A stretch of 64,000 nucleotides of DNA, taken from NCBI RefSeq assembly GCF_963677155.1, contig NZ_OY781884.1, positions 1 to 64,000 of the forward strand. Direction: 5' to 3'. This DNA comes from an uncultured Draconibacterium sp. (GTDB lineage: Bacteria; Bacteroidota; Bacteroidia; Bacteroidales; Prolixibacteraceae). Below, one piece after another: positions 1 through 64,000 of the stretch; the stretch's first letter is position 1; each line of letters opens with the position of its first letter. The translations under genes were made by a program, and so were the position numbers. Below the pieces are notes generated by a model. That model saw only the letters and a list, made by a program, of their open reading frames with translations. It ran no database searches and was not told the DNA's origin.

Positions 1-1
1 A

Positions 2-826
2 CGGTTGCCTAACTACCAGTTCGGCGTGTTGAATTCGTTTGACTTTGAACGCCTGCAAGAGTTAGGTGTAACCGAAGATCGTATTGAATGGTTACCCAAC
101 CCGGTAACTTTTAATACTTCGGATAATCTGCCCGAAAAAGCAGCTGCCAAACATGCCATTTGTGAAGAGTTAAATATAGATGCTAACAAACTTTTAGTGA
201 CGTATCCGGTTCGCGTAATTCAGCGAAAAAATATTGGTGAGTTTATTTTACTTTCCATTTTATTCCGACACCGTGCAAATTTTGCGGTAACACAGCCTCC
301 ACAAAACCCGGTTGAGATTGAAATGTACAACCAGTGGATTAATTTCTGTAACGAGAATGAAATTGACATTGTGTTTGAAGCTGGCAAAAAAGTAAACTTC
401 GAAAAGTTATTACGTGGAACTGACTTCTGCATTACCACAAGTTATAAAGAAGGTTTTGGCATGGTATACCTCGAACCGTGGTTACTCGATACGCCGGTTG
501 TTGGCCGCGATATTGATTTTATTACCCGCGATTTTAAAAACGATGGTTTTAGCTTTCCCACGCTATATTATAAGTTGAATATTCCCGGAATTAAAACAGA
601 TTTCAAAGATCTGAACTTAAAAATGCAGATGGAGATCATTTCCGGTGTTATTAGCGGAAAGATAGAAAAACCCAAATTATTTGAACAAAACCCCATCTTA
701 AACACTTTGTTTAGTGACGTAAAGTCACACATAACAGAAAAAAACAAGACAATCATCAAAAACAACTATTCTTTACAGGGATATGGAATTAAACTTCAGA
801 AACGATATAAAAAAATGGTTGGATAA
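2..826 (+). CDS. Glycosyltransferase, GT4-like, 5'-truncated by window edge
   Basis: The reading frame is open to the window edge, and the first possible start (TTG at 5) is mid-domain, so the N-terminal Rossmann half is missing. What remains is the C-terminal donor-binding half of a GT-B enzyme: a strand-rich segment ending in VRVIQRKN (the usual 'R..xRKN' start of the GT4 C-domain) and a KEGFGMVYLEPW motif equivalent to the GT4 EGFGxxxxE signature that contacts the nucleotide-sugar donor. It overlaps the downstream HAD gene by 44 bp, so it belongs to the same operon. The cytoplasmic substrate is unknown. From its neighbours (GT81-like synthase, GH13_18 phosphorylase) I infer a hexosyl transfer to a small solute such as glucosylglycerate. 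The family call is firm; the substrate is a guess. Confidence 0.8.
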   Translation, partial: RLPNYQFGVLNSFDFERLQELGVTEDRIEWLPNPVTFNTSDNLPEKAAAKHAICEELNIDANKLLVTYPVRVIQRKNIGEFILLSILFRHRANFAVTQPPQNPVEIEMYNQWINFCNENEIDIVFEAGKKVNFEKLLRGTDFCITTSYKEGFGMVYLEPWLLDTPVVGRDIDFITRDFKNDGFSFPTLYYKLNIPGIKTDFKDLNLKMQMEIISGVISGKIEKPKLFEQNPILNTLFSDVKSHITEKNKTIIKNNYSLQGYGIKLQKRYKKMVG

Positions 827-1700
827 TTCAGAAAATCTGCAACCAATACCTACCACTTTTTGCCCTAATTTAAAGACCGATTCAAAAGAAAAAGTCAAAG
901 CCGTAATTTTCGATATTTACGGTACTTTGCTTATTTCATCGTCGGGAGATATTGATCAGGCATCGCTGAACAACGAGAATATGCGAACCGCGATGGAAGC
1001 CGGCGGATTCGACCTATCGGGGTGCAAGCATGAAACGTACAGCTTTCTGCTCGACCAGTTACAAGAGCAAATAAAAAAGCAACACAAAGAACTAAAAAAC
1101 CAAGGTCATCCCTACCCCGATGTCGATATTTTTAAGGTTTGGAAAGGCATGTTTGAAGTGGCTGAGAGCAAAGGATTGATAAAATTGGGTGGCAACGAAT
1201 CGTGGGCAGATGCCATAATGGTTTTCGAACTGCTGAGCAACCGTGTTTACCCCATGCCGGGGATGAAAGAAGTACTACAGGAAATAAAGAAAATGGGCAT
1301 CCCCATTGGTATTGTTTCCAACGCGCAGTTCTATACTCCTATTATCATGAATTATTTTCTGACCGGTGAATTTTCAACCGATCAACATATCGATCTTTTT
1401 GAGGAGGACCTTTCGGTGTACTCGTTCAAGGAACTACGGGCAAAACCCGATACGGCTTTGTTCAACAAATTTATTCCGGTATTGAATAGCAAATACAATA
1501 TCGAACCATCGGAAACAATATTTGTAGGCAACGACATGCTGAAAGACGTTTACACGGCCACAAAAGCAGGCTTGCGAACCGTGCTGTTTGCCGGCGACGA
1601 ACGCTCACTGCGACTGCGCGAAGACGACCCGCGCGTAAAAGGAATGTTTCCTGATTTTATTATCAACGATTTAAAACAACTTACGAAAATTATAGGATGA
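783..1700 (+). CDS. HAD-family hydrolase (putative sugar-phosphate phosphatase)
   Basis: This 305-aa cytoplasmic HAD-superfamily protein carries motif I as FDIYGTLL (Asp44 is the nucleophile), motif II IVSNAQ (about residue 180) and motif III/IV around FVGNDMLKD (about 255). The residue two after the nucleophile is Tyr, not the Asp typical of HAD phosphatases; a DxY motif is usual in haloacid dehalogenases, though some phosphatases have it. A large all-helical cap lies between motifs I and II. The ATG at 783 lies inside the preceding glycosyltransferase gene and the stop overlaps the start of the next gene by 4 bp, so translation is probably coupled. In context it may remove the phosphate from a glycosyl-3-phosphoglycerate made by the neighbouring synthase. 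That role is inferred, not visible in the sequence. Confidence 0.8.
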   Translation: MELNFRNDIKKWLDNSENLQPIPTTFCPNLKTDSKEKVKAVIFDIYGTLLISSSGDIDQASLNNENMRTAMEAGGFDLSGCKHETYSFLLDQLQEQIKKQHKELKNQGHPYPDVDIFKVWKGMFEVAESKGLIKLGGNESWADAIMVFELLSNRVYPMPGMKEVLQEIKKMGIPIGIVSNAQFYTPIIMNYFLTGEFSTDQHIDLFEEDLSVYSFKELRAKPDTALFNKFIPVLNSKYNIEPSETIFVGNDMLKDVYTATKAGLRTVLFAGDERSLRLREDDPRVKGMFPDFIINDLKQLTKIIG

Positions 1701-3148
1701 AGCTAAACGATTTAAGAATAGGAATTATCCACTCCTTAATTGGCAAAAACGATGGTGTTTCCATTGTTATCGACCAAACAGTTGAAGCCATGTCGGAGCA
1801 TATGGGCATTAATATTGGTAACTTTTTCTTTTTGGCCGCCCACTCGTCGCCGCGTTTTAATGCGCAAACAAACGATGTATTCTGGCACAAAAGCGAAGCG
1901 CACAAAAACATCTTGAATAACTTTAACAATCCTGATACGGAAGGGTTGGATGAAATGATTCATGAAAATGCGCTCTATGCTAAAAAGGTAATTCAGGAGT
2001 GGGTTGACGAAAACGATATCGACCTGATTATTGCACACAACACCTCGCATCCGTATAATTTTATTACTGCCGTAGGTTTGGGATATTATATTGAGGAATT
2101 ACGCGCTGAGGGAATTATCTGGCCGAAACTAATGGTATGGTGGCACGACTCGTATTTCGAGCGCAATATTTTTTCGAATCCCAACGAGGTTATTCAGAAA
2201 TATTTGAAATACCTGCCAGGGGTTACTTTTGTAAATTCGATTGCCTTTATTAATAAGCAACAAATCGATTTAGGAAAACGACTTTTTGAAAAACACAACG
2301 CCAGCAAACTGGAGAAATTCTTTAAACTGCGCACAACGGTGGTTCCAAATACCTGCGAAATTCCATGGAGTTGGGAAAACATTGATCCAGAAACAGATGA
2401 ACGAATTAGTCCCGCTCAAGACAATTACAACGATTCGTTTTTTAAAGACATCGGCCTTATTCAGCAAGTTGAAAGCCGTGGTTTTACAATGGACGAAACT
2501 GTAATTCTGTTGCAACATACCCGCGTTGTTCCACGAAAGAAAATCGAGTTAGCTATAGATCTGGCTTTTGAACTGGAAAAGAAATTCACCAAAAACCACA
2601 AGAAAAAATGTGTTGCCGTAATTGTTAGTGGTCACTCGGGCGACGAGCAAAACCAGTACCTCAACAATCTTTACGTGCATTACACTGAACTTTGCCAAGC
2701 ACATCCGGACAGTAATGTTGTGCTGATATTTGGCGAACACAACATCCTTTCGCACCGCGATATTATTGTAGACCGGAAGTTCTACAAATTTGCTGAAGTA
2801 CCTTCTATTGTAGCTGCTCATGGCGGAATTGGAACCTATTTCAGCGATGTGGAAGGTTTTGGCAATAACCTGCTTGAAATGATGTCGTACGGACTGCCTG
2901 CAGTTATTAACAAATACAAGGTATACAAAGAAGAAATTGAACAATATGGTTTCGATCTTCCGGCAATTGATGGTGGCGGCGTAACCGAAGAGTTGGTTGA
3001 TTCGGCGTATCGACTACTTACCGATATTCCTTACCGAAACAAAGTAGTAATACACAACCTGCAGATTTTAAAAGAAAAGCTCGATCATAAAATAATTGCA
3101 GACAAACTCGAACCGATTATAAAAAGTATGTACATGCGGGAATTATAA
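1697..3148 (+). CDS. Glycosyltransferase, GT4-like (GT-B fold)
   Basis: This is a 483-aa protein without signal peptide or membrane segment. The N-terminal domain opens with LRIGIIHSLIGKNDGVSIV, the glycine-rich acceptor/donor loop of GT4 enzymes. The C-terminal domain starts near residue 270 with LLQHTRVVPRKKIELAI and carries DVEGFGNNLLEMMSYGLPAV at about 385, the E-x7-E-like donor motif. It starts with ATG 4 bp before the end of the HAD gene. A 147-bp gap with a weak hairpin-free AT-rich stretch separates it from the GT81-like gene. Together with the truncated GT4 gene it would supply a second hexosyl transfer, for example mannose onto glucosylglycerate (known MggA/MggS chemistry in other bacteria). 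The substrate is inferred. Confidence 0.8.
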   Translation: MKLNDLRIGIIHSLIGKNDGVSIVIDQTVEAMSEHMGINIGNFFFLAAHSSPRFNAQTNDVFWHKSEAHKNILNNFNNPDTEGLDEMIHENALYAKKVIQEWVDENDIDLIIAHNTSHPYNFITAVGLGYYIEELRAEGIIWPKLMVWWHDSYFERNIFSNPNEVIQKYLKYLPGVTFVNSIAFINKQQIDLGKRLFEKHNASKLEKFFKLRTTVVPNTCEIPWSWENIDPETDERISPAQDNYNDSFFKDIGLIQQVESRGFTMDETVILLQHTRVVPRKKIELAIDLAFELEKKFTKNHKKKCVAVIVSGHSGDEQNQYLNNLYVHYTELCQAHPDSNVVLIFGEHNILSHRDIIVDRKFYKFAEVPSIVAAHGGIGTYFSDVEGFGNNLLEMMSYGLPAVINKYKVYKEEIEQYGFDLPAIDGGGVTEELVDSAYRLLTDIPYRNKVVIHNLQILKEKLDHKIIADKLEPIIKSMYMREL

Positions 3149-3295
3149 AACAATTATTCATGTTAATTATGCCATAAAAGGTATGTTTTCAAAAGACAGA
3201 CATGCCGATTAGAACAACAATTTTATTATATTTAGAATGTTGACGGTATAGCGCCGCAATTATCAGTTATTTGACAATTAAAATAATACTAGAAA

Positions 3296-4513
3296 ATGGG
3301 AGATTTTTATCAGAATGGATTTGTGGCAACGCTGCATAATTTACGTGCCAGACCTTATGAAGAGCTGGAACAAAAATTGGAACAATTTAGTAAAAAACGC
3401 CCCATTGGCTTAATCATTCCTTCCCTGTATTCAGAACTTTCGCGTCAGGCATTAAAAGATATTGTATCGATTTTAAAAGGAATACCATACGTTTCGGAGA
3501 TCGTAATTGGATTAGATCGTGCCGATGATTATGAGTACAAAAATGCGCTTGAATTCTTTTCTGAATTACCACAGCATCACCGGGTGTTATGGAATGACGG
3601 ACCACGCATGCAGGATTTTAAAAAGAAACTGGCCTCAAAAAACATTGTTACCACCGTTCCAGGAAAAGGACGAAATGTATGGTTTTGTTTTGGCTACATG
3701 ATTGCCTCGAACCGATCAGAAGCAATTGCCCTGCACGATGCTGATATTATCACCTATAACCGCGAAATGCTGGCACGACTGGTCTATCCCGTTGCCGATC
3801 CATCGTTTAACTTTAAATACTGTAAAGGCTATTATTTCAGAACCGATGATGAAAAATTACATGGCCGGGCCGTTCGGTTACTGGTTACCCCGCTGTTACG
3901 AACCTTAAAAAAATTACTTGGCCATCATACTTACCTCGAATATCTCGATAGTTTCAGGTATCCGCTTGCAGGCGAATTTTCAATGCGTGCCGACATTATT
4001 AAAACCATTCGTATTCCTTACGATTGGGGGCTTGAAATTGGAATTCTGAACGAAGTAGAACGTAACAACTCTTTTAACCGGATTTGCCAGGTTGAAATTG
4101 CCGATCGTTACGACCACAAACATCAATCGCTTTCAGCTGAGGATGCCGAAAAGGGACTTTCAAAAATGAGTCGCGATGTTTCGCGTGCAATTTTTGCCAA
4201 ACTGGCCTCTGACGGAATAACCCTATCTCCCGAGTTTTTCAGAACGCTGAAAGCGACTTATTACCGTATTGCACTGGAATTTGTTGAACTATACAAAGCC
4301 GATGCAGCAATGAACGGACTATCATACGATTTCCACAAGGAAGAGGAAGTGATCGATTTGTTTGTGAAGAATGTATATCAGTCGGGTATCGCCTTTCTTG
4401 ATAATCCCGATAACGTACCACTTATGCCTAGTTGGAAACGTGTACAAAGTGCATTCCCGGGCATATTGGAGGAGTTTCATGAGATTGTTGAAGCAGATAA
4501 CAATATCCTCTAA
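3296..4513 (+). CDS. GT81/GT2-like glucosyl-(phospho)glycerate synthase family protein
   Basis: This 405-aa GT-A-fold transferase lacks signal peptide and TM segments. Visible features are the nucleotide-binding N-terminal region LIIPSLYSE (about residue 40), the HDADI metal-binding DxD motif at about 148, and an EIGIL segment near 245 typical of glucosyl-3-phosphoglycerate and mannosylglycerate synthases (GT81, older GT2 annotations). Length fits GpgS/Ggs proteins (about 390-410 aa). Known chemistry of the family is transfer of glucose from an NDP-sugar to 3-phosphoglycerate or glycerate. Its gene lies 11 bp upstream of a GH13_18 phosphorylase, a pairing known for glucosylglycerate turnover. 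I am confident of the family and moderately so of the acceptor. Confidence 0.75.
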   Translation: MGDFYQNGFVATLHNLRARPYEELEQKLEQFSKKRPIGLIIPSLYSELSRQALKDIVSILKGIPYVSEIVIGLDRADDYEYKNALEFFSELPQHHRVLWNDGPRMQDFKKKLASKNIVTTVPGKGRNVWFCFGYMIASNRSEAIALHDADIITYNREMLARLVYPVADPSFNFKYCKGYYFRTDDEKLHGRAVRLLVTPLLRTLKKLLGHHTYLEYLDSFRYPLAGEFSMRADIIKTIRIPYDWGLEIGILNEVERNNSFNRICQVEIADRYDHKHQSLSAEDAEKGLSKMSRDVSRAIFAKLASDGITLSPEFFRTLKATYYRIALEFVELYKADAAMNGLSYDFHKEEEVIDLFVKNVYQSGIAFLDNPDNVPLMPSWKRVQSAFPGILEEFHEIVEADNNIL

Positions 4514-4524
4514 AACCTAAAAAT

Positions 4525-6222
4525 ATGATTAATCCCGATAGTTCTTTTATCAAAAAAATTGAAAATCGATTACGGTTCATCTATAAAGAAACGTATAATG
4601 AATCGATTCTTTCCGATCTGATACGCGTGATTTCGTCGTACCGGATCAATTCATCAAAAGGCCAGAAATGGAACGAAAAGGATGTGGTTCTGATCACTTA
4701 TGGCGACAGTATAAAAACAGATGATGAAGCTCCTTTGCAAACATTGCGCGCTTTTTTGAACGAAAAGCTGAACGAACAATTAACTCTTGTACATATTTTG
4801 CCATTTTCCCCATACAGCAGCGACGATGGATTTTCAGTAATCGATTTCAGAAAGGTGAATCCAGAACTTGGCAACTGGAACGATATTGAAGACCTGACAA
4901 AAGATTATGATCTAATGGCTGATTTGGTGATAAATCATGCATCGAGCAAAAGCCAGTGGTTTAAAAACTTTTTAAAGCAGCATGGAAAAGGTAAAGACTA
5001 CTTTATTACTGAAGATCCAGAAAAAGATCTTTCGCAGGTTACACGCCCAAGAAATACGCCACTATTAACCCAATATGAAACCGCAAACGGCACCAAACAT
5101 GTTTGGACCACTTTTAGTGCCGACCAGGTGGATTTGAATTTTTCGAATCCCGAACTGCTGGTTGAAATGATGGACATTTTGCTTGGATATATCGACAAAG
5201 GTGCACGGATTATTCGCCTCGATGCAATAGCATTTTTATGGAAAGAAATTGGCACAAGCTGTTTGCATTTACCAGAAACACACGAAGTGGTAAAACTAAT
5301 GCGCGATATCGCCGAATTTATTAATCCGAATACGATAATATTGACCGAAACCAATGTGCCTAACAAAGAAAACCTGAGCTATTTTGGCGATGGCGACGAA
5401 GCGCACATGGTTTACCAATTCAGCCTCCCTCCCCTGTTGCTACATGCCTTGCATACGGGTAATTCAAGTTATTTAACAACATGGGTAAAAAGCTTACCTC
5501 AGCTTGACGGAAATAAAACCTTTTTCAATTTTACTGCTTCTCACGACGGTATTGGTGTTCGTCCGCTGGAAGGACTTTTGCCCGACGACGAAAAGAACAC
5601 TTTGGTGGAAAATATGAAAGGTTTTGGCGGCATGGTAAACTACAAATCTAACCCTGACGGTAGCCAAAGTCCGTACGAATTAAACATCACCTATTTTGAT
5701 GCGCTTAAAGGCACACACAAGGGCGAAGACCTGCTACAGGCTGAACGATTTCTGGCTTCGCAGATTTGCATGATGAGTTTAGCAGGCGTTCCGGCATTTT
5801 ACATTCACAGTTTAACTGCCACGCCAAATTATTACGAGGGGGTTGAAAAAACTCAGCACAACCGCACTATAAATCGCCGCAAATGGCAGCTGGATGAGTT
5901 GAAGGATCTGCTAAATAGCGATACCCCTCAGAAAAAAGTATTTGAATCATTGCAACAACTTATTCTGCTAAGAAAAAAACAGGCGGCTTTCCATCCAAAT
6001 GCCGGCCAGGAAATTCTTGATTTTGGAACCGATTTATTTGTTTTGAAACGTGAAGCAAAAGATCAAAAAATATTGGTGATTATCAATCTCAGCAACAAAG
6101 AAAAGGAAATTGAGATTCCGAATACATTTACTTTTGATTTGATTTCGGATTCCACTATTTCTTCAAAAAAACTGAGTGCTTATCAGTGTTTGTGGCTAAC
6201 TCAAAACAGATCGAGAAAATAG
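4525..6222 (+). CDS. GH13_18 sugar phosphorylase (sucrose/glucosylglycerate phosphorylase family)
   Basis: This 565-aa alpha-amylase-superfamily enzyme of subfamily GH13_18 performs reversible phosphorolysis of an alpha-glucoside to alpha-glucose-1-phosphate. The barrel begins with the subfamily signature FSPYSSDDGFSVIDF (about 94-108). The catalytic nucleophile is Asp233 in IIRLDAIAF, the acid/base Glu275 in ILTETNVPN, and the transition-state Asp341 in TASHDGIGVRP. A C-terminal beta-domain occupies about 490-565. There is no signal peptide, so it acts in the cytosol. GH13_18 members use sucrose, sucrose-6-phosphate, glucosylglycerol or glucosylglycerate. Sitting 11 bp after a GT81-like synthase favours glucosylglycerate, but residues deciding the acceptor cannot be judged by eye. 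It closes the operon; a hairpin at 6231-6252 follows. Confidence 0.85.
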   Translation: MINPDSSFIKKIENRLRFIYKETYNESILSDLIRVISSYRINSSKGQKWNEKDVVLITYGDSIKTDDEAPLQTLRAFLNEKLNEQLTLVHILPFSPYSSDDGFSVIDFRKVNPELGNWNDIEDLTKDYDLMADLVINHASSKSQWFKNFLKQHGKGKDYFITEDPEKDLSQVTRPRNTPLLTQYETANGTKHVWTTFSADQVDLNFSNPELLVEMMDILLGYIDKGARIIRLDAIAFLWKEIGTSCLHLPETHEVVKLMRDIAEFINPNTIILTETNVPNKENLSYFGDGDEAHMVYQFSLPPLLLHALHTGNSSYLTTWVKSLPQLDGNKTFFNFTASHDGIGVRPLEGLLPDDEKNTLVENMKGFGGMVNYKSNPDGSQSPYELNITYFDALKGTHKGEDLLQAERFLASQICMMSLAGVPAFYIHSLTATPNYYEGVEKTQHNRTINRRKWQLDELKDLLNSDTPQKKVFESLQQLILLRKKQAAFHPNAGQEILDFGTDLFVLKREAKDQKILVIINLSNKEKEIEIPNTFTFDLISDSTISSKKLSAYQCLWLTQNRSRK

Positions 6223-6351
6223 CTTAAAAATGCCGATGCAAAAACATCGGCAGCAAAAACGGGATAAAAATTACAACTTTATCCTAAGTATTTAAGCGAA
6301 ATTGGAAATCTAGTTGAAGAACTGCACCTTGAGGAAGACCTAAAAACAATA
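6223..6351. other. Intergenic hairpin after phosphorylase gene
   Basis: An 8-bp perfect hairpin with arms TGCCGATG and CATCGGCA spans 6231-6252. On the + strand it is followed by A-rich rather than T-rich sequence, so it would be a poor terminator for the GH13 operon. Read on the minus strand it is followed by a T tract and could end antisense transcription. It may also simply be an mRNA 3' stabilising stem. Confidence 0.4.
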
Positions 6352-6579
6352 ATGAGCAAAGTTCCTGTTTTGCAGGAATTGGAGCCTGATTTTTTTATCG
6401 ATCAGGTTGAAGAACATAAAGGTTATTTTATTGTCTACCAACATGCTGATTTGAAAGAATTTCAACATGTAATTACACAAATTAGATACAATCGTGTTTG
6501 CAATCTTTTTGATGCTGAGCTAGGCATACTATTCAGTAGAGGCCCCCCATACATATCGTACACATTTTCTCGGGAGTAA
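6352..6579 (+). CDS. Small hypothetical protein (75 aa)
   Basis: I do not recognise this protein. The composition is protein-like (acidic N-terminus, then FIVYQHADLKEF and ITQIRYNRV) with no signal peptide or TM segment. In the same frame, coding-like sequence continues upstream of the ATG for about 30 codons (a segment containing IGNLVEELHLEEDLK) back to a stop near 6265, yet no ATG, GTG or TTG occurs there. Either the gene begins at the ATG at 6352 or a longer ancestor lost its start. It lies alone between the GH13 gene and a bidirectional terminator. Probability of being a real gene is moderate. Confidence 0.4.
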   Translation: MSKVPVLQELEPDFFIDQVEEHKGYFIVYQHADLKEFQHVITQIRYNRVCNLFDAELGILFSRGPPYISYTFSRE

Positions 6580-6640
6580 TGGATCTGGATGCAAAAATAT
6601 TTAGGTAAAGAATTTATAAAGCTTTAGAGGCAACACATTA

Positions 6641-6677
6641 AAAAAAAGCCCGGAAGTTATTCAATACCGGGCTTTTT
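6641..6677. terminator. Bidirectional rho-independent terminator
   Basis: A-tract, then GCCCGG (6648-6653), a 13-nt loop, CCGGGC (6667-6672) and a T-tract. Both flanks are suitable, so it can stop the + strand unit ending at 6579 and the minus-strand repeat-protein gene ending at 6681. Confidence 0.85.
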
Positions 6678-6680
6678 GCG

Positions 6681-9600
6681 TTATTGTAAGGACTCTATTT
6701 CCTGTAATTTTGCTTTAACCTCTGCGTCATCCGCTCTTAACTCCAAGGCTTTTCTGTAGTAGAAACGGGCCACATTATAATTCCCCGCTTCGAAAGCACT
6801 ATTGGCCGTAGTTTTAAATTTCTCAAACTGCTGCTGACTACGCCCGGCAACACGCTCTGCTACACGACGTTCAATTTCACGTAACTGTTCTTTCGGATAG
6901 TTTTCATTATCCTTTTGCGACAAGGCCCGATTGTACCAACCTCTGGCCACTGCCAGCTCATTATTTCTGAAGCTTTCATCTGCAAGATCGATAAAACGTT
7001 GATATTCCCGATCCCGTTCGCTAAGCATCATATCGCCCAGTATTCGATTAATTTCGGCAATACGCTGTGGCGGATAAGATTCTTCCGGTTTCAAATCCTG
7101 TGCTTTATAATACCAGGCTCTCGACACGTTGTACTGCTCAATGTCAAATGAACCATCGGCTTTTTTAATGATCTCATCATAAAGCGCATTCAACCCCGAC
7201 TCTTCCATAATTCGCTGTTCGTCCAACTCCTCTTCCAGTGCAGCAAGCTGTTCTCTTCTTCTCTCCAAGTCTTCAGCATTAGCTTGTTCCTGTGCCAGTT
7301 GCTGACGTTCGTTTTCACGAATTGCATCGATTTTCTGTATCTGCTCTTTTGGATATTTTTCATCAGGTTTTACACCTAAAGCAATTTCGTATTGTAAACG
7401 AGCATCATCATACGATTGTGTTCTGAAATGCCCATCAGCCACAACAATTACACTTCTGTATTTTTCGTCAATAGCTTGCTGCTCAAGAATTCTATCTATT
7501 TCTGCAATTTGCTCTTTCGGATACGTTTCTTCTGGTTTTAATGCCAACGCCTCGGTGTAATTCTCTTTTGAAGCGATGTAACTATTTGCTGAGAAAAAAC
7601 GGTCGGCCTGCATGATCAGATTTGCGTACTTACGATCCAACTCTTTCTGTGCTGCCTTCGCAGCAGCCAATTCTCGTACTACTCTGTCAATTTCATCGAT
7701 GCGTTGATGCGAATAGCTTTCATCCGGTTTTATATCCAGAGCTGCGCGGTATTCATTGCGTGATTCTTCGTAGTTCTCTGCAGAAAACAGCTCATCGGCA
7801 CGGGTAATGGCATCGTTGTAGTTTTTATCCTTCTCTGCCTGAATCGCTGCCAAACGGGCGGCTTCCGCTTCAGCCTCTTCTCTAGCCAAACGCTCTCTTG
7901 TGCTTACTATCGAGTCGATTTTTGCCAGCTGTTCATCTGGGTAGGTTTCGCCTGCCTTGGCTTGCTTTGCATTATTGTAAGCGGCAATGGCTGCCTCCCA
8001 GCCTTCGCGACGGAATTCACGGTCACCCTCTGCAACAGCTTCTTCGTAAGCTTTTTGTGCAGCTGAAAGTTGTGACAAGACAGTTCCTATTTCATCAATA
8101 CGTTGCTGCGGATATGATTCTTCCGGTTTAATATTTAATGCTGCGCGGTATTCGTTGCGTGATTCTTCGTAATTTTTAGCAGAAAACAGCTCATCGGCAC
8201 GGACAATGGCATCATTATAGTTTTTATCCTTCTCGGCCTGAATCGCTGCCAAACGGGCGGCTTCCGCCTCTGCCTCTTCTCTTGCCAAGCGCTCTCTTGT
8301 ACTTACTATTGAATCAATTTTTGCCAGCTGTTCATCTGGGTACGTTTCATCTGCTTTTGCTTGCTTTGCTGTATTGTAAGCGGCAATGGCTGCGTTCCAG
8401 CCTTCACGACGGAATTCACGGTCACCCTCTGCAACAGCTTCTTCGTAAGCTTTTTGCGCAGCGGAAAGTTGTGACAGGACAGTTCCTATTTCATCAATAC
8501 GTTGCTTTGGATAGCTTTCATCCGGTTTTATATCCAGAGCTGCGCGGTATTCGTTGCGTGATTCTTCGTAATTCTTAGCAGAAAACAGCTCATCAGCACG
8601 ACCAATGGCATCGTTGTAATTTTTATCCTTCTCGGCCTGGATCGCGGCCAAACGGGCGGCTTCCGCCTCAGCCTCTTCTCTTGCCAAGCGCTCTCTTGTG
8701 CTTACAATCGAATCGATTTTTGCCAGCTGTTCATCTGGGTACGTTTCATCTGCTTTCGCCTGTTTAGCCGTATTGTAAGCTACAATTGCTGCGTCCCAGC
8801 CTTCGCGACGAAATTCACGGTCCCCCTCTGCAACAGCTTCTTCGTAAGCTTTTTGTGCAGCGGAAAGTTGTGACAGGACAGTTCCTATTTCATCAATACG
8901 TTGCTGCGGATACGATTCTTCCGGTTTTATATCCAGAGCTGCGCGATATTCATTGCGTGATTCTTCGTAATTCTTAGCAGAAAACAGCTCATCAGCGCGG
9001 GCAATGGCATCGTTGTAATTTTTATCCTTCTCGGCCTGAATAGCTGCCAAACGGGCGACTTCCGCCTCGGCTGCTGCTTGAGCAAGACGTTCCTGCTCGG
9101 CAATTAAACCATCAATTTTATCCATCATTTCAGGAGGATAAGTCTCTTCTGGTTTAAGCTGAGCAGCTTCAGCAAATGTTGATTTCGCACCGCCATAATC
9201 TTCCCGTGCAAACAATCGATCTCCCTCTGCAATCAAATCTTTGTATTGCCTGTTCAAACGAGCTATTTCGGCTAAAGTCGAAGCAATTTCATCCAATTTA
9301 TCCTTTGGATACTGCTCCTTTGGTTTTATTTGCAAAGCTTCGGTATACTTTCCTCTGGCATCTTCGTAATTTTTCAGTGCCAGCATATTATCAGCCTGCT
9401 CAATTAACTGTGCATACTGCTCATCAACTCCCTGCTGAGCTATAATTTGGGCAATTTCAGCAATTCGCTCCTGTACATGTTTATCACCCGCTTTTAATTC
9501 ATTGGCCTTTTCATAAAGCGATTTAGCGGTAGCATAACTTTCTGCATCAAACTGTTTATCGGCCTGACTAACAAACTCGTTAAAGTTATTTAGCGTATAA

Positions 9601-11024
9601 AGAATCTGACTGATCTCCTCAACCCGCTTTTTTGTTCTTGGCTCATCAGGAACCAATTCCAGTGCCTGCTCATAATTCGACAAAGCTTCGGGATAATCTT
9701 CCTTTTTGTAGGCTTTATCGGCAGCTGAAATAAATTTATCAAACTCCATCCGGTTAAGGATGTCCTTCATTTGCTTTTTCGTTTCCTCAATGCGGCGTGT
9801 AGCCTTTATGTCGCCGGGTTTATACGACAATGCATTTTCGAACGACGTAAGTGCCCTATCGAAAAATTGTTTGGAATACATGCGCTCCCCTTCCGACATC
9901 GCATCGTTATAGTTTTTCTGATCTTCCTGATTTTTGCGCTGTTCGGCAAGCAAACCATTAATTTCGGTAATTTTAGTCTTCGGGTATTGCTCGCTGGGTC
10001 TGATCTCCAGCGCCTGATTAAACAGGCCCAATGCCTCATTGAATAACAATTCGTCGATTGCCTGATCCCCCTGCTCAATCAGGTTCTGATAATTTCCGGC
10101 AAGTCGTTGTTGTTCCTGCAATTCAGCAAGTTTTTTCAACTGATCGTTAACATACTGATCAAACGGTTTTATGGATAGTGCCCGGTTATAAGATTTTTTG
10201 GCTTCGGGCAACTGACGATTAGCAAGGTGCAAATCACCTTCTTTAACCAATTTATTGAAGCGGGCAAGCATTGCTGCATCCAACTCCTCGGCAGCCATTA
10301 TTAATCCAAGCAGATCATTAATCTCAGCAATCCGGTCTTTCGGAAACTGTTCACTCGGAAATATTTTGCTGGCAGCTTTATAACCGTCCAAAGCTTCCAG
10401 AAACTCTTCGTTGCTGTATTCTTTTCCGGCCTGTTCCAGTAATTCGTTGTATTCTTTCCGAAGTTCTGCCAGTTCGGCACGGGTTAATCGCGCCATAAAA
10501 TCAGCATTCTCATCTATCTGTTGCGCCTGTGCTATGGCCTGATTAATCAGTCGCTCAATTTGCGCATCGTTGTAGTATAGCTCCTTTACAAAATTATCAA
10601 CGCTTGGGCTGTAAAATATTTTTAGAATAGTATTCTCTGCAAACGAATTATCGATTCCGGGAATTTCAGTAAACAAATTAATATTTACCGGAAACGGGGG
10701 GAATTTAGGATCGGCACTCAATACATCTCGCGGAACAGCGGTTTCAACCACAATTTTTTGGCTAAAATTTCCTTCGTGTTCAAAAATCAGTTCCCATTTG
10801 TGGTTCCAGTTCAATTCCACATTGTATTTTCCATCGGCACCAATTCCATAATTATCCAATCGTCGCCCATCGCGGTACATTTGGATTATAGCTCCTTCCG
10901 ACGATCCTTCCTGAACGGTAACCGCACCTTCAACAGCCAATCCATTGGCACGCTGAGCCAATGACCGGCCAACACAAAAAACAAAAATTAAAATGGTAAT
11001 TATCGTTGTAAAACCCTGCTTCAT
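6681..11024 (-). CDS. Giant exported TPR-repeat protein with internal near-identical 133-aa repeats
   Basis: This is a 1447-aa protein. An N-terminal signal peptide (about residues 1-23, ending SLAQ) is followed by a short beta-rich domain to about 140 (VEGAVTVQEG, then GIGADGKYNVEL) resembling a carboxypeptidase-regulatory-like fold. About 18 irregular TPR-like units of roughly 65-70 aa follow, with the consensus A(D/E)..F....Y..A...Y..AL.(I/L)KP.E.YP...I.EI. Within residues about 650-1115 the unit pair becomes a 133-aa, almost identical tandem repeat (three full copies plus partial ones) linked by E/A-rich coiled-coil segments such as EEAEAEAARLAAIQAEKDK. No C-terminal anchor or T9SS sorting domain is visible. 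It is probably a periplasmic or envelope scaffold; the partner is unknown. The gene is monocistronic. Confidence 0.85.
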   Translation of the reverse strand: MKQGFTTIITILIFVFCVGRSLAQRANGLAVEGAVTVQEGSSEGAIIQMYRDGRRLDNYGIGADGKYNVELNWNHKWELIFEHEGNFSQKIVVETAVPRDVLSADPKFPPFPVNINLFTEIPGIDNSFAENTILKIFYSPSVDNFVKELYYNDAQIERLINQAIAQAQQIDENADFMARLTRAELAELRKEYNELLEQAGKEYSNEEFLEALDGYKAASKIFPSEQFPKDRIAEINDLLGLIMAAEELDAAMLARFNKLVKEGDLHLANRQLPEAKKSYNRALSIKPFDQYVNDQLKKLAELQEQQRLAGNYQNLIEQGDQAIDELLFNEALGLFNQALEIRPSEQYPKTKITEINGLLAEQRKNQEDQKNYNDAMSEGERMYSKQFFDRALTSFENALSYKPGDIKATRRIEETKKQMKDILNRMEFDKFISAADKAYKKEDYPEALSNYEQALELVPDEPRTKKRVEEISQILYTLNNFNEFVSQADKQFDAESYATAKSLYEKANELKAGDKHVQERIAEIAQIIAQQGVDEQYAQLIEQADNMLALKNYEDARGKYTEALQIKPKEQYPKDKLDEIASTLAEIARLNRQYKDLIAEGDRLFAREDYGGAKSTFAEAAQLKPEETYPPEMMDKIDGLIAEQERLAQAAAEAEVARLAAIQAEKDKNYNDAIARADELFSAKNYEESRNEYRAALDIKPEESYPQQRIDEIGTVLSQLSAAQKAYEEAVAEGDREFRREGWDAAIVAYNTAKQAKADETYPDEQLAKIDSIVSTRERLAREEAEAEAARLAAIQAEKDKNYNDAIGRADELFSAKNYEESRNEYRAALDIKPDESYPKQRIDEIGTVLSQLSAAQKAYEEAVAEGDREFRREGWNAAIAAYNTAKQAKADETYPDEQLAKIDSIVSTRERLAREEAEAEAARLAAIQAEKDKNYNDAIVRADELFSAKNYEESRNEYRAALNIKPEESYPQQRIDEIGTVLSQLSAAQKAYEEAVAEGDREFRREGWEAAIAAYNNAKQAKAGETYPDEQLAKIDSIVSTRERLAREEAEAEAARLAAIQAEKDKNYNDAITRADELFSAENYEESRNEYRAALDIKPDESYSHQRIDEIDRVVRELAAAKAAQKELDRKYANLIMQADRFFSANSYIASKENYTEALALKPEETYPKEQIAEIDRILEQQAIDEKYRSVIVVADGHFRTQSYDDARLQYEIALGVKPDEKYPKEQIQKIDAIRENERQQLAQEQANAEDLERRREQLAALEEELDEQRIMEESGLNALYDEIIKKADGSFDIEQYNVSRAWYYKAQDLKPEESYPPQRIAEINRILGDMMLSERDREYQRFIDLADESFRNNELAVARGWYNRALSQKDNENYPKEQLREIERRVAERVAGRSQQQFEKFKTTANSAFEAGNYNVARFYYRKALELRADDAEVKAKLQEIESLQ
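7685..9080 (-). repeat. 399-bp tandem coding repeat (about 3.5 copies)
   Basis: The segment starting TTTTTATCC recurs at 8221, 8620 and 9019, and about 399 bp before that at 7822, so the period is exactly 399 bp (133 codons). Copies differ by scattered mostly silent changes. The frame is preserved, so unequal crossing-over would add or remove whole 133-aa units. The outer copies decay into ordinary TPR sequence on both sides. Confidence 0.9.
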
Positions 11025-11207
11025 ATCAATTTGTTAATTAACAAAGAACGAAAATAAAAACAAATAATTATACGCTAAATAAAATGTAGTTTGTTTTTCT
11101 TCCGGGGGTAGTTTTTTACAAAATGTACTAATTGAGACCAATTTAATTACATTTTTCGACTATTATATGTTATTTTGGCGCTTCATTCATTTATCCGCCG
11201 CTTTAAT

Positions 11208-12671
11208 ATGACAACAAAACGCGAAGCATCACTTTTTCTGGCATTGTTGCCCATTCTTATTTTAATAGGTTTGCTAACCCTTAACGTATTACTTTTTGAC
11301 GATACATTATCTGGCGCCAATCAGGTTGCGTTGATGCTGGCAGCTGCTATTGCCGGCCTTGTTGCCCATCGTTTAGGTTTTAGCTGGGACAGAATCAGCA
11401 CTAAAATCGTTTCTACGATAGGTTCGGCAATGCCTTCCATTTTAATTCTATTGTTGATAGGTTCGCTGGCAGGAACCTGGCTAATCAGCGGTGTTGTTCC
11501 GGCAATGATATATTATGGATTAGATATTATCAGCCCCAAAATGTTTTTGTTTACGGCAGTTGTGGTGAGTGCTATAGTTAGTGTGGCCACCGGAAGTTCG
11601 TGGTCGACAATTGCCACCATAGGAATTGCGCTACTTGGCATTGGGAAAGCCATTGGAATTGACGAAGCTATTGTTGCCGGGGCTATTATAAGTGGTGCTT
11701 ATTTTGGCGATAAAATGAGTCCTTTGAGCGATACAACAAATCTTGCTCCAGCAATGGCCGGTACTGATTTGTTTACCCACATAAAATACATGACATTAAC
11801 CACGATACCAACGATGACCATCACCCTGGTCATTTTCCTAATCATGGGGTTAAACTACGATTTTTCAAATGCCACTATAAATGTAGAGGATGTCAAACAA
11901 GCCATTGACGCTACTTTCAATACCAGCCCGTTATTATTCCTGGTACCAATAATTCTTATTACCGTAATTATTCTAAAAGTACCACCACTTCCATCCTTGT
12001 TAATCGGAACTTTATTGGGCGGTTTGTTTGCCATAATTTTTCAACCCGACATTATAAATGCTGTTGCAGGTAAGGTAAACAACTACGGAACCGCATCGTA
12101 CTATTCGGTTATGCAAGCGATGTTTGGCGATGTTAGTTTAACTACATCAGATGCCAATGTAAACGAATTGCTGAGTACTTCGGGAATGCGTGGAATGCTC
12201 GACACTGTTTGGCTGATACTTTCGGCAATGGTTTTTGGCGGTGTAATGGAATCGGCAGGTTTATTAAAACGAATTACACAACCAATTATAAAATATGCCA
12301 AAAGCACTGGTAGTTTGGTAGCATCAACCGTTGGAACCTGTATTTTTTTCAATACCACAGCTTCCGATCAGTATATTGCCTTGGTAGTACCCGGGCGGAT
12401 GTACCGAAAAGCTTATGAAGACAAAGGTTTAAAGCCGGAACTATTGAGTCGCACACTGGAAGACAGCGGAACAATTACCTCAGTGCTCATTCCGTGGAAC
12501 ACCTGTGGTGCAACCCAATCAAGAGTACTCGGTGTTGATACATGGTCGTATGCTCCTTATGCCTTTTTTAATATTATCAGTCCGCTAATGACTATTCTAT
12601 TTGCTTACCTGAATATCAAAATCAGGCGATTTGCAAAAGACGAAAAACCGTTGGAAGTAAAAGAAGACTGA
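11208..12671 (+). CDS. nhaC: NhaC-family Na+/H+ antiporter
   Basis: This inner-membrane protein of about 487 aa has roughly 11-12 hydrophobic helices. It has NhaC-type landmarks: the GSxxGTW-like segment (LLIGSLAGTWLISGVVPAMIYYG), VATGSSWSTIATIG and AYFGDKMSPLSDTTNLAPAM, the conserved ion-site region of the family. A longer frame begins at TTG 11175, but ATG 11208 (MTTKREASLF) starts right before the first helix and is the better start. It exports Na+ in exchange for protons; some relatives exchange malate/lactate, which cannot be excluded. It is transcribed alone, divergent from the repeat protein. Confidence 0.85.
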   Translation: MTTKREASLFLALLPILILIGLLTLNVLLFDDTLSGANQVALMLAAAIAGLVAHRLGFSWDRISTKIVSTIGSAMPSILILLLIGSLAGTWLISGVVPAMIYYGLDIISPKMFLFTAVVVSAIVSVATGSSWSTIATIGIALLGIGKAIGIDEAIVAGAIISGAYFGDKMSPLSDTTNLAPAMAGTDLFTHIKYMTLTTIPTMTITLVIFLIMGLNYDFSNATINVEDVKQAIDATFNTSPLLFLVPIILITVIILKVPPLPSLLIGTLLGGLFAIIFQPDIINAVAGKVNNYGTASYYSVMQAMFGDVSLTTSDANVNELLSTSGMRGMLDTVWLILSAMVFGGVMESAGLLKRITQPIIKYAKSTGSLVASTVGTCIFFNTTASDQYIALVVPGRMYRKAYEDKGLKPELLSRTLEDSGTITSVLIPWNTCGATQSRVLGVDTWSYAPYAFFNIISPLMTILFAYLNIKIRRFAKDEKPLEVKED

Positions 12672-12855
12672 TATGGTAAAAAAAGAATTACGTTAGTCTG
12701 TTGTTAATTTAGGCTAATAGACTTAAGATAATTTAAATATCCTTCCCAAAACTGACTTTCCTTGAATGTTGCATTTGTATAATTGCCAATCTCAATAATA
12801 ATGAATCCACCTCCTGATTAATTCTTCTTTCAGGTGCTATTTCCATAGAAACAAT

Positions 12856-12863
12856 TACTTTTG
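12856..12863 (+). promoter_or_regulatory. Bacteroidota -7 box (TACTTTTG) upstream of the acyltransferase gene
   Basis: TACTTTTG matches TAnnTTTG exactly. A TTTC at 12828-12831 is a weak, rather distant -33 candidate. Predicted transcript start is about 55 nt before the ATG at 12926. Confidence 0.4.
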
Positions 12864-12925
12864 CGCCCTAAAGCCGCAATTCTTCAATTTTTAAACAGGA
12901 AACGATTGATACCAAAAATCGTTAT

Positions 12926-13750
12926 ATGGAGCATATTGATTATAATTCAGACTGGCGCAAAGTAGCGTCAACTATTTACAAAAAGCCTACCGATTCCAAA
13001 ATTTATGGCATGGTAGAGTTAGATGTTACCGATATTGAAAAATACATTGCCAAAAAGAGAAAGGAAGGCTTAAAAACCACACTTACTTATATTATAACAC
13101 TCATTATTGGAAGGGCAATAAGAAACGAAGTGCCAGAACTGAACACGTTTGTGAAGGGCTCGAAAATTGCCCAGCGTAAAAATGTTGACGGTGTAGTTAG
13201 TGTTTTGCTCGCCGGAGGAGAAATGGGCTCAGTAAAAGTTGAAAATGCCGATCAGCGCACTATTCAGGAAGTTACCGACGAAATTGCAGAACATATCCGC
13301 CAGTCGCGAAAAGGAAACGAACGCGACGAAATGCAATCGAAAAATATGCTGGCACGGGTTCCGTGGCCTTTCCGCAAGTGGTTATTCCGCCTATATCGTG
13401 TACTTACTATCGATTGGGGGATTTCATTGCCGGGACTCGGTCTCGATTCAAACAGTTTTGGATCGTACGTGGTTTCAAATATTGGCACCGTTGGTCTTGA
13501 TACCGGTTTTGGGTCGTTGCTACCTTCATCAAACGTTTCGCTTGTAATGATTCTCGGTTCCATTCAGAACAAACCTGCGGTTGTTAACGGGGAAATTGTA
13601 CCGCGCCGAATCATGTTACTATCTGCCACGCTCGACCACCGTGTAGTTGACGGATCGCATGGTGGGCGCCTGTTCCGACATATCAAATACCTGTTGAAGA
13701 ATCCGCATCTGCTGGAAGAAAAGCCCGACGAAAACCTGGCTAAATTTTAA
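12926..13750 (+). CDS. Stand-alone 2-oxoacid dehydrogenase acyltransferase (E2 catalytic domain only)
   Basis: This 274-aa cytoplasmic protein belongs to the chloramphenicol-acetyltransferase/E2 catalytic fold. The catalytic motif HxxxDG is present as DHRVVDG (His238, Asp242), with the typical C-terminus LFRHIKYLLKNPHLL. It has no lipoyl domain and no peripheral subunit-binding domain, so it cannot be a normal E2 core subunit on its own. No E1 or E3 genes are nearby. Such free-standing CAT-like proteins are common in Bacteroidota and of unknown substrate; acylation of a small thiol/alcohol acceptor is possible. A TACTTTTG box at 12856 probably drives it. Confidence 0.8.
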   Translation: MEHIDYNSDWRKVASTIYKKPTDSKIYGMVELDVTDIEKYIAKKRKEGLKTTLTYIITLIIGRAIRNEVPELNTFVKGSKIAQRKNVDGVVSVLLAGGEMGSVKVENADQRTIQEVTDEIAEHIRQSRKGNERDEMQSKNMLARVPWPFRKWLFRLYRVLTIDWGISLPGLGLDSNSFGSYVVSNIGTVGLDTGFGSLLPSSNVSLVMILGSIQNKPAVVNGEIVPRRIMLLSATLDHRVVDGSHGGRLFRHIKYLLKNPHLLEEKPDENLAKF

Positions 13751-13823
13751 GAAAATATCTTTTTAAAAATGTTGCTGAGCATTTTTGATCTATTTCCCGT
13801 GTACGAACACGGAAATACTAATA

Positions 13824-13841
13824 TTTTTGCTTAGTTTTGAA
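13824..13841 (+). promoter_or_regulatory. Candidate promoter boxes for the LacI-type regulator
   Basis: Two overlapping matches to TAnnTTTG occur: TATTTTTG at 13824-13831 and TAGTTTTG at 13834-13841. No good TTTG -33 element sits 19-21 bp upstream. If used, the transcript would start around 13838-13848, only a few codons before the regulator's HTH coding sequence. Confidence 0.4.
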
Positions 13842-13870
13842 AGCGAGTAACTAAACCGTCAATTCTTAAT

Positions 13871-14950
13871 ATTAAAATTAGAAGCGCTATCGAACTAAAT
13901 AAACAAATACGAATTAAGGATATTGCCGAAAAAGCAAAGGTCTCAATTGGCACTGTTGACAGAGTTTTACACAACCGTGGAGAGGTTGCAAAAGCAACAA
14001 AAAAAAAGATTCTTGAAATTGTAAAAGAATTAAACTACCAACCCAATATTTTGGCAAGTACGCTTGCCTCAAAAAAATCAGCCACCTTTGCCACGCTACT
14101 GCCCCAACCTCCGGCAGGAGAAGGCTACTGGACAAAACCTATTAAGGGCATAAAAAAACGTATTTCGGAGTTGCCACAATACGGTTTACAAATTGAGTCG
14201 TTTACCTTTAACCAGTCCAATTCAAAAAGTTTTATCGAAGAAGCAAATAAAGTGCTTGCCATAAAACCCGATGGCGTTGTACTAGCTCCCTTTTTCAAAA
14301 AAGAGGCTACCGTTTTTATCGAAGAATTAAAAGAACTGGAAATTCCTTTTGTTTTTATCGATTCGAATATTCAGGATGTTGGACAACTCAGTTATATCGG
14401 ACAGAATTCGTATCAAAGTGGGCTGGTATCAGGAAAATTGCTCGACCTGATGTTACCCAACGGAAACATTCTTGTTATTCATTTTGCAAAAGAAATGGAT
14501 AATCAAAACCACCTGGTGCAACGAGAAATGGGAATTCACGATTGGTTTAAGCAAAAAAAAGATAACAACCACGACCTGTTCACTATTGAAATACCGGATA
14601 CCAATTCGAATGAATGGATGGCAATGGTGGAGCAAAATATTTCGGAGAAAAATATTAAAGGAATTCTGGTCACCAATTCGAAAGTGTTTTATGTGGGGCG
14701 TTTGCTCAAAAAACTAAAAATCGGAAACATTAAAGTAATCGGGCACGATCTTATAAAAGAAAACATTAAGTACTTGAAAGAAGATCTGGTTCAGTTTCTT
14801 ATCTGCCAACGCCCCGAAGAACAGGGCTACAACTCGGTAAACAAACTGTTCAGGAGCATTGTACAAAAAAGGGAAATTCAGGAAGAAAGTTATACCCCGA
14901 TTGACATTGTTACCAAAGAGAACGTTGATTATTACAAAGAATTTAAATAG
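13871..14950 (+). CDS. LacI-family transcriptional regulator lacking a canonical start codon
   Basis: This DNA-binding repressor/activator of sugar-acid genes has a LacI HTH encoded from about 13907: IRIKDIAEKAKVSIGTVDRV then LHNRGEVAKATKKKI, with the hinge NYQPNILASTLASKK. A periplasmic-binding-protein-like effector domain follows to 14950 (FVFIDSNIQDVGQLSYIG is the typical repeat). In frame, the nearest upstream stop is at about 13850-13852. Between it and TTG 14051, which lies after the HTH, there is no ATG, GTG or TTG. Start must therefore be ATT/ATA/ATC/CTA (for example ATT 13871 or 13877, ATC 13889), or the start was lost or mis-sequenced. The start given is a guess. It lies 5 bp upstream of the SDR gene, so it probably controls that operon. 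Confidence 0.75.
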   Translation: MKIRSAIELNKQIRIKDIAEKAKVSIGTVDRVLHNRGEVAKATKKKILEIVKELNYQPNILASTLASKKSATFATLLPQPPAGEGYWTKPIKGIKKRISELPQYGLQIESFTFNQSNSKSFIEEANKVLAIKPDGVVLAPFFKKEATVFIEELKELEIPFVFIDSNIQDVGQLSYIGQNSYQSGLVSGKLLDLMLPNGNILVIHFAKEMDNQNHLVQREMGIHDWFKQKKDNNHDLFTIEIPDTNSNEWMAMVEQNISEKNIKGILVTNSKVFYVGRLLKKLKIGNIKVIGHDLIKENIKYLKEDLVQFLICQRPEEQGYNSVNKLFRSIVQKREIQEESYTPIDIVTKENVDYYKEFK

Positions 14951-14955
14951 ATATT

Positions 14956-15807
14956 ATGCAAGCACTATCATTTAACGATTTAAAAGACAAAGTATGCGTA
15001 ATTACCGGTGGTGCGGGAGTTTTGGGTACCGCCATGGTAAAAGCAATTGCATCGGTTGGAACCAAAATTGCCATCGCCGATATTAATAAAGAAGTAGCCG
15101 ATAAAGTTGCTGCGGAAATTGCCGCAGAATCCGGGGCAGAAGTAATTGGTGTTGCAGCCAATGTGCTTGATAAAGAATCGCTTGAGTTTGCCAAAGCTGA
15201 GATAAACAAACGATTAGGGCCAATTGATATTCTAATAAATGGCGCAGGCGGAAACAGTCCGCAAGCAACAACAAAAGTGGAAACCATTACCGAAGACAAC
15301 ATTGATAACCTTGAAGACACTTTTTATGGTTTGCAAATGGAAGGTTTCGATAAGGTTTTTGCCCTGAATTTTAAAGGGACATTGCTTCCTACAATGGTTT
15401 TTACCCGCGACATGCTTGAAAGAAGAAAAGGTGTTGTGCTCAATGTTTCGTCGATGAATTCGTATAAACCGTTGACAAAAATTCCGGCTTACTCCGCCGC
15501 AAAAGCGTCTATAAATAATTTTACGGAGTGGCTGTCGGTGCATCTGGCAAAAATTGGTATTCGGGTAAATGCAATTGCTCCCGGATTTTTCATCACCCAC
15601 CAGAACCGCTTTTTGGTAATGGATGAAAAAACAGGCAACTACTCTCCTCGCGGACAAAAAATTGTTGACAATACACCAATGGGAAAATTTGGCGAACCTG
15701 AAGATCTTCAGGGGGCAACACTTTTCCTGATCTCTGACGTTTCAAACTTTATTACTGGAATTGTAATCCCGGTTGACGGAGGATACAGTGCATTTGGTGG
15801 CGTTTAG
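14956..15807 (+). CDS. SDR oxidoreductase, D-mannonate oxidoreductase/fructuronate reductase-like
   Basis: This 283-aa classical short-chain dehydrogenase has the cofactor loop TGGAGVLG (residues 17-24), NGAGG at about 95 and the catalytic triad Ser166, Tyr179, Lys183 (NVSSMNSY then PAYSAAK). It has a long insertion between beta-5 and the active site and an extended C-terminal segment (MDEKTGNYSPRGQ) characteristic of the SDR proteins annotated as D-mannonate oxidoreductase in Bacteroidota and Firmicutes. Predicted reaction is NAD(H)-dependent interconversion of a hexonate and its keto-acid, such as D-mannonate and D-fructuronate, in the cytosol. It is first structural gene after the LacI regulator. 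The exact substrate is inferred. Confidence 0.75.
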   Translation: MQALSFNDLKDKVCVITGGAGVLGTAMVKAIASVGTKIAIADINKEVADKVAAEIAAESGAEVIGVAANVLDKESLEFAKAEINKRLGPIDILINGAGGNSPQATTKVETITEDNIDNLEDTFYGLQMEGFDKVFALNFKGTLLPTMVFTRDMLERRKGVVLNVSSMNSYKPLTKIPAYSAAKASINNFTEWLSVHLAKIGIRVNAIAPGFFITHQNRFLVMDEKTGNYSPRGQKIVDNTPMGKFGEPEDLQGATLFLISDVSNFITGIVIPVDGGYSAFGGV

Positions 15808-15902
15808 CGAGAGAATTTGAGTTAAACCGAATAAGAATTTGCTACAGCAACAGAATACCCCACAAACAACACAACTTATTGTAGTACACAAAATCAATAA
15901 AT

Positions 15903-16976
15903 ATGAAACTGAAACAAAATTGCAAATATGCCATGCTGGTTCCAACAAGTATGGGAACACGCATTACTCCTGAAAACGGGCAACCGGTTCACTCAAGCGA
16001 TAAATTCACATTGTATGCTACCAGTGCAGAGACCAATGTTGCCAGCATCTCATCGTATCTGGGATTACCAGTAAAAGTGTTGACTACATTTGTTAAAGAT
16101 AGTCCGATTGCAAAATTTATTCAAAGCAATCTAAAATCCCGGCACATGGACTACGAAGGTCCGGAGGTGGAACAAGGGAATCCGTGGGGTTACCGCCACC
16201 AGATAAATATTGCCGACAGTGGATACGGCAGCCGTGGACCTCGCGTTTTTAACGACCGTGCCGGTGAGGTAGGCCGGACATTAAATGTTAAAGACTTTGA
16301 TCTGGAGCGTATCTTTGGCGAAGAAGGTGTGCAGATTGTACATTTGTCGGGGCTGATCGGTGCTTTGTCGCCTGAAACAACTCAGTTCTGTCTGGAAGTT
16401 GCAAGAGCCGCAAAAAAACACGGCACTAAAATTTCTTTCGACCTGAATTACAGGGCATCATTCTGGAAAGACCGCGAAGAACAGCTTCGAAAAGATTTTA
16501 CAGAGATTGCATCGGTTTCTGATATTCTAATCGGTAATGAAGAAGATTTCCAATTGTGTTTTGGAATTGAAGGACCAGCTGCGGGTGGCGAAGGACTAAA
16601 TGCTAAGATCGAAGGTTTTAAAGGACTTATTACCCGCGTAAAGGAAACCTTTCCAAACGCATCGGTTTTTGCAACCACTTTACGAGAAGTTATCAGCGTA
16701 AACGAACACCTTTGGGGAGCTATTATGCTGGAAGGCGACAACTGGCATATAGTTGAACCTCGTACCATCCGCGTACTCGATCGTATTGGTGGTGGCGATG
16801 GTTTTGTTGGCGGAATGCTGTATGGTATTTTAAAGGACTGGAAACCTGAAAAATGGCCACAATTTGGTTGGGCAACCGGAGCACTGGCTACCACATTTTT
16901 AACCGACTATGCCCAACCTGCCGACGAAGAACAGGTTTGGAGTGTTTGGGGCGGTAATGCCCGCGTAAAACGCTGA
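15903..16976 (+). CDS. kdgK: PfkB-family sugar kinase, 2-keto-3-deoxygluconate kinase-like
   Basis: This 357-aa ribokinase-fold enzyme has the C-terminal ATP/anion-hole motif as IGGGDGFVGGML (catalytic Asp near residue 300) and a mid-protein ISFDLNYRASFW segment typical of 2-dehydro-3-deoxygluconokinases. It would phosphorylate KDG or a related keto-sugar acid with ATP to feed Entner-Doudoroff cleavage; no KDPG aldolase is in the window. A 95-bp gap separates it from the SDR gene and 25 bp from the LarA-like gene. Kinase family is certain; KDG as substrate is the best guess, with other C6 sugar acids possible. Confidence 0.75.
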   Translation: MKLKQNCKYAMLVPTSMGTRITPENGQPVHSSDKFTLYATSAETNVASISSYLGLPVKVLTTFVKDSPIAKFIQSNLKSRHMDYEGPEVEQGNPWGYRHQINIADSGYGSRGPRVFNDRAGEVGRTLNVKDFDLERIFGEEGVQIVHLSGLIGALSPETTQFCLEVARAAKKHGTKISFDLNYRASFWKDREEQLRKDFTEIASVSDILIGNEEDFQLCFGIEGPAAGGEGLNAKIEGFKGLITRVKETFPNASVFATTLREVISVNEHLWGAIMLEGDNWHIVEPRTIRVLDRIGGGDGFVGGMLYGILKDWKPEKWPQFGWATGALATTFLTDYAQPADEEQVWSVWGGNARVKR

Positions 16977-17001
16977 TCATTAAATTTAAAAACAGATCAA
17001 A

Positions 17002-18288
17002 ATGATATATTTCGAAAAAGGTTCTACCGAAACAGCCCTCAGTGCTGATGACTTGAAAAATGGTCTTTTTGAAGCCTTCGAAAAAATGGGAGCCAAACAA
17101 AAAGTTTTGGCTATTCCTCCAGATTACACGCGTCTCCCGTCACGTGCCGGCGAACTCACTGAATTTACATGGGAATATTTTGGCGAAAGACTAACCGATG
17201 TACTTCCGGCGTTGGGAACGCACACACCTATGACGATGGAGCAAATCAGCCACATGTTTGGCAAAATGCCATCCGACTTGATTCGCGAACACGACTGGCG
17301 AAACGATGTGATTACGCTGGGTACCGTTCCCGCTGAATTTGTAGAAGAAGTATCGGAAGGTGCTGTCAATTATACGTGGCCGGCACAGGTAAACAGAATT
17401 CTTGTTGAAGGAAATTACGATCTGATTTTATCAATTGGTCAGGTTGTTCCGCACGAAGTGGTTGGAATGGCCAATTACAATAAAAATATATTTGTAGGAA
17501 CAGGTGGTGCGGAAGGAATCAATAAGAGCCACTACATTGGCGCTGCATACGGTATGGAACGCATGATGGGCCGTGCCGATACGCCGGTGCGTAAGGTTTT
17601 CAATTATGCCTCCGAGAATTTTTCAAACCACCTGCCTATCGTTTATGTGCAAACGGTGGTTGGCTTAAACCAGGACGGCAAACTACAAACATACGGACTG
17701 TTTATTGGCGACGATTTTGAAGTTTTTGATAAAGCGGCAAAACTTTCGCTGGAAGTAAACTTCGAAATGGTCGATAAACCGATCAAAAAGGCGGTGGTTT
17801 GGCTCGATCCTAGTGAATTTAAGAGTACCTGGCTGGGGAACAAAAGTATCTATCGTACGCGCATGGCATTGGCCGACGGCGCGGAATTAATCGTTTTAGC
17901 TCCGGCCTTAAAAGAATTTGGAGAAGATCCACAAATTGATGCCCTTATACGAAAATATGGCTACTTCGGAACGCCTCACACTTTAAAATTGGTGAAGGAA
18001 AATGAAGACCTGCAAGATAACCTGGGAGCAGCAGCTCACCTTATTCATGGCTCGTCTGAAGGTCGTTTTAGCATCACCTATTGCCCGGGAAAAGGTAAAG
18101 AGAATGTAACACAACAGGAAATTGAGAGCGTTGGGTTTAAGTATGGCGATTACGATGTGGTAACTGCAAAATATAATCCTGATAAGCTAAAAGACGGTTT
18201 TAACATTCTTCCCGATGGTGAAGAGGTGTTTTATATTTCGAATCCGGCAATTGGATTGTGGGCTTACCGCGAACGCTTTGATTATTAG
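17002..18288 (+). CDS. LarA-like nickel-pincer racemase/epimerase (DUF2088)
   Basis: This 428-aa member of the lactate racemase (LarA) superfamily shows the key LarA residues with correct spacing. Asp41/Arg44 lie in PDYTRL (equivalent to D72/R75) and His74 in GTHTPMT (H108). His151 follows in VVPHEVVG, Lys161 ten residues later (the lysine that tethers the nickel-pincer cofactor in LarA), and His177 26 residues after His151 (H200). So the active site looks complete. LarA homologues include malate, 2-hydroxyglutarate and short-chain lactate racemases and a D-gluconate 2-epimerase. Next to 6-phosphogluconate dehydrogenase and a KDG-type kinase, a C2-epimerase of hexonates is most likely. Cofactor genes larB/larC/larE are not in the window. 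Confidence 0.8.
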   Translation: MIYFEKGSTETALSADDLKNGLFEAFEKMGAKQKVLAIPPDYTRLPSRAGELTEFTWEYFGERLTDVLPALGTHTPMTMEQISHMFGKMPSDLIREHDWRNDVITLGTVPAEFVEEVSEGAVNYTWPAQVNRILVEGNYDLILSIGQVVPHEVVGMANYNKNIFVGTGGAEGINKSHYIGAAYGMERMMGRADTPVRKVFNYASENFSNHLPIVYVQTVVGLNQDGKLQTYGLFIGDDFEVFDKAAKLSLEVNFEMVDKPIKKAVVWLDPSEFKSTWLGNKSIYRTRMALADGAELIVLAPALKEFGEDPQIDALIRKYGYFGTPHTLKLVKENEDLQDNLGAAAHLIHGSSEGRFSITYCPGKGKENVTQQEIESVGFKYGDYDVVTAKYNPDKLKDGFNILPDGEEVFYISNPAIGLWAYRERFDY

Positions 18289-18301
18289 CAAAAAGAATAG
18301 C

Positions 18302-19297
18302 ATGAAAAGCATCAACTGGGGAATAATCGGTGTTGGAGATGTAACTGAGGTTAAAAGTGGACCGGCTTTCTATAAAGTCGAAAACTCAAAGCTGGTTGCG
18401 GTAATGCGCCGAAATGCGGAAAAGGCAAAAGATTATGCCCGACGCCATAATGTACAGAAATGGTACAGCAATGGTTCGGCATTAATCAATGATTCCGATG
18501 TGGATGCTGTATATATTGCCACTCCTCCCGACACCCATGCTTCGTATGCCATTGAAGCATTAAAAGCCGGAAAACCGGTTTACGTTGAAAAACCAATGGC
18601 GCGCAATTATGCCGAATGTATGGAGATGCTTAAAGTTGCTGAGGAAACAAAAACGCCATTGTGGGTGGCATACTACCGACGAACCTTACCTGCCTTTTTA
18701 AAAGTAAAAGAATTGTTAGAAAATGGTAGTATTGGCAAACCTTTAATGGTTAATATTAAATTGTATAAACAAGCTACCGAGACTAACCAAAAACAGGAAG
18801 AAATGCACTGGCACGTTTTTCCGAATATTGCTGGTGGCGGACATTTTTTCGATCTGGCCTCGCACCAATTGGATTACCTTGATTTTGTTTTTGGGAAAAT
18901 CACTGAAGTAAAAGGACAAGCGGTTAATCAGATCGGCCTCTACCCTGCTGAAGATACTGTTACAGGAACCTGGAAACACGAATCGGGAGTGGTTGGAACC
19001 GGAAGCTGGTGTTTTGTTGTTGATGAAAAATCGGAGGAAGATTACATTCAAATTATTGGAGAAAAAGGCGAAATTTGTTTGCCTTGTTTTAAACATGGCG
19101 ATGTTATTGTAAAAAATGAAAAAGGAATAGAACAGCTAAGTTTTATTAATCCACAGCACATTTCGCAAAACCTCGTTGAACAGGTAGTTAATGAATTATT
19201 GGGAAATGGCACATGTGTAAGCACCGGCAAGTCGGCAGCACGCACCAGTTGGGTATTGGATGAGATGGTTAAAGATTATTATAACAAACAGAAATAG
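18302..19297 (+). CDS. Gfo/Idh/MocA-family oxidoreductase
   Basis: This cytoplasmic NAD(P)-dependent sugar oxidoreductase is 331 aa from ATG 18302 (a longer frame starts at 18215 inside the preceding gene and is rejected). The Rossmann start is WGIIGVGDVTEVK. YVEKPMARN (about residue 95) is the family's EKP motif with the catalytic-region Lys, and GGGHFFDLASHQLDYL carries the conserved GG.x.D..H motif (about 175-190). Typical length for the family is 330-390 aa. It would oxidise or reduce a hydroxyl of a sugar or sugar acid. Spaced 13 bp from the LarA-like gene and 15 bp from pdxB, it is in the same operon. Confidence 0.8.
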   Translation: MKSINWGIIGVGDVTEVKSGPAFYKVENSKLVAVMRRNAEKAKDYARRHNVQKWYSNGSALINDSDVDAVYIATPPDTHASYAIEALKAGKPVYVEKPMARNYAECMEMLKVAEETKTPLWVAYYRRTLPAFLKVKELLENGSIGKPLMVNIKLYKQATETNQKQEEMHWHVFPNIAGGGHFFDLASHQLDYLDFVFGKITEVKGQAVNQIGLYPAEDTVTGTWKHESGVVGTGSWCFVVDEKSEEDYIQIIGEKGEICLPCFKHGDVIVKNEKGIEQLSFINPQHISQNLVEQVVNELLGNGTCVSTGKSAARTSWVLDEMVKDYYNKQK

Positions 19298-19312
19298 GTA
19301 CTGTATTAAAAA

Positions 19313-20443
19313 ATGAAAATAATTATAGACAATAAAATACCATACATAAAAGGTGCGCTTGAACCTTTTGCTGAGGTAATTTATCTGCCAGGAAGTGAAA
19401 CTACTCCAGAGGTTGTTAAAGATGCTGATGCACTTATAACACGCACAAGAACCATTTGTAACGAAAAATTGCTTCGGGGATCGAGCGTAAAATATATAGC
19501 TACAGCAACCATAGGTTTCGATCATATTGATACAAACTATTGCAAGAAAGCAGGAATTGAATGGACTAATGCACCGGGTTGTAATGCCGAGAGTGTAAAT
19601 CAATACATAGCTTCTGCCTTGTGTTCGTGGGCAATGCGCAAAAGAACCTCTCTTGCAGGATTAACAATTGGAATTGTTGGCGTAGGGAATGTAGGAAAAC
19701 GCATTGCAAAAACCTGCAAAATTCTTGGAATGAATGTTCTGTTGAACGACCCTCCGCGTGAACGTGCAGAAGGAAGCAATGAATTCGTATCATTAGAAAT
19801 GATTCAAAAAGACGCTGATATTATTACCTTTCATGTGCCATTAAATGTGACTGGTGAAGATGCCACTTTTCATATGGTAGATGAAGTTTTTTTGCAAAAC
19901 CTCAAGAAAAATCCGTTGATAATAAATTCATGTCGTGGAGAAGTTTGTGATTCAGAAGCTATCTACAATGCCATTGAAGCGAATGATATCAAGGGATTTA
20001 TAGCCGATTGCTGGGAGAATGAACCGGAGATAAATCTTGATTTATTAAACCTGTGCGAATACGGCACACCCCACATTGCAGGCTATTCAAAAGACGGGAA
20101 AGCCAACGGAACAAAAATGAGTGTGCAGGCCATTAGTCGTTTTTTTGGGTTAGGCATCAACAATTGGGCCCCAACTACTGTTGAACTACCGGCAACTACA
20201 ACTATTGAAATTGATGGTAACCAGCGTCGTGAATATTCCATTTTGGCAGAGGCCATTTTAAGTACTTACGACATTGAGAACGATGACGACGACCTTCGCG
20301 ATTCGCCACTAAAGTTTGAGCAACTGAGAGGAGATTATCCTGTTCGTCGCGAGTTTAGCACGTATACCATCGAAGCAAAAGATATTGAAACAAAAACTTT
20401 GGAAAAGCTAAAAGAATTAGGATTTCAAATTAAAAACAAATAA
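19313..20443 (+). CDS. pdxB: 4-phosphoerythronate dehydrogenase PdxB
   Basis: This 376-aa D-2-hydroxyacid dehydrogenase has the catalytic domain start MKIIIDNKIPYIKGAL, the signature VKYIATATIGFDHIDT and the NAD-binding GIVGVGNVGKRIAK (about 120). The substrate-binding Arg/Glu/His set lies in SCRGEVCD, WENEPE and TPHIAGYS. PdxB-specific features are ITRTRT and the C-terminal dimerisation domain (DLRDSP, then RREFSTY). Known reaction: 4-phospho-D-erythronate to 2-oxo-3-hydroxy-4-phosphobutanoate for pyridoxal-phosphate synthesis. Its position in a hexonate operon is unusual and could mean it handles another 2-hydroxy acid, but the sequence looks like ordinary PdxB. Confidence 0.85.
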   Translation: MKIIIDNKIPYIKGALEPFAEVIYLPGSETTPEVVKDADALITRTRTICNEKLLRGSSVKYIATATIGFDHIDTNYCKKAGIEWTNAPGCNAESVNQYIASALCSWAMRKRTSLAGLTIGIVGVGNVGKRIAKTCKILGMNVLLNDPPRERAEGSNEFVSLEMIQKDADIITFHVPLNVTGEDATFHMVDEVFLQNLKKNPLIINSCRGEVCDSEAIYNAIEANDIKGFIADCWENEPEINLDLLNLCEYGTPHIAGYSKDGKANGTKMSVQAISRFFGLGINNWAPTTVELPATTTIEIDGNQRREYSILAEAILSTYDIENDDDDLRDSPLKFEQLRGDYPVRREFSTYTIEAKDIETKTLEKLKELGFQIKNK

Positions 20444-20454
20444 TACGCAATAGC

Positions 20455-21909
20455 ATGAAGAAATTAGCAGATATTGGATTGATTGGGTTAGCTGTAATGG
20501 GCGAAAACCTGGTGCTTAACATGGAAAGCAAAGGCTATACTGTGGCCGTATACAACCGCACAGTTGAAAAGGTTGACAAATTTGTAAATGGAAGAGGAGC
20601 CGGTAAAAATTTTATCGGAGCGCATTCAATTGAGGAGTTTTGTGCCTCGTTAGAAAAGCCTCGTAAAATAATGATGCTGGTAAAAGCCGGGGAACCGGTT
20701 GATCACTTTATTGACATGGTTATCCCACACCTTGAGCCGGGCGATATTATTATCGATGGTGGTAACTCACACTTCCCCGATACAATTCGTCGCACAAAAT
20801 ATGTAGAAAGCAAAGGATTATTATACATCGGAACAGGTGTTTCTGGTGGCGAAGAAGGCGCATTAAAAGGCCCTTCAATCATGCCGGGAGGATCGCCGGC
20901 TGCATGGCCACATGTGAAAGAGATTTTCCAGGCCGTATCGGCAAAAGTTGAAAGTGGCGAACCTTGTTGCGACTGGGTTGGCGAAGGTGGCGCCGGCCAT
21001 TTTGTAAAAATGGTACACAACGGAATCGAATACGGCGATATGCAAATTATCACCGAAGCTTACCAGTTAATGAAAGAATTGCTTGGAATGAGCAACGATG
21101 AAATGCATAAAGTATTCAAAAAATGGAACGAAGGTATTCTAGACAGTTACCTGATTGAAATAACACGCGACATTTTAGGTTATAAAGACGAGAACGGCGA
21201 GGAAACTGTAGAAATGATTCTTGACACCGCAGGCCAGAAAGGTACCGGTAAATGGACAGGTATTTCAGCACTCGATTTGGGTATTCCATTAACCTTAATC
21301 GGCGAATCGGTTTTTGCCCGTTGTTTATCGGCCCAGAAAGATCTGCGTGTTCAGGCTTCAAAAGTAATTGAAGGCCCAAAACCGGAATTTAAAGGCGACA
21401 AGCAACAATTTATCGACGATATTGAAAGTGCTTTGTTAGGTGCGAAAATTATTTCGTACGCACAAGGTTATAATCTGATGATGGAAGCTGCCAGCGAACA
21501 TGGCTGGAACCTCAATTACGGTGGAATTGCCCTGATGTGGCGCGGTGGTTGTATCATCCGTTCGGTTTTCCTTAATGATATTAAGAAAGCTTTCGATAAC
21601 AATCCGGAATTGCCAAACTTACTGCTTGATCCTTTCTTCAAACAAAAAGTTGAAGAAGCCCAGGAAGGCTGGCGCCGTGTTTGTTCAACTGCATTGGCCA
21701 ATGGAATTCCGGTGCCTGCACTAACATCTGCTTTGTGTTACTTCGATGGTTTCCGCAGCGAACGTTTGCCTGCCAACTTACTTCAGGCCCAACGCGATTA
21801 TTTCGGAGCACATACCTACGAAAGAGTTGATAAACCGCGAGGCGAATTTTTCCACACTAACTGGACTGGCCATGGTGGCAATACAGCATCGTCAACTTAC
21901 AACGCATAA
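20455..21909 (+). CDS. gnd: 6-phosphogluconate dehydrogenase, decarboxylating
   Basis: This 484-aa homodimeric-type enzyme of the oxidative pentose phosphate pathway converts 6-phosphogluconate + NADP+ to ribulose-5-phosphate + CO2. Landmarks are the N-terminal GLIGLAVMGENLVLNMESKG, the cofactor-binding NRT motif, SGGEEGALKGPSIMPGG, the catalytic GAGHFVKMVHNGIEYGDMQ (with the active-site Lys) and the C-terminal FFHTNWTGHGG tail that completes the partner's active site. It is the last gene of the sugar-acid operon, 11 bp after pdxB, followed by a strong terminator. With a gluconate-producing or -consuming epimerase in the same operon, it likely serves gluconate entry to the pentose phosphate pathway. 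Confidence 0.95.
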   Translation: MKKLADIGLIGLAVMGENLVLNMESKGYTVAVYNRTVEKVDKFVNGRGAGKNFIGAHSIEEFCASLEKPRKIMMLVKAGEPVDHFIDMVIPHLEPGDIIIDGGNSHFPDTIRRTKYVESKGLLYIGTGVSGGEEGALKGPSIMPGGSPAAWPHVKEIFQAVSAKVESGEPCCDWVGEGGAGHFVKMVHNGIEYGDMQIITEAYQLMKELLGMSNDEMHKVFKKWNEGILDSYLIEITRDILGYKDENGEETVEMILDTAGQKGTGKWTGISALDLGIPLTLIGESVFARCLSAQKDLRVQASKVIEGPKPEFKGDKQQFIDDIESALLGAKIISYAQGYNLMMEAASEHGWNLNYGGIALMWRGGCIIRSVFLNDIKKAFDNNPELPNLLLDPFFKQKVEEAQEGWRRVCSTALANGIPVPALTSALCYFDGFRSERLPANLLQAQRDYFGAHTYERVDKPRGEFFHTNWTGHGGNTASSTYNA

Positions 21910-21930
21910 AAATTTAACGAGATAAAAATA

Positions 21931-21960
21931 AAAAAGGGAAGCAATTGCTTCCCTTTTTTA
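21931..21960. terminator. Bidirectional terminator after gnd
   Basis: Perfect palindrome GGGAAGC-AATT-GCTTCCC at about 21936-21953, flanked by A- and T-tracts. It serves gnd (+) and the convergent dehydrogenase gene ending at 21964 (-). Confidence 0.9.
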
Positions 21961-21963
21961 TTT

Positions 21964-23001
21964 TTAGAAATTTATCATTGCCTTTATTGCGCCAAATTTG
22001 TAGCCCTCAACAACATCAAAAGCCACTGGCGTTTCTTCCAGCGTAAATTCGTGCGTCACCATTTTTGAAACTTGTACCGCTCCTGAGATTACCAGATCAA
22101 TCGCCTCTTCAACACAATGATTTTGCCGGCGTACATTAATTACGGTTAACTCTTTTCGGCGCATCAAATCCATATCAAAAATATATTGTGCATCAGGCGG
22201 AATTCCAACCAATACAAGTTTTCCTCCCGGTTTCAAAATTTTAATGGCACTATTTACTGCTTCCTGTTCGCCACTGGCTTCAAAAACCACATCAAGCAAA
22301 AGTTCATTCTGCTTTTGCACAGCAGCTTCTACATCTTCATTAGTTGGATTAATTAACCACGAAGCACCAATTTCATCGGCTTTACTTAAACGGTAGTCCA
22401 GTGGCTCAATCACTCCCACATTGGTTATACCATCAGCCACCAATTTCAGCAGAATACTCAAACCAATCGGACCGGCACCAAAGACACCAACTGTAGTTTC
22501 CTTCTTCTGAATTTGCGCCAATTTTACAGCATACACACCAATGGAAAGTGGTTCAATCAGCGCGGCCTGCCTGACATTCAATTTCCCGGTAACCGGGTAG
22601 CAGGTAAACGACGGCATAACAATGAACTCTGATAAACATCCTTCAATCTGCCCCGGGCAGCCTAAAAACTTATTGTTTCGGCAAGTATGCGGGCGCCCGG
22701 CCAAACACTGATCGCAGGTACCGCAATGCACCGACGGATCGACAACCACCAGATCGCCAACTTGTACATTTGTTACGGCTTTACCTGTTTCAACAATTAC
22801 TCCCGAGCACTCGTGCCCCACCTTAAACGGGTATTCAACTATTTGCGAGCCGATCTTTCCTTCCGAGTAATAATGAATGTCTGATCCACAGACCCCAACA
22901 GTTGAGATTTTTATCTTAACATCGGTATCACGAGTTAATTCAGGATCAGCTATCTCTGTTAATTTCATCTGCCGGATACCGGTTAATACTACTGCTTTCA
23001 T
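21964..23001 (-). CDS. Zinc-dependent medium-chain alcohol dehydrogenase (sorbitol/threonine dehydrogenase-like)
   Basis: This 345-aa MDR enzyme shows the catalytic zinc set in VGVCGSDIHYY and GHECSG, the structural zinc loop CGTCDQCLAGRPHTC (four Cys) and the NAD loop VFGAGPIGL (about 170). It is predicted to be a cytosolic NAD-dependent polyol or sugar-alcohol oxidoreductase. Its convergent position next to the hexonate operon suggests a keto-hexonate or polyol substrate (for example an idonate- or sorbitol-dehydrogenase role), which is inference. It is monocistronic, with a 700-bp non-coding region upstream. Confidence 0.8.
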   Translation of the reverse strand: MKAVVLTGIRQMKLTEIADPELTRDTDVKIKISTVGVCGSDIHYYSEGKIGSQIVEYPFKVGHECSGVIVETGKAVTNVQVGDLVVVDPSVHCGTCDQCLAGRPHTCRNNKFLGCPGQIEGCLSEFIVMPSFTCYPVTGKLNVRQAALIEPLSIGVYAVKLAQIQKKETTVGVFGAGPIGLSILLKLVADGITNVGVIEPLDYRLSKADEIGASWLINPTNEDVEAAVQKQNELLLDVVFEASGEQEAVNSAIKILKPGGKLVLVGIPPDAQYIFDMDLMRRKELTVINVRRQNHCVEEAIDLVISGAVQVSKMVTHEFTLEETPVAFDVVEGYKFGAIKAMINF

Positions 23002-23580
23002 TTTTTTTAGAATTAGCTATTTGCAAATTGAACACCGGCTTCGTTGCCGCTACTAAGATTTTTATTAAAAATACGATCTGGAACTATTCGTGCCAAATAA
23101 ATGAGCACATAACTTCATTTCATACGATTTTAATAATACTTTTAAATGTAAATATATTACATGCTCGTTTCGTTTTATATTCTTAAGATATTGCTTCTAC
23201 TTGTTCTTCCAAATTACTGTAATTCGCTCGAAGTTTCCCAAATAAAAACATAGAACAGGATAAAACAAAGCAGCTTGCATAACATTAAAATTCAGTAATA
23301 AATAATACAAAATGCTACATTATAGAGTGATGCTTTACACAACTATAAGAACATGATTTTTATCACAACATGTATATTATTTGCATCTTTCGAATAAACT
23401 TCCAATTTTTTCAAAAAAAACTAAAACTATTCTACAACATATTGCCAATATCAAAAAAACTGACAATCAATGCCATAAGCATTACCAACAAGACCTTTTT
23501 AACAAACATTAATTAATTTTAAAAAATACTTAAGATTTAAATCATTTTTATACTATATTAGCGGAGCCTTATATGAATAA
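23002..23580. other. Long AT-rich intergenic region
   Basis: No open frame of credible composition on either strand. The region is AT-rich with poly-A runs and presumably holds the promoter of the dehydrogenase gene (- strand). No clear TAnnTTTG box was found. Confidence 0.5.
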
Positions 23581-23699
23581 AACGATTTAGATACTTATTA
23601 GAACTACCTTTTCTCTATTAGACCAATAAGTTTTCTGATCTAACTAAACTAGACTATGAACAATCGGGTTATCAACAAAAGATAACCCGCTTTTTTTTT
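23580..23699 (+). ncRNA. Candidate small RNA ending in a strong terminator
   Basis: The segment is flanked by two minus-strand genes, yet ends in a textbook plus-strand terminator (23665-23699). A second potential stem lies upstream: ACTTATT (23593-23599) with AATAAGT (23625-23631). There is no coding frame except five- or six-codon ones (ATGAATAAAACGATTTAG starts near 23574). I see no convincing promoter, so this is only a candidate. Confidence 0.35.
23665..23699 (+). terminator. Rho-independent terminator (plus strand) with no plus-strand gene
   Basis: Arms CGGGTTATC (23665-23673) and GATAACCCG (23681-23689), loop AACAAAA, then C and nine T. On the minus strand there is no T-tract after the hairpin, so it does not serve the MATE gene that ends at 23713. 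Confidence 0.85.
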
Positions 23700-23712
23700 G
23701 CAAAAATCAGAA

Positions 23713-25050
23713 TCAGGCTAAGCGTTTCAGCAAGCCCATAAAACGGATGTAGAACAATATTCCTGCGGTTCCCAAACCAACCAGATAACCATACCAAATT
23801 CCCTGAGGCCCAGCACTTAGAACAAACGTAAAAATGTAACTGGTTGGAATACCGATTAACAGATAAGCGATAAATGCAATTAGCATTGGCGTGGTTACAT
23901 CGGCCATTCCACGCAACGAACTTTGCATAATAACCTGTAATCCATCGAATAGCTGAAACACCGCAGCAATTATTAATAATCTGGCTGCTACCTCAATAAC
24001 GTTTTCATCAGTGGTAAACATTAAAGGAAGTATATTTCGTGAAAATATAAATAATAGAGCAGATAGTGACATAACCATAAGTACCAAATGTGTAGATGCA
24101 AAAACAGCTCGTCGTAACGAGACATAATCATTGTCTCCCATTTGATGACTTACGCGAATTGTATTGGCTTGCGAAATGCCAAGCGAAATCATATAGGTAA
24201 ATGTGGCTAATCCTAACGCTACCTGGTGAGCAGCAAGAGGAGTTTCGCCCAACCACCCCATCATTACTGCTCCAATAGCAAATGCAGCAACTTCAACAAT
24301 TAATTGAAATCCAATGGGAATACCAATTTTCAATAAAGCCACAATATCCTTTTTGAAAATTTTCTGGTAACGGGCAAAAACAAAATATCGTTTAAACCTA
24401 TTATTACGAAAAATAAAATAGGCAAATAACAATGGCATACAAATACGTGAAGTTAGTGTCCCAATTCCTGCTCCCATAAGCCCCATTTCAGGAAATCCGA
24501 ACTTTCCGAATATAAACACATAGTTCACCGCAATATTAATTACATTGGCTGTAAGTGTAATTTGCATCGCAATCTTTGTATTTCCTATTCCTTCAAAAAA
24601 CTGCTTTAAAGTGAAAAAGAACATAAAAGGCAGATATGAACTACAAAGCAAGAGATAATACGGACGGGCCAGGTGCAAAACATTTTCGGGCTGCCCCATA
24701 TAAGGCAAAAAGAAATATATACTGAACATGAGAGCCGTTAAAGCTACCGATGCTACAAGATGTGCTGCCATGCCGTTTTTTAACCAAATAATGGCTTTGT
24801 GTAATTGGTTTTGTCCGAAAGCTTTTCCAACCAAAGGTGTAAGCCCCATTGTTACCCCCATTCCAAAAACCATCCCAATCATGAATACACTGTTGGCAAA
24901 CGATGCTGCGGCAAGCTCTGTTGTTCCAACGTGCCCAACCATCATATTATCGGCAAGCGATACGGTTACCTGCCCGATTTGCGACAATACTATCGGAAGT
25001 GCCAGGGTTAGATTACGCTTGTAAAACGGAATATAATCTTGAAATTTCAT
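23713..25050 (-). CDS. MATE-family multidrug/organic cation efflux protein
   Basis: This 445-aa inner-membrane transporter has 12 hydrophobic helices in two pseudo-symmetric halves. Family landmarks are LALPIVLSQIGQVTVSLADNMMVGHVGTTELAAASFANS in the first helices (quoted in two parts: LALPIVLSQIG and DNMMVGHVGTTELAA), PLVGKAFGQN after helix 3, and the mirrored GWLGETPLAAHQVAL in the second half. It exchanges Na+ or H+ for drugs or metabolites. Its 3' end lies next to the orphan terminator and its start is 45 bp from the stop of the upstream outer-membrane protein gene, so the two may be co-transcribed. Confidence 0.9.
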   Translation of the reverse strand: MKFQDYIPFYKRNLTLALPIVLSQIGQVTVSLADNMMVGHVGTTELAAASFANSVFMIGMVFGMGVTMGLTPLVGKAFGQNQLHKAIIWLKNGMAAHLVASVALTALMFSIYFFLPYMGQPENVLHLARPYYLLLCSSYLPFMFFFTLKQFFEGIGNTKIAMQITLTANVINIAVNYVFIFGKFGFPEMGLMGAGIGTLTSRICMPLLFAYFIFRNNRFKRYFVFARYQKIFKKDIVALLKIGIPIGFQLIVEVAAFAIGAVMMGWLGETPLAAHQVALGLATFTYMISLGISQANTIRVSHQMGDNDYVSLRRAVFASTHLVLMVMSLSALLFIFSRNILPLMFTTDENVIEVAARLLIIAAVFQLFDGLQVIMQSSLRGMADVTTPMLIAFIAYLLIGIPTSYIFTFVLSAGPQGIWYGYLVGLGTAGILFYIRFMGLLKRLA

Positions 25051-25095
25051 TTTGCAAATCTATAACATCGCAGTTATCATTTAGCGTAAACAGAA

Positions 25096-27504
25096 TTATT
25101 TTCGCTTAACAAATACGTATGAAACTTTAAACGAGGCATATGGTTTTCTCTCAAAATCAGTTTCAACATACAAATTGTCTCCGGTAGTTCGGGTTTGATA
25201 CTTCATACTGTTGAAAATATTTGACCACGAAAGCTCAGTTGTCAGCCTTCTGCTAAAGAATGATTTGCGTAATACGAGGTTCGAATAAGCAAAAGCGTCT
25301 CTTTTCATTTGGGCATCTATCCCCTTGCTTTGATAAACAAACTGGTAACGCAAATTGAGAGTTTTTGAGATTCTGAAATTATTATTGAAGCGAATATTTC
25401 CGCGATATATTTCTTGTTTATCAGACTTGTTATCGAGAGTAGTGGTTAATTTATATAAATAGGCACTGGTTGACAGATTGGTATTCCACCAATCGAAAAG
25501 TTGGTAGCCCAACATAAATTCTACACCAACACTCAACGATTCCCCCACGTTTTCCTTTGTCCATTCAATGGAGTTGCCCTCTCCGGTACGGTAGTAATTT
25601 CGAGACAAATTATTTGTTTTACGGGCAAATACCTCTCCCGAAACAAAATTATCGTCCCACGATTTTAGGTAGCCCAGCTCGTAGGCATTTACATACGATG
25701 GCATTAACTTCTCATTTCCTGTAAACGAAATATAAGGCGTTTCATACCTTCGTAAGGGAATTAGTTCCCAATAATCAGGGCGGTTAATCCGGCGCGAATA
25801 GCTTAAAGTAAATTGATTTTCATCCGATATATTATAAACAAAATGAGCAGTTGGAAACCAATCCCAAAAATTTGTTTTTGCCGGAACAGTTACTAATTCA
25901 TCATTCCCAATCATGTTGTAACTGTAGTTCGACTTCCGGTCGGTGTACTCTGTTCTTAGCCCCAGTTGATAATCTAATTTTCCAAAGTTGCTTTTAAAGG
26001 TTACAAAACTGGCATAAACATCCTGTTTAAAATCAATTTCTTCGTTTTCCTTTTCCTGTTCAAAAACAAGCAAATCATTGTTACTGTTATAAGTACCACT
26101 TTTCGTTTCTACCCTTGGAATATGGTCGAGATTAACTTCCAGACCAGCATCTAACCGACTTTTATCCGACAACCTATTTTCGTACGATACATTAGCATCA
26201 ATAAGCAACTCGTTGTGTTCTTTAGTTAGGTAACCAAACTTTTCAGAATAGTCGTCGAAACTTAATCCATCGTACTTCTGCTCTTCCAAGGGCTGCAAAT
26301 AAGTGGAAGTGTTGATATATGCCTTCAACATATTCGAACGATCTTTATTAAAAGCATGTTCATAGCTGGCCACCGCACTCATGTAACTATAATACAGGTG
26401 ATACTGGCTTCCCAAAGTATACTCTTTGAAATTCATCAGATTGTTATCCAGATATTCACTATCCGAATATGTTCCATTTTCGTTAGAACTACTCGACTCG
26501 CGAAAAGGATCAACACTTACCTTAAAATCCAGATAATCGCTACCGCTTAAATCATAATTAAAACCAAGCTCCATGTAACTGTTATTTTCACGGAGTTTCG
26601 ATTTAACATCCCAAAGCGTTTGGTAACGGGTATTGCCGTTGGTTACAGTTTGGTTACCTTTCTGCCACTGAATTCGTGACACCTGGTCATCCAACTGTCC
26701 ATTCACATACCAACCACCACGTTCTCCTTTCTGGTCGACAGAAAAAATAAACTCAGAAGAACCAAGCGTGGAGAGCTTCAAACTAGTACTTAATTCAACA
26801 CCTTCCAAACGGTTACGCTTCAAAATAACCTGAATAATTCCGGCCGTACCCTCAGCATTATATTTTGATGAAGGATTGGTAATAACTTCAATGTACTGAA
26901 TTTTACTGGCTGGTATTTGTCTCAACTTTTGTTCTCCGCTCAATTCGGGGCGGCCATTTATATAAACCAAAAATGTTCCATCTCCGCGGTATGTTAAACG
27001 TCCGTCAACGCCCAATTCCAATGATGGAATATTTTCCAGTAAATCAATTGCTTTATCGGTACCTGGAAAATTCCGTGCTTCAATAACTTTTCTGTCAATT
27101 TTGTATTTAACTCCCGAATTTTTAGCCTGTACAGTTATTTCATCTAATGCATTTTCATCAACCGCTAAATCAATCTGTCCTATATCGAGCTCCGGGCTTG
27201 TAAGCTCCATTTTTTCAACGTGATACATATCATAGCCAACAAAGCTAATTTTCAATTCATAATCACCGTACGGAAGATCGTTGATTTGAAACAATCCGTC
27301 TTCGTAGGTTATATCGCCATATATTTTAGTAGAGTCGGCTAGCGGTTCAATAATTACAGTCGCATATCCGATTGGATTTCCTGATTTTGCATCTTTTACA
27401 CATCCCTTCAACTTGGTATTTTGTGCAAAAGCCCCAAAAATCGCCCCAAAAAATATGAAGGTCAGAAATATTTTTTTAAAATGTGGAAACAAAAATATGT
27501 TCAT
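25096..27504 (-). CDS. Outer-membrane beta-barrel protein with CarboxypepD_reg N-domain (TonB-receptor-like)
   Basis: This 802-aa protein has a signal peptide to about residue 27 (FGAFAQ). A carboxypeptidase-regulatory-like domain covers about 30-115 (LKGCVKDAKSGNPIGYATV). A plug-like segment covers about 125-230 (AIDLLENIPSLELGVDGRL, YINGRPE, IQYIEVITNPSSKYNAEGT). A 22-strand-type barrel runs to a C-terminal aromatic (YVFVKRK). It belongs to the 'outer membrane beta-barrel family protein' group common in Bacteroidota. No TonB box is obvious, and no SusD partner is adjacent. Substrate is unknown, possibly a peptide, siderophore or metabolite. The TACTTTTG box at 27659 (-) may drive it. Confidence 0.85.
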   Translation of the reverse strand: MNIFLFPHFKKIFLTFIFFGAIFGAFAQNTKLKGCVKDAKSGNPIGYATVIIEPLADSTKIYGDITYEDGLFQINDLPYGDYELKISFVGYDMYHVEKMELTSPELDIGQIDLAVDENALDEITVQAKNSGVKYKIDRKVIEARNFPGTDKAIDLLENIPSLELGVDGRLTYRGDGTFLVYINGRPELSGEQKLRQIPASKIQYIEVITNPSSKYNAEGTAGIIQVILKRNRLEGVELSTSLKLSTLGSSEFIFSVDQKGERGGWYVNGQLDDQVSRIQWQKGNQTVTNGNTRYQTLWDVKSKLRENNSYMELGFNYDLSGSDYLDFKVSVDPFRESSSSNENGTYSDSEYLDNNLMNFKEYTLGSQYHLYYSYMSAVASYEHAFNKDRSNMLKAYINTSTYLQPLEEQKYDGLSFDDYSEKFGYLTKEHNELLIDANVSYENRLSDKSRLDAGLEVNLDHIPRVETKSGTYNSNNDLLVFEQEKENEEIDFKQDVYASFVTFKSNFGKLDYQLGLRTEYTDRKSNYSYNMIGNDELVTVPAKTNFWDWFPTAHFVYNISDENQFTLSYSRRINRPDYWELIPLRRYETPYISFTGNEKLMPSYVNAYELGYLKSWDDNFVSGEVFARKTNNLSRNYYRTGEGNSIEWTKENVGESLSVGVEFMLGYQLFDWWNTNLSTSAYLYKLTTTLDNKSDKQEIYRGNIRFNNNFRISKTLNLRYQFVYQSKGIDAQMKRDAFAYSNLVLRKSFFSRRLTTELSWSNIFNSMKYQTRTTGDNLYVETDFERKPYASFKVSYVFVKRK

Positions 27505-27923
27505 CCAAGTGGTTAATTAGTTAGCTCCAAATGTTTTTATTACAGCCTTTATTCCGCCACCTAAAACAACTATAAACCAGTGTGTTATTAACAAACCAAC
27601 ATTGAATAAAAGGGATTCAGGGTTTGGAATAATGTCAACGTTCTCTTTTTAGAGCTTGCAAAAGTAAACATATTTATCAAAAAAGCTATGGTTTATCATG
27701 AAAAATATAATTTTTGAACCATTGCTTTTGGAATTCAATTTTTACACACAAAAAAAACTAACATAAAACAGTTTTTTAGATTTATTAACAATTAACCATA
27801 CTCCAGTAGTATAGCAACAGATAACTTCCACTATGAAAATTTTGAGAGTAAACATTTTTTGCAAAACAGAGTTATAGTTGCAGAAATTAAGATGACTTAA
27901 ACTTATATTGATTTCAAAGTTGT
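27505..27923. other. Divergent intergenic region between barrel protein and carboxylase
   Basis: This AT-rich stretch has no credible gene. It must contain the promoters of both flanking units. On the minus strand TACTTTTG occupies 27666-27659; on the plus strand only a weak TATAGTTG near 27873 was noticed before the carboxylase gene. Confidence 0.5.
27659..27666 (-). promoter_or_regulatory. -7 box (TACTTTTG) for the beta-barrel gene
   Basis: Exact match to TAnnTTTG on the minus strand, about 155 bp upstream of the start at 27504. A TTTG lies further upstream, but only 11 bp away, so the -33 element is uncertain. Confidence 0.35.
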
Positions 27924-29429
27924 ATGAAGAAAATCAAAAAGATTCTAATCGCAAACCGGGGCGAAATTGCGATTCGCGTTATGCGAACCTGCAGGGAACT
28001 TGATCTTGAATCAGTTGCCATTTACTCGGAAGCAGACAGGACTTCGCTTCATGTGCGTTATGCCCACGAAGCTTATTGTGTTGGTAAAGCACCATCGAGC
28101 GAAAGTTACCTGAACATTGATAAAATTATAGAAGTTGCCAAACAAAGTGGCGCTGATGCAATCCATCCCGGTTATGGGTTTTTATCAGAAAATGCCGATT
28201 TCGCCCGACGTTGTGCCGAAGAAGGAATTACTTTTATTGGCCCTTCGCCCGAGGTAATCGTTCAGATGGGTGATAAGATTCAGGCACGCGAAGCAATGAC
28301 TGCTGCCGGAATTCCAGTGGTACCCGGTACTGATGGAGAAATAAAATCGGAAGAAGAAGCGCTTGAAGTAATAAAAAGTATCGGTCTTCCGGTAATGATC
28401 AAAGCATCGGCTGGTGGAGGCGGAAAAGGAATGCGCCTGGTAAAAAACGCATCAGAAGTGGTTTCTGCTGTTCGTGCTGCACGATCTGAAGCCAAATCGG
28501 CTTTTGGCGACGATGCCGTTTACATCGAAAAATACATTACTTCGCCACACCATATCGAGTTTCAAATTCTGGCCGACCAGCACGGAAATACCGTTCACCT
28601 TTTTGAACGTGAATGTTCTGTTCAGCGCCGTCACCAAAAAATGATAGAGGAAACTCCATCTCCGTTAATGACACCGGAGTTGCGCGACGAAATGGGAAAA
28701 GCAGCCGTTGAAGCTGCAAAAGCAGTTAATTATGTAGGTGCCGGAACCATCGAATTCCTGATGGATAACGACTTGAATTACTATTTCCTTGAAATGAACA
28801 CCCGTTTACAGGTGGAACATCCCATTACCGAACGTGTTACCGGAATCGACCTGGTAAAACAGCAGATTTATGCTGCCGAAGGTAGCGAGTTGGAATTCGG
28901 ACAAGACGACCTGCAACAAAAAGGTCATGCCATAGAATGTCGTATTTATGCCGAAGATCCGGATAATAACTTTATGCCAAGTTCAGGGAAAGTGTATAAA
29001 ATATCTTCTCCGCTGGGACTGGGTGTTCGTACAGACGGCTATGTTTACGAAGGTTATGAAATTCCTATTTATTACGACCCGATGATCTCGAAATTAATCG
29101 TTTGGGGAAAAACACGCGACGAAGCTATTGCACGTATGCGACGGGCACTTTACGAATACAAAATTACCGGTGTTAAAACATCGATAAAGATGCTGGAACG
29201 CGTAATGAACAACGAAAATTTCATTTCCGGAAATTATGACACTCATTTTATTGAGAAAAACCAGGAACAACTGCTATCAAACGGAATGAAAGACAACCCA
29301 GAAGACATGGTTATAATTGCTGCTTTTATCGACTACCTGGATAAACTGGGAAGCAATGCAACAGTAACCAAAGAGTTTGTACCGGCCCAAAGCCGCTGGA
29401 AGAAGATTCCTTATGTAAATCACTTTTAA
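27924..29429 (+). CDS. Biotin carboxylase subunit of acyl-CoA (propionyl-CoA) carboxylase
   Basis: This 501-aa ATP-grasp enzyme carboxylates the biotin of the carrier protein using ATP and bicarbonate. Landmarks are the N-terminal KKILIANRGEIAIRVMRTCR, HPGYGFLSENA, the glycine-rich ATP loop KASAGGGGKGMR (about 160), the EECSVQRRHQK-like ERECSVQRRHQKMIEE, and EMNTRLQVEHPITE with the catalytic Arg/Glu. The C-terminal extension of about 50 residues beyond the 450-aa AccC core is usual for propionyl-CoA carboxylases of Bacteroidota. It is followed after 9 bp by the biotin carrier and then the carboxyltransferase, so it is a three-gene PCC/ACC-type complex in the cytosol. Confidence 0.92.
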   Translation: MKKIKKILIANRGEIAIRVMRTCRELDLESVAIYSEADRTSLHVRYAHEAYCVGKAPSSESYLNIDKIIEVAKQSGADAIHPGYGFLSENADFARRCAEEGITFIGPSPEVIVQMGDKIQAREAMTAAGIPVVPGTDGEIKSEEEALEVIKSIGLPVMIKASAGGGGKGMRLVKNASEVVSAVRAARSEAKSAFGDDAVYIEKYITSPHHIEFQILADQHGNTVHLFERECSVQRRHQKMIEETPSPLMTPELRDEMGKAAVEAAKAVNYVGAGTIEFLMDNDLNYYFLEMNTRLQVEHPITERVTGIDLVKQQIYAAEGSELEFGQDDLQQKGHAIECRIYAEDPDNNFMPSSGKVYKISSPLGLGVRTDGYVYEGYEIPIYYDPMISKLIVWGKTRDEAIARMRRALYEYKITGVKTSIKMLERVMNNENFISGNYDTHFIEKNQEQLLSNGMKDNPEDMVIIAAFIDYLDKLGSNATVTKEFVPAQSRWKKIPYVNHF

Positions 29430-29438
29430 ACGAAAATT

Positions 29439-29948
29439 ATGGCTGTTGAAATTAAAATTGGCGACAGAAAAGCATGGGTAAACCTGTTAAAACAAGATGG
29501 CAACATTCTGGAAGTTGAAGTTGACGGAAAAACATATAATGTCGATTTGATGCACACTGCCGATGGCACGTTTTCAATTCTTGAAGGTGGGCATTCGTAC
29601 GACATTGAACTGGTTCCGGATGAAACACCTAAAAAATATACTGCTTACACTTTATACGAACGTTACAATGTTGAAGTAATTGATGCAGAAGCACGTTACC
29701 TGCAAAACCGCAACGCGAACGGAATCGGATCAGTCGATAACAAAATCACTTCGCCTATGCCGGGCAAAGTAGTTAAAGTATTAGTCAACGAAGGTGACGC
29801 TGTACAAGAAGGTGATACTGTAATAATCATTTCGGCCATGAAAATGGAAAGCGAATACAAAGCACCCAAAGATGGCACCGTAAAAAAAATACATGTAAAA
29901 GATCAGCAAACAGTAGACAGCAACCAGGTATTAATTGAATTGGACTAA
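29439..29948 (+). CDS. Biotin carboxyl carrier subunit of acyl-CoA carboxylase
   Basis: This 169-aa protein carries the biotinylation motif SAMKMES with Lys135 as the attachment site, in a C-terminal biotinyl domain (residues about 100-169, starting [13 protein letters not shown]). The N-terminal half is a small beta-rich domain that probably docks to the carboxylase or carboxyltransferase. It shuttles CO2 between the two neighbouring subunits. Its stop lies 11 bp before the ATG of the beta subunit. Confidence 0.92.
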
Positions 29949-29958
29949 AAGAAAAAAA

Positions 29959-31494
29959 ATGGATTTAAAAGCAAAATACGAACAACTTGATGCCTTAAAT
30001 GCACAAGCCGAACTCGGAGGTGGTGAAGCAAGAATTGAAAAACAACATGCAGCGGGAAAAATGACTGCCCGCGAGCGTATTCTGCAACTACTCGACCCAG
30101 GAACTTTTACTGAAATTGATAAACTGATGACACACCGAAATTACGATTTCGGCATGGAAAGCAAAAAAATACTGGGTGACGGTTTAATATCGGGTTACGG
30201 AAAAGTAAATGGCAAATTGGTTTATGTTTTTGCCCAGGATTTTACTGTTTTTGGTGGATCGCTGAGTAGAGCCAACGCCGATAAAATTGTAAAAATTCAG
30301 GAATTGGCACTAAAAATGGGAGCACCACTTGTTGGACTGAACGACTCGGGAGGAGCCCGTATTCAGGAAGGTGTTGAAAGCCTTGCTGGTTATGCCGATA
30401 TTTTTTACAATAATGTAATTTCTTCGGGTGTAATTCCCCAAATTTCTGCCATACTTGGGCCGTGTGCAGGTGGAGCGGTGTACTCTCCTGCCCTCACCGA
30501 CTTCATTTTTATGGTAAAAGAAAAAAGTCACATGTTTGTAACCGGTCCCGAGGTAATAAAAACAGTTACCCACGAAGATGTTACCAAAGAAGAACTGGGT
30601 GGTGCCGATACACACAGCTCGAAAAGTGGTGTGGCTCATTTTACAGGTAACGACGAGGAACAAACCATTATGATGGTTCGCGAACTACTAAGTTTCCTTC
30701 CGTCAAATAATCTGGAAGATCCACCGATAAAAACTACCATCGATCCATCAGACAGGATTAGCGAAGAGCTGGACCAAATTGTTCCTGCCGACCCGAATAA
30801 GCCTTACGATATGCACGAGATCATCCAGAATGTGATCGACAATAAACATTTTCTGGAGGTTCAACCCAATTATGCACAAAATATAATTGTTGGTTTTGCG
30901 CGTTTCGGTGGCCGTCCGGTGGGAGTTGTTGCCAATCAACCAGGGCACTTAGCCGGAGTATTGGATATTAATTCATCGGTAAAAGCAGCACGTTTTGTTC
31001 GTTTTTGCGATGCATTCAATCTGCCGCTGGTAACTTTTGTTGATGTTCCGGGATTCTTGCCGGGAACCGGACAGGAATTTGGCGGAATTATTAAACACGG
31101 CGCAAAATTGCTATATGCATTTTCAGAAGCTACTGTTCCGAAAATTACGGTAATTACCCGTAAAGCTTATGGTGGTGCTTACGATGTTATGTCGAGCAAG
31201 CACATTGGTGCCGATGTAAACCTGGCGTACCCAACCGCAGAAATTGCGGTAATGGGGCCTGAAGGCGCGATTAACATCATTCATCGCGAAAAAATGACCG
31301 ATGACGAAAAAGCAGCAAAAGTACAGGATTACCGCGATAAATTTGCGAATCCATACAAAGCTGCCTCATTGGGTTATATCGATGAAATTATTCATCCGCG
31401 TGATACTCGAAAAAAAGTTATCGATGCACTTGAAATGACACAGAACAAACGGAAATCGAACCCGCCAAAAAAACACGGTAACATTCCGCTTTAG
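29959..31494 (+). CDS. pccB: Acyl-CoA (propionyl-CoA/methylmalonyl-CoA type) carboxyltransferase beta subunit
   Basis: This 511-aa crotonase-fold carboxyltransferase transfers CO2 from carboxybiotin to an acyl-CoA. N-terminal half: [38 protein letters not shown] (oxyanion hole and CoA site) and [17 protein letters not shown]-terminal half: [18 protein letters not shown] and [14 protein letters not shown]. The sequence is of PccB/MmdA type. With a separate biotin carboxylase it is best read as propionyl-CoA carboxylase, although acetyl-CoA cannot be excluded. The frame extends up to 29935, but ATG 29959 ([10 protein letters not shown]) is the proper start. A strong terminator follows at 31561. 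Confidence 0.92.
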
Positions 31495-31560
31495 TGGAGA
31501 TTGATGCAGATTGAAATTCAGATTGAGTTAAATCTGAATGATTAAAATACGAAAGAATTA

Positions 31561-31611
31561 AAAGAGATTGATTAAAGGTAAATTATTACTTTTTAGTCAA
31601 TCTCTTTTTCA
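31561..31611 (+). terminator. Terminator after the carboxylase operon
   Basis: Twelve-bp stem AAAAGAGATTGA (31561-31572) / TCAATCTCTTTT (31598-31609) with a 25-nt loop and T-rich tail. Confidence 0.8.
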
Positions 31612-31727
31612 ATCTATATAATATCTTGAAATTGATTTCATTTCCCTTAAAACTGCTTACATTTGAGCCAGGAAAATAAGGATGCGTGTTAATGAAGCCA
31701 ATTTTCATGCGAAAAACCTTCAAACTG

Positions 31728-31758
31728 TTTGATAAATAACAATTTATTTCTATTTTTG
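31728..31758 (+). promoter_or_regulatory. Strong Bacteroidota sigma-A promoter of rpsF-rpsR-rplI
   Basis: TTTG at 31728-31731, a 19-nt spacer, and TATTTTTG at 31751-31758. This is a perfect match to the TTTG-N19-TAnnTTTG consensus. It places transcription start at about 31765, some 40 nt before the ribosomal protein S6 gene. Confidence 0.85.
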
Positions 31759-31808
31759 CGCGTCCAAAATTTTGGAAAACTATTTAATAATTTAAAAATT
31801 AGATGATT

Positions 31809-32165
31809 ATGTTGAATCAGTACGAAACCGTTTTCATTTGTACTCCCGTTTTATCTGAGCCACAGGTAAAGGAAGCGGTAAACAAATTCAAGGATCTCAT
31901 CACCGAAAATGGAGGTGAGATGATCCATGAAGAAGATTGGGGAATGAAAAAATTGGCTTACCCAATTCAAAAGAAGTCTACTGGCTTTTATCACTTGTTT
32001 GAGTTTAAAGCCGATCCTTCATTAATTACAAAATATGAAACTGAATTCCGTCGCGACGAGCGCGTTATCCGTTTTATGACTGTAAAACTCGACAAATATG
32101 CAGTTGCATACAGCGAGAAGAGAAGAAAACTACAGAAAGCAAAAACCGAAAAAAAGGAGGATTAA
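31809..32165 (+). CDS. rpsF: 30S ribosomal protein S6
   Basis: This is the S6 protein of the small subunit platform, binding 16S rRNA together with S18. The sequence [15 protein letters not shown], then [20 protein letters not shown] and [17 protein letters not shown], is the typical S6 core, about 118 aa. An in-frame ATG occurs six bases earlier at 31803 (MIMLNQ). I prefer 31809 by comparison with usual S6 N-termini, but either may be used. First gene of the conserved S6-S18-L9 operon with a perfect promoter upstream. It ends 3 bp before rpsR. SSB, present between S6 and S18 in many other phyla, is absent here. Confidence 0.97.
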
Positions 32166-32168
32166 ATC

Positions 32169-32435
32169 ATGGCACAAGGAAGTGAAATCAGATACCTGAC
32201 TCCACCGTCAGTAGAGATCAAAAAGAAAAAATATTGCCGTTTCAAGAAAAACGGAATCAAGTATGTTGATTACAAAGACCCAGAGTTTTTGAAGAAATTT
32301 CTGAACGAACAAGGTAAAATCTTACCTCGTCGTATCACCGGAACTTCGTTAAAGTATCAGCGTAAAGTTGGTCAGGCTGTTAAACGTGCCCGCCAAGTTG
32401 CATTGTTACCATTTGTAACCGACATGATGAAATAA
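32169..32435 (+). CDS. rpsR: 30S ribosomal protein S18
   Basis: An 88-aa basic protein with the S18 signature [18 protein letters not shown], then [16 protein letters not shown] and [11 protein letters not shown]. It binds S6 and the 16S platform. Only 3 bp separate it from rpsF and 14 bp from rplI; an AGGAGG-like stretch (AAGAGGAGGACTTG) precedes rplI. Confidence 0.97.
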
Positions 32436-32449
32436 GAGGAGGACTTGAA

Positions 32450-32896
32450 ATGGAAATTATATTATTACAAGACGTAGAGCGTTTAGGAAGCAAAAACGAT
32501 ATTGTTGAGGTAAAAGGTGGTTACGGACGTAACTTTCTGATCCCATCAAAAAAAGCAGTTGTTGCTACCGAGTCGGCCAAAAAAGTTTTGGCTGAAAACA
32601 TTAAACAACGTGCTCATAAAGAAGCTAAATTGAAAGAGGAAGCTACTAAAATTGCTGAGCAAATTGTTGCCAAGAAGATTTCTATTGGTGCAAAAACAAG
32701 TACTTCAGGCAAAATTTTCGGATCGGTTAACACCATCCAGCTGGCTGAAGCAATTAACAAAAAAGGATTTGAGATCGACCGCAAACAGATCTCTATTCCT
32801 GAAGACAGCATCAAAGAAGTTGGTACTCATACAGCTAAAATCAAACTACACAAAGAAGTTGTGGTTGAGATTGAATTTGAAGTTGTTGCGGAATAA
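32450..32896 (+). CDS. rplI: 50S ribosomal protein L9
   Basis: A 148-aa protein with the N-terminal domain MEIILLQDVERLGSKNDIVEVKGGYGRNFLIP, a long connecting helix rich in Lys/Glu/Ala (about 45-75), and a C-terminal domain. L9 stabilises the L1 stalk base and helps keep reading frame. Normal length for the family. It ends the operon, followed by a bidirectional terminator at 32931. Confidence 0.97.
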   Translation: MEIILLQDVERLGSKNDIVEVKGGYGRNFLIPSKKAVVATESAKKVLAENIKQRAHKEAKLKEEATKIAEQIVAKKISIGAKTSTSGKIFGSVNTIQLAEAINKKGFEIDRKQISIPEDSIKEVGTHTAKIKLHKEVVVEIEFEVVAE

Positions 32897-32930
32897 GCAT
32901 ATTTTTGCATACACAATACTAAAAACGGTA

Positions 32931-32960
32931 AAAGGGTTTCCAAATGGAAACCCTTTTTAT
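32931..32960. terminator. Bidirectional terminator after rplI
   Basis: AAAAGGGTTTCC-AAAT-GGAAACCCTTTT at about 32930-32957 forms a 12-bp perfect stem with A/T tracts on both sides. It serves rplI (+) and the glycosyltransferase gene ending at 33083 (-). Confidence 0.9.
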
Positions 32961-33082
32961 TTGGAAACAATTTCTTCGATTTACAACAAAACCGATTCGC
33001 AGTATCAAACAAAAATTCCAGAAATGATTGAGCACAATCATCAATGTATAAACTTATAAAACAACTTGAATGTAAAAAAGAC

Positions 33083-34639
33083 CTACTGCTTGTGATAAAC
33101 TCCGCTCGACTTTCGGCTAAATAAGTCTCTGCCTATACCAATGCACTCTAACTCCGGAATTTCAGCCATGTAACTTAAATCACGGTTTCTACTCAATACC
33201 AATACATCTTCGTGATTGTTCAGGTAGTTTATTAATTCCTGCTCCTCCTGAAAAACAGGAATTTGTGTTTGTGCATAAAAAGCAAACGCATGATGGAAAT
33301 CTTTGTAGGCAACCACTTCCTTATGAGCACTTACGATTTTCTTATATTTTTGAACAGGTGATTGATCATCCAAAATCTGATAAGGCTTCCAAAATATTAT
33401 ACATGTAGTTACCATAAAAGCAGTAGCAATAGCAAGCAATCCATACTCTGACGATTTTTTTCTTAACACCAAAGCAACAACTCCACCAATAGGCAACACA
33501 ACCATAAACCATGCAATCCAACGTACATTTTCTAACGGGGAATTTTTCAGAGAAAAGAATACAGCAATTGGCATTATTATAACCAAAAACACCATTATAT
33601 AAGTTTCAATCCTCGTTTTGCGAAGCGATTCTGAATGTTTATTGAGTCCTGCAATGGTACTTCCAATCATTAAACTTAAAAAGGGATAAGCCGGAGAAGT
33701 ATAATTAATCAATTTGGTTTTCGAGATGGCATAAAAAACCACAACAACCAAGGTTGATAAAGCAGCTAACACCATCAACTGATTGCTTTTTCGTTGCTTC
33801 CAGGTTTCGTTAAAAGCACGAATTGCAAATACCGAAAAAGGAAGCAGTCCTGCCAGTACGAAAATAAAAGGTAATATAATTGGTCCGTGATGCCCGCTTA
33901 TTCCGGAATCAAATCGATTCAAATTATGCTCTAAAAAGAATATCCGTGTCCATTCTCCACCGGTTTTTACATGCACTGCGTAATACCATGGAAAAACCAC
34001 CGCGGCAACCAGTAAAATCCCCCACCACGGTTTTAGTCCCAAAATGCGTTTCCATGTAAATGTTTTTGTTACCAACATGAAAAGCAAAATTGTCAATCCT
34101 GGTAACGCCAAACCAACCGGTCCTTTGGCAAAAACGCCTAAACCCAGAAAAATATACATCAAAGCAAACCATTTCCACTTACGCGAATGCCAGCCCTCAT
34201 AAAAGAAGTAAACGGAAAGCGTATGACAAAGAATAAGATACGGGTCAGGAGTGGCCAACCGAAACTGGATTACAAGATGCAAAGAGGCTAGCATGGTTAA
34301 AGCCGACCACCAGGCAGCTTCCTCACTCCAGTGGCGTCGTGCAATCCAGAAAGTTGCCAATACAACCAATAAACCACACAAAGCAGAAAGGAAACGGGCA
34401 CCAGCTTCGTTTATACCCAATAAATAATACCCAACCATCATTCCGTAATATTCCATTGCCGGTTTATCCGTGCGAAGTTCTCCGTTGAAAGTTGGTACAA
34501 TCCATTCCCTATTTTGCATCATTTCGCGCGCGCATTCGGCATTTCGCGCTTCTGCACGTTGAAAGACACTTGTCCCCCCCAAAAAAGAGAAAAACAACAA
34601 ACCGCTAAACAACAGAATCAATAAAAAATATTTCATCAC
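33083..34639 (-). CDS. ArnT/PMT-like glycosyltransferase, GT39/GT83 family
   Basis: This 518-aa polytopic inner-membrane protein has about 11-12 TM helices. After helix 1 the loop reads VFQRAEARNAECAREM, the conserved acidic 'E..R.AE.A..M' loop of dolichyl/undecaprenyl-phosphate-sugar-dependent transferases (ArnT/PMT), followed by TDKPAMEYYG and a LATPDPYL segment. It transfers a sugar from a lipid carrier to lipid A, a protein or an envelope glycan on the periplasmic side; acceptor unknown. The soluble C-terminal tail after about residue 440 is short. It is monocistronic, convergent with rplI. Confidence 0.85.
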   Translation of the reverse strand: MMKYFLLILLFSGLLFFSFLGGTSVFQRAEARNAECAREMMQNREWIVPTFNGELRTDKPAMEYYGMMVGYYLLGINEAGARFLSALCGLLVVLATFWIARRHWSEEAAWWSALTMLASLHLVIQFRLATPDPYLILCHTLSVYFFYEGWHSRKWKWFALMYIFLGLGVFAKGPVGLALPGLTILLFMLVTKTFTWKRILGLKPWWGILLVAAVVFPWYYAVHVKTGGEWTRIFFLEHNLNRFDSGISGHHGPIILPFIFVLAGLLPFSVFAIRAFNETWKQRKSNQLMVLAALSTLVVVVFYAISKTKLINYTSPAYPFLSLMIGSTIAGLNKHSESLRKTRIETYIMVFLVIIMPIAVFFSLKNSPLENVRWIAWFMVVLPIGGVVALVLRKKSSEYGLLAIATAFMVTTCIIFWKPYQILDDQSPVQKYKKIVSAHKEVVAYKDFHHAFAFYAQTQIPVFQEEQELINYLNNHEDVLVLSRNRDLSYMAEIPELECIGIGRDLFSRKSSGVYHKQ

Positions 34640-35193
34640 TCAATTTTATACACAAAAATTATGATTTCTCAACTTTAAACAAGTGAATACTTCTATTGTT
34701 TTAATCAAGTCTGGATGGCTCTTTTCTGCAATCCACTCGTTCCGAGAATTCGTCAAAACTTAACTCCTCATAAGAACAAACATAGTTACTAATTTTGAAA
34801 AAGTCTGAAATTTGCATGATTCCTCTACTTTTTCTTGAAATTATTCTTCCTTATATTTAAAAATATTTAGGTATTGTCGTTCAAAAATTGCAAGCAAATC
34901 TTAAGCCTGGTAAACATTCATCTCATCAAAATGCTTATTGATCTTTCCTCTCTTCTAATTTGTTGTAATATACCTATAGCTCCTTCTAACAATCACAGTA
35001 AGCCCACATTAATCCAAAGCCATTTTTCAAGTCATAGACAAAAAGGTAGAAAACAAGAGTGAGTGTTGAACAAAAATTACCCAACTCAGTTTAAGTGTCA
35101 ATTCAACACATTTTAATCAAAATATATATTTCTTAAAAAGTGCAGTATTACTGAAATATCAAAAAACAATTATAAACTAAATTAGATTATTTT
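34640..35193. other. 554-bp AT-rich region without recognisable gene
   Basis: Only short frames of unconvincing composition are present (a 62-codon one at 34874-35062 is of doubtful value). It should hold the promoters for the flanking divergent genes. No repeat or RNA structure was spotted. Confidence 0.5.
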
Positions 35194-35700
35194 ATGAGTA
35201 AAATCGTTTCCCGTTTTAGAATTTATCATCGGTATCTTGGATTTTTCCTTGCCGGAATAATGACAATTTATGCCTTAAGCGGCACAATTATGATATTCCG
35301 CACAACAGATTTTCTTAAACAGGATAAAATTAAAGAGAGAGAAATTGGAGCAAACATTCCGGCAGAAGAATTGGGTGCTAAACTTTTTATACGTAATCTA
35401 CAGGTTTTGAATGAAGATGAGAACACCATTACATTTTCGCAAGGATCATACGACAAAACAACCGGAGTTGCAACCTACAAGGTAAAAGAGCTTCCTTTTG
35501 TTTTGCAAAAGTTGGAAAAGCTACATAAGGCAACTACCAATTCGCCTTTGTACTTTCTGAATATCTTCTTTGGAGTTTCATTGCTATTCTTCTCGATTTC
35601 GGCGTTTTTTATGTACACTAAAACAAATAAAGTATTGCGAAAAGGAGTAATTGTGGCAATTGCCGGGCTCATATTTGCGGTAATTATTGTGCTTATATAA
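35194..35700 (+). CDS. PepSY-type small membrane protein
   Basis: A 168-aa inner-membrane protein. An N-terminal FRIYHRYLGFFLAGIMTIYALSG segment (first TM, with the H-R-x-L-G pattern of PepSY-associated TM helices) is followed by a periplasmic loop of about 80 residues and two C-terminal TM helices (about 115-138 and 148-168). PepSY-TM proteins are often linked to iron uptake or redox at the membrane, but this one is much shorter than the four-TM reductase-like members. Function is unknown. It stands alone between two minus-strand genes. Confidence 0.65.
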   Translation: MSKIVSRFRIYHRYLGFFLAGIMTIYALSGTIMIFRTTDFLKQDKIKEREIGANIPAEELGAKLFIRNLQVLNEDENTITFSQGSYDKTTGVATYKVKELPFVLQKLEKLHKATTNSPLYFLNIFFGVSLLFFSISAFFMYTKTNKVLRKGVIVAIAGLIFAVIIVLI

Positions 35701-35843
35701 AAGGTTGAAAATAACGTTATATACAAAATGCTCAGTAAAATTTGCCAGGCATTTTTTCATGCTGCTTTATACATTTTGCAGTTAGTTATATCTTTTCAAC
35801 TTTTCGCCGCTTATACAAGGCTGACTGGATTAAAAGAAACGTT

Positions 35844-36830
35844 TTATATGTTTTTCGGATCAACAATAATTACAACATTCCCTTTTTTGTGCCCTGAAGC
35901 AACGTAGCGGTGTGCTTCACTAACTTTCTCGAGCGAATATTGACGATCGATAACAGTTTTTAATTGTCCTTCGGAGAACAGCTTCGACAGTTGAGAAAAT
36001 AAATTGCGAAGTTCACTATCAGAAAGTAATCCTGTTGCTCCAAACACGGCTTTCTTTTTGCTGAATATGGAAGTCCAAAACATTTGCATTAGCAAAGAGA
36101 AGTTTAATACCGGCGACACATATTTTCCTGATTCAGTAAGAATATTTTTACTTTTTAAGTAAGAACTTTTACCAACAGTATCAAAAACAAGGTCGTATTT
36201 AATTTTGCCGGTAGTAAAATCTTCGCGGGCATAGTCAATTACATGGTCGGCCCCCAGCGATTTTACCAATCCAACATTTCGCGAACTACAAACACCAGTT
36301 ACTTTGGCACCAAAATTCCGGGCAAGCTGAATGGCTGCCGTACCAAGACTACCGGATGCTCCATTGATCAAAACTTTTTGTCCGGGTTCTATTTGGGCAA
36401 TCTCTTTCAGAAAATTCAATGAAGTTACATGCCCATCGCCGTAAGTAGCGGCTTCAGTATAGGTCATATTATCCGGCATTGTCAGAATAACTCCGTCTTC
36501 CGGAACGACAACAAATTCGGCATTGGCACTCATCCCCAGAGTGGTTTCACCAAATACACGGCTGCCAAGATTGAATTTTTTAACCTCCAAGCCAGTTTCC
36601 ACAATATAGCCAGCAAACCCGGTTCCGGGTATGGCATGTTTGGGTTTAAAAAGCCCGGTCATTAAACGTCCGAAATAAGGTTTTCCGGTGCGCATCATTC
36701 CGTCGGCAGCAGTTGAGGTTGTAGCCACAACTTTTACTAATACCTCATTCCCTTTTACTTGTGGTTTTGGCACGTTTTGTAATTTTAAAACCTCCGGACC
36801 TCCGTAAGCACTGACAACAATTGCTTTCAT
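35844..36830 (-). CDS. NAD(P)H:quinone oxidoreductase-like zinc-type dehydrogenase (MDR)
   Basis: This cytoplasmic MDR-superfamily protein is about 328 aa. The N-terminus MKAIVVSAYGGPEVLKL is typical of quinone reductases. The cofactor loop is INGASGSLGTAAIQLARNFGAKVTGV (about 150-175; shown here as INGASGSLGTAAIQL), and ADHVIDY follows. It lacks the zinc-binding Cys cluster, so it is a zinc-free NADPH-dependent reductase. Start MKAI at 36830 is preferred to the ATG four codons earlier (36842). A GTTCGTAATTATAATT motif lies about 110 bp upstream, shared with two other units nearby. Confidence 0.8.
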   Translation of the reverse strand: MKAIVVSAYGGPEVLKLQNVPKPQVKGNEVLVKVVATTSTAADGMMRTGKPYFGRLMTGLFKPKHAIPGTGFAGYIVETGLEVKKFNLGSRVFGETTLGMSANAEFVVVPEDGVILTMPDNMTYTEAATYGDGHVTSLNFLKEIAQIEPGQKVLINGASGSLGTAAIQLARNFGAKVTGVCSSRNVGLVKSLGADHVIDYAREDFTTGKIKYDLVFDTVGKSSYLKSKNILTESGKYVSPVLNFSLLMQMFWTSIFSKKKAVFGATGLLSDSELRNLFSQLSKLFSEGQLKTVIDRQYSLEKVSEAHRYVASGHKKGNVVIIVDPKNI

Positions 36831-36925
36831 TGTTTTTTTCATGACATCTTTTTTAGTATTTGAAATTCTTTCATCTGATCTTTAACGAAATCATAAAGCA
36901 AATGTAGAGAAACAGCAGGGGGCAA

Positions 36926-36966
36926 AAGTTCGGGAAAACCCAGCAGAAGTTCGTAATTATAATTGT
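36926..36966. promoter_or_regulatory. Candidate AraC-type site: AAGTTCG direct repeat plus ATTATAAT core
   Basis: AAGTTCG occurs at 36926-36932 and 36947-36953, 21 bp apart (two helical turns). The second copy runs into TAATTATAATTG. The same GTTCG-ATTATAAT combination is found at 41098 and 45916. It lies about 115 bp upstream of the dehydrogenase start. Confidence 0.4.
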
Positions 36967-36993
36967 GGGCCAATTAGCTATAAAAAACCTCGG

Positions 36994-38484
36994 CTAAGGG
37001 AGGTACTTAAAGGCTTTTTCACCGTAGAGAGTAAAAGATTGAAAATTATCCTTTTTTAAAAACGAAACTTCGATCCCCGTATTTGGGTGAATGAAATCAA
37101 GTTCTTTGTCAACAATAGGTACAAGTTTATACTCGTCTCCATTCGGAAAATTAAGTGAAACATTGTTGTTGCCTTCATCATAAGTGATTAAAAGATCTAT
37201 TTGATTATTCCACTTGTATTTACCTGGTAAATTCTTTAAAATCTCCGATTCTATTGGTTTTCGCTGAACAGTTGTTTGCGGAAAATGCCTCCAGCCATAT
37301 ACCTGTGAGGCAGATAAAAGTAATTCGTTTCCCAAAGCCTCTCCATTATCCGAATTAATTAAATAAACCAATCCATTTCCGCTTGTTAGGCTTATTGTCA
37401 TCCCCGTACGGTAACCAGCATTACCTCCATAGTGAGTAAGTGAAATATCATCACCAGAACGGTTAAGTAGAAATCCATAAACACTGCCATCTCGTTCCTG
37501 GTCTATAATCGATCTAATATCTGCCTGAGAAAATATTGAGCTTTTGCCTTGATACGCTTTATAAATTTCAATTAGAAATTTAGCCAAATCAATAGAATTG
37601 CTCCAAAGCCCCGCCGCAGCTTGCTCTGGATAATTTCTCCATCCTCCTTCTATTACCTCTCCTGATTGGGCGTGAGCTGTGGCTACCAGAATAGAATCGG
37701 AAGCGGGTAACGGTTGAGTGAACTCAGAGTGCTTCATTACGGCGGGTTCAAGAATCCATTTTTGCATTATGTTCGAAAACTTATCATCGAATATGTCTTG
37801 AAGGGCCAATTCTGCTAAAGTGTAACCTCCACCGGAATAAGCAAGTCTTTCATTAGGCGGTGCAATTACCTCTATTGCCGGGGTATTGGATCGATCACTT
37901 CCTCTCAAAATTTCCAGATCAGTTGGCATTGGGATATTCCTGACATATCCCTGATATCCTCCGGGATTGATTCCTGAAGTATGGGAAAAGATATTGCGAA
38001 ATGTAACCGGATTATCAGCCGTTTGTTTGCCTTGAGGTAATACAAAATCCTTCAGGTATTCCTGGATATTTTTATCCAGATCGATTCTGCCCGCGGAATA
38101 CATGCGTAACGCCGCAAGAAAGGTCACCGGTTTCGACAATGATGCTGCCTGAAAAATGCTGGAACAATCCAGGTGATTCGATTCCTGAAAATTCGCATTT
38201 CGATAAATGTCTGACCATTCAATATTACCTTTATTTATTACTGTAAGAGACAATGCCGGAATATTATAGTCTAACATTTTCTTTGTAATGGAACTTAAAT
38301 TCTCCGATTCTCCCAAAAATTTCACTTGCTCACGAATTCCTTCCTCCAATTGAACTTTCTTTTCAAGCGATTTTTCGCTGCTAATGCAACCTCTCTTATT
38401 GTCTTGCGCCCTTGAATCGTTGTTTCTAAATGAGCAAAAACTCATGAAAATCAAGACAAAGCAAAGAATAATTATTTTACTCAT
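36994..38484 (-). CDS. Serine hydrolase, class C beta-lactamase/esterase fold
   Basis: This exported 496-aa protein has an N-terminal hydrophobic segment (about 4-18). Class C motifs: nucleophile Ser115 in AASLSKPVT (SxxK with Lys118), second motif YSGGGY (about 224-229; Gly where beta-lactamases have Asn, as in many esterases/DD-peptidases), and HYGGNAGY (HxG type, about 352). A C-terminal domain of about 90 aa (lipocalin-like, GKYKWNNQIDLLITYDEG) follows the hydrolase. Likely a D-aminopeptidase/esterase on peptidoglycan or small esters. It is the downstream gene of a row of related hydrolases, 30 bp after the next one. Confidence 0.8.
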   Translation of the reverse strand: MSKIIILCFVLIFMSFCSFRNNDSRAQDNKRGCISSEKSLEKKVQLEEGIREQVKFLGESENLSSITKKMLDYNIPALSLTVINKGNIEWSDIYRNANFQESNHLDCSSIFQAASLSKPVTFLAALRMYSAGRIDLDKNIQEYLKDFVLPQGKQTADNPVTFRNIFSHTSGINPGGYQGYVRNIPMPTDLEILRGSDRSNTPAIEVIAPPNERLAYSGGGYTLAELALQDIFDDKFSNIMQKWILEPAVMKHSEFTQPLPASDSILVATAHAQSGEVIEGGWRNYPEQAAAGLWSNSIDLAKFLIEIYKAYQGKSSIFSQADIRSIIDQERDGSVYGFLLNRSGDDISLTHYGGNAGYRTGMTISLTSGNGLVYLINSDNGEALGNELLLSASQVYGWRHFPQTTVQRKPIESEILKNLPGKYKWNNQIDLLITYDEGNNNVSLNFPNGDEYKLVPIVDKELDFIHPNTGIEVSFLKKDNFQSFTLYGEKAFKYLP

Positions 38485-38513
38485 AAATGAACACTTTAAG
38501 CTTAATCATGATT

Positions 38514-40373
38514 TTATTTATAATCTGTAGCAAACTGATAAAACATATCTGGCCACGAAAGCGATGCGGGAGTGAAACCATATTCAAATCCCAGTCTGAT
38601 TATCGTTAGCTTCTTCTGCGGGCTGAAATACACATATTCTCCTTTATTCCCCATTCCAAAAAAATCGTTGGCATTTTCTTGTCCATCACGGAATTTTCCC
38701 CACCAGAGATAGTTGTAATACGTATTATTTTCTAAAAGATAATCATAATATCCATCGCGTCTTTCTTGTGGTTGCGTTGCTTTTTGCACCCAACTTTCAG
38801 GTATTATTTGCGTTGCATTGTACTTACCTTTGTTAAGTAAAAGCAAAGCAAATCTCGCATAGTCGTAAGCACTACAGTTTATACCGCTTTCCATTTTCTC
38901 AAAACCATGTTCGTCAAGGCTCCAACTGGCGGTGTTCCCTCCCATTTTCTTCCAGAGTTTTTCATTCATATAATCAGAGACAGGCATCCCGGTAGTTTTT
39001 TCAAGAATTAAGCCCAATAAAAGCGGGTTGTAATTATTATAGTGCCAGTGGACAGCCGGTGGTTCTTCAATTCGCACATGCTCAAGAGTAGTTTTCCTTA
39101 AATCGGGGGACACATAGGTAAACTCATCATCAGATGGAAAACCATCATGAGAATAGGCAAGTCCTGAACTCATGCTTAACAAGTCTTTAATGGTTATCAG
39201 TGAAAACCGCTTGTCTTTTTTCAATAATTCAGGAAGATATTTAGTAATTGTATCGTTTTCACTTTGTATGTATCCATCTGAAATAGCCAACCCTACCAGT
39301 GTGCTCACAAATGATTTGGCAACCGAAAATGATGTGAATATTGAGTTCTTATTAAAGCCATTAAAGTATTTTTCATAAACAATGGTGTCGTTTTGCAATA
39401 CAATAAATGCGGTAGTCTGAGCTCTTTCCAACATTGTTTCAAAATCAACATTTGTATTTAAGTTTTTGAAATACGAGGTATTTTCAAACGCTCCCCGAAT
39501 CCTTGTTGTTTGCTTTTTATTATGAAACATTCTGGGATGTTCAGCCCCACTTATATCCCTCTTCCTGAATATGAGATAATCCGTTACCGAAGCATCTCCT
39601 CCCTGGCACCTACCCAACAAGGAAGACAAATCAATTTTCGACTTTTTATAAATCAACCTGTCTGAGATATTCACACCTGACAAATTTTGCGGATGTGTTT
39701 GATTTATTTCATGCAGAACGATAGCTTGATACTTTCCTATATTCTTTGTAGCCGGCCATTGCACCATTCGGTTGTTTTGTTTATCGTTCCTGACGACTTG
39801 TATGGCCATCGTTACACTGTCCTTGTTCCATCTTACAGGCAGGCGATCAAGTGGAATTTTCATTTCTACCGTGTAATTATCTTGATTTACTTTAGCTGCA
39901 GAAGTCCAATTTGAAGAAAAAGAAAAAGACAAATCCCTTGTTGGTGGGTTTAAAGCTCCATCCAATTCATTGCCGGCAGCGTCTACAATAAAAGCAAAAG
40001 CATTGAGGCCATCATGATACGTATCCATACAAAAGGCAACCCAATCATTACTTAGCATAAACTCGTTGTCCTTATCCAAACGTTGTGTATTCAATTTAGA
40101 AGTGCTGTTTACCTTGCATTTAATGCCCGCATAAAAATTATCTGCATCATAGGCAAAATAGGCTGTTGTGTTATTGTATTGGCCATTTTCGTCGTACAAT
40201 TGCCTTGTTAGTGTTGTTTTTTGCCAGACAGGTTCGTTTAATATGCCGTCGATAACAATTGCACTTTGGGTTTTTACGGGTTTCAGGATGCTTGTGTCTA
40301 CCAATATATTTTGAGCAAAAGCATTTGTTGAAATGAGGATTAAGAATATTTGTATATAAATAAATTTCATCAT
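38514..40373 (-). CDS. CBM9-like domain fused to serine hydrolase
   Basis: This exported 619-aa protein has a signal peptide to about residue 20 (NAFA-Q). Residues about 35-215 form a CBM9-like beta-sandwich: IDGILNEPVWQ, YFAYDADNFYAGI, DWVAFCMDTYHDGLNAFAF and VEMKIPLDRLPV, the pattern seen before the barrel in DUF5916 proteins. Residues about 300-615 are a class C-type serine hydrolase with Ser350-V-A-Lys353 (SVAK), HYNNYN (YxN motif) and a typical C-terminal GNKGEYVYFSPQ. The combination is unusual. Gene spacing is 30 bp to the gene downstream and 4 bp from the lipoprotein gene upstream, so they form an operon. Confidence 0.8.
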   Translation of the reverse strand: MMKFIYIQIFLILISTNAFAQNILVDTSILKPVKTQSAIVIDGILNEPVWQKTTLTRQLYDENGQYNNTTAYFAYDADNFYAGIKCKVNSTSKLNTQRLDKDNEFMLSNDWVAFCMDTYHDGLNAFAFIVDAAGNELDGALNPPTRDLSFSFSSNWTSAAKVNQDNYTVEMKIPLDRLPVRWNKDSVTMAIQVVRNDKQNNRMVQWPATKNIGKYQAIVLHEINQTHPQNLSGVNISDRLIYKKSKIDLSSLLGRCQGGDASVTDYLIFRKRDISGAEHPRMFHNKKQTTRIRGAFENTSYFKNLNTNVDFETMLERAQTTAFIVLQNDTIVYEKYFNGFNKNSIFTSFSVAKSFVSTLVGLAISDGYIQSENDTITKYLPELLKKDKRFSLITIKDLLSMSSGLAYSHDGFPSDDEFTYVSPDLRKTTLEHVRIEEPPAVHWHYNNYNPLLLGLILEKTTGMPVSDYMNEKLWKKMGGNTASWSLDEHGFEKMESGINCSAYDYARFALLLLNKGKYNATQIIPESWVQKATQPQERRDGYYDYLLENNTYYNYLWWGKFRDGQENANDFFGMGNKGEYVYFSPQKKLTIIRLGFEYGFTPASLSWPDMFYQFATDYK

Positions 40374-40377
40374 ATTT

Positions 40378-40962
40378 CTACCGGTCTTTTGAATAACTAA
40401 TTAATTCATTGGTATAGACTCCATAGCCATCATTATTTACATGCTTAATATATGTTTTTAAATCAGGGGAATACCACCACGTATCAGACATTTCACCATT
40501 ATAACCTCTTGAATTTGTTACAATTCCCTTGTACTCTATTTTGTAAGCTATAAATTTCCCGGCAGCAACATTTAATTCTTCAAAGGAAACAACTTCAGCA
40601 TCCTGACTGGTTTTCCCTTTGGTACCTTCATTATTTTCCCATTCCGATTCATATTTCCATTTCTTTCCTACGAATAAAGGCCAGCTACGAAAGGGCGTGT
40701 TGCTCTGTTTTTGGTCTAAAGTAGTCGAAATCCGGACGGTATCAACTCCATTCCAAAAACCTAACTCTCCATGATAGTCGACCACCTCCTGCATATCTTC
40801 TCCTTCCGCACGAACCTCTCCTTCTACTGTGCGTTTCCAATTCCAAACCCACTTTTCGCCAATTTTATAATCATTTAAAGTGGGGTTATTAGTTGTTGAA
40901 GAAGAACAACCAGAAAGCAGCAATAACATTGCTGTTAACTGAAATATTACTTTTTTTATCAT
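40378..40962 (-). CDS. Lipoprotein of unknown function
   Basis: This lipoprotein is about 194 aa. ATG 40962 gives MIKKVIFQLTAMLLLLSGC with the lipobox LLSGC (Cys19); a longer frame from 41022 adds an unlikely N-terminus. The mature part is beta-rich with many Trp (KWVWNWKRTVEGEV, WKYESEWENNEGTKGK, DTWWYSPDLKTY), resembling DUF3108-like or apolipoprotein-type proteins. It is first gene of the operon containing the two serine hydrolases. Function is not recognised. An ATTATAAT motif lies 136 bp upstream. Confidence 0.7.
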   Translation of the reverse strand: MIKKVIFQLTAMLLLLSGCSSSTTNNPTLNDYKIGEKWVWNWKRTVEGEVRAEGEDMQEVVDYHGELGFWNGVDTVRISTTLDQKQSNTPFRSWPLFVGKKWKYESEWENNEGTKGKTSQDAEVVSFEELNVAAGKFIAYKIEYKGIVTNSRGYNGEMSDTWWYSPDLKTYIKHVNNDGYGVYTNELISYSKDR

Positions 40963-41097
40963 CGTGGTAATTTTTATAGTTAATCGATATTTATATTCTT
41001 GGTGACTTATGATTATGCACAACTTATCGGATTTAATCTTCCTTTAATAATTCTATTATTTGTTGAAGCAAAAGTAAGAGCCATGTTCTGCATGAAT

Positions 41098-41119
41098 GTT
41101 CGGGATTATAATTACGAAC
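41098..41119. promoter_or_regulatory. Inverted-repeat candidate operator (GTTCGG...CGAAC around ATTATAAT)
   Basis: Arms GTTCG (41098-41102) and CGAAC (41115-41119) flank a GGATTATAATTA core with the palindrome ATTATAAT. The site is 136 bp upstream of the lipoprotein-hydrolase operon and also occurs, in variants, at 36947 and 45916. Confidence 0.45.
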
Positions 41120-41209
41120 CAAAAAGTCTTATTTTATTTTTTGATGGAAGAAATACAAAACTGCTACAGAATCTTTCAATGGTGTTAGCGGTTCGGGTTT
41201 TCTTGTTTC

Positions 41210-41716
41210 TTACTTTTTACGTTCATAAATAACTCCTTCGTATCCGTCAAAGTCAAAATTTTCTTTAAAATTCATTCCTATTTTTTCAAGAACTTTGATT
41301 GATGCAATATTTTCTTTCATAGCCCTTCCTACAATTCTATTCAGTTTTAGATCATTGAAACCAAAGTCAATGCATTTTTTTGCTGTTTCGGTTGCAAAAC
41401 CCCGGTTCCAATATTGTTTAAAAAATCTAAATCCCAAATCATATATATCTTCATTGGGATTATATTTGAGTCCGCACCAACCAATAAATTTTGAAGTCGC
41501 TTTCTCGATTACTGCAAGTCGTCCAACTCCATATTTCTCATATTGGTCATAGTCGCTCAAAAAAGTTTTTGCATCTTCTAAAGTTTCAAAAGGTTCGTCT
41601 CCCGTATATTTCAGTATTTCTAGATCAAGATTAAGAGAATAAAAGTCTTCTGCATCGTCAACTGTCAAGTTTCGCATAACTGTTCTTTCAGTTTCCAGAT
41701 AAACTTTTACTTTCAT
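41210..41716 (-). CDS. GNAT acetyltransferase, RimJ/RimL-like
   Basis: This cytoplasmic N-acetyltransferase of about 168 aa begins LETERTVMRNLTVDDAEDFY. It has the beta-4/acetyl-CoA loop region (YDLGFRFFKQYWNRGFATETAKKCIDF, with the Q/R-x-x-G-x-A type loop NRGFAT) and the ENIASIKVLEKIGM end. Start at 41716 (MKVKVYLETER) is preferred; the longer frame to 41788 adds a non-conserved N-terminus. It acts on an amine of a small molecule or ribosomal protein; the substrate is unknown. Confidence 0.8.
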   Translation of the reverse strand: MKVKVYLETERTVMRNLTVDDAEDFYSLNLDLEILKYTGDEPFETLEDAKTFLSDYDQYEKYGVGRLAVIEKATSKFIGWCGLKYNPNEDIYDLGFRFFKQYWNRGFATETAKKCIDFGFNDLKLNRIVGRAMKENIASIKVLEKIGMNFKENFDFDGYEGVIYERKK

Positions 41717-41842
41717 TTTAGAGATGTTATTTATTTTATCTAATGCTTCTGAATAATCCCATACAAATGAGGCATCCTTGTTTTTCAATACTAATTGTTC
41801 TGCTAGTATTAATGCATTTGCTTTTCAGTGAAAATGTTAGCC

Positions 41843-41911
41843 TCAGTTATTCTTTTTCACTTTAAGTTCTTCAATTCTTTGCTTATAGTAATCGCTACCG
41901 CTTATTTCCAT
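41843..41911 (-). CDS. Possible 22-codon microprotein or gene remnant
   Basis: The frame reads MEISGSDYYKQRIEEL then KVKKNN and stop. It is strongly charged and helix-forming and lies between the GNAT and the following lipoprotein gene. It may be the tail of a decayed larger gene. Evidence is composition only. Confidence 0.2.
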   Translation of the reverse strand: MEISGSDYYKQRIEELKVKKNN

Positions 41912-41924
41912 TTAATATTTAGTT

Positions 41925-42815
41925 CTAATAGTATTTGTATTCTGTATCACTATTGTATGCGCCATTCGCAATGGCTTTAATTTTAGTCGGATAATTTAGA
42001 GTATCATATGTAAATACATTCTCAAGAAGAAATTTATAGGGTGCAGGACTTGTTTTTTCCTCTATACTAATAATATTGTTTTTTAGATATGGAAACCTAA
42101 AATCATCACCAGAAGCACTTAGGTTACTCATTCCTAGAGCTGCCGAATCACTGAAAAAGTCTATAAAACGGACAAGGTAAGCTGATTTTAATTGACCATA
42201 GAAAGGATTTGGATTTTGATCATATTTTATCTCATATGCATTCAATAATGAATCATTTAAATCATAGTCTTTAGCATTGGTTAAATTGCCGTCCGAGTCA
42301 TAATCGAAGGTAGAATAAGAATCGGCTCGAGATAGTTTGCTAATCAAATTTGCCGCATTTAGCTCTAAAGTAATTTCTTGATTGGCAGACATAAATTTTC
42401 CTTTTGCCAAAATGGTTTGTCCATTGTGCGTTAAAACATAAGAATGAGAACCGCCCTCGGCTTCAAAAGAAATTATTTCTCCGGCTGAATTATAGGTATA
42501 GAAATCTCTATACATTTCACTTACATTATTATTGCATTGATATTCGAAAATGTACTCTTCATCATATGCAGATGTAAATTCTCTTTCCGTTGCCAAAAGA
42601 TTGAATTCATTGTATGTAAATTCAGAGGTACGAACTGCAGATTGATTATTCACTGGAGTCCGGTTTATTTTCTTAATGTATCTGCCAAGAGTTATAGTAT
42701 AATTATCTCCAACACAGGTATTCTCTTCTGCGATCGGATCATTTTGTGTACAAGAAATAAGAAAGCTACTAGTTAACAATAGTATCAGCAAAATTGATGT
42801 TTGTTTGAAATTCAT
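41925..42815 (-). CDS. Secreted lipoprotein with YD/RHS-like repeats
   Basis: This 296-aa lipoprotein has the lipobox SSFLISC with Cys22. The mature part contains short aromatic repeats of the form YxxxGxLxxAKDYD (for example FDYDSDGNLTNAKDYD, AYEIKYDQNPNPF, FTYNEFNLLATERE), as in DUF4595-like or RHS-repeat lipoproteins of Bacteroidota. It is anchored in the outer or inner membrane facing periplasm or surface; role unknown. Its neighbour upstream is a pseudogene, so it may be an orphan. Confidence 0.7.
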   Translation of the reverse strand: MNFKQTSILLILLLTSSFLISCTQNDPIAEENTCVGDNYTITLGRYIKKINRTPVNNQSAVRTSEFTYNEFNLLATEREFTSAYDEEYIFEYQCNNNVSEMYRDFYTYNSAGEIISFEAEGGSHSYVLTHNGQTILAKGKFMSANQEITLELNAANLISKLSRADSYSTFDYDSDGNLTNAKDYDLNDSLLNAYEIKYDQNPNPFYGQLKSAYLVRFIDFFSDSAALGMSNLSASGDDFRFPYLKNNIISIEEKTSPAPYKFLLENVFTYDTLNYPTKIKAIANGAYNSDTEYKYY

Positions 42816-42855
42816 TTTTAAAATTTTAGAAAACTTAATTGTTTTGTTTTGAATA

Positions 42856-43198
42856 TTATTTATGTTTCAACTTCTGTTTTACTATTTCTAAATCTTTCTG
42901 AAATAATTCGAGATCCCTATCTTCATTTCCAATGGCAATATCAACCGCTTTTTGATAGTTCTTAACGGAAGCTTCTAAATCACCATTTGTCATTAGTAAT
43001 TCAGCATAACTATCAAATGAATATTTCAGTCATTCTTTAAATTCAGTATGATTGAGTGTTTTTCCTTCCCATAGATCAGCATAGTCAACATGAATGGGAT
43101 ATTCGTTGTGGACAGGCCTTTTCGACTTTGTTAAAGCCTTGCATATTCCATACTTCTAAAATAAACTCACGTAAAAATTTCTCTTTATTAATTTTCAT
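42856..43198 (-). pseudogene. Fused remnant: SnoaL-like cyclase 5' part plus TPR tail of a serine hydrolase
   Basis: From ATG 43198 the frame reads MKINKEKFLREFILEVWNMQ then GFNKVEK, the start of a SnoaL/NTF2-like cyclase. A frameshift follows, and another frame continues HNEYPIHVDYADLWEGKTL, then an in-frame TGA. After the TGA the frame carries YAELLMTNGDLEASVKNYQK, the TPR-like tail typical of C-termini of Bacteroidota serine hydrolases, to a stop at 42856. So two unrelated gene ends were joined by deletion and then decayed by a frameshift and a nonsense codon. No function is expected. Confidence 0.7.
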
Positions 43199-43252
43199 TA
43201 TTATTCTTAATTAAAACTATACAATGTATTTGTCGGGTTTCTTATACTACTC

Positions 43253-44179
43253 CTATTTTTCCTGAGTCAGCTGCCAATCGATATCAAATCTTTCCTTCAG
43301 GTATACACTTAAAGGCTCAAGTCCAATTTCAGCTCTTCGCTTATCTACATTTTGAGGATCTTCAATGGGTTGAGGCACGCGTGTATTTCCTTCAAATTTC
43401 AGTTGGGTTCCATAGATTTGCTCTTTTCCTTCTTCCACCAACAACCTATCCCGCATTTTAGCGTATCGCAAAGGCTGTGCTTCTCCCTTTTTAAAGGCTT
43501 CTTCAAGCATTGGAAAATATTTTTTACGGATTTCGTAGGTAGAATGATTGATAATTAATGCAGCTCCTGCAGCGGCAAATTCAGTTACTAACGACGGTGT
43601 TGGCCAGCCATATTTGTCTAAAAGGTCCAACAGCTCTCTTTCATTTTCCTTTAAATTATCTTCTTCCCGCGCAAGTACAGGAAATATGGCCGGTGTACTA
43701 AAATATCCTCCATTTTGCATGTATTTTCTCCGCTCAATATTTCCTGCATACATAAACCCCTGGTCTTTTATTATCATCCGGGAAAGCGCTCGTGCAAAAG
43801 ATTTATTTTTTATGGCGCCGTTTCTCACTTCATATTTTCCCAATTGTAAATCTTCAATATGCTTCCATCGTGGGTCTTCAATAAGACTTAAAAAATCAGG
43901 ATCATACAGTACATCGAGAGTTGAATCGTTTTGTAGCGCATAATTCAGGAAATAAAAAGAAGTATCTCTCATCTGAGAAGTCCATAACAAGGCTGTTGTA
44001 GAAGCCAAACGATATGAATTTTCGCTTGTTGGATTTTGCATCATTGCAGTTGCATATTCCGTTAAAGCCGGCATTAAAAGCCCTTCCCCTTTTAAACTGT
44101 CTCCTTTACTCAAATGATTCTGTGCAAATGCAATTTGTACGGAAATCAACATTACCAGAATTGTGATTAATTTTTTCAT
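43253..44179 (-). CDS. DUF6624-like exported protein
   Basis: This secreted protein is about 308 aa with signal peptide MKKLITILVMLISVQIAFA. The N-terminal part (about 25-115) is TPR-like; the C-terminal half has the DUF6624 pattern: LLDKYGWPTPSLV, AALIINHSTYEIR, ALRYAKMRDRLLVEEGKEQIYGTQ (here PLRYAKMRDRLLVEEG then QIYGTQ), and PIEDPQNVDKRRAEIGLEPL. The family's function is unknown. Start 44179 is chosen because the signal peptide begins there; the frame extends to 44254. It lies between the pseudogene and a serine hydrolase gene. Confidence 0.75.
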   Translation of the reverse strand: MKKLITILVMLISVQIAFAQNHLSKGDSLKGEGLLMPALTEYATAMMQNPTSENSYRLASTTALLWTSQMRDTSFYFLNYALQNDSTLDVLYDPDFLSLIEDPRWKHIEDLQLGKYEVRNGAIKNKSFARALSRMIIKDQGFMYAGNIERRKYMQNGGYFSTPAIFPVLAREEDNLKENERELLDLLDKYGWPTPSLVTEFAAAGAALIINHSTYEIRKKYFPMLEEAFKKGEAQPLRYAKMRDRLLVEEGKEQIYGTQLKFEGNTRVPQPIEDPQNVDKRRAEIGLEPLSVYLKERFDIDWQLTQEK

Positions 44180-44284
44180 GACTATTCTTTTGAAATTATC
44201 CGGCAATAATAAAATGCATTGAATAGATCGTGAAAAAAAGTCGTTGAAATGCATATTTCGATAAGTTTACAACATCTACTTTCA

Positions 44285-45847
44285 TTATTTAAGCATCTCA
44301 AGTTTCTCGGTTGCCCAATTATTTTCCGGTTTTATTTTCAGCGATTTGTTATAAAATATCCGGGCAGAATCGGGTTCGCCACTTTTTTGATAAGCCTCTC
44401 CCATATTATTGTAAACCGTCCAGGAATCCGGATAAGTTTCAATATTCAATGCGAATAGTAGTTTGGCATCCTCTACCCTTCCGGCATCAAGATAAGCATA
44501 ACCTTTTTGCATTATAAAGTGCTCGTCGAAAGGCTGATAACCGGGATGTTGTTTTTTCTTTTTATGATATTGGTTGATGGTTTCGTCTACACCATTGTCG
44601 AGTATAGATTTATAAAAATCGTAATACTTTATACAATCAGCAGCACGCATTAAATCACTTTCGCCGTAATATTTGAGCGAATTGCCGCAATGAACGATAA
44701 TTATTTCTTTGTCGGGAATAACATAAATTTGTTGCCCCAGGTTTCCGTTAGCAAAAAACTCAAATGTTGAGTCGCAGTTTGCATTTCCCCACCACTGATA
44801 CGAATAGTAGGTGTGATTGCAGTTGTCTCCACCAAGCCAGTCGGGGTAAATTTCGCGCGGAATAGATTGATCCTCACGGGTAGACTTCATTACCCAATCT
44901 TTCGAAATGATTTGCTTACCGTTCCAGTTTCCTTCGTTTAAGAAAAGACGACCAAACCGGGCATAGTCTACAGCTCGTGCAATAAGGCGGCTGGGCATGT
45001 ACTCAAATCCCGACTTTTTGCTGTCGATGGAAAACAGTGCATCATGTGTCATAATTTGCGACCAAAGCTTTTCTTCAAGATACTTCGATACCGTTTTATT
45101 TGTTGCCCGTTCAACTATCAATCCCAAATAGCTGGTGTTATAATTATTATATTCAAATGTTTTACCCGGCTCGCGTGCAATATCAACCTTTTTAAGTAGT
45201 AGTTTTCGCACGTTTGGATGGTAGTAGCCAATTGCTTCATCGTGCCACGGCAAATGTATGTGTGTGCCCGGAAAATAACCGGAAAAATACTTTAGTCCCG
45301 AACGCATTTCCAGCAAATTCTTAATAGTTATCTTTTCAAAATCAGGATTGCGTTCTTTTAGTTCGGGAATATATAAGGTCATAGGGGCGTTCACGGACGA
45401 GATTAACCCGTCGTCGATTGCTGCACCAATTAAAAACGAGATAAAGGATTTAGCCATTGATTGGGAGTGAAAGTAGGAATCTCTTGCAAATCCGTTGAAA
45501 TACTTCTCGTACAAAATGGTGTCTTTTCGAATAAAAATTAAAGCTGTGGTTTGGGATTTTTCTGCCCATTCATCAAACGAACTAAATCCCGAACTTAAAA
45601 CCCGGTCCTGAAACAAGGATTCGACATATGTTTCATCTAATTTCTTTGCAAATTGAAAAGTATCTTCCGATCCTTTAATTACACGGTTTTCATATTTTTG
45701 ATAGTCATACACATCGGCAACATTCTGGGTAATTAAACGATAAACGTAGGTTGGAGAATATTTGACTGAAAGTAGAATAAGAGCTGCCAGAATTAGCAAA
45801 ACCGGAATCAGAAAAATAATCTTTATTGTTTTCAATATACATTTCAT
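44285..45847 (-). CDS. Membrane-anchored serine hydrolase with C-terminal TPR
   Basis: A 520-aa protein with an N-terminal TM anchor (about 9-27). The class C-type hydrolase domain (about 75-425) has Ser130-M-A-Lys133 (QSMAKSF), YNNYN as the YxN motif, and GNLGQQIYVIP near the end. A TPR pair follows at about 450-520 (MNKGYAYLDAGRVEDA-like and NNMGEAYQKSG). It is clearly paralogous to the hydrolase at 38514: the segment KDTILYEKYFNGFARDS matches NDTIVYEKYFNGFNKNS there. A TPR tail of the same type survives in the pseudogene at 42856. An ATTATAAT motif lies 69 bp upstream and the AraC-type regulator gene just beyond. Confidence 0.85.
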   Translation of the reverse strand: MKCILKTIKIIFLIPVLLILAALILLSVKYSPTYVYRLITQNVADVYDYQKYENRVIKGSEDTFQFAKKLDETYVESLFQDRVLSSGFSSFDEWAEKSQTTALIFIRKDTILYEKYFNGFARDSYFHSQSMAKSFISFLIGAAIDDGLISSVNAPMTLYIPELKERNPDFEKITIKNLLEMRSGLKYFSGYFPGTHIHLPWHDEAIGYYHPNVRKLLLKKVDIAREPGKTFEYNNYNTSYLGLIVERATNKTVSKYLEEKLWSQIMTHDALFSIDSKKSGFEYMPSRLIARAVDYARFGRLFLNEGNWNGKQIISKDWVMKSTREDQSIPREIYPDWLGGDNCNHTYYSYQWWGNANCDSTFEFFANGNLGQQIYVIPDKEIIIVHCGNSLKYYGESDLMRAADCIKYYDFYKSILDNGVDETINQYHKKKKQHPGYQPFDEHFIMQKGYAYLDAGRVEDAKLLFALNIETYPDSWTVYNNMGEAYQKSGEPDSARIFYNKSLKIKPENNWATEKLEMLK

Positions 45848-45915
45848 GAATGTTCATTTTCGATTGATCTTCAACAAAATATAAAACAAAAATAAATACC
45901 TAAAAACAAATAAAT

Positions 45916-45934
45916 GTTCGGAATTATAATTCGG
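45916..45934. promoter_or_regulatory. Candidate operator with perfect palindrome GAATTATAATTC
   Basis: GTTCG at 45916-45920 is followed by the 12-bp palindrome GAATTATAATTC (45921-45932). The site lies 69 bp upstream of the serine hydrolase start and immediately after the stop of the AraC-type regulator gene. Confidence 0.45.
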
Positions 45935-45936
45935 CA

Positions 45937-47742
45937 CTAAAAAGTTTGATTTTGTTTTAAAAATTCCTTCGGAGTCATCCCCGTTGCCTTTTTAAAATAA
46001 GTATTGAAAGCGGTTTTCGAATTAAAGCCACTTTCATAGGCCAGCCCGATCAATGAAATATGATTGTTTTTAGGATCGAGTACCAGCTGTTTAAAATATT
46101 CAATTCTATAAAAATTAATGAATTCGTTAAAATTCTTCCCGATACGTTCGTTAAGCAGCCACGACAATTTATTTGGATGAACCTCCACCTGGTCGGCCAA
46201 TAAACGAAGAGACAGGTTTGGAATTAAAAACGGCTGTTCTTCTTCTATAAACTGAGATAATTTATTGGTATATAAATCCGCCGTTTCTGCATCCAATAAA
46301 GGGGCTTTTTCAATCGTATTTTTTGCTATAATCTTTTGATGATTGTATAGTTTGTTTTTATAGGCTTCGTAGCGCGGATCATTTTTTATTGGATTGGCAA
46401 GCGGATCGGAATAACTTAAAAGAAGTACCGACGATTTTAGTTTGATTGCCTTCTCTAACCAATTAAAAGCTTTGTCGGGTTCATTCATTACTGCGTATGC
46501 CAGGTACAAGTACGAATGGGCCTGAAATGATTTGGAATTTTGCGCGGCCTCATATAGCTGATTGAAATATTTTTCAGATTTTTCAGCATCATTTTTATAA
46601 ATGTACGCCAAACTCAATAACCCCAAACGTTCATTATGAATGACTATTTCTTTTGGAATATTTTCAAGAAAGGAAATAGCCTCATTGAATTGTCCTGACT
46701 TTAAGAGGCAATAACTACAAACAATGTATGCCGGAATATTTTGCGGATTATTTTTTAGAATTTCATCAAATAGTAATAAGGCATCTGAAAAGTTTGCCGT
46801 GCGATACTGAAAAAATGCACGGTAAAATAAGGTTTCCTGCGATAAAGGATCAATTCGGTGGGCAACATCCAAATGCTCCTTGGCTTTTGCAGTTTCACCG
46901 GATATTAGATACAACAACGAAACAAATTGTTGTGCCTCGGGATGACTGGCTTTTAATTTAATCGATTTTAGTCCGTGCTGAAGTGCATGCTGAAAATTAG
47001 CGTCGTAAAAGAAAGCATAATTGGCCAGTAAATAATGTACCCCTGCATTTTCCGGATTCAACGCGTAAGCTTTGTCCATGTATTCGCGTGATTTTTGCCA
47101 GGCTTCTTCTTTTGGCATCAACTCGGTAACCGCAAAAAAGCTGTAAGCATCCGACAAACCAACATACGAATCAGCATGTTTAGGATCAAATTCAATCGCT
47201 TTTTCATACAATTCAATCGCCTTTTTTGCATCCATCGGATTCCATTTATTAAAATGAAAACGGGCTTTCAGAAAATACTCATAAGCTTTTAAATTGTCTG
47301 TTCTCTTTTGAACCAAATGATCCTGAATCTCGAAGTGGCCGTATTGCTCGCGCAGCTTATCAGCAATTAACAAACTAATTTCATCCTGAATTTCAAAAAT
47401 ATTATCCAGTTTGCGATCCCAGGTTTCCGACCAAAAATGAAAATCTTCTTCAGCATGAATCAGCTGTGCTGTAATCCGAATGGTTTTAGCCGCCAGCCGC
47501 ACACTTCCTTCTAAAATGGTTGCAACATTTAATTCTTTGGCAATTTGCCCAACAGGGATATTTTTGTTTTTGAAGAAAAAAGACGAAGTCCGTGAGGTAA
47601 CTTTTAGCTGTTGAACTCCGGTGAGCGCATTAATTATTTCCTCTGTAATTCCATCGCTGAAATATTCCATTTCTTCGTTTCCACTCATGTTCACAAACGG
47701 AAGTACGGCAATTGCTTTTTCCATCGGGAATGTTTCGTTCAT
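45937..47742 (-). CDS. TolB-like/TPR/AraC-family one-component regulator
   Basis: This soluble protein is about 601 aa. An N-terminal TolB/FlgO-like domain (about 5-135) contains AIAVLPFVNMSGNEEMEYFSDGI and ILEGSVRLAAKTIRITAQLI. About six TPR units follow (135-440). A C-terminal AraC HTH pair occupies about 500-601 (LSLRLLADQVEVHPNKLS and LAYESGFNSKTAFNTYFKK-ATGMTP). There is no TM segment or signal peptide. AraC proteins with a TolB-plus-TPR sensor part are known in Bacteroidota, but their signals are not. Start 47742 (MNETFPMEK) is preferred over 47766. Position, just upstream of the hydrolase and its operator-like motif, suggests local control. Confidence 0.8.
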   Translation of the reverse strand: MNETFPMEKAIAVLPFVNMSGNEEMEYFSDGITEEIINALTGVQQLKVTSRTSSFFFKNKNIPVGQIAKELNVATILEGSVRLAAKTIRITAQLIHAEEDFHFWSETWDRKLDNIFEIQDEISLLIADKLREQYGHFEIQDHLVQKRTDNLKAYEYFLKARFHFNKWNPMDAKKAIELYEKAIEFDPKHADSYVGLSDAYSFFAVTELMPKEEAWQKSREYMDKAYALNPENAGVHYLLANYAFFYDANFQHALQHGLKSIKLKASHPEAQQFVSLLYLISGETAKAKEHLDVAHRIDPLSQETLFYRAFFQYRTANFSDALLLFDEILKNNPQNIPAYIVCSYCLLKSGQFNEAISFLENIPKEIVIHNERLGLLSLAYIYKNDAEKSEKYFNQLYEAAQNSKSFQAHSYLYLAYAVMNEPDKAFNWLEKAIKLKSSVLLLSYSDPLANPIKNDPRYEAYKNKLYNHQKIIAKNTIEKAPLLDAETADLYTNKLSQFIEEEQPFLIPNLSLRLLADQVEVHPNKLSWLLNERIGKNFNEFINFYRIEYFKQLVLDPKNNHISLIGLAYESGFNSKTAFNTYFKKATGMTPKEFLKQNQTF

Positions 47743-48185
47743 TTGATTCAAAATACAAAGATACACGTTTTAAACATGTTGTACTACCAATTTTTATTTC
47801 CTGTATTCGCTGAGATTTATGCCTGTAATTTTTTCAGTTACTGTATTAAGTAACGATTTTAAATCAAATTGGCAATCCAGCATAACGCCAGGTAAACACT
47901 AAAAACCGGAATCCGGATCTTCAATTCTTAGTTTCATCTCTGTAATATGGTGGTGGTCTATAAAATCGAAAAACAATTCATTATATGTTCTACTCGTTAG
48001 TTCCAATTCTTAAGTTCAGAAAAAGAATATGATTTATTGAAGAATAATTAATAGAATAAATATCTTTGCACCGGTTTGGGAAATGTTGCGGTATGTAAAA
48101 ACTTATCATTTTGTTGCTAGTTTGTTACCCATCGCACTACAAACCCAAAACAACGTTCTAATAAACAAATAGATATCACTTCTAC
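47743..48185. other. Intergenic region with ssrA promoter
   Basis: No credible gene. The ssrA -7 box TATCTTTG lies at 48061; about 115 nt separate it from the mature tmRNA 5' end, compatible with a processed leader. Confidence 0.5.
48036..48068 (+). promoter_or_regulatory. Probable ssrA promoter
   Basis: TATCTTTG at 48061-48068 matches TAnnTTTG; ATTG at 48036-48039 is an imperfect -33 element with a 21-nt spacer. The transcript would start near 48075 and need 5' processing. Confidence 0.5.
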
Positions 48186-48583
48186 GGGGCTGACTGGTTT
48201 TGACAGCGGGTAGAAGAGACAAGTAAGCATGTCGGGTTTTGGTTGTTGACCCGTAAAAAATAATGACCAAAACCATAATTGGCGAAAATAATTACGCTCT
48301 TGCTGCGTAATCTAACAGTTTAGATTACACTTAATTCCGAAACAAGGTTTTGGAACAAGACATCGCCCGGATGCTAATGCTTTGAAGCGGTCCGGTCAGG
48401 CGGTGCAAATAAATCGAAGCTAGCTTAAACGAGGCTCTGGCGTTTTTGCGAAATTAAAAGAGATAAGGTAGTAGTTGGTGGCTTTGATCCGGCTGTTATT
48501 CGAAAATTAAGTCAGAGATAAACATGTAGAAAGCTTGTAGCTTCCTCGTTTGGACGCGGGTTCGACTCCCGCCAGCTCCACCC
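48186..48583 (+). ncRNA. ssrA: Transfer-messenger RNA (tmRNA)
   Basis: The 5' end GGGGCTGACTGGTTTTGACAG is the universal tmRNA start. The 3' end TTCGACTCCCGCCAGCTCC supplies the T-arm and the acceptor strand, pairing GGGGCTG with CAGCTCC; the discriminator A is at 48580. The reading frame GGC GAA AAT AAT TAC GCT CTT GCT GCG TAA (48281-48310) encodes the tag GENNYALAA (preceded by the charged Ala). It rescues stalled ribosomes and tags the product for proteolysis. The CCA end is not encoded exactly (ACCCA follows), which may reflect a recombined attachment site. A terminator stem follows at 48588. Confidence 0.97.
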
Positions 48584-50150
48584 AACGGGGGATTTCATCA
48601 ATTTTGTTGTAATCCCCTTTTTTGTATCCTCTCAAATCCCTTGCTATTTCAGGGATAAAGGTAAAAAAGGTATTGATTCTTACTGTTCGAACTCGATCCA
48701 ATTCTCGGTTGTAGTAAATTCCTTCTGGGAATAAAAGATTTTGAAAAATCTTCTTCCCGTTTAAGTCGCTGGAGTCCCACAGTTTCATAGGATTTCGACA
48801 TAAATCAACCGCATAATTCACTACTTTTTTAAGGTTCGAACTATATCCACCAACTTTATTTAATTCTTGTTCAATTGCAAAACATTCCTTTTCGTATCTA
48901 TTTCTAAATTTATCGTATAAAGTTCGATCTATTTCACCAATAACGAAACGTTCTTCAATAGCCTCTACCCTCCTTCTTGTTTCTGTCAATCTCAATTTTA
49001 ACGCCCTGGAATCATCTAATTGATTTTTGAAGAAACCAGTCATTTGTTCTTCCAGTTGAACTTTGATAATAGAAGTCGTTTCGGGATCAATTTGGAACAT
49101 GTTTAATATGTTACGGAATAGATCATGCATAGTTTTTGCACTTCTATTTACATTACATCCTTTTGATCTGCATTTATAATAATATAAATCGTTCTTTTTT
49201 ACCTTATAGCCTGTAATCGAACTACCACATTTTTCACACTTTGTAAACACCTTTAAAGGTAGGTTTTCACTATCCATATCATGAACAAAGCCATGTACCC
49301 GTTTCTCATTTCTGATATTATTCGCTGCCAAAAATAATTTCTTTGAGATAAGTGGAGTATGTTTGCCTTCTACTACTTTATCAGGAATAAGCTTACTTAC
49401 AATCAGGCCACAATAAAAAGGATTAACAAATAGCTCATGTAGCTTCTTATCAGTGATATTTACTCCAAGTTTTTGAAGTTTTCGTACAATTTCAATATTA
49501 GGCAATTCAGAATACGCTTTCCACTCAAAAGCTTTTTTGAGAATTTTTCCCTCTTTATTAATAATAATTTGGCGCTCTGTGGCTTTACTTCCCTTATTTA
49601 AAACGTCATAACCACGAGGTGGTTTCCAAACCCAATAGCCTTTCATTAACATTTCACGCATGCCGGTAACAACCTTATCGCGCCTGAGTTCGTTATCCAT
49701 TTGCCCAAACAAGAAAAGTATCTTTTGCTGGAAAGAACCAGATGGTGTAGTCGGGTCAAGCTCCTGAGTTGTAGCTAAAGTTATTACGCCGTACTTTTTA
49801 AGTAGTTCATCGGCAATAGATGCACCGTTGATTCCGGAACGAGAAAACCTTTCGTAGGAATAAACAATCACATAGCTGATATTTTTTGATCTCTTTACAA
49901 AGGTTAACATCCGGTTAAACTCTTTCCGGTCATCGGTTTTCGCTGATTCATAGGTACCACCAAAATAACCAACCACGTTTAAGTCGCGTTTGCTCGCATA
50001 CATCTCACAATATCTTTTTTGCGAGGCAAGGCTGGTATTATCTTCCTGATCAGCTGATGATACCCGGGTGTAAATTACAGCATTGTTTCCCTCATGGAAT
50101 TTCTTTGGAGCTTGTGGAGCAAATTGTTTAAACAGGCTTAAATCATTCAT
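48507..50150 (-). CDS. Serine recombinase (resolvase/integrase family) whose C-terminus is antisense to ssrA
   Basis: This 547-aa site-specific recombinase has an N-terminal resolvase catalytic domain with NAVIYTRVSSADQ (nucleophile Ser31), VYSYERFSRSG and LFGQMDNELRRDKV. A recombinase domain (about 165-270, GYWVWKPPRGYDVLNKG) follows. A zinc ribbon has CEKC and CRSKGC (about 305-335), then a coiled coil (about 350-430). Its last 24 or so codons (VELAGVEPASKRGSYKLS and on) read antisense across the ssrA 3' end and its terminator, so the attachment site is part of the gene. It probably mobilised the element inserted at ssrA. Cleavage core and far end are not visible. The leading residue block is intact. 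Confidence 0.85.
   Translation of the reverse strand: MNDLSLFKQFAPQAPKKFHEGNNAVIYTRVSSADQEDNTSLASQKRYCEMYASKRDLNVVGYFGGTYESAKTDDRKEFNRMLTFVKRSKNISYVIVYSYERFSRSGINGASIADELLKKYGVITLATTQELDPTTPSGSFQQKILFLFGQMDNELRRDKVVTGMREMLMKGYWVWKPPRGYDVLNKGSKATERQIIINKEGKILKKAFEWKAYSELPNIEIVRKLQKLGVNITDKKLHELFVNPFYCGLIVSKLIPDKVVEGKHTPLISKKLFLAANNIRNEKRVHGFVHDMDSENLPLKVFTKCEKCGSSITGYKVKKNDLYYYKCRSKGCNVNRSAKTMHDLFRNILNMFQIDPETTSIIKVQLEEQMTGFFKNQLDDSRALKLRLTETRRRVEAIEERFVIGEIDRTLYDKFRNRYEKECFAIEQELNKVGGYSSNLKKVVNYAVDLCRNPMKLWDSSDLNGKKIFQNLLFPEGIYYNRELDRVRTVRINTFFTFIPEIARDLRGYKKGDYNKIDEIPRWVELAGVEPASKRGSYKLSTCLSLT
48588..48623 (+). terminator. ssrA terminator, inside the recombinase coding frame
   Basis: GGGGATT (48588-48594), loop, AATCCCC (48611-48617), then six T. 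It lies antisense within the recombinase 3' coding region. Confidence 0.8.
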
Positions 50151-50222
50151 GACTTGAAGAATTTTACAATGGACAGGGATAATAATCCTAAAAAAATACG
50201 AAAATATCCAATACTAATACCG

Positions 50223-50408
50223 TTATTTTTTCAACATGAAAGCTTTCAATATCAGTAAAGCAATCGTTTCCGAATCTTTAATAAGCTTCTCATAATCAGA
50301 AGATGTCAAATCTTTGTATTTAGGAATAGAACGTATCTTCTCCAATGAGAGTCTCTTTTTGACTCTTTCTGTGGCTTCTTCAATACTTCTATTTTCGTTT
50401 TTTTGCAT
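50223..50408 (-). CDS. Small hypothetical protein (61 aa)
   Basis: A charged, helix-rich frame, MQKNENRSIEEATERVKKRL, then KYKDLTSSDYEKLIKDSET and a hydrophobic C-terminus (IALLILKAFMLKK). It is not recognised as a family. It is located 72 bp upstream of the recombinase on the same strand, so it may belong to the mobile element, perhaps as a directionality or toxin/antitoxin-type partner. That is speculation. Confidence 0.45.
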   Translation of the reverse strand: MQKNENRSIEEATERVKKRLSLEKIRSIPKYKDLTSSDYEKLIKDSETIALLILKAFMLKK

Positions 50409-50676
50409 AGTTTAAATCACCATCTAACATCATCATTAGTGGGTAATATCAAACGTATACAATTTCGTACAAGCCATAAAGAGACTATGCTTTTATGGCA
50501 GCCTGAGGCTTTATATGTCTTTAATTGTGATAAAGATTCCCTTGTAATGCCTTGACAACAATCCTTATATCACCGGGAGATCGCGAAAATAGCTATTGAA
50601 TAGCATTATTGAATGTACACTGTTACACAATATCTTCTTATGCTTCTAACTATTGTTTCTCTTTTATATTTCACAA

Positions 50677-51816
50677 TTATTCTACCGTCAACAAAACCGT
50701 TCCATAAGAAAACCGTCCACTCTCCGGCACAAGTAGTAAAATCTTGTCATTAGCTTTCAGTTTCCCAAAGTTCATCAAATCATCCAATGCAGCAAAGATG
50801 GAAGCAGAAGCGATATTTCCAATTTCAGTAAGATTAGTGAACCACTTGTTCGTTCCCAGGTCCAAACCTTTTTCTTCAATTCCTTCAGCAAGTTTTCCGT
50901 AAAAGAACATGGATGAAACATGAGGGATCACATGATCCACATCCGCTGGATTAAGATCATATTTTTCCAGACAATATTCCAGGTGGTCAACCCAGTAACG
51001 AATAATATTGGGTTTAAGTAACCGGATGTTTTGCTTAACTGTCAAAACAGACCTATTGATTAACTCCTGACTGTCAAATTCTTTCCAGCTTTTTAATTCT
51101 CCATCTTTACGAAGTTCAGCGCCCATAAACATGCAAGTAGGCAGTTCGTTGGCATAGGATGTCATTTCAACCCATTCCACTTTGAACGAAATTCCATTCC
51201 TGCTCTTTTTATCAGAAAGCAATACCGAGCTGGCACCATCACTAAGCATAAAGCGCAGAAAATCCTTTTCAAAAGCCATGTATGGATCTTTGCCCACCTG
51301 CGAACAATGTTCATACTCTTCTTCATAATTTTTTGACAACAAGGTAGGAGAAGCCAACTCTGAAGTAGAACAGATGGCTTTTGATGAAACCCCGGACAAA
51401 ACAGAAAGATAAGCTGTTTTAAAAGCCTGCAGGCAAGTAAGGCATACTCCCGAAGCGGAATACAGTTCCATTGGCCTGTTTTTCATTAAACCATGAACCA
51501 TCGATGCATGTGATGGTAATAACTGGTCAGGATTGCCTGTTGCACATGCCAATACATCAATATCTTCCGGAATTCTCTCATCAGGAAATAGCTTTTGTAT
51601 TGAACGGAATGCCAGCTCTGCATTGGTGTGCGTAATCTTTTGATTTTTGTCCAGAGCATAATACCTGGACTTAATACCGTTTTGTTTTAAAACGATGCGC
51701 CTTACTCTTGATGGCTTTGAATTGATTAAACCAAGATATTGTTCCATATCTTCGTTTTTAATTGGGGAATTGGGTAAGAATTTACCGGTAGCGGTGATGT
51801 AAACGGATGTATTCAT
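50677..51816 (-). CDS. 3-oxoacyl-ACP synthase III-like (thiolase-fold ketosynthase)
   Basis: This 379-aa cytoplasmic KASIII-family enzyme has the N-terminal KNEDMEQYLG and LACATGNPDQLLPSHASM, a nucleophile Cys at 125 or 128 in SASGVCLTCLQAF, His in VIPHVSSMFFYG and Asn in LTEIGNIASASIF, so a Cys-His-Asn triad is present. It has a long insertion (about 175-265) unlike FabH. No acyl carrier protein, reductase or other polyketide gene is adjacent, so this is not classical fatty-acid FabH; a specialised acyl-transfer or alkylresorcinol-type condensation is possible. It is 67 bp downstream of a TetR gene, with a palindromic operator between them. Confidence 0.8.
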   Translation of the reverse strand: MNTSVYITATGKFLPNSPIKNEDMEQYLGLINSKPSRVRRIVLKQNGIKSRYYALDKNQKITHTNAELAFRSIQKLFPDERIPEDIDVLACATGNPDQLLPSHASMVHGLMKNRPMELYSASGVCLTCLQAFKTAYLSVLSGVSSKAICSTSELASPTLLSKNYEEEYEHCSQVGKDPYMAFEKDFLRFMLSDGASSVLLSDKKSRNGISFKVEWVEMTSYANELPTCMFMGAELRKDGELKSWKEFDSQELINRSVLTVKQNIRLLKPNIIRYWVDHLEYCLEKYDLNPADVDHVIPHVSSMFFYGKLAEGIEEKGLDLGTNKWFTNLTEIGNIASASIFAALDDLMNFGKLKANDKILLLVPESGRFSYGTVLLTVE

Positions 51817-51835
51817 AGCGGATAATTATACTGTT

Positions 51836-51868
51836 TGGTATGTAAATGTATACATTTTTCACATACCA
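51836..51868. promoter_or_regulatory. Candidate TetR operator upstream of the ketosynthase
   Basis: Outer arms TGGTATGT (51836-51843) and ACATACCA (51861-51868) enclose the perfect 14-bp palindrome AAATGTATACATTT (51844-51857). The half-site GGTATGT/ACATACC is also found upstream of the TetR gene at 52609-52630. It overlaps the region where the KASIII promoter should lie, 20-50 bp upstream of its start. Confidence 0.65.
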
Positions 51869-51882
51869 TTGCTATGAAATGG

Positions 51883-52476
51883 TCAGGATTTTATTACTAA
51901 CTGACTATAGATGGTTTGATATATGGCACTTAATTCCTCTGTATTTATGCCGTATGAGAGGCATCTGTCGAAAGCCAGCCCCAGGAAACAACTGCGAAAC
52001 AGTGTCGCATAATGCCTGGTATTTACTTTCTTTATTTCCTTCGTTTCTATAGCTCTTTTAATTACTTTTTCCCATAGGTCTGTCTCTTTTATAGAATTCT
52101 GTGTCATTATTGCAGAAAAGTTGGGATAGATTCGTGAAGCCTGCAGATACAACGAAAAATACTGCTTGTAGATATTGACTACTGATAGGGATAACATTTT
52201 TGACATTGTTGTATTTATGCCATTGACATACCTGTTTATAAACTGATTTAGCGACATGTTTTTATCGAACGTAAACTTCTGAAAGGGATCCTGGATCTCT
52301 ATCATATAGGTGTTTATTACCTCTATAAATATTTCTTCTTTGTTTTTGAAAAAATAGAAAATAGCCCCCCTGGTTTTCCCGGTGGCGTTTTCGATAGCAG
52401 AAATACTTACTTTTTCAAAGTTGTTGTTCAAAAACAGTTTAAATGCTTCTTCTGTGATTTGCTCCCTGGTTGTCAT
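51883..52476 (-). CDS. TetR/AcrR-family transcriptional regulator
   Basis: A 197-aa repressor with an N-terminal TetR HTH (residues about 3-50): TREQITEEAFKLFLNNNFEK then SISAIENATGKTRGAIFYFF and KNKEEIF. The C-terminal ligand-binding half is helical and variable. It precedes a KASIII-like gene on the same strand, and related inverted repeats (ACATACC/GGTATGT) lie upstream of both. Autoregulation and control of the ketosynthase by a lipid-like ligand are inferred. Start ATG 52476; a TAAGTTTG box (minus strand, 52506-52499) is probably its promoter. Confidence 0.85.
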   Translation of the reverse strand: MTTREQITEEAFKLFLNNNFEKVSISAIENATGKTRGAIFYFFKNKEEIFIEVINTYMIEIQDPFQKFTFDKNMSLNQFINRYVNGINTTMSKMLSLSVVNIYKQYFSLYLQASRIYPNFSAIMTQNSIKETDLWEKVIKRAIETKEIKKVNTRHYATLFRSCFLGLAFDRCLSYGINTEELSAIYQTIYSQLVIKS

Positions 52477-52941
52477 AGTAGAATAAGTCTATTGAATACA
52501 AACTTACATAAAAACCTTATTTATCTGGTACAAAAGCCTTTTTTATAATTTCAGATACAACCGATTTTTTATTCAATGATTTTGTTTTTTACATTTTTTT
52601 ATATATTTACATACCTAATGTATGGTATGTTTTCTATTGCTAAGAACGACTAATTCGTGCTAAGTAACGTGCCTTTGGCATGTTTTTCAGTAATAAAGAA
52701 GTAATGAAAAACAGTGGATCATATTACTTCTTTTCCAGTAAGCTGGTGAATTTTTGGTGTTTCAGAAAAAGTAAAAACAAAAGGAAATTCAGCAACCGGA
52801 TCCCGGTGAAAACAATAATAAAAGAACACTTTGGACGATCCGGGGCTACTGTTAATATGAATTATTCCCCGTTATCACCTCATTCGTTGTAGCGGAAGAT
52901 GAATGAAATAGTACAAAGATTGACAGGTTAACATCTTTCCT
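52477..52941. other. Divergent intergenic region between TetR and UpxY-like genes
   Basis: Contains the operator at 52609-52630 and the probable TetR promoter. A 70-codon plus-strand frame at 52680-52892 has poor protein-like composition and is not called. No clear promoter for the UpxY-like gene is recognised. Confidence 0.5.
52609..52630. promoter_or_regulatory. Candidate TetR operator upstream of its own gene
   Basis: ACATACC-TAATGTAT-GGTATGT: 7-bp arms with an 8-bp spacer, so a 22-bp inverted repeat. Located about 135 bp upstream of the TetR start codon, in the divergent region shared with the UpxY-like gene. Confidence 0.55.
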
Positions 52942-53502
52942 ATGTCAGAGATTATCATAAATAAGGGCGGGCAGAACCTTGTATTCCCGGAAGGTAGGCG
53001 CTATTCTAAAAGAAGACACTGGTATATCTTTTATCTTCGGCCGCGAACGGAAAGAATTGTATACCTAACCCTTAAAAGTCTTGGTTACGAGGTGTTCTGT
53101 CCGGTAATTCAACGAATCAAAACCTGGAAGAACAGGCAACGGAAGAAGATAAAGCTTCCGCTTTTCCCGAATTACATGTTTGTTTATACCTATCCGCATG
53201 AGTTGTATGCTATTCGTAGTTTTCCGCAGGTGGTAAACTATGTTTCCTTCGCGGGCAAGCCGGGTACATTATCGAGGAAAGAAGTAGAAGGGATTCAAAA
53301 GATGTTGGGATTAAGAAATGCAGTTACCCTGGAAACGATATTTCTCAAAGGTGAACATGTGCGTATTATTTCCGGGCCGTTGAAAGGTCATGAGGGGATT
53401 TTGGTCAGGCTACGGAACAAAAGCAGGTTTGGAATCCGTTTAAAAGCGATCAATCATGCCGTATTTATCGATATAAGCCAGTCTGATCTGGAAAAGCTAT
53501 AA
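52942..53502 (+). CDS. UpxY/LoaP-type NusG-like transcription antiterminator
   Basis: This 186-aa protein has a NusG N-terminal domain (about 25-120; RHWYIFYLRPRTERIVYLTL, KIKLPLFPNYMFVY) and a C-terminal KOW motif (FLKGEHVRIISGPLKGHEGI, about 135-155). UpxY-type NusG paralogues bind RNA polymerase and allow read-through of long, specific operons in Bacteroidota; they normally stand first in the operon they control. Here the downstream genes on the same strand are a Crp-like regulator, a MauE-fusion protein and a DUF6520-like peptide. The N-terminus carries an extra 25 residues before the NGN domain. Confidence 0.85.
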   Translation: MSEIIINKGGQNLVFPEGRRYSKRRHWYIFYLRPRTERIVYLTLKSLGYEVFCPVIQRIKTWKNRQRKKIKLPLFPNYMFVYTYPHELYAIRSFPQVVNYVSFAGKPGTLSRKEVEGIQKMLGLRNAVTLETIFLKGEHVRIISGPLKGHEGILVRLRNKSRFGIRLKAINHAVFIDISQSDLEKL

Positions 53503-53637
53503 TTTGCACTGAACTTCCACCTGGGACGAAAGTGGCCGGTGTAACCTGACGCTGGCCGACAGAACCGGCTGAAACATTTTCTCATCAGTGGAAACATTAG
53601 TCCTATCTTTTAAACCTGGATACAAAATTCATTCGTT

Positions 53638-54249
53638 ATGAAAAAACACAGTTTATATGATGTCATTTTTAAAATGAGGCCTATGCCCAAAAAGCTTACA
53701 GAACGATCTTATGTTGATGCGCTTATTGCAGCCGTTGATGAGTGTATAACTATTACCGAACACCGGTACCGGTCGTTGTTGCTTAATGCCGGACATACCT
53801 CCGATTACCTCTATTTTATAGAGAACGGTATCGCACGGTGCTTCTATTTTGATGACCGTACTGGCAGGGAACTTACTTCTATCCTTTGGAAGGAACAGAG
53901 TATCGTTTGTGATCCTGTAAGCTTCTTTCAACGAAAAACTTCGGAGGTTAATATCGAAGTAATGCCCGGCAGTTTGTTGCTTTCAATTTCTTACCGTCAA
54001 CTACAGGACCTATTTCAGGAGTTCCCTGAAGCAGGAGTTTTTGAACGTTGTGTTTCCCTTCAGTATGTTTACTTTTTTGCCCAAAGAGCCCGGCAGTTGG
54101 CGGTGAACTCTCCATGGGAAAGATATTTACATTTATTATCAACTCATCCGGATATCGAATTAAAAGTGTCAAAAGAAATTATAGCATCCTATCTGAATAT
54201 AGCCCCGCAGACACTGAGTAAAATGCTTCGGAAGAGAGGACATCCCTGA
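53638..54249 (+). CDS. Crp/Fnr-family transcriptional regulator
   Basis: A 203-aa protein with an N-terminal cyclic-nucleotide-binding-like barrel (about 20-130; YLYFIENGIARCFYFDDRTGRELTSI) and a C-terminal helix-turn-helix (about 165-200; SKEIIASYLNIAPQTLSKMLRKRG). Cys residues typical of Fnr iron-sulphur binding are absent. It sits 135 bp after the UpxY-like gene and 306 bp before the next gene, so it may be transcribed separately. A TATCTTTT box near 53606 is a possible promoter. Its likely targets are the neighbouring peptide/export genes. Confidence 0.8.
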   Translation: MKKHSLYDVIFKMRPMPKKLTERSYVDALIAAVDECITITEHRYRSLLLNAGHTSDYLYFIENGIARCFYFDDRTGRELTSILWKEQSIVCDPVSFFQRKTSEVNIEVMPGSLLLSISYRQLQDLFQEFPEAGVFERCVSLQYVYFFAQRARQLAVNSPWERYLHLLSTHPDIELKVSKEIIASYLNIAPQTLSKMLRKRGHP

Positions 54250-54555
54250 TTGTTCAGAAGATTTGAACCTAAAAATTTATGAGCAGTTCCAATAATTCTC
54301 CTTTCGTACTCCGATTTTTACAATGGCTACTCTTCATAACCTTAAGAATTTTCTTAATCCAGGTTCTTTCATTTATTAATTCAGGTTCAGAGGATCGACC
54401 GGGCACAACTGTACCTTTGAAAATGAGTTGACTAAAAAAAATGGCCTTTAATGTTTACCAGTAAAATGGATGTATGCCTGGGCTGCAAAGTGGTCAATTC
54501 ATTTGCGGATTGAATTTTCCCGCAGACAGACCTTTAAAATAAAGCATTATAAGCT
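54250..54555. other. Intergenic region before the MauE-fusion gene
   Basis: 306 bp without a convincing gene; only a 15-codon frame (MDVCLGCKVVNSFAD, near 54467-54514) stands out and may be chance. It probably contains the promoter of the MauE-peptide unit. Confidence 0.4.
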
Positions 54556-56088
54556 ATGAAAAAGCTCCATCCAAAACACTTTAGCATTCTTGTTCCGGTT
54601 ACAGCCTATTTATATGTCCTGCTTTTTGTGTATGCAGGAATAAGTAAATTGATGGATTACGAAAACTTCACGGTTCAGCTGGGCCAGTCTCCGTTGCTTA
54701 GCGCCTATGCCGGTTTGATTGCTCCAACTGTAATCGCACTGGAGTTGTTGCTGTCACTGTCGTTGATTCGAAAAAATACCCGGCTTATTGGTCTGTATGC
54801 ATCGTTATTCTTAATGGTTGCATTTACCGTATATATTTACCTTATTCTGAATTACAGCGATTTTGTTCCCTGTTCCTGTGGAGGTATCATTGAAAAAATG
54901 AACTGGACCGAGCACATGGTCTTTAATATCTCCTTTGCTGCACTAGCTCTTTTTGCTATTGTGCTTTCGGAGAAAAAGAAAAGAACCCGAATTCGTTTTG
55001 TAATTTTAAAGAGCCTTTTGCCATCCCTGCTTGCAGCAGGTGCTGTTGTTGCACTTTTCTTATCTTCTGAGCATATTATTAAAAAAGAAAACAGTTTTAT
55101 CCGCAGGTTTGGCCAACATCCAATCCGTGATGAAAAGGCCGTGGACCTGGAGGTAAACTCCTATTATTTTGCAGGGATGAATGATGGGCAAATCTATCTT
55201 GGAAACTCTACAGCCCCATTGCTAATCACCCAAATAGATACGGCACTAACCAATAAGAAGGCAGTTAAAATAGAACTTGATAACGTCGATCATTCTTTTC
55301 GTTATATACAGTTACAGGTAAAGCCACCCCATTTTTATTTTTACGATGGTACGGTCCCGGTGATTTATCGCGGACATTTAGGCGATACAACGGCGCATAC
55401 GGTTAGCATTAACGACTGTTATTTTTCCCAGCTTCAGGTAATCGATTCCGTTAATTTTGCTTTTCGGGCACAAAGCAGCCAAACAAAATCATGGGTGCTG
55501 GGGACTTTGAATCTTGAAGCCGACCCAAATATAAGGCTAGCCCAAAGCTTGCTTGAAAAACAAGTTGACGGAATATTTGATACCGACGGTCAATTACTTT
55601 ATGATGATGCAAGCAGAGAACTCGTCTATATTTATTACTACCGCAACCAATTCCTTATAATGGACCAAGAGCTGAATCTGTTGCAGGAGCTAAACACCAT
55701 CGATACTACGTCCAGAGCAAAGGTACAGGTGCGCATGCTTTCTGATGGAAGGTACAAAATGGATGCGCCGCCTTTGCTGGTCAACAAAACATCGACAGTA
55801 CACCGGCAGGTTCTTTTTAATCTCTCCATGCTCATGGGGAAATACGAGTCACGGGAACAGTGGGAAAAAGCTTCTGTAGTTGATATGTACCGGACCGGAG
55901 GACGGGAATACCTGGGAAGTTTTTATGCCTATCACCGGGGAGAGAACAAGTTGTCCGGGCTATTGGCTACGAACAATCACTTGTTCATATTATCAGGAAA
56001 TGAACTGGTGCGTTACAGTTTTGCGCAGGCTGTGACACGCAATTTTCAAAAAGGGGAAGCTGAAAACCTTGAACAGAGTAGGCAATAA
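54556..56088 (+). CDS. MauE/DoxX-like redox membrane protein with large C-terminal exported domain
   Basis: This 510-aa protein has four to five TM helices in residues about 10-180. It begins with the family's VLLFVYAGISKLMDYENF and has a CxC pair in FVPCSCGGIIEKMNW (Cys106, Cys108), the position where MauE-type proteins carry redox-active cysteines. After the last TM (about 155-170) about 340 residues follow outside the membrane. They are beta-rich (IYLGNSTAPLLITQID, FYFYDGTVPVIYRGHLGD, LFILSGNELVRYSF), resembling a beta-propeller or BF3164-type lipoprotein fold. This fusion is the notable feature. The gene is 17 bp upstream of a secreted Cys-rich peptide gene, suggesting it handles the disulfides of that peptide. 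Confidence 0.75.
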   Translation: MKKLHPKHFSILVPVTAYLYVLLFVYAGISKLMDYENFTVQLGQSPLLSAYAGLIAPTVIALELLLSLSLIRKNTRLIGLYASLFLMVAFTVYIYLILNYSDFVPCSCGGIIEKMNWTEHMVFNISFAALALFAIVLSEKKKRTRIRFVILKSLLPSLLAAGAVVALFLSSEHIIKKENSFIRRFGQHPIRDEKAVDLEVNSYYFAGMNDGQIYLGNSTAPLLITQIDTALTNKKAVKIELDNVDHSFRYIQLQVKPPHFYFYDGTVPVIYRGHLGDTTAHTVSINDCYFSQLQVIDSVNFAFRAQSSQTKSWVLGTLNLEADPNIRLAQSLLEKQVDGIFDTDGQLLYDDASRELVYIYYYRNQFLIMDQELNLLQELNTIDTTSRAKVQVRMLSDGRYKMDAPPLLVNKTSTVHRQVLFNLSMLMGKYESREQWEKASVVDMYRTGGREYLGSFYAYHRGENKLSGLLATNNHLFILSGNELVRYSFAQAVTRNFQKGEAENLEQSRQ

Positions 56089-56105
56089 ATTTAAATTCTA
56101 CGAAC

Positions 56106-56375
56106 ATGAAAAAGTTAAAAAGTATCATTCTGCCAGTTGCAGTTGTACTCCTGGGAGTTGGAGCTGCTATTGCCGGTAATACGGCAAAAAGTTTGGATGC
56201 ATCAGAACCCGGTTATTATTTTGATACCTCACAGGGGCAGTGTGTATCTTCCGGTGAACAGTGTAGCCCAACACCTGGACAGGCATGTACCTGGAAAGAT
56301 GCCAATGGCATCACACACAACCTGAGCCGTGAAGGCGAAACCATGTGTGGAATACCGCTGTACAAACTGAACTAA
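56106..56375 (+). CDS. DUF6520/NVEALA-like secreted Cys-rich peptide
   Basis: An 89-aa precursor with signal peptide MKKLKSIILPVAVVLLGVGAAIAG (about 1-23). The mature part of about 65 residues holds four Cys: GQCVSSGEQCSPTPGQAC and MCGIPLYKLN at the end. The overall pattern, including the terminal PLYKL, is that of DUF6520 peptides, small exported proteins of Bacteroidota with no known function that commonly travel with MauE-type membrane proteins. Cys spacing suggests two disulfides. It could be a structural, signalling or bacteriocin-like peptide; nothing in the sequence decides. It ends at a terminator (56383) that overlaps the convergent S9 gene. Confidence 0.75.
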   Translation: MKKLKSIILPVAVVLLGVGAAIAGNTAKSLDASEPGYYFDTSQGQCVSSGEQCSPTPGQACTWKDANGITHNLSREGETMCGIPLYKLN

Positions 56376-56382
56376 AGAAGAA

Positions 56383-56407
56383 GGATGCTCTACTGAGCAT
56401 CCTTTTT
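56383..56407 (+). terminator. Terminator overlapping the end of the S9 peptidase gene
   Basis: GGATGCTC (56383-56390), loop TACT, GAGCATCC (56395-56402), then a T tract. The stem lies in the last codons and stop of the convergent peptidase gene. Confidence 0.85.
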
Positions 56408-58894
56408 GCTCATCCCCTTACTTATCCATTCACATTCAACATTATCTTTTAAAAAATAATTAAACCAGTCCAGTATTTTGTAAATCAGGTCATTTTGTGT
56501 TTGTTTTTGCAACAATACATGCCCTTCATTTTTATAAAACAGAGCTATGACATCTTTTTCATTTCTACATAAGGCGTTGTAGAATGCCATGGTGTGATCT
56601 GGCGTTACATTTCTATCCTCAGTTCCTGTCCAGAGTAATACCGGAGCATTCACTTTTTCAGCATGATAGATCGGATTGTTTTTGAAGTAGAGTTCTTTAT
56701 CTGCTGAAAAAGGCACACCAAGTTTATACTGATTGGCTTCAATTCTGACATAATCAGGTATATGAAAACCGTAATTAAAGGAATGGCTATCCCATACAAT
56801 ATCACAATGAGCGGAACCGGAAACGAAAGTAGCAAACCGATCAGAGCGGGTTGCTATGTAATTGGTCTCATAGCCTCCGAAGGAGTGCCCAATCAATCCA
56901 ATTCTTTCCTTGTCAATTGTTGGGTTATGAGCCAATGCCTCCAGTGCATGATTAACACAGTCCAGCGCATCTATGCCAGGCCCATTTTTCCCGGAGATTT
57001 CAATGTCAGGCAGGTACACAAAATATCCTTTTTCGAGTAGTAATCTAATGTTAAAACCGATGCCTTCATATATTGACGGGGAAAGATAACGGCTGGCAAG
57101 ATTGTTTTGCTTTTGGTAAATATGCACGACCATGGGATATTTCTGAGATGGCTTGTATTCCAGCGGGTAATACAAAATTCCCTTTAAAGGAGTTCTTTCT
57201 CTGTTGGTATAGGAAATTAGTTCTTGTTTCAGCGTTAAAATTGTTTCATCCTGTTTATTACTTTCGAAAATAACAACTGGATTTTTTCCAGTTTCTTTAT
57301 AAACCAACCGGGGAGGTTGGTTATAATCTTCTTCGAGCCAGGAAAAGCTGGTAAAGAATCGATTATACTTCAGCGATTGGATGTGTTTGGTTGTTGGAGG
57401 TATAATGACTTCTGTTTTTCCTTTGAACCACAAGCTGTAACCCGTTTGGTTTTTCTGTGGATTGTACAGTTCAATCACCAGGGGATTTGATAGATTTACC
57501 TGTTGAGTGGAAAATCGACCATAGGAAGATTTAATGTCCTCACGCTTGATGTTTACAATTTTGGTAATGTATTCATTAAATTTTGCCAGACAGGTAAGAG
57601 TTTCTGTTTTTATGTCCCATTGCCATACAGCACCCTTCCCTTGAAAAACAACAGACTTGCAATCGGTTGAAAACCATGGCATACTTAAATACTTTCCTTC
57701 AATAAACTTTGTGCCTTTCGAGGGAAGATGATAAAGTTTCCATCCATTTTCAACGGGAGAAAGGGCATAGTTTCCATTTCCCGAGAGATAATATTCAGGA
57801 GCAATGGTATCCAGCTCTACATAATTGTCATCTTTCAGATCATATAAAAACAATTGTATAGGTGGTTGTTCCGACTGGTAGTCCTGTAGCTTCCATGGAT
57901 CAATGCTTAAAAAGTATCTTTTGTTCCTTATGTTAAGCGCTTTGGGTTGCTTATCTGTCCCTGCTCTTCGAATAAAATGGTCACGGGGTTTCCAAATGTA
58001 AGTCATGACAGTAATTGGAGGAAAAAACTTTTCTACCAATCTTTTATCATTACCCCGCCAGATATTCACCATTTCATTCTTTTGCTGTTTTTGGGGTACT
58101 ATCAGTTTTAGAAAATGAACACCATCCTCAATTTCTTCCGTAAATGCTCGTTGGAAAGTTGTTGGCAGAATTTCATTCAAAAGATAGTTTTTTTTAGCCT
58201 GGACATCCAGAAAAACCAGATTTAGAACAGAATCTTGCTGGTTTTGCTCGTGAATTATTAGCTTCTGTCCATCATTGGCAATATCCAGATATGAAATCTT
58301 GTTAATTGTATGATATACCTTTTCAATGGTATTCTCCATAATACGAAAAACATCATAGCCTTGATCCGGATTTTCCGCAAATGCATAAATCTGATCACTC
58401 TTTGTGACAAAGAACCGGATCACCCGATTAACAACATTCAAAAGGAGCCCATCAGTTTTACGCAGTTCAAGTTTGTTCTGTTCATCTTTATTGTAGAGCA
58501 GCACAAACTGCTCTTTGGTTTTTAACACCTGTACTTGTTTTGTTCCCCGATACAAAATACTGTTTTGATCTTTTAAGTTCAACAGTTCGGCCTGGTTTGA
58601 ACGTTGCATCAGCAATTGACCAGTGCCGGTAAAAACAACTGTCTTTACTTTTGTCCGGTAACCCAGCGGATTTCCGGGATGCCGGCTGTCAAAAATCAGC
58701 AGCGTATCCCTGTTTTGGTCATACGATTTCCATGCAGTCAACCATTTGCCATCGTCACTCATCTTCAGTCCGGTAAGCTCATAGTATTTCTTAACCGGAT
58801 ACTGAAGTTCTTCTTCGTTTTGTGCCATTAATTCCTGCCCTGCTGCAAGCAGCAGAGACAGGAATAAGGACAATATGAGAAATTTGGGTTTCAT
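56390..58894 (-). CDS. S9-family serine peptidase (prolyl oligopeptidase/acylaminoacyl peptidase fold)
   Basis: This exported peptidase of about 834 aa starts MKPKFLILSLFLSLLLAAG (signal peptide); ATG 58894 is chosen because it follows the susD stop directly (58896). Residues about 40-560 form a beta-propeller. The alpha/beta-hydrolase domain holds Ser671 in GLIGHSFGGYE, Asp760 in WTGTEDRNVTP and His792 in NEGHVLL, so the triad is complete. Function is presumably cleavage of short peptides in the periplasm, after import through the neighbouring SusC/SusD pair. The coupled reading with susD implies one operon. Confidence 0.85.
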   Translation of the reverse strand: MKPKFLILSLFLSLLLAAGQELMAQNEEELQYPVKKYYELTGLKMSDDGKWLTAWKSYDQNRDTLLIFDSRHPGNPLGYRTKVKTVVFTGTGQLLMQRSNQAELLNLKDQNSILYRGTKQVQVLKTKEQFVLLYNKDEQNKLELRKTDGLLLNVVNRVIRFFVTKSDQIYAFAENPDQGYDVFRIMENTIEKVYHTINKISYLDIANDGQKLIIHEQNQQDSVLNLVFLDVQAKKNYLLNEILPTTFQRAFTEEIEDGVHFLKLIVPQKQQKNEMVNIWRGNDKRLVEKFFPPITVMTYIWKPRDHFIRRAGTDKQPKALNIRNKRYFLSIDPWKLQDYQSEQPPIQLFLYDLKDDNYVELDTIAPEYYLSGNGNYALSPVENGWKLYHLPSKGTKFIEGKYLSMPWFSTDCKSVVFQGKGAVWQWDIKTETLTCLAKFNEYITKIVNIKREDIKSSYGRFSTQQVNLSNPLVIELYNPQKNQTGYSLWFKGKTEVIIPPTTKHIQSLKYNRFFTSFSWLEEDYNQPPRLVYKETGKNPVVIFESNKQDETILTLKQELISYTNRERTPLKGILYYPLEYKPSQKYPMVVHIYQKQNNLASRYLSPSIYEGIGFNIRLLLEKGYFVYLPDIEISGKNGPGIDALDCVNHALEALAHNPTIDKERIGLIGHSFGGYETNYIATRSDRFATFVSGSAHCDIVWDSHSFNYGFHIPDYVRIEANQYKLGVPFSADKELYFKNNPIYHAEKVNAPVLLWTGTEDRNVTPDHTMAFYNALCRNEKDVIALFYKNEGHVLLQKQTQNDLIYKILDWFNYFLKDNVECEWISKGMSKKDAQ

Positions 58895-58895
58895 A

Positions 58896-60266
58896 TTAAT
58901 AGCCGGGATTTTGCGGATATAAGTTGACATTGAGCAACAATTCGTTCAGGGGTAAGGGCCATAAACTTTTGGTATCATTCCAGTTGGATTTCACTGTTTT
59001 TAAATCATCCAGATGCCCCAGACGTTTCAGGTCCAGGAAGCGATGTCCAAACTCAGTAAAAAACTCACGTTGTTTTTCTGTCAGTAGTTCCGTAATAAAT
59101 TCTTCGGAAGAAAGGTCTGTGAGCGGAGTTAAGCCTGCCCGTTCGCGCGAAATATTCAGATAAAGCAAAGCTTCATTCTCCCGGTTTTGTTTAGCCAGAG
59201 CTTCAGCAAGAATAAAGTACACCTCTTCAAGCCGGAAAACTACTGAAAATTCGTTGGTATTGGTACCGGACAAATTTTTGTATTTGTAGGGTCTGTACCA
59301 GGTGTCACCGTTAAAACTGACCGGAGTCATCCAGCGCTGTTTACGCAGATCATTTTCTGCAAAACTGCTGATCAGCTCTTCGGAGAGCACATAGGCATAC
59401 GGTGCTACATCGGAGAAATAATAAAATGATGCTTCTTTTGTGGCATCTCCACTGTTTTGGGGACCCATTTGCCAAAGAATATGGCTGCCATTGTTGTGAA
59501 AAACCTCGCTCAGATCAGGTTGTAACTGGTACAAGGAAGATTGCAGTATCCCATTGGCCAGTTGTTCGGCCTGCTGGTATTTTTGTTCTGTCAGGTACAC
59601 TTTGGCCAATACGAGTTCCGTCACTTTACGGTTGGGATAGATACGTTGTGCATTGCGGTAATTATCATCCAGAAGGGATGCTGCCTCTTCCAGATCTGAT
59701 TCCAGTTGTTCCAATAAAGCAGCTGATTCTGTTTTGCTTAAGTTCCGGTTGTATTCATAATCAATACTGGTTGTATATGGAATGTCCCCAAAGAACTGCT
59801 GCAAATAGAAATAGAGCAGTGAGCGAATAAGCAGAGCTTCTCCCTTTAACTGATTTTTTTCTTCAGCAGAAAGGGAGGTGGAAAGTTCTGTTCCGTTAAT
59901 AATTGAATTGGCATAGTAAATCTGTGTATAGGCCGTGTTCCAAAGATTTGCAATCTTCGTGTTGGTTTCCTGTTGCTGGTTGAGATAAATATCCATCACC
60001 CCATTCTGGTCGTTGTTGTAACAAACCAGTTCATCAGCATAAGATGCAGCCAGAGTGCTCATGGTAAAGTATCCTGCGCCGGATATAAGCGACTGGTCAC
60101 GCAAATCGGCATATAAACCGGACATAGCCGCATTTGCCGTCTGAATATTTTCAAATACCTGGGGTGTTCCCAGTTGATTGGTAGGGGCACTTACCTCTAC
60201 CAGATTTTCGCAGGAGATTAAAACTCCCAGACAAAAAATGAGTATTGTATTTTTTATTCGTTTCAT
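58896..60266 (-). CDS. SusD/RagB-family outer-membrane nutrient-binding lipoprotein
   Basis: A 456-aa lipoprotein with the lipobox FCLGVLISC (Cys19). Domains: N-terminal SusD-like (about 20-190, with TPR helices such as NQLKGEALLIRSLLYFYL) and C-terminal RagB/SusD (about 260-456; FRLEEVYFILAEALAKQN, LLYLNISRERAGL, EFGHRFLDLKRLG). It caps the SusC transporter and captures substrate. No glycan-active enzymes are nearby, and an S9 peptidase follows at once, so the substrate is plausibly a peptide or protein. It is 11 bp from susC. Confidence 0.9.
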   Translation of the reverse strand: MKRIKNTILIFCLGVLISCENLVEVSAPTNQLGTPQVFENIQTANAAMSGLYADLRDQSLISGAGYFTMSTLAASYADELVCYNNDQNGVMDIYLNQQQETNTKIANLWNTAYTQIYYANSIINGTELSTSLSAEEKNQLKGEALLIRSLLYFYLQQFFGDIPYTTSIDYEYNRNLSKTESAALLEQLESDLEEAASLLDDNYRNAQRIYPNRKVTELVLAKVYLTEQKYQQAEQLANGILQSSLYQLQPDLSEVFHNNGSHILWQMGPQNSGDATKEASFYYFSDVAPYAYVLSEELISSFAENDLRKQRWMTPVSFNGDTWYRPYKYKNLSGTNTNEFSVVFRLEEVYFILAEALAKQNRENEALLYLNISRERAGLTPLTDLSSEEFITELLTEKQREFFTEFGHRFLDLKRLGHLDDLKTVKSNWNDTKSLWPLPLNELLLNVNLYPQNPGY

Positions 60267-60277
60267 TTGTTTCGTTT

Positions 60278-63200
60278 TTAAAAATTAAGCTGGATTCCAA
60301 AAGCCCACGTTTTTAAAGGAGGCAGAAAACCGGTGAGAGAAAATTCAGGGTCCAGACCGAAATAATTTGTTAGAGTAAGCAGGTTTTGTCCCTGTACATA
60401 GAATCTTGCGCTTTGCAGGTAATTATTGAATTGCAGTGTGTATCCCAACTGCACGTTTTTGAGGCGGACAAAAGAAGCATCACTGATGGCAGCAGTACTG
60501 CTGCTGTAGTAGCTGTGCAGTTGATTGATTTGCGAATTTGTACCTGATGAATAGGGCATATACTGACCATCGGGATTGTCCTGCGACCATACATTCAGTA
60601 CCTCAACAGGTTGATTGTATATACTTCCCGGACGAGGCATCAGACTGATGTAGTTTTGCTGGCGCTGTTTTACAAACTGAAACAGCAACGAGAACTCCCA
60701 CTGTTTGTAAGAAAGTTGGTTCGACCAGCCTCCGAAATACTTAACGGCGGTATTCTCAATCACCTGATTGTCGTCGGGAGAGGTGATGTTCCCGTCGTTG
60801 TTGTAGTCCGTGAAACGATAAAGTTCCGTTTCAGCATCAATGCCCTCATAATTGTATCCTTTAATTATTGAGGTTGGGTAACCAACAACATATTGATTAG
60901 CATAGGTAGAGCCTTCCAGTCCCGGGAAAGAAATCAGTTTGTTTTTGGGGAAACTGATGTTGATACTGCTGTTCCAGGAGAATTGGTTGCTTTGTACTGG
61001 CGTAGCGCTGAATTCCAGTTCCAGTCCCTTGTTTTCCACTTTTGCAGGGAGATTGGCTTGTATGTTGCTAAATCCGGTAGTGGCGGGCAACGGAATACCA
61101 ACGAGCTGGTTGCCGGAGCGGTTGCGGTACCATGCGGCACTGAATTGTATGCGGTCATTCAGGAAACCCAGTTCCAGAGCTGCCTCCAGTTTGGTGGTTT
61201 TCTCCCAACTGAAGTAGGGGTTATTTAGCCGGGAAGGATACAGACTGGTATTGCCACCATATAATGTATTGCTGACAGTATAAGTATCCAGATACTGGTA
61301 GTCTCCGATCAGGTCGCTACCGGAAATTCCATAGCTGGCCCGTAGTTTTCCGAAGCTTAGCCATTGGCTGGATGCAAAGAAATTTTCCCTTGAAAATAGC
61401 CATGCACCACCAACCGCTCCGAAATTGGCAAAGCGCTGGTTGGGGCCAAATCGACTGGAACCATCCCTTCTACCCGTGAGGTTTACGATGTAACGTTCTT
61501 TGAATTGGTAGTTTATGCGTCCGAATACTGCGGCGTAACGGTATTCCACTTTATCATCACCGCTGACTATAACATTTGCTGCCGCAGCCAGATTCGTGAT
61601 CAGCGCGTTGCTTTCAAAGCCATAACCCATTACATTCAATGCGGTTCGCTGTGTTTGTTGCAGCGTTCCTCCTATCAACATATCGATTTCATGGTTGTTA
61701 AAGGTATGCCGGTAATTCAGCTGGGGCTCTACAAGCCACGAAAACTGCTGGTTCTGGTTTTTGAAAGCCTGTGATAAATCAGGCGTTAATCCGAAAGCTG
61801 GATTGTACATGGTATTGGGGCGAAGCATCAACTCTTCAAATGCAGTATAACTGATTCCTCCGTTTAATTTCAGATACACCGAAGGCAACAATTCGTACTG
61901 TGTATTGAGATTGGTATTAAAGGTTTTACTCTTATACGAGTAGGTACTTTCATAGGCTGCCAGAGGATTGGTAAAAGTGTTGTTTTCCCAGTTCAGGCTG
62001 CCATCTTCATGGTATAAAGCAGGGGCATTGGGAGATAAGCGAATAGCTTCACTCGTAATTTCGCTCTGGATTAAGTTATTGGACTGGTTGGAGAATAATC
62101 CGGACACATTCAGGAGAAAACGATTATCCGTTGAATGGTGACTAAAACTCCCGGAAATATTATCGGTTTTGTATTTGAAGTCATCCGAAAATACGGTGGT
62201 TTGTTCGTTGTGGCTGCCACTGATTATATAGCTGCTTTCTTTACTGCCTCCGCTGAGTGAAAACTGTAGCATCGAGTTGGTTGCTTTCCGGCCAATCAGT
62301 TCTTCCTGCCAGTCGGTATACCGGGTTTCGTCCCAGGTACCGTTTATATCGTAGGCGTTAGGAGGATAATCGGTAATCCCGTCATTGACATAGGCCTGAC
62401 AACGCATTTCAAGGTATTGTTGCGTATTCATCATGTTCATTTTATTGGCTATCCGGCTGACGCCATAACTGCTGTTGATACTAAACACTGTTTTACTGTC
62501 GGCCTTTCCTCTTTTCGTAGTTACCAGTATCACTCCGTTGGCACCGCGCGAACCATATATGGCGGTTGCATCGGCGTCCTTTAATATCTCGATGCTTTCA
62601 ATATCGTTGGGATTAATTGCATTAAGCGGATCAATTTCTCCATGCGGAAGAATTATGCCTCCCAGCGATGTGGGCGTTTGAAGAGTGGCCGGAACCCCGT
62701 CGATGATATAAAGCGGATAATTGCCGCTACGCCGGAGACTGTTTGTTCCCCGGATTTGTATGTCGTAGCCTCCGCCGGGAGTTCCGCTGCTTTGAGTAAT
62801 ATTAACTCCTGCCATACGCCCCTGTACCGATGACAATGCATTACTCACAGGCTGGTTTTCCAGTTCTTTGGCTCTTACCCGGGCAATACTTCCGGTACGC
62901 TCCTGGTCTTTAACCGTGTAATACCCTGCATTTACAGTTACTTCCGAAAGTGTAGTAACATCTTCCTGCAGTTGCACATTTATTTGTGTACGTCCGTTTA
63001 GTGGAATTTCACGGGATTTAAAACCGATAAACGAAAAGATAAGGACGGCATCTTCAGGGGTGTTTTTCATCGAATAGTATCCTTCGGAATTGGTACTGGT
63101 TCCCATTGAGGTGCCTTTAACAACAATCGTAACTCCGGGTAAAGGAGGCCCCGTCATATTTGTTACACGACCGCTTAAGGCAATTGTTTGGGCATAAGCC

Positions 63201-63325
63201 TGGTTTATGGAGAGTATAACCAGCAGACAGACAGGAAATAATAACTGAAGCTGTTTTCGGGCACCGGCGGAAGTTTTGGATGCTAAGCGATAGAACTGAG
63301 TATGGTATAGAATATATTTTTTCAT
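60278..63325 (-). CDS. SusC/RagA-family TonB-dependent outer-membrane transporter
   Basis: The protein is about 1015 aa. After a signal peptide (about 10-45, ending AYAQ) comes a CarboxypepD_reg domain (LSGRVTNMTGPPLPGVTIV), then a plug (LSEVTVNAGYYTV, ALSSVQGRMAGVNITQ, IRGTNSLRRSGNYPLYIIDG, ATAIYGSRGANGVILVTTKRGK). A 22-strand barrel ends TWAFGIQLNF. Start MKKYILYH at 63325 is preferred to the upstream ATG at 63343. There is no N-terminal STN or FecR/sigma gene next to it, so regulation is not by the usual anti-sigma system. It forms an operon with susD and the S9 peptidase. Confidence 0.92.
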   Translation of the reverse strand: MKKYILYHTQFYRLASKTSAGARKQLQLLFPVCLLVILSINQAYAQTIALSGRVTNMTGPPLPGVTIVVKGTSMGTSTNSEGYYSMKNTPEDAVLIFSFIGFKSREIPLNGRTQINVQLQEDVTTLSEVTVNAGYYTVKDQERTGSIARVRAKELENQPVSNALSSVQGRMAGVNITQSSGTPGGGYDIQIRGTNSLRRSGNYPLYIIDGVPATLQTPTSLGGIILPHGEIDPLNAINPNDIESIEILKDADATAIYGSRGANGVILVTTKRGKADSKTVFSINSSYGVSRIANKMNMMNTQQYLEMRCQAYVNDGITDYPPNAYDINGTWDETRYTDWQEELIGRKATNSMLQFSLSGGSKESSYIISGSHNEQTTVFSDDFKYKTDNISGSFSHHSTDNRFLLNVSGLFSNQSNNLIQSEITSEAIRLSPNAPALYHEDGSLNWENNTFTNPLAAYESTYSYKSKTFNTNLNTQYELLPSVYLKLNGGISYTAFEELMLRPNTMYNPAFGLTPDLSQAFKNQNQQFSWLVEPQLNYRHTFNNHEIDMLIGGTLQQTQRTALNVMGYGFESNALITNLAAAANVIVSGDDKVEYRYAAVFGRINYQFKERYIVNLTGRRDGSSRFGPNQRFANFGAVGGAWLFSRENFFASSQWLSFGKLRASYGISGSDLIGDYQYLDTYTVSNTLYGGNTSLYPSRLNNPYFSWEKTTKLEAALELGFLNDRIQFSAAWYRNRSGNQLVGIPLPATTGFSNIQANLPAKVENKGLELEFSATPVQSNQFSWNSSINISFPKNKLISFPGLEGSTYANQYVVGYPTSIIKGYNYEGIDAETELYRFTDYNNDGNITSPDDNQVIENTAVKYFGGWSNQLSYKQWEFSLLFQFVKQRQQNYISLMPRPGSIYNQPVEVLNVWSQDNPDGQYMPYSSGTNSQINQLHSYYSSSTAAISDASFVRLKNVQLGYTLQFNNYLQSARFYVQGQNLLTLTNYFGLDPEFSLTGFLPPLKTWAFGIQLNF

Positions 63326-63791
63326 GGATTTTTTGTTTGGCAAATAGAGTGATTACTAACTATGAAACGTTGTGTTTGAAAAGGCGCCAGGTTGATAATA
63401 CAGCCTGGTTTCGGGGCAGATCTCACTCGGGCGATTTAATTTTGATGCGGTAAAGGATGTTTTGGCGGCTAATAAAAAACACGTAACGCATAGCGGAAAG
63501 GATGGCTGCAAAGTTGTGTGGTTTTTGCAGGCTGCCGGAGGTGTTTGAGCGGATTGGCAGAAGGGTAAAAAGATTACCGTACATCGGGAAAATCAGACAC
63601 AAGTGGGCATAATTTTCCCTGTGTGGAAAGTTTTTCATAAATTTCGATGTTAATTGATGATTATCAAATTAGTTAACATGCAAGCCTGCTACACGTCGCC
63701 AAACTGTTGTAGCGGGCTTACTAGTTGTTCTCTGATTATTTTTTCATAGGCAGCTTGTTTTTTTGATAAAAGCAGAATTACGTAACGTCAT

Positions 63792-63807
63792 TCATGCGTA
63801 AGCATGA
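63792..63807. other. Hairpin with GNRA-type loop
   Basis: TCATGC (63792-63797), loop GTAA, GCATGA (63802-63807). The GTAA loop would be a GNRA tetraloop in RNA, suggesting a structured transcript. Confidence 0.4.
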
Positions 63808-63860
63808 TGTAAGCCGGTAAGCTGAGTTTATTAATAAAAACGCCTGGAATTATAATAAAA

Positions 63861-63927
63861 GGCGCGGACTCAACTTATCCGAACTGAGGTACTGGTATAC
63901 CCGTACACAGATAAGCGAGCCCACGCC
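63861..63927. other. Long imperfect hairpin at the right edge
   Basis: Arms 63861-63879 and 63910-63927 give 15 base pairs with two mismatches and a small internal loop: inner six pairs CTTATC/GATAAG, then CTC/GAG, GG/CC and GGCG/CGCC. The loop contains a nearly palindromic GTAC-t-GGTATACC-c-GTAC (63889-63906). A second copy of AACTTATC at 63945-63952 could compete for the GATAAG arm. This may be a non-coding RNA or the end of a mobile element continuing past the window. Confidence 0.5.
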
Positions 63928-64000
63928 TAGGTCGTGAGCCTTATAACTTATCATCTCGTGTACTTTCAAATTACCAGTTTTCAGTCCGAGATTCTAAGCG

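Follow-up and report, generated by a model that had tools for sequence, protein, structure and literature searches.

A unit of five genes that is conserved in many Bacteroidota, coding for a MauE fusion protein, a four-cysteine peptide, an S9 peptidase, SusD and SusC, suggests a so far undescribed peptide system. It is presented here for a window (the whole stretch of DNA that was analysed) of 64,000 nucleotides from an uncultured Draconibacterium sp. of the family Prolixibacteraceae (GCF_963677155.1, NZ_OY781884.1, positions 1-64,000). The core genes are tightly linked across the Bacteroidota. The reading that they form one system, in which a secreted peptide locked by disulfides is matched by a SusCD receptor of its own and opened by the S9 peptidase, is given a probability of about 50%; within it we infer the secretion of the peptide, the identity of the ligand and the purpose of the system.

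The features of the window are summarized in Table 1. The parts named in a preliminary description of this DNA (UpxY, Crp-like regulator, MauE fusion, four-cysteine peptide, S9, SusD and SusC) were all found in their described places, but the frame drawn there was too small on the left, where the recurring block also takes in a DarB-type ketosynthase and a TetR-type regulator (50677-52476). Its right end, 63325, is the ATG of SusC, but the SusC ORF extends to 63343. The peptide/MauE unit converges on S9-SusD-SusC, with 14 bases between the stop codons of the peptide and S9. A start of S9 inside its ORF, near 58897, is likely. A leader common to most same-genus copies starts 655 bp before the start of the SusC ORF, at about window position 63998.

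Table 1. Features of the window in and around the five-gene core
Feature	Position	Strand	Remarks
tmRNA gene	48186..48582	+	ARAGORN; 3' end overlaps recombinase ORF
Large serine recombinase	48507..50150	-	PF00239, PF07508; adjoins DarB-TetR block
61-aa ORF between DarB and recombinase	50223..50408	-	No Pfam match; comparable ORF in several other copies
StlD/DarB-type ketosynthase	50677..51816	-	NF005293 489 bits (cut-off 450)
TetR-type regulator, divergent from UpxY	51883..52476	-	PF00440 36.5 bits
UpxY-type NusG antiterminator	52942..53502	+	NF033644 116.9 bits (cut-off 100)
Crp-like regulator	53638..54249	+	Pfam cNMP 23.0 bits (cut-off 27.5), HTH_Crp_2 21.2 bits (cut-off 27)
MauE domain/beta-propeller fusion	54556..56088	+	PF07291 101.3 bits (cut-off 27)
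DUF6520 precursor peptide, 89 aa	56106..56375	+	PF20130 31.1 bits (cut-off 25.4)
S9 (prolyl oligopeptidase family) peptidase with signal peptide	56390..58930	-	PF00326 92.9 bits
SusD/RagB protein, lipobox-like start	58896..60266	-	PF07980 68.1 bits, PF14322 81.7 bits; SCENL in translation
SusC/RagA TonB-dependent transporter	60278..63343	-	TIGR04056 741 bits; ATG at 63325
71-aa ORF or conserved leader upstream of SusC	63423..63638	-	No Pfam match; similar in most same-genus copies

Twelve copies of the unit occur in 10 of 140 genomes of the same family. A single-protein scan of genome contigs gave no hits, an alignment scan at least 468 relatives of the fusion; the best 80 of these were kept, and six of them, L100-L104 and L127, come from records already counted among the family copies, so that counts over the 80 loci describe the nearest relatives only. 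Among these best 80 of at least 468, a cysteine-rich ORF with a signal peptide lies directly downstream of the fusion in every case, starting at an offset of -3 to +114 bp from where the fusion gene ends and coding for four cysteines (five in L127). The preliminary description had made its idea depend on how regularly the peptide/MauE pair is accompanied by SusCD and S9; this comparison was carried out, the idea survived and the linkage proved stronger than could be seen in that description, the convergent S9, SusD and SusC genes being present as well in 73 of the 80. Contig ends cut five of the other seven loci, S9 lies beyond an insert in L160, and only an 81-aa S9-like fragment is left in L126. 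As the arrangement recurs in many genera, it is more than chance.

In 345 genomes of the class, with up to four candidates scored per genome, 11 full-length fusions and 11 matches of at least 185 bits to the S9 N-domain fall at the same 11 places, and the next N-domain match reaches 72 bits. In the 140 same-family genomes, with up to six candidates scored per genome, all 12 S9 copies of at least 45% identity belong to the 12 loci. Orphan copies of this S9 type are thus absent from both sets within the candidates scored. Two deviating loci, one with the fusion in two pieces (G454) and one with MauE and the propeller as separate genes (G153), have the peptide without an S9 of this type.

These data bear on the reading of the locus as a bacteriocin with self-protection, in which the peptide would be toxic to relatives, enter them via SusCD-type receptors and be destroyed in the producer by S9 or, in the sister class described below, by thioredoxin. 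A patchy distribution, several diverged copies per genome, cross-genus alleles and probable mobility would suit weapon loci, as would the S9 N-domain, which changes fastest of all parts (21% mean identity, against 46% in the catalytic part). However, orphan immunity genes would then be expected, and the scored candidates include no orphan S9; a separate immunity gene is likewise missing, and nine proteins (SusC not included) gave no PADLOC match at E 0.001. We regard a bacteriocin as rather unlikely. The same PADLOC result led to the rejection of a role in anti-phage defence.

The 89-aa precursor has a Sec-type signal peptide ending in A-x-A and a mature part of about 66 residues with four cysteines. 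It is a member of PF20130 (DUF6520), whose model name marks the family as one of unknown function. A structure model of the mature peptide is all beta with block means of 84-91; compared with the PDB it gave no match at E ≤0.001 (best E 0.3). The C-terminal domain of the fusion, about residues 182-495, is a predicted six-bladed-type beta-propeller, and a search by sequence for solved relatives of the fusion found none. The earlier suggestion that the MauE part sets the disulfides of the peptide is plausible from the sequences: the CxC pair of MauE (C106/C108) is invariant in 57 fusions and the four cysteines in 72 peptide homologues (the available sequences that were aligned), and every one of the 14 DUF6520 matches above the cut-off has a MauE gene no more than about 1.2 kb away.

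MauE serves disulfide formation in the small cysteine-rich subunit of methylamine dehydrogenase. The window protein shares this membrane domain, but is fused to a propeller, and the methylamine dehydrogenase genes are absent among the window proteins scanned. A tryptophan-derived cofactor, as in the small subunit of that enzyme, was rejected as a general role, since tryptophan follows the third cysteine in only 50 of the 72 peptides.

According to the main reading, the peptide would be exported by Sec and dock on the propeller while the MauE CxC pair forms its two disulfides; it would then leave the cell. Its own SusCD would bind it and take it up, and S9 would cut it open in the periplasm. 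Such a loop would be analogous to that of a lasso peptide with its isopeptidase and TonB receptor or to that of a siderophore: the producer and its kin would take the peptide back up, using it for self-sensing or for scavenging.

The catalytic triad of S9 (Ser, Asp, His) is conserved in 73 of 73 relatives. An STN-like N-domain of SusC is present in exactly those 22 of 73 loci that carry FecI/FecR, with none discordant. FecI/FecR together with an STN-like SusC is a sign of inward ligand sensing, and the coupling hints at sensing. Uptake through SusCD followed by S9 cleavage, as the preliminary description proposed, is indicated only indirectly, by the linkage, part of the covariation data and this coupling.

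In the lasso clusters of astexin (AtxE2) and sphingocin (PMC11006600), a constrained peptide is encoded on one transcript, and an isopeptidase and a TonB receptor on the adjacent opposite transcript. The window likewise sets a constrained-peptide candidate against an opposite-strand peptidase and a TonB-dependent SusC, but the opposite transcripts converge here and diverge there. Among NCBIfam models, that of the lasso isopeptidase fits the window S9 best (E 2.4e-21), although the score of 76.1 bits falls short of the cut-off of 400; AtxE2 is among the PDB matches of this S9 (5txc, E 1e-4), though not the best. A scan of 10 window proteins (48.5-63.3 kb) showed no cyclase, leader peptidase or maturation enzyme of lasso systems; disulfides on a peptide exported by Sec would supply the constraint, and SusCD takes the place of a plain TonB receptor.

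Related loci with two-cysteine peptides form a sister class: 13 loci combine such a peptide with a short MauE and SusCD and have no S9, and a thioredoxin-like protein is present in 11 of the 13. This looks as though the peptide could be opened in either of two ways, by S9 or by thioredoxin.

SusCD with a peptidase is a usual nutrient arrangement, and RagAB-like pairs import oligopeptides as food. SusC and SusD of the window resemble those of nutrient loci (PULs, RagAB), both scoring over the cut-off and lying side by side in the usual order. Unlike nutrient loci, the window SusCD converges with a peptide/MauE unit, and the 10 window proteins include no glycan- or carbohydrate-active enzyme as expected of a polysaccharide utilisation locus. 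The peptide could be a periplasmic subunit, inhibitor or redox carrier for S9/SusCD, with SusCD importing outside oligopeptides as food; the strict linkage would fit a subunit as well, and an export route is not encoded in the unit. On the other hand, a subunit or inhibitor of S9 alone does not explain the peptide-SusCD pair, since this pair persists in the 13 sister-class loci, where S9 is missing. Moreover, the alleles of peptide, S9 and SusCD switch as a set behind near-identical regulators: within one genome (G068), the regulators of L044 and L043 agree to 93-98%, but their peptides to 41% and their S9 to 46%, and L044 is closer to L045, which comes from another genus (peptide 71%, S9 67%). 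A purely periplasmic role is considered unlikely.

The unit encodes no outer-membrane exit for the peptide except SusC. As the peptide would need such an exit and SusC is the sole outer-membrane channel in the unit, SusCD might instead be the exit route, a TonB-dependent channel secreting the disulfide peptide, with S9 trimming it. The inward sensing indicated by STN-like SusC with FecI/FecR and the position of S9 and SusCD on the strand opposite to the peptide make this improbable.

Across 13 loci, peptide distances follow those of S9 (Spearman 0.76, without a significance test and with non-independent pairs, L041 and L042 being identical) and SusD (0.66) more than MauE (0.33), and do not track the regulators DarB, TetR, UpxY and Crp (-0.11 to 0.05). 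The MauE-SusC correlation (0.58) exceeds that of peptide and SusC (0.47) in this set. The peptide gene lies between those of MauE and S9, directly next to each, yet the peptide follows S9 more. A broader set comprised the 73 complete loci minus near-identical ones, i.e. 68 loci. Here the mature peptide correlates only moderately with S9, SusD and SusC (0.39-0.48), hardly above its correlation with MauE (0.37-0.42). When the remaining genes are accounted for, its association with the S9 N-domain (r -0.01, p 0.575) and with SusD (0.02, p 0.292) disappears, and only a weak one is left with SusC (0.11, p 0.011) and with the MauE parts (0.15, p 0.005; 0.18, p 0.001). The strong covariation of S9 with SusD/SusC (0.78-0.91) is what any operon could show.

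In open-licence papers, no description of this unit and no paper naming DUF6520 or NVEALA was found. DUF6520 and MauE genes, annotated one by one so far, are joined here into one unit, and DUF6520 peptides are divided into two-cysteine and four-cysteine classes that differ in their partners. Many SusCD pairs have, to our knowledge, no assigned ligand; as a candidate ligand of about 66 residues is encoded beside this SusCD, the receptor-ligand assignment is directly testable. Should the peptide prove to be secreted and taken back up, the unit would be a dedicated peptide loop of the Bacteroidota based on disulfides and SusCD, comparable to lasso-peptide and siderophore loops.

Control by UpxY and a Crp-type regulator, part of the preliminary description, is not general: UpxY occurs in five of the best 80 of at least 468 relatives, all of them same-family records, and the other relatives in that set carry FecI/FecR, AraC-type or RteC regulators. 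The UpxY and Crp-like regulators are lineage-specific. Both Pfam scores of the latter lie below their cut-offs, and it is therefore called Crp-like only; it is 70-88% identical to nine other copies compared and lies in two frames in L047. The TetR-type regulator is 74-78% identical to 10 other copies compared. The ketosynthase misses the cut-off of the DarB model NF053539 (505 bits against 550), but belongs to the wider StlD/DarB family.

In the window, the core rides on a probably mobile island, and the DarB-TetR/UpxY-Crp block would give control. More broadly, the unit might stand for a new class of intercellular communication or kin recognition in Bacteroidota, with disulfide-coded peptides, dedicated MauE maturation, reading by a matched SusCD, and erasure by a matched S9 (four cysteines) or thioredoxin (two cysteines). 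In Prolixibacteraceae, exchangeable allele cassettes would then stand behind one regulatory block, with the DarB-type ketosynthase and TetR as a small-molecule quorum switch. This wider proposal is tentative, with the odds against it.

The block beside the tmRNA gene probably sits on a mobile island. Next to DarB, a serine recombinase is present in eight of the 12 type A copies, and all six type B loci lack one beside the block; the recombinase family, full-length relatives included, also occurs in genomes without the block; both points weaken the recombinase as a proof of mobility. No att direct repeats longer than 12 bases were found at the far (right) end of the island in seven copies. The 3' end of the tmRNA gene is the probable left insertion end; the same arrangement is seen in L043, and tRNA-Arg(ccg) takes the place of the tmRNA in L040-L042.

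The genes and coordinates of the preliminary description, which proposed a secreted four-Cys peptide with a MauE fusion, an S9 peptidase and SusCD under UpxY/Crp-type regulators, were all borne out, and curated models call every gene except the Crp-like regulator, which lies where proposed and does not reach the Pfam cut-offs. The fusion and peptide genes are 17 bases apart, and 14 bases separate the end of the peptide gene from the convergent S9 gene. Left of this locus lie genes for a StlD/DarB-type ketosynthase, a TetR regulator and a large serine recombinase, together with a 61-aa ORF. The end of the recombinase ORF and the 3' end of a complete tmRNA gene overlap. The fusion, peptide, S9, SusD and SusC are referred to as the core, and the DarB, TetR, UpxY and Crp-like genes as the block.

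Coordinates of features in the window and in related loci
Feature	Sequence	Position	Strand	Remark
Locus of the preliminary description	window	52942..63325		
MauE fusion	window	54556..56088	+	MauE domain (CxC) and predicted beta-propeller
Four-Cys peptide	window	56106..56375	+	DUF6520 (PF20130) precursor, 89 aa
Leader upstream of SusC	window	63343 to about 63998		conserved, possibly non-coding, common to most same-genus copies
Second block copy	L081	10049-19901		window genome, 4.228 Mb (4.2276 Mb); block with its two-Cys cargo
Third block copy	L082	7702-10299		window genome, near 103 kb
Pair of four-Cys peptides	L158	11552-12199		one MauE fusion, then two four-Cys peptides
Neighbor of a two-Cys locus	L083	1555-7497		small Cys-bearing signal-peptide ORFs

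Among 140 genomes of Prolixibacteraceae, the host family, 12 full-length copies of the fusion were found in 10 genomes, and two further genomes gave weak MauE-only matches. A DUF6520-like peptide follows the fusion in all 12 copies, and convergent S9, SusD and SusC genes follow the peptide in all of them, with SusC interrupted by the contig end in L041. The best 80 of at least 468 fusion relatives in genome contigs, with identities of 43-73%, include six of the family copies a second time and come from Chryseobacterium, Flavobacterium, Pedobacter, Sphingobacterium, Chitinophaga and others. In all 80, an ORF with a signal peptide and four Cys (L127: five) starts -3 to +114 bp from the fusion end. 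Recurrence of the peptide/MauE pair with SusCD-S9 was confirmed by this neighborhood comparison, convergent S9, SusD and SusC being present in 73 of the 80. Five of the seven incomplete relatives stop at contig ends (L124, L147, L154, L164, L174); L160 retains S9 past an insert, and L126 retains just an 81-aa S9-like fragment.

An even draw of 345 genomes across the class, independent of the finding and with up to four candidates scored per genome, yielded 11 near-full-length fusions with an alignment model, including that of the window genome. An S9 N-domain model gave 11 matches of at least 185 bits at the same 11 places and none other above 72 bits; neither orphan receivers nor orphan full-length fusions were found among the up to four candidates scored per genome. 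The fusion is in two pieces in G454, and MauE and propeller are separate genes in G153; both genomes have the peptides and no S9 of this type by the same model. The reported co-occurrence of DUF6520 and MauE held for all 14 DUF6520 matches over the cut-off, each no more than about 1.2 kb away from a MauE gene. Three of seven weaker matches lie beside MauE and four away from it, in frames of 141-289 aa (G196, G438, G226, G437).

The core is widespread, whereas the regulators are not. The proposed UpxY/Crp control fits the family, where DarB, TetR, UpxY and Crp precede the fusion in 11 of 11 copies whose contig extends that far (Crp is split over two frames in L047), and does not extend to the best 80 relatives, of which five have UpxY, all of them same-family. 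Of these 80 stretches, 22 contain FecI and FecR, 37 contain RteC and 43 a TPR/AraC-like regulator. The 22 FecI/FecR loci are exactly those of the 73 complete loci with a SusC N-domain similar to the N-terminus of the L106 SusC, taken here as STN-like. Pairing of STN with FecI/FecR is a mark of receptors that signal to a sigma factor when a ligand binds. The RteC-domain and TPR/AraC-like proteins lie upstream of the fusion (L121-L179), chiefly in loci from Chryseobacterium and its relatives; RteC regulates conjugative transposons.

The core combines gene linkage, invariant Cys residues, an intact S9 triad and STN-FecI/FecR coupling. In the proposed working, the peptide would be exported by Sec, its disulfides would be formed by MauE with the propeller as a dock, and after release it would be recognized and taken up by SusCD and opened by S9. 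The closest worked-out parallel is the lasso-peptide cluster in which an isopeptidase and a TonB receptor lie on the opposite transcript and a siderophore-like role is proposed (PMC11006600). The core would share this logic but falls outside the lasso-peptide family: its S9 scores 76 of 400 bits on the isopeptidase model, and none of the 10 window proteins scanned is a lasso enzyme. Every gene family in the unit is already known. A description of the unit was not found in the open-licence literature. The unit would belong with secreted ligands that have a dedicated TonB-dependent receptor and an enzyme to open them; possibly it is a new class of peptide communication.

Judged from sequence comparison, the regulatory block and its cargo move separately. 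The second block copy of the window genome shares 98% nucleotide identity with the window block along the 3571 nt between the DarB end and the stop of Crp; the cargo differs beyond, with a different 99-aa two-Cys peptide and different SusCD. The third copy is decayed, with UpxY shortened, TetR intact and DarB interrupted. Distance matrices of 13 loci (the 12 family copies and L105) fall into two groups, DarB, TetR, UpxY and Crp (inter-correlation 0.71-0.91) versus peptide, S9, SusD and SusC (0.47-0.76). Peptide distances correlate at 0.76 with S9, compared with 0.33 for the other neighbor, MauE. When other genes were controlled for in the broad set of 68 loci, the peptide tracked neither S9 nor SusD, and SusC and MauE weakly; because covariation is less clear there than in the 13 loci, receptor-ligand matching of peptide and SusCD is treated as a suggestion. 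G068 has two copies with near-identical regulators and very different peptide and S9, and alleles of one of its loci (L044) match those of another genus. Its chromosome also holds several partial DarB remnants, some with internal stops, which suggests that the block has been gained and has decayed more than once in this genome.

Block and core of the family copies are best read as a mobile island, at whose right end no direct repeat longer than 12 bases was found in 7 copies. Outer flanks differ for the most part among the 12 copies; L040-L042 have the recombinase-side flank in common, and L040 and L048 a SusC-side ORF. The recombinase adjoins the block in 8 of 12 copies, with junctions at tmRNA (window and L043) or tRNA-Arg(ccg) (L040-L042), and its family is also found alone, away from the block, which weakens the case for mobility. 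DarB is known from flexirubin synthesis (PMC3992019), and dialkylresorcinols are reported as Photorhabdus signals (PMC13220807); the DarB-TetR pair may act as a small-molecule switch.

A sister class was met in a set of 14 loci with short MauE genes, eight chosen via DUF6520 and six, out of the other short-MauE matches, via MauE alone. In 13, including five of the six picked by MauE alone, a two-Cys signal-peptide ORF, C-x(5-8)-C, lies beside MauE and faces SusD and SusC; L193 has none of these features. In 11 of the 13, SusCD has a thioredoxin-like (AhpC-TSA/DUF3738) protein beside it, with weak matches in L184 and L187; this protein was not seen in L180 and L181; the S9 of the core occurs in none of the 13. 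L183 encodes MauE, peptide and propeller in a gene each, an arrangement that supports a role of the fused propeller as functional partner. Six Prolixibacteraceae loci, among them the second copy of the window genome, join the same block to a two-Cys peptide, a complete ORF of 99-100 aa in five and a 79-aa ORF in L090. No MauE was found in these six; SusD is of another type than that of the core, as is SusC in all five stretches extending to it, and the thioredoxin-like protein is present in all four that reach it. Beside one such locus (L083), several other small Cys-bearing signal-peptide ORFs accompany a Wzy_C-type protein and a six-bladed propeller of PF17170; this group may be a further peptide system.
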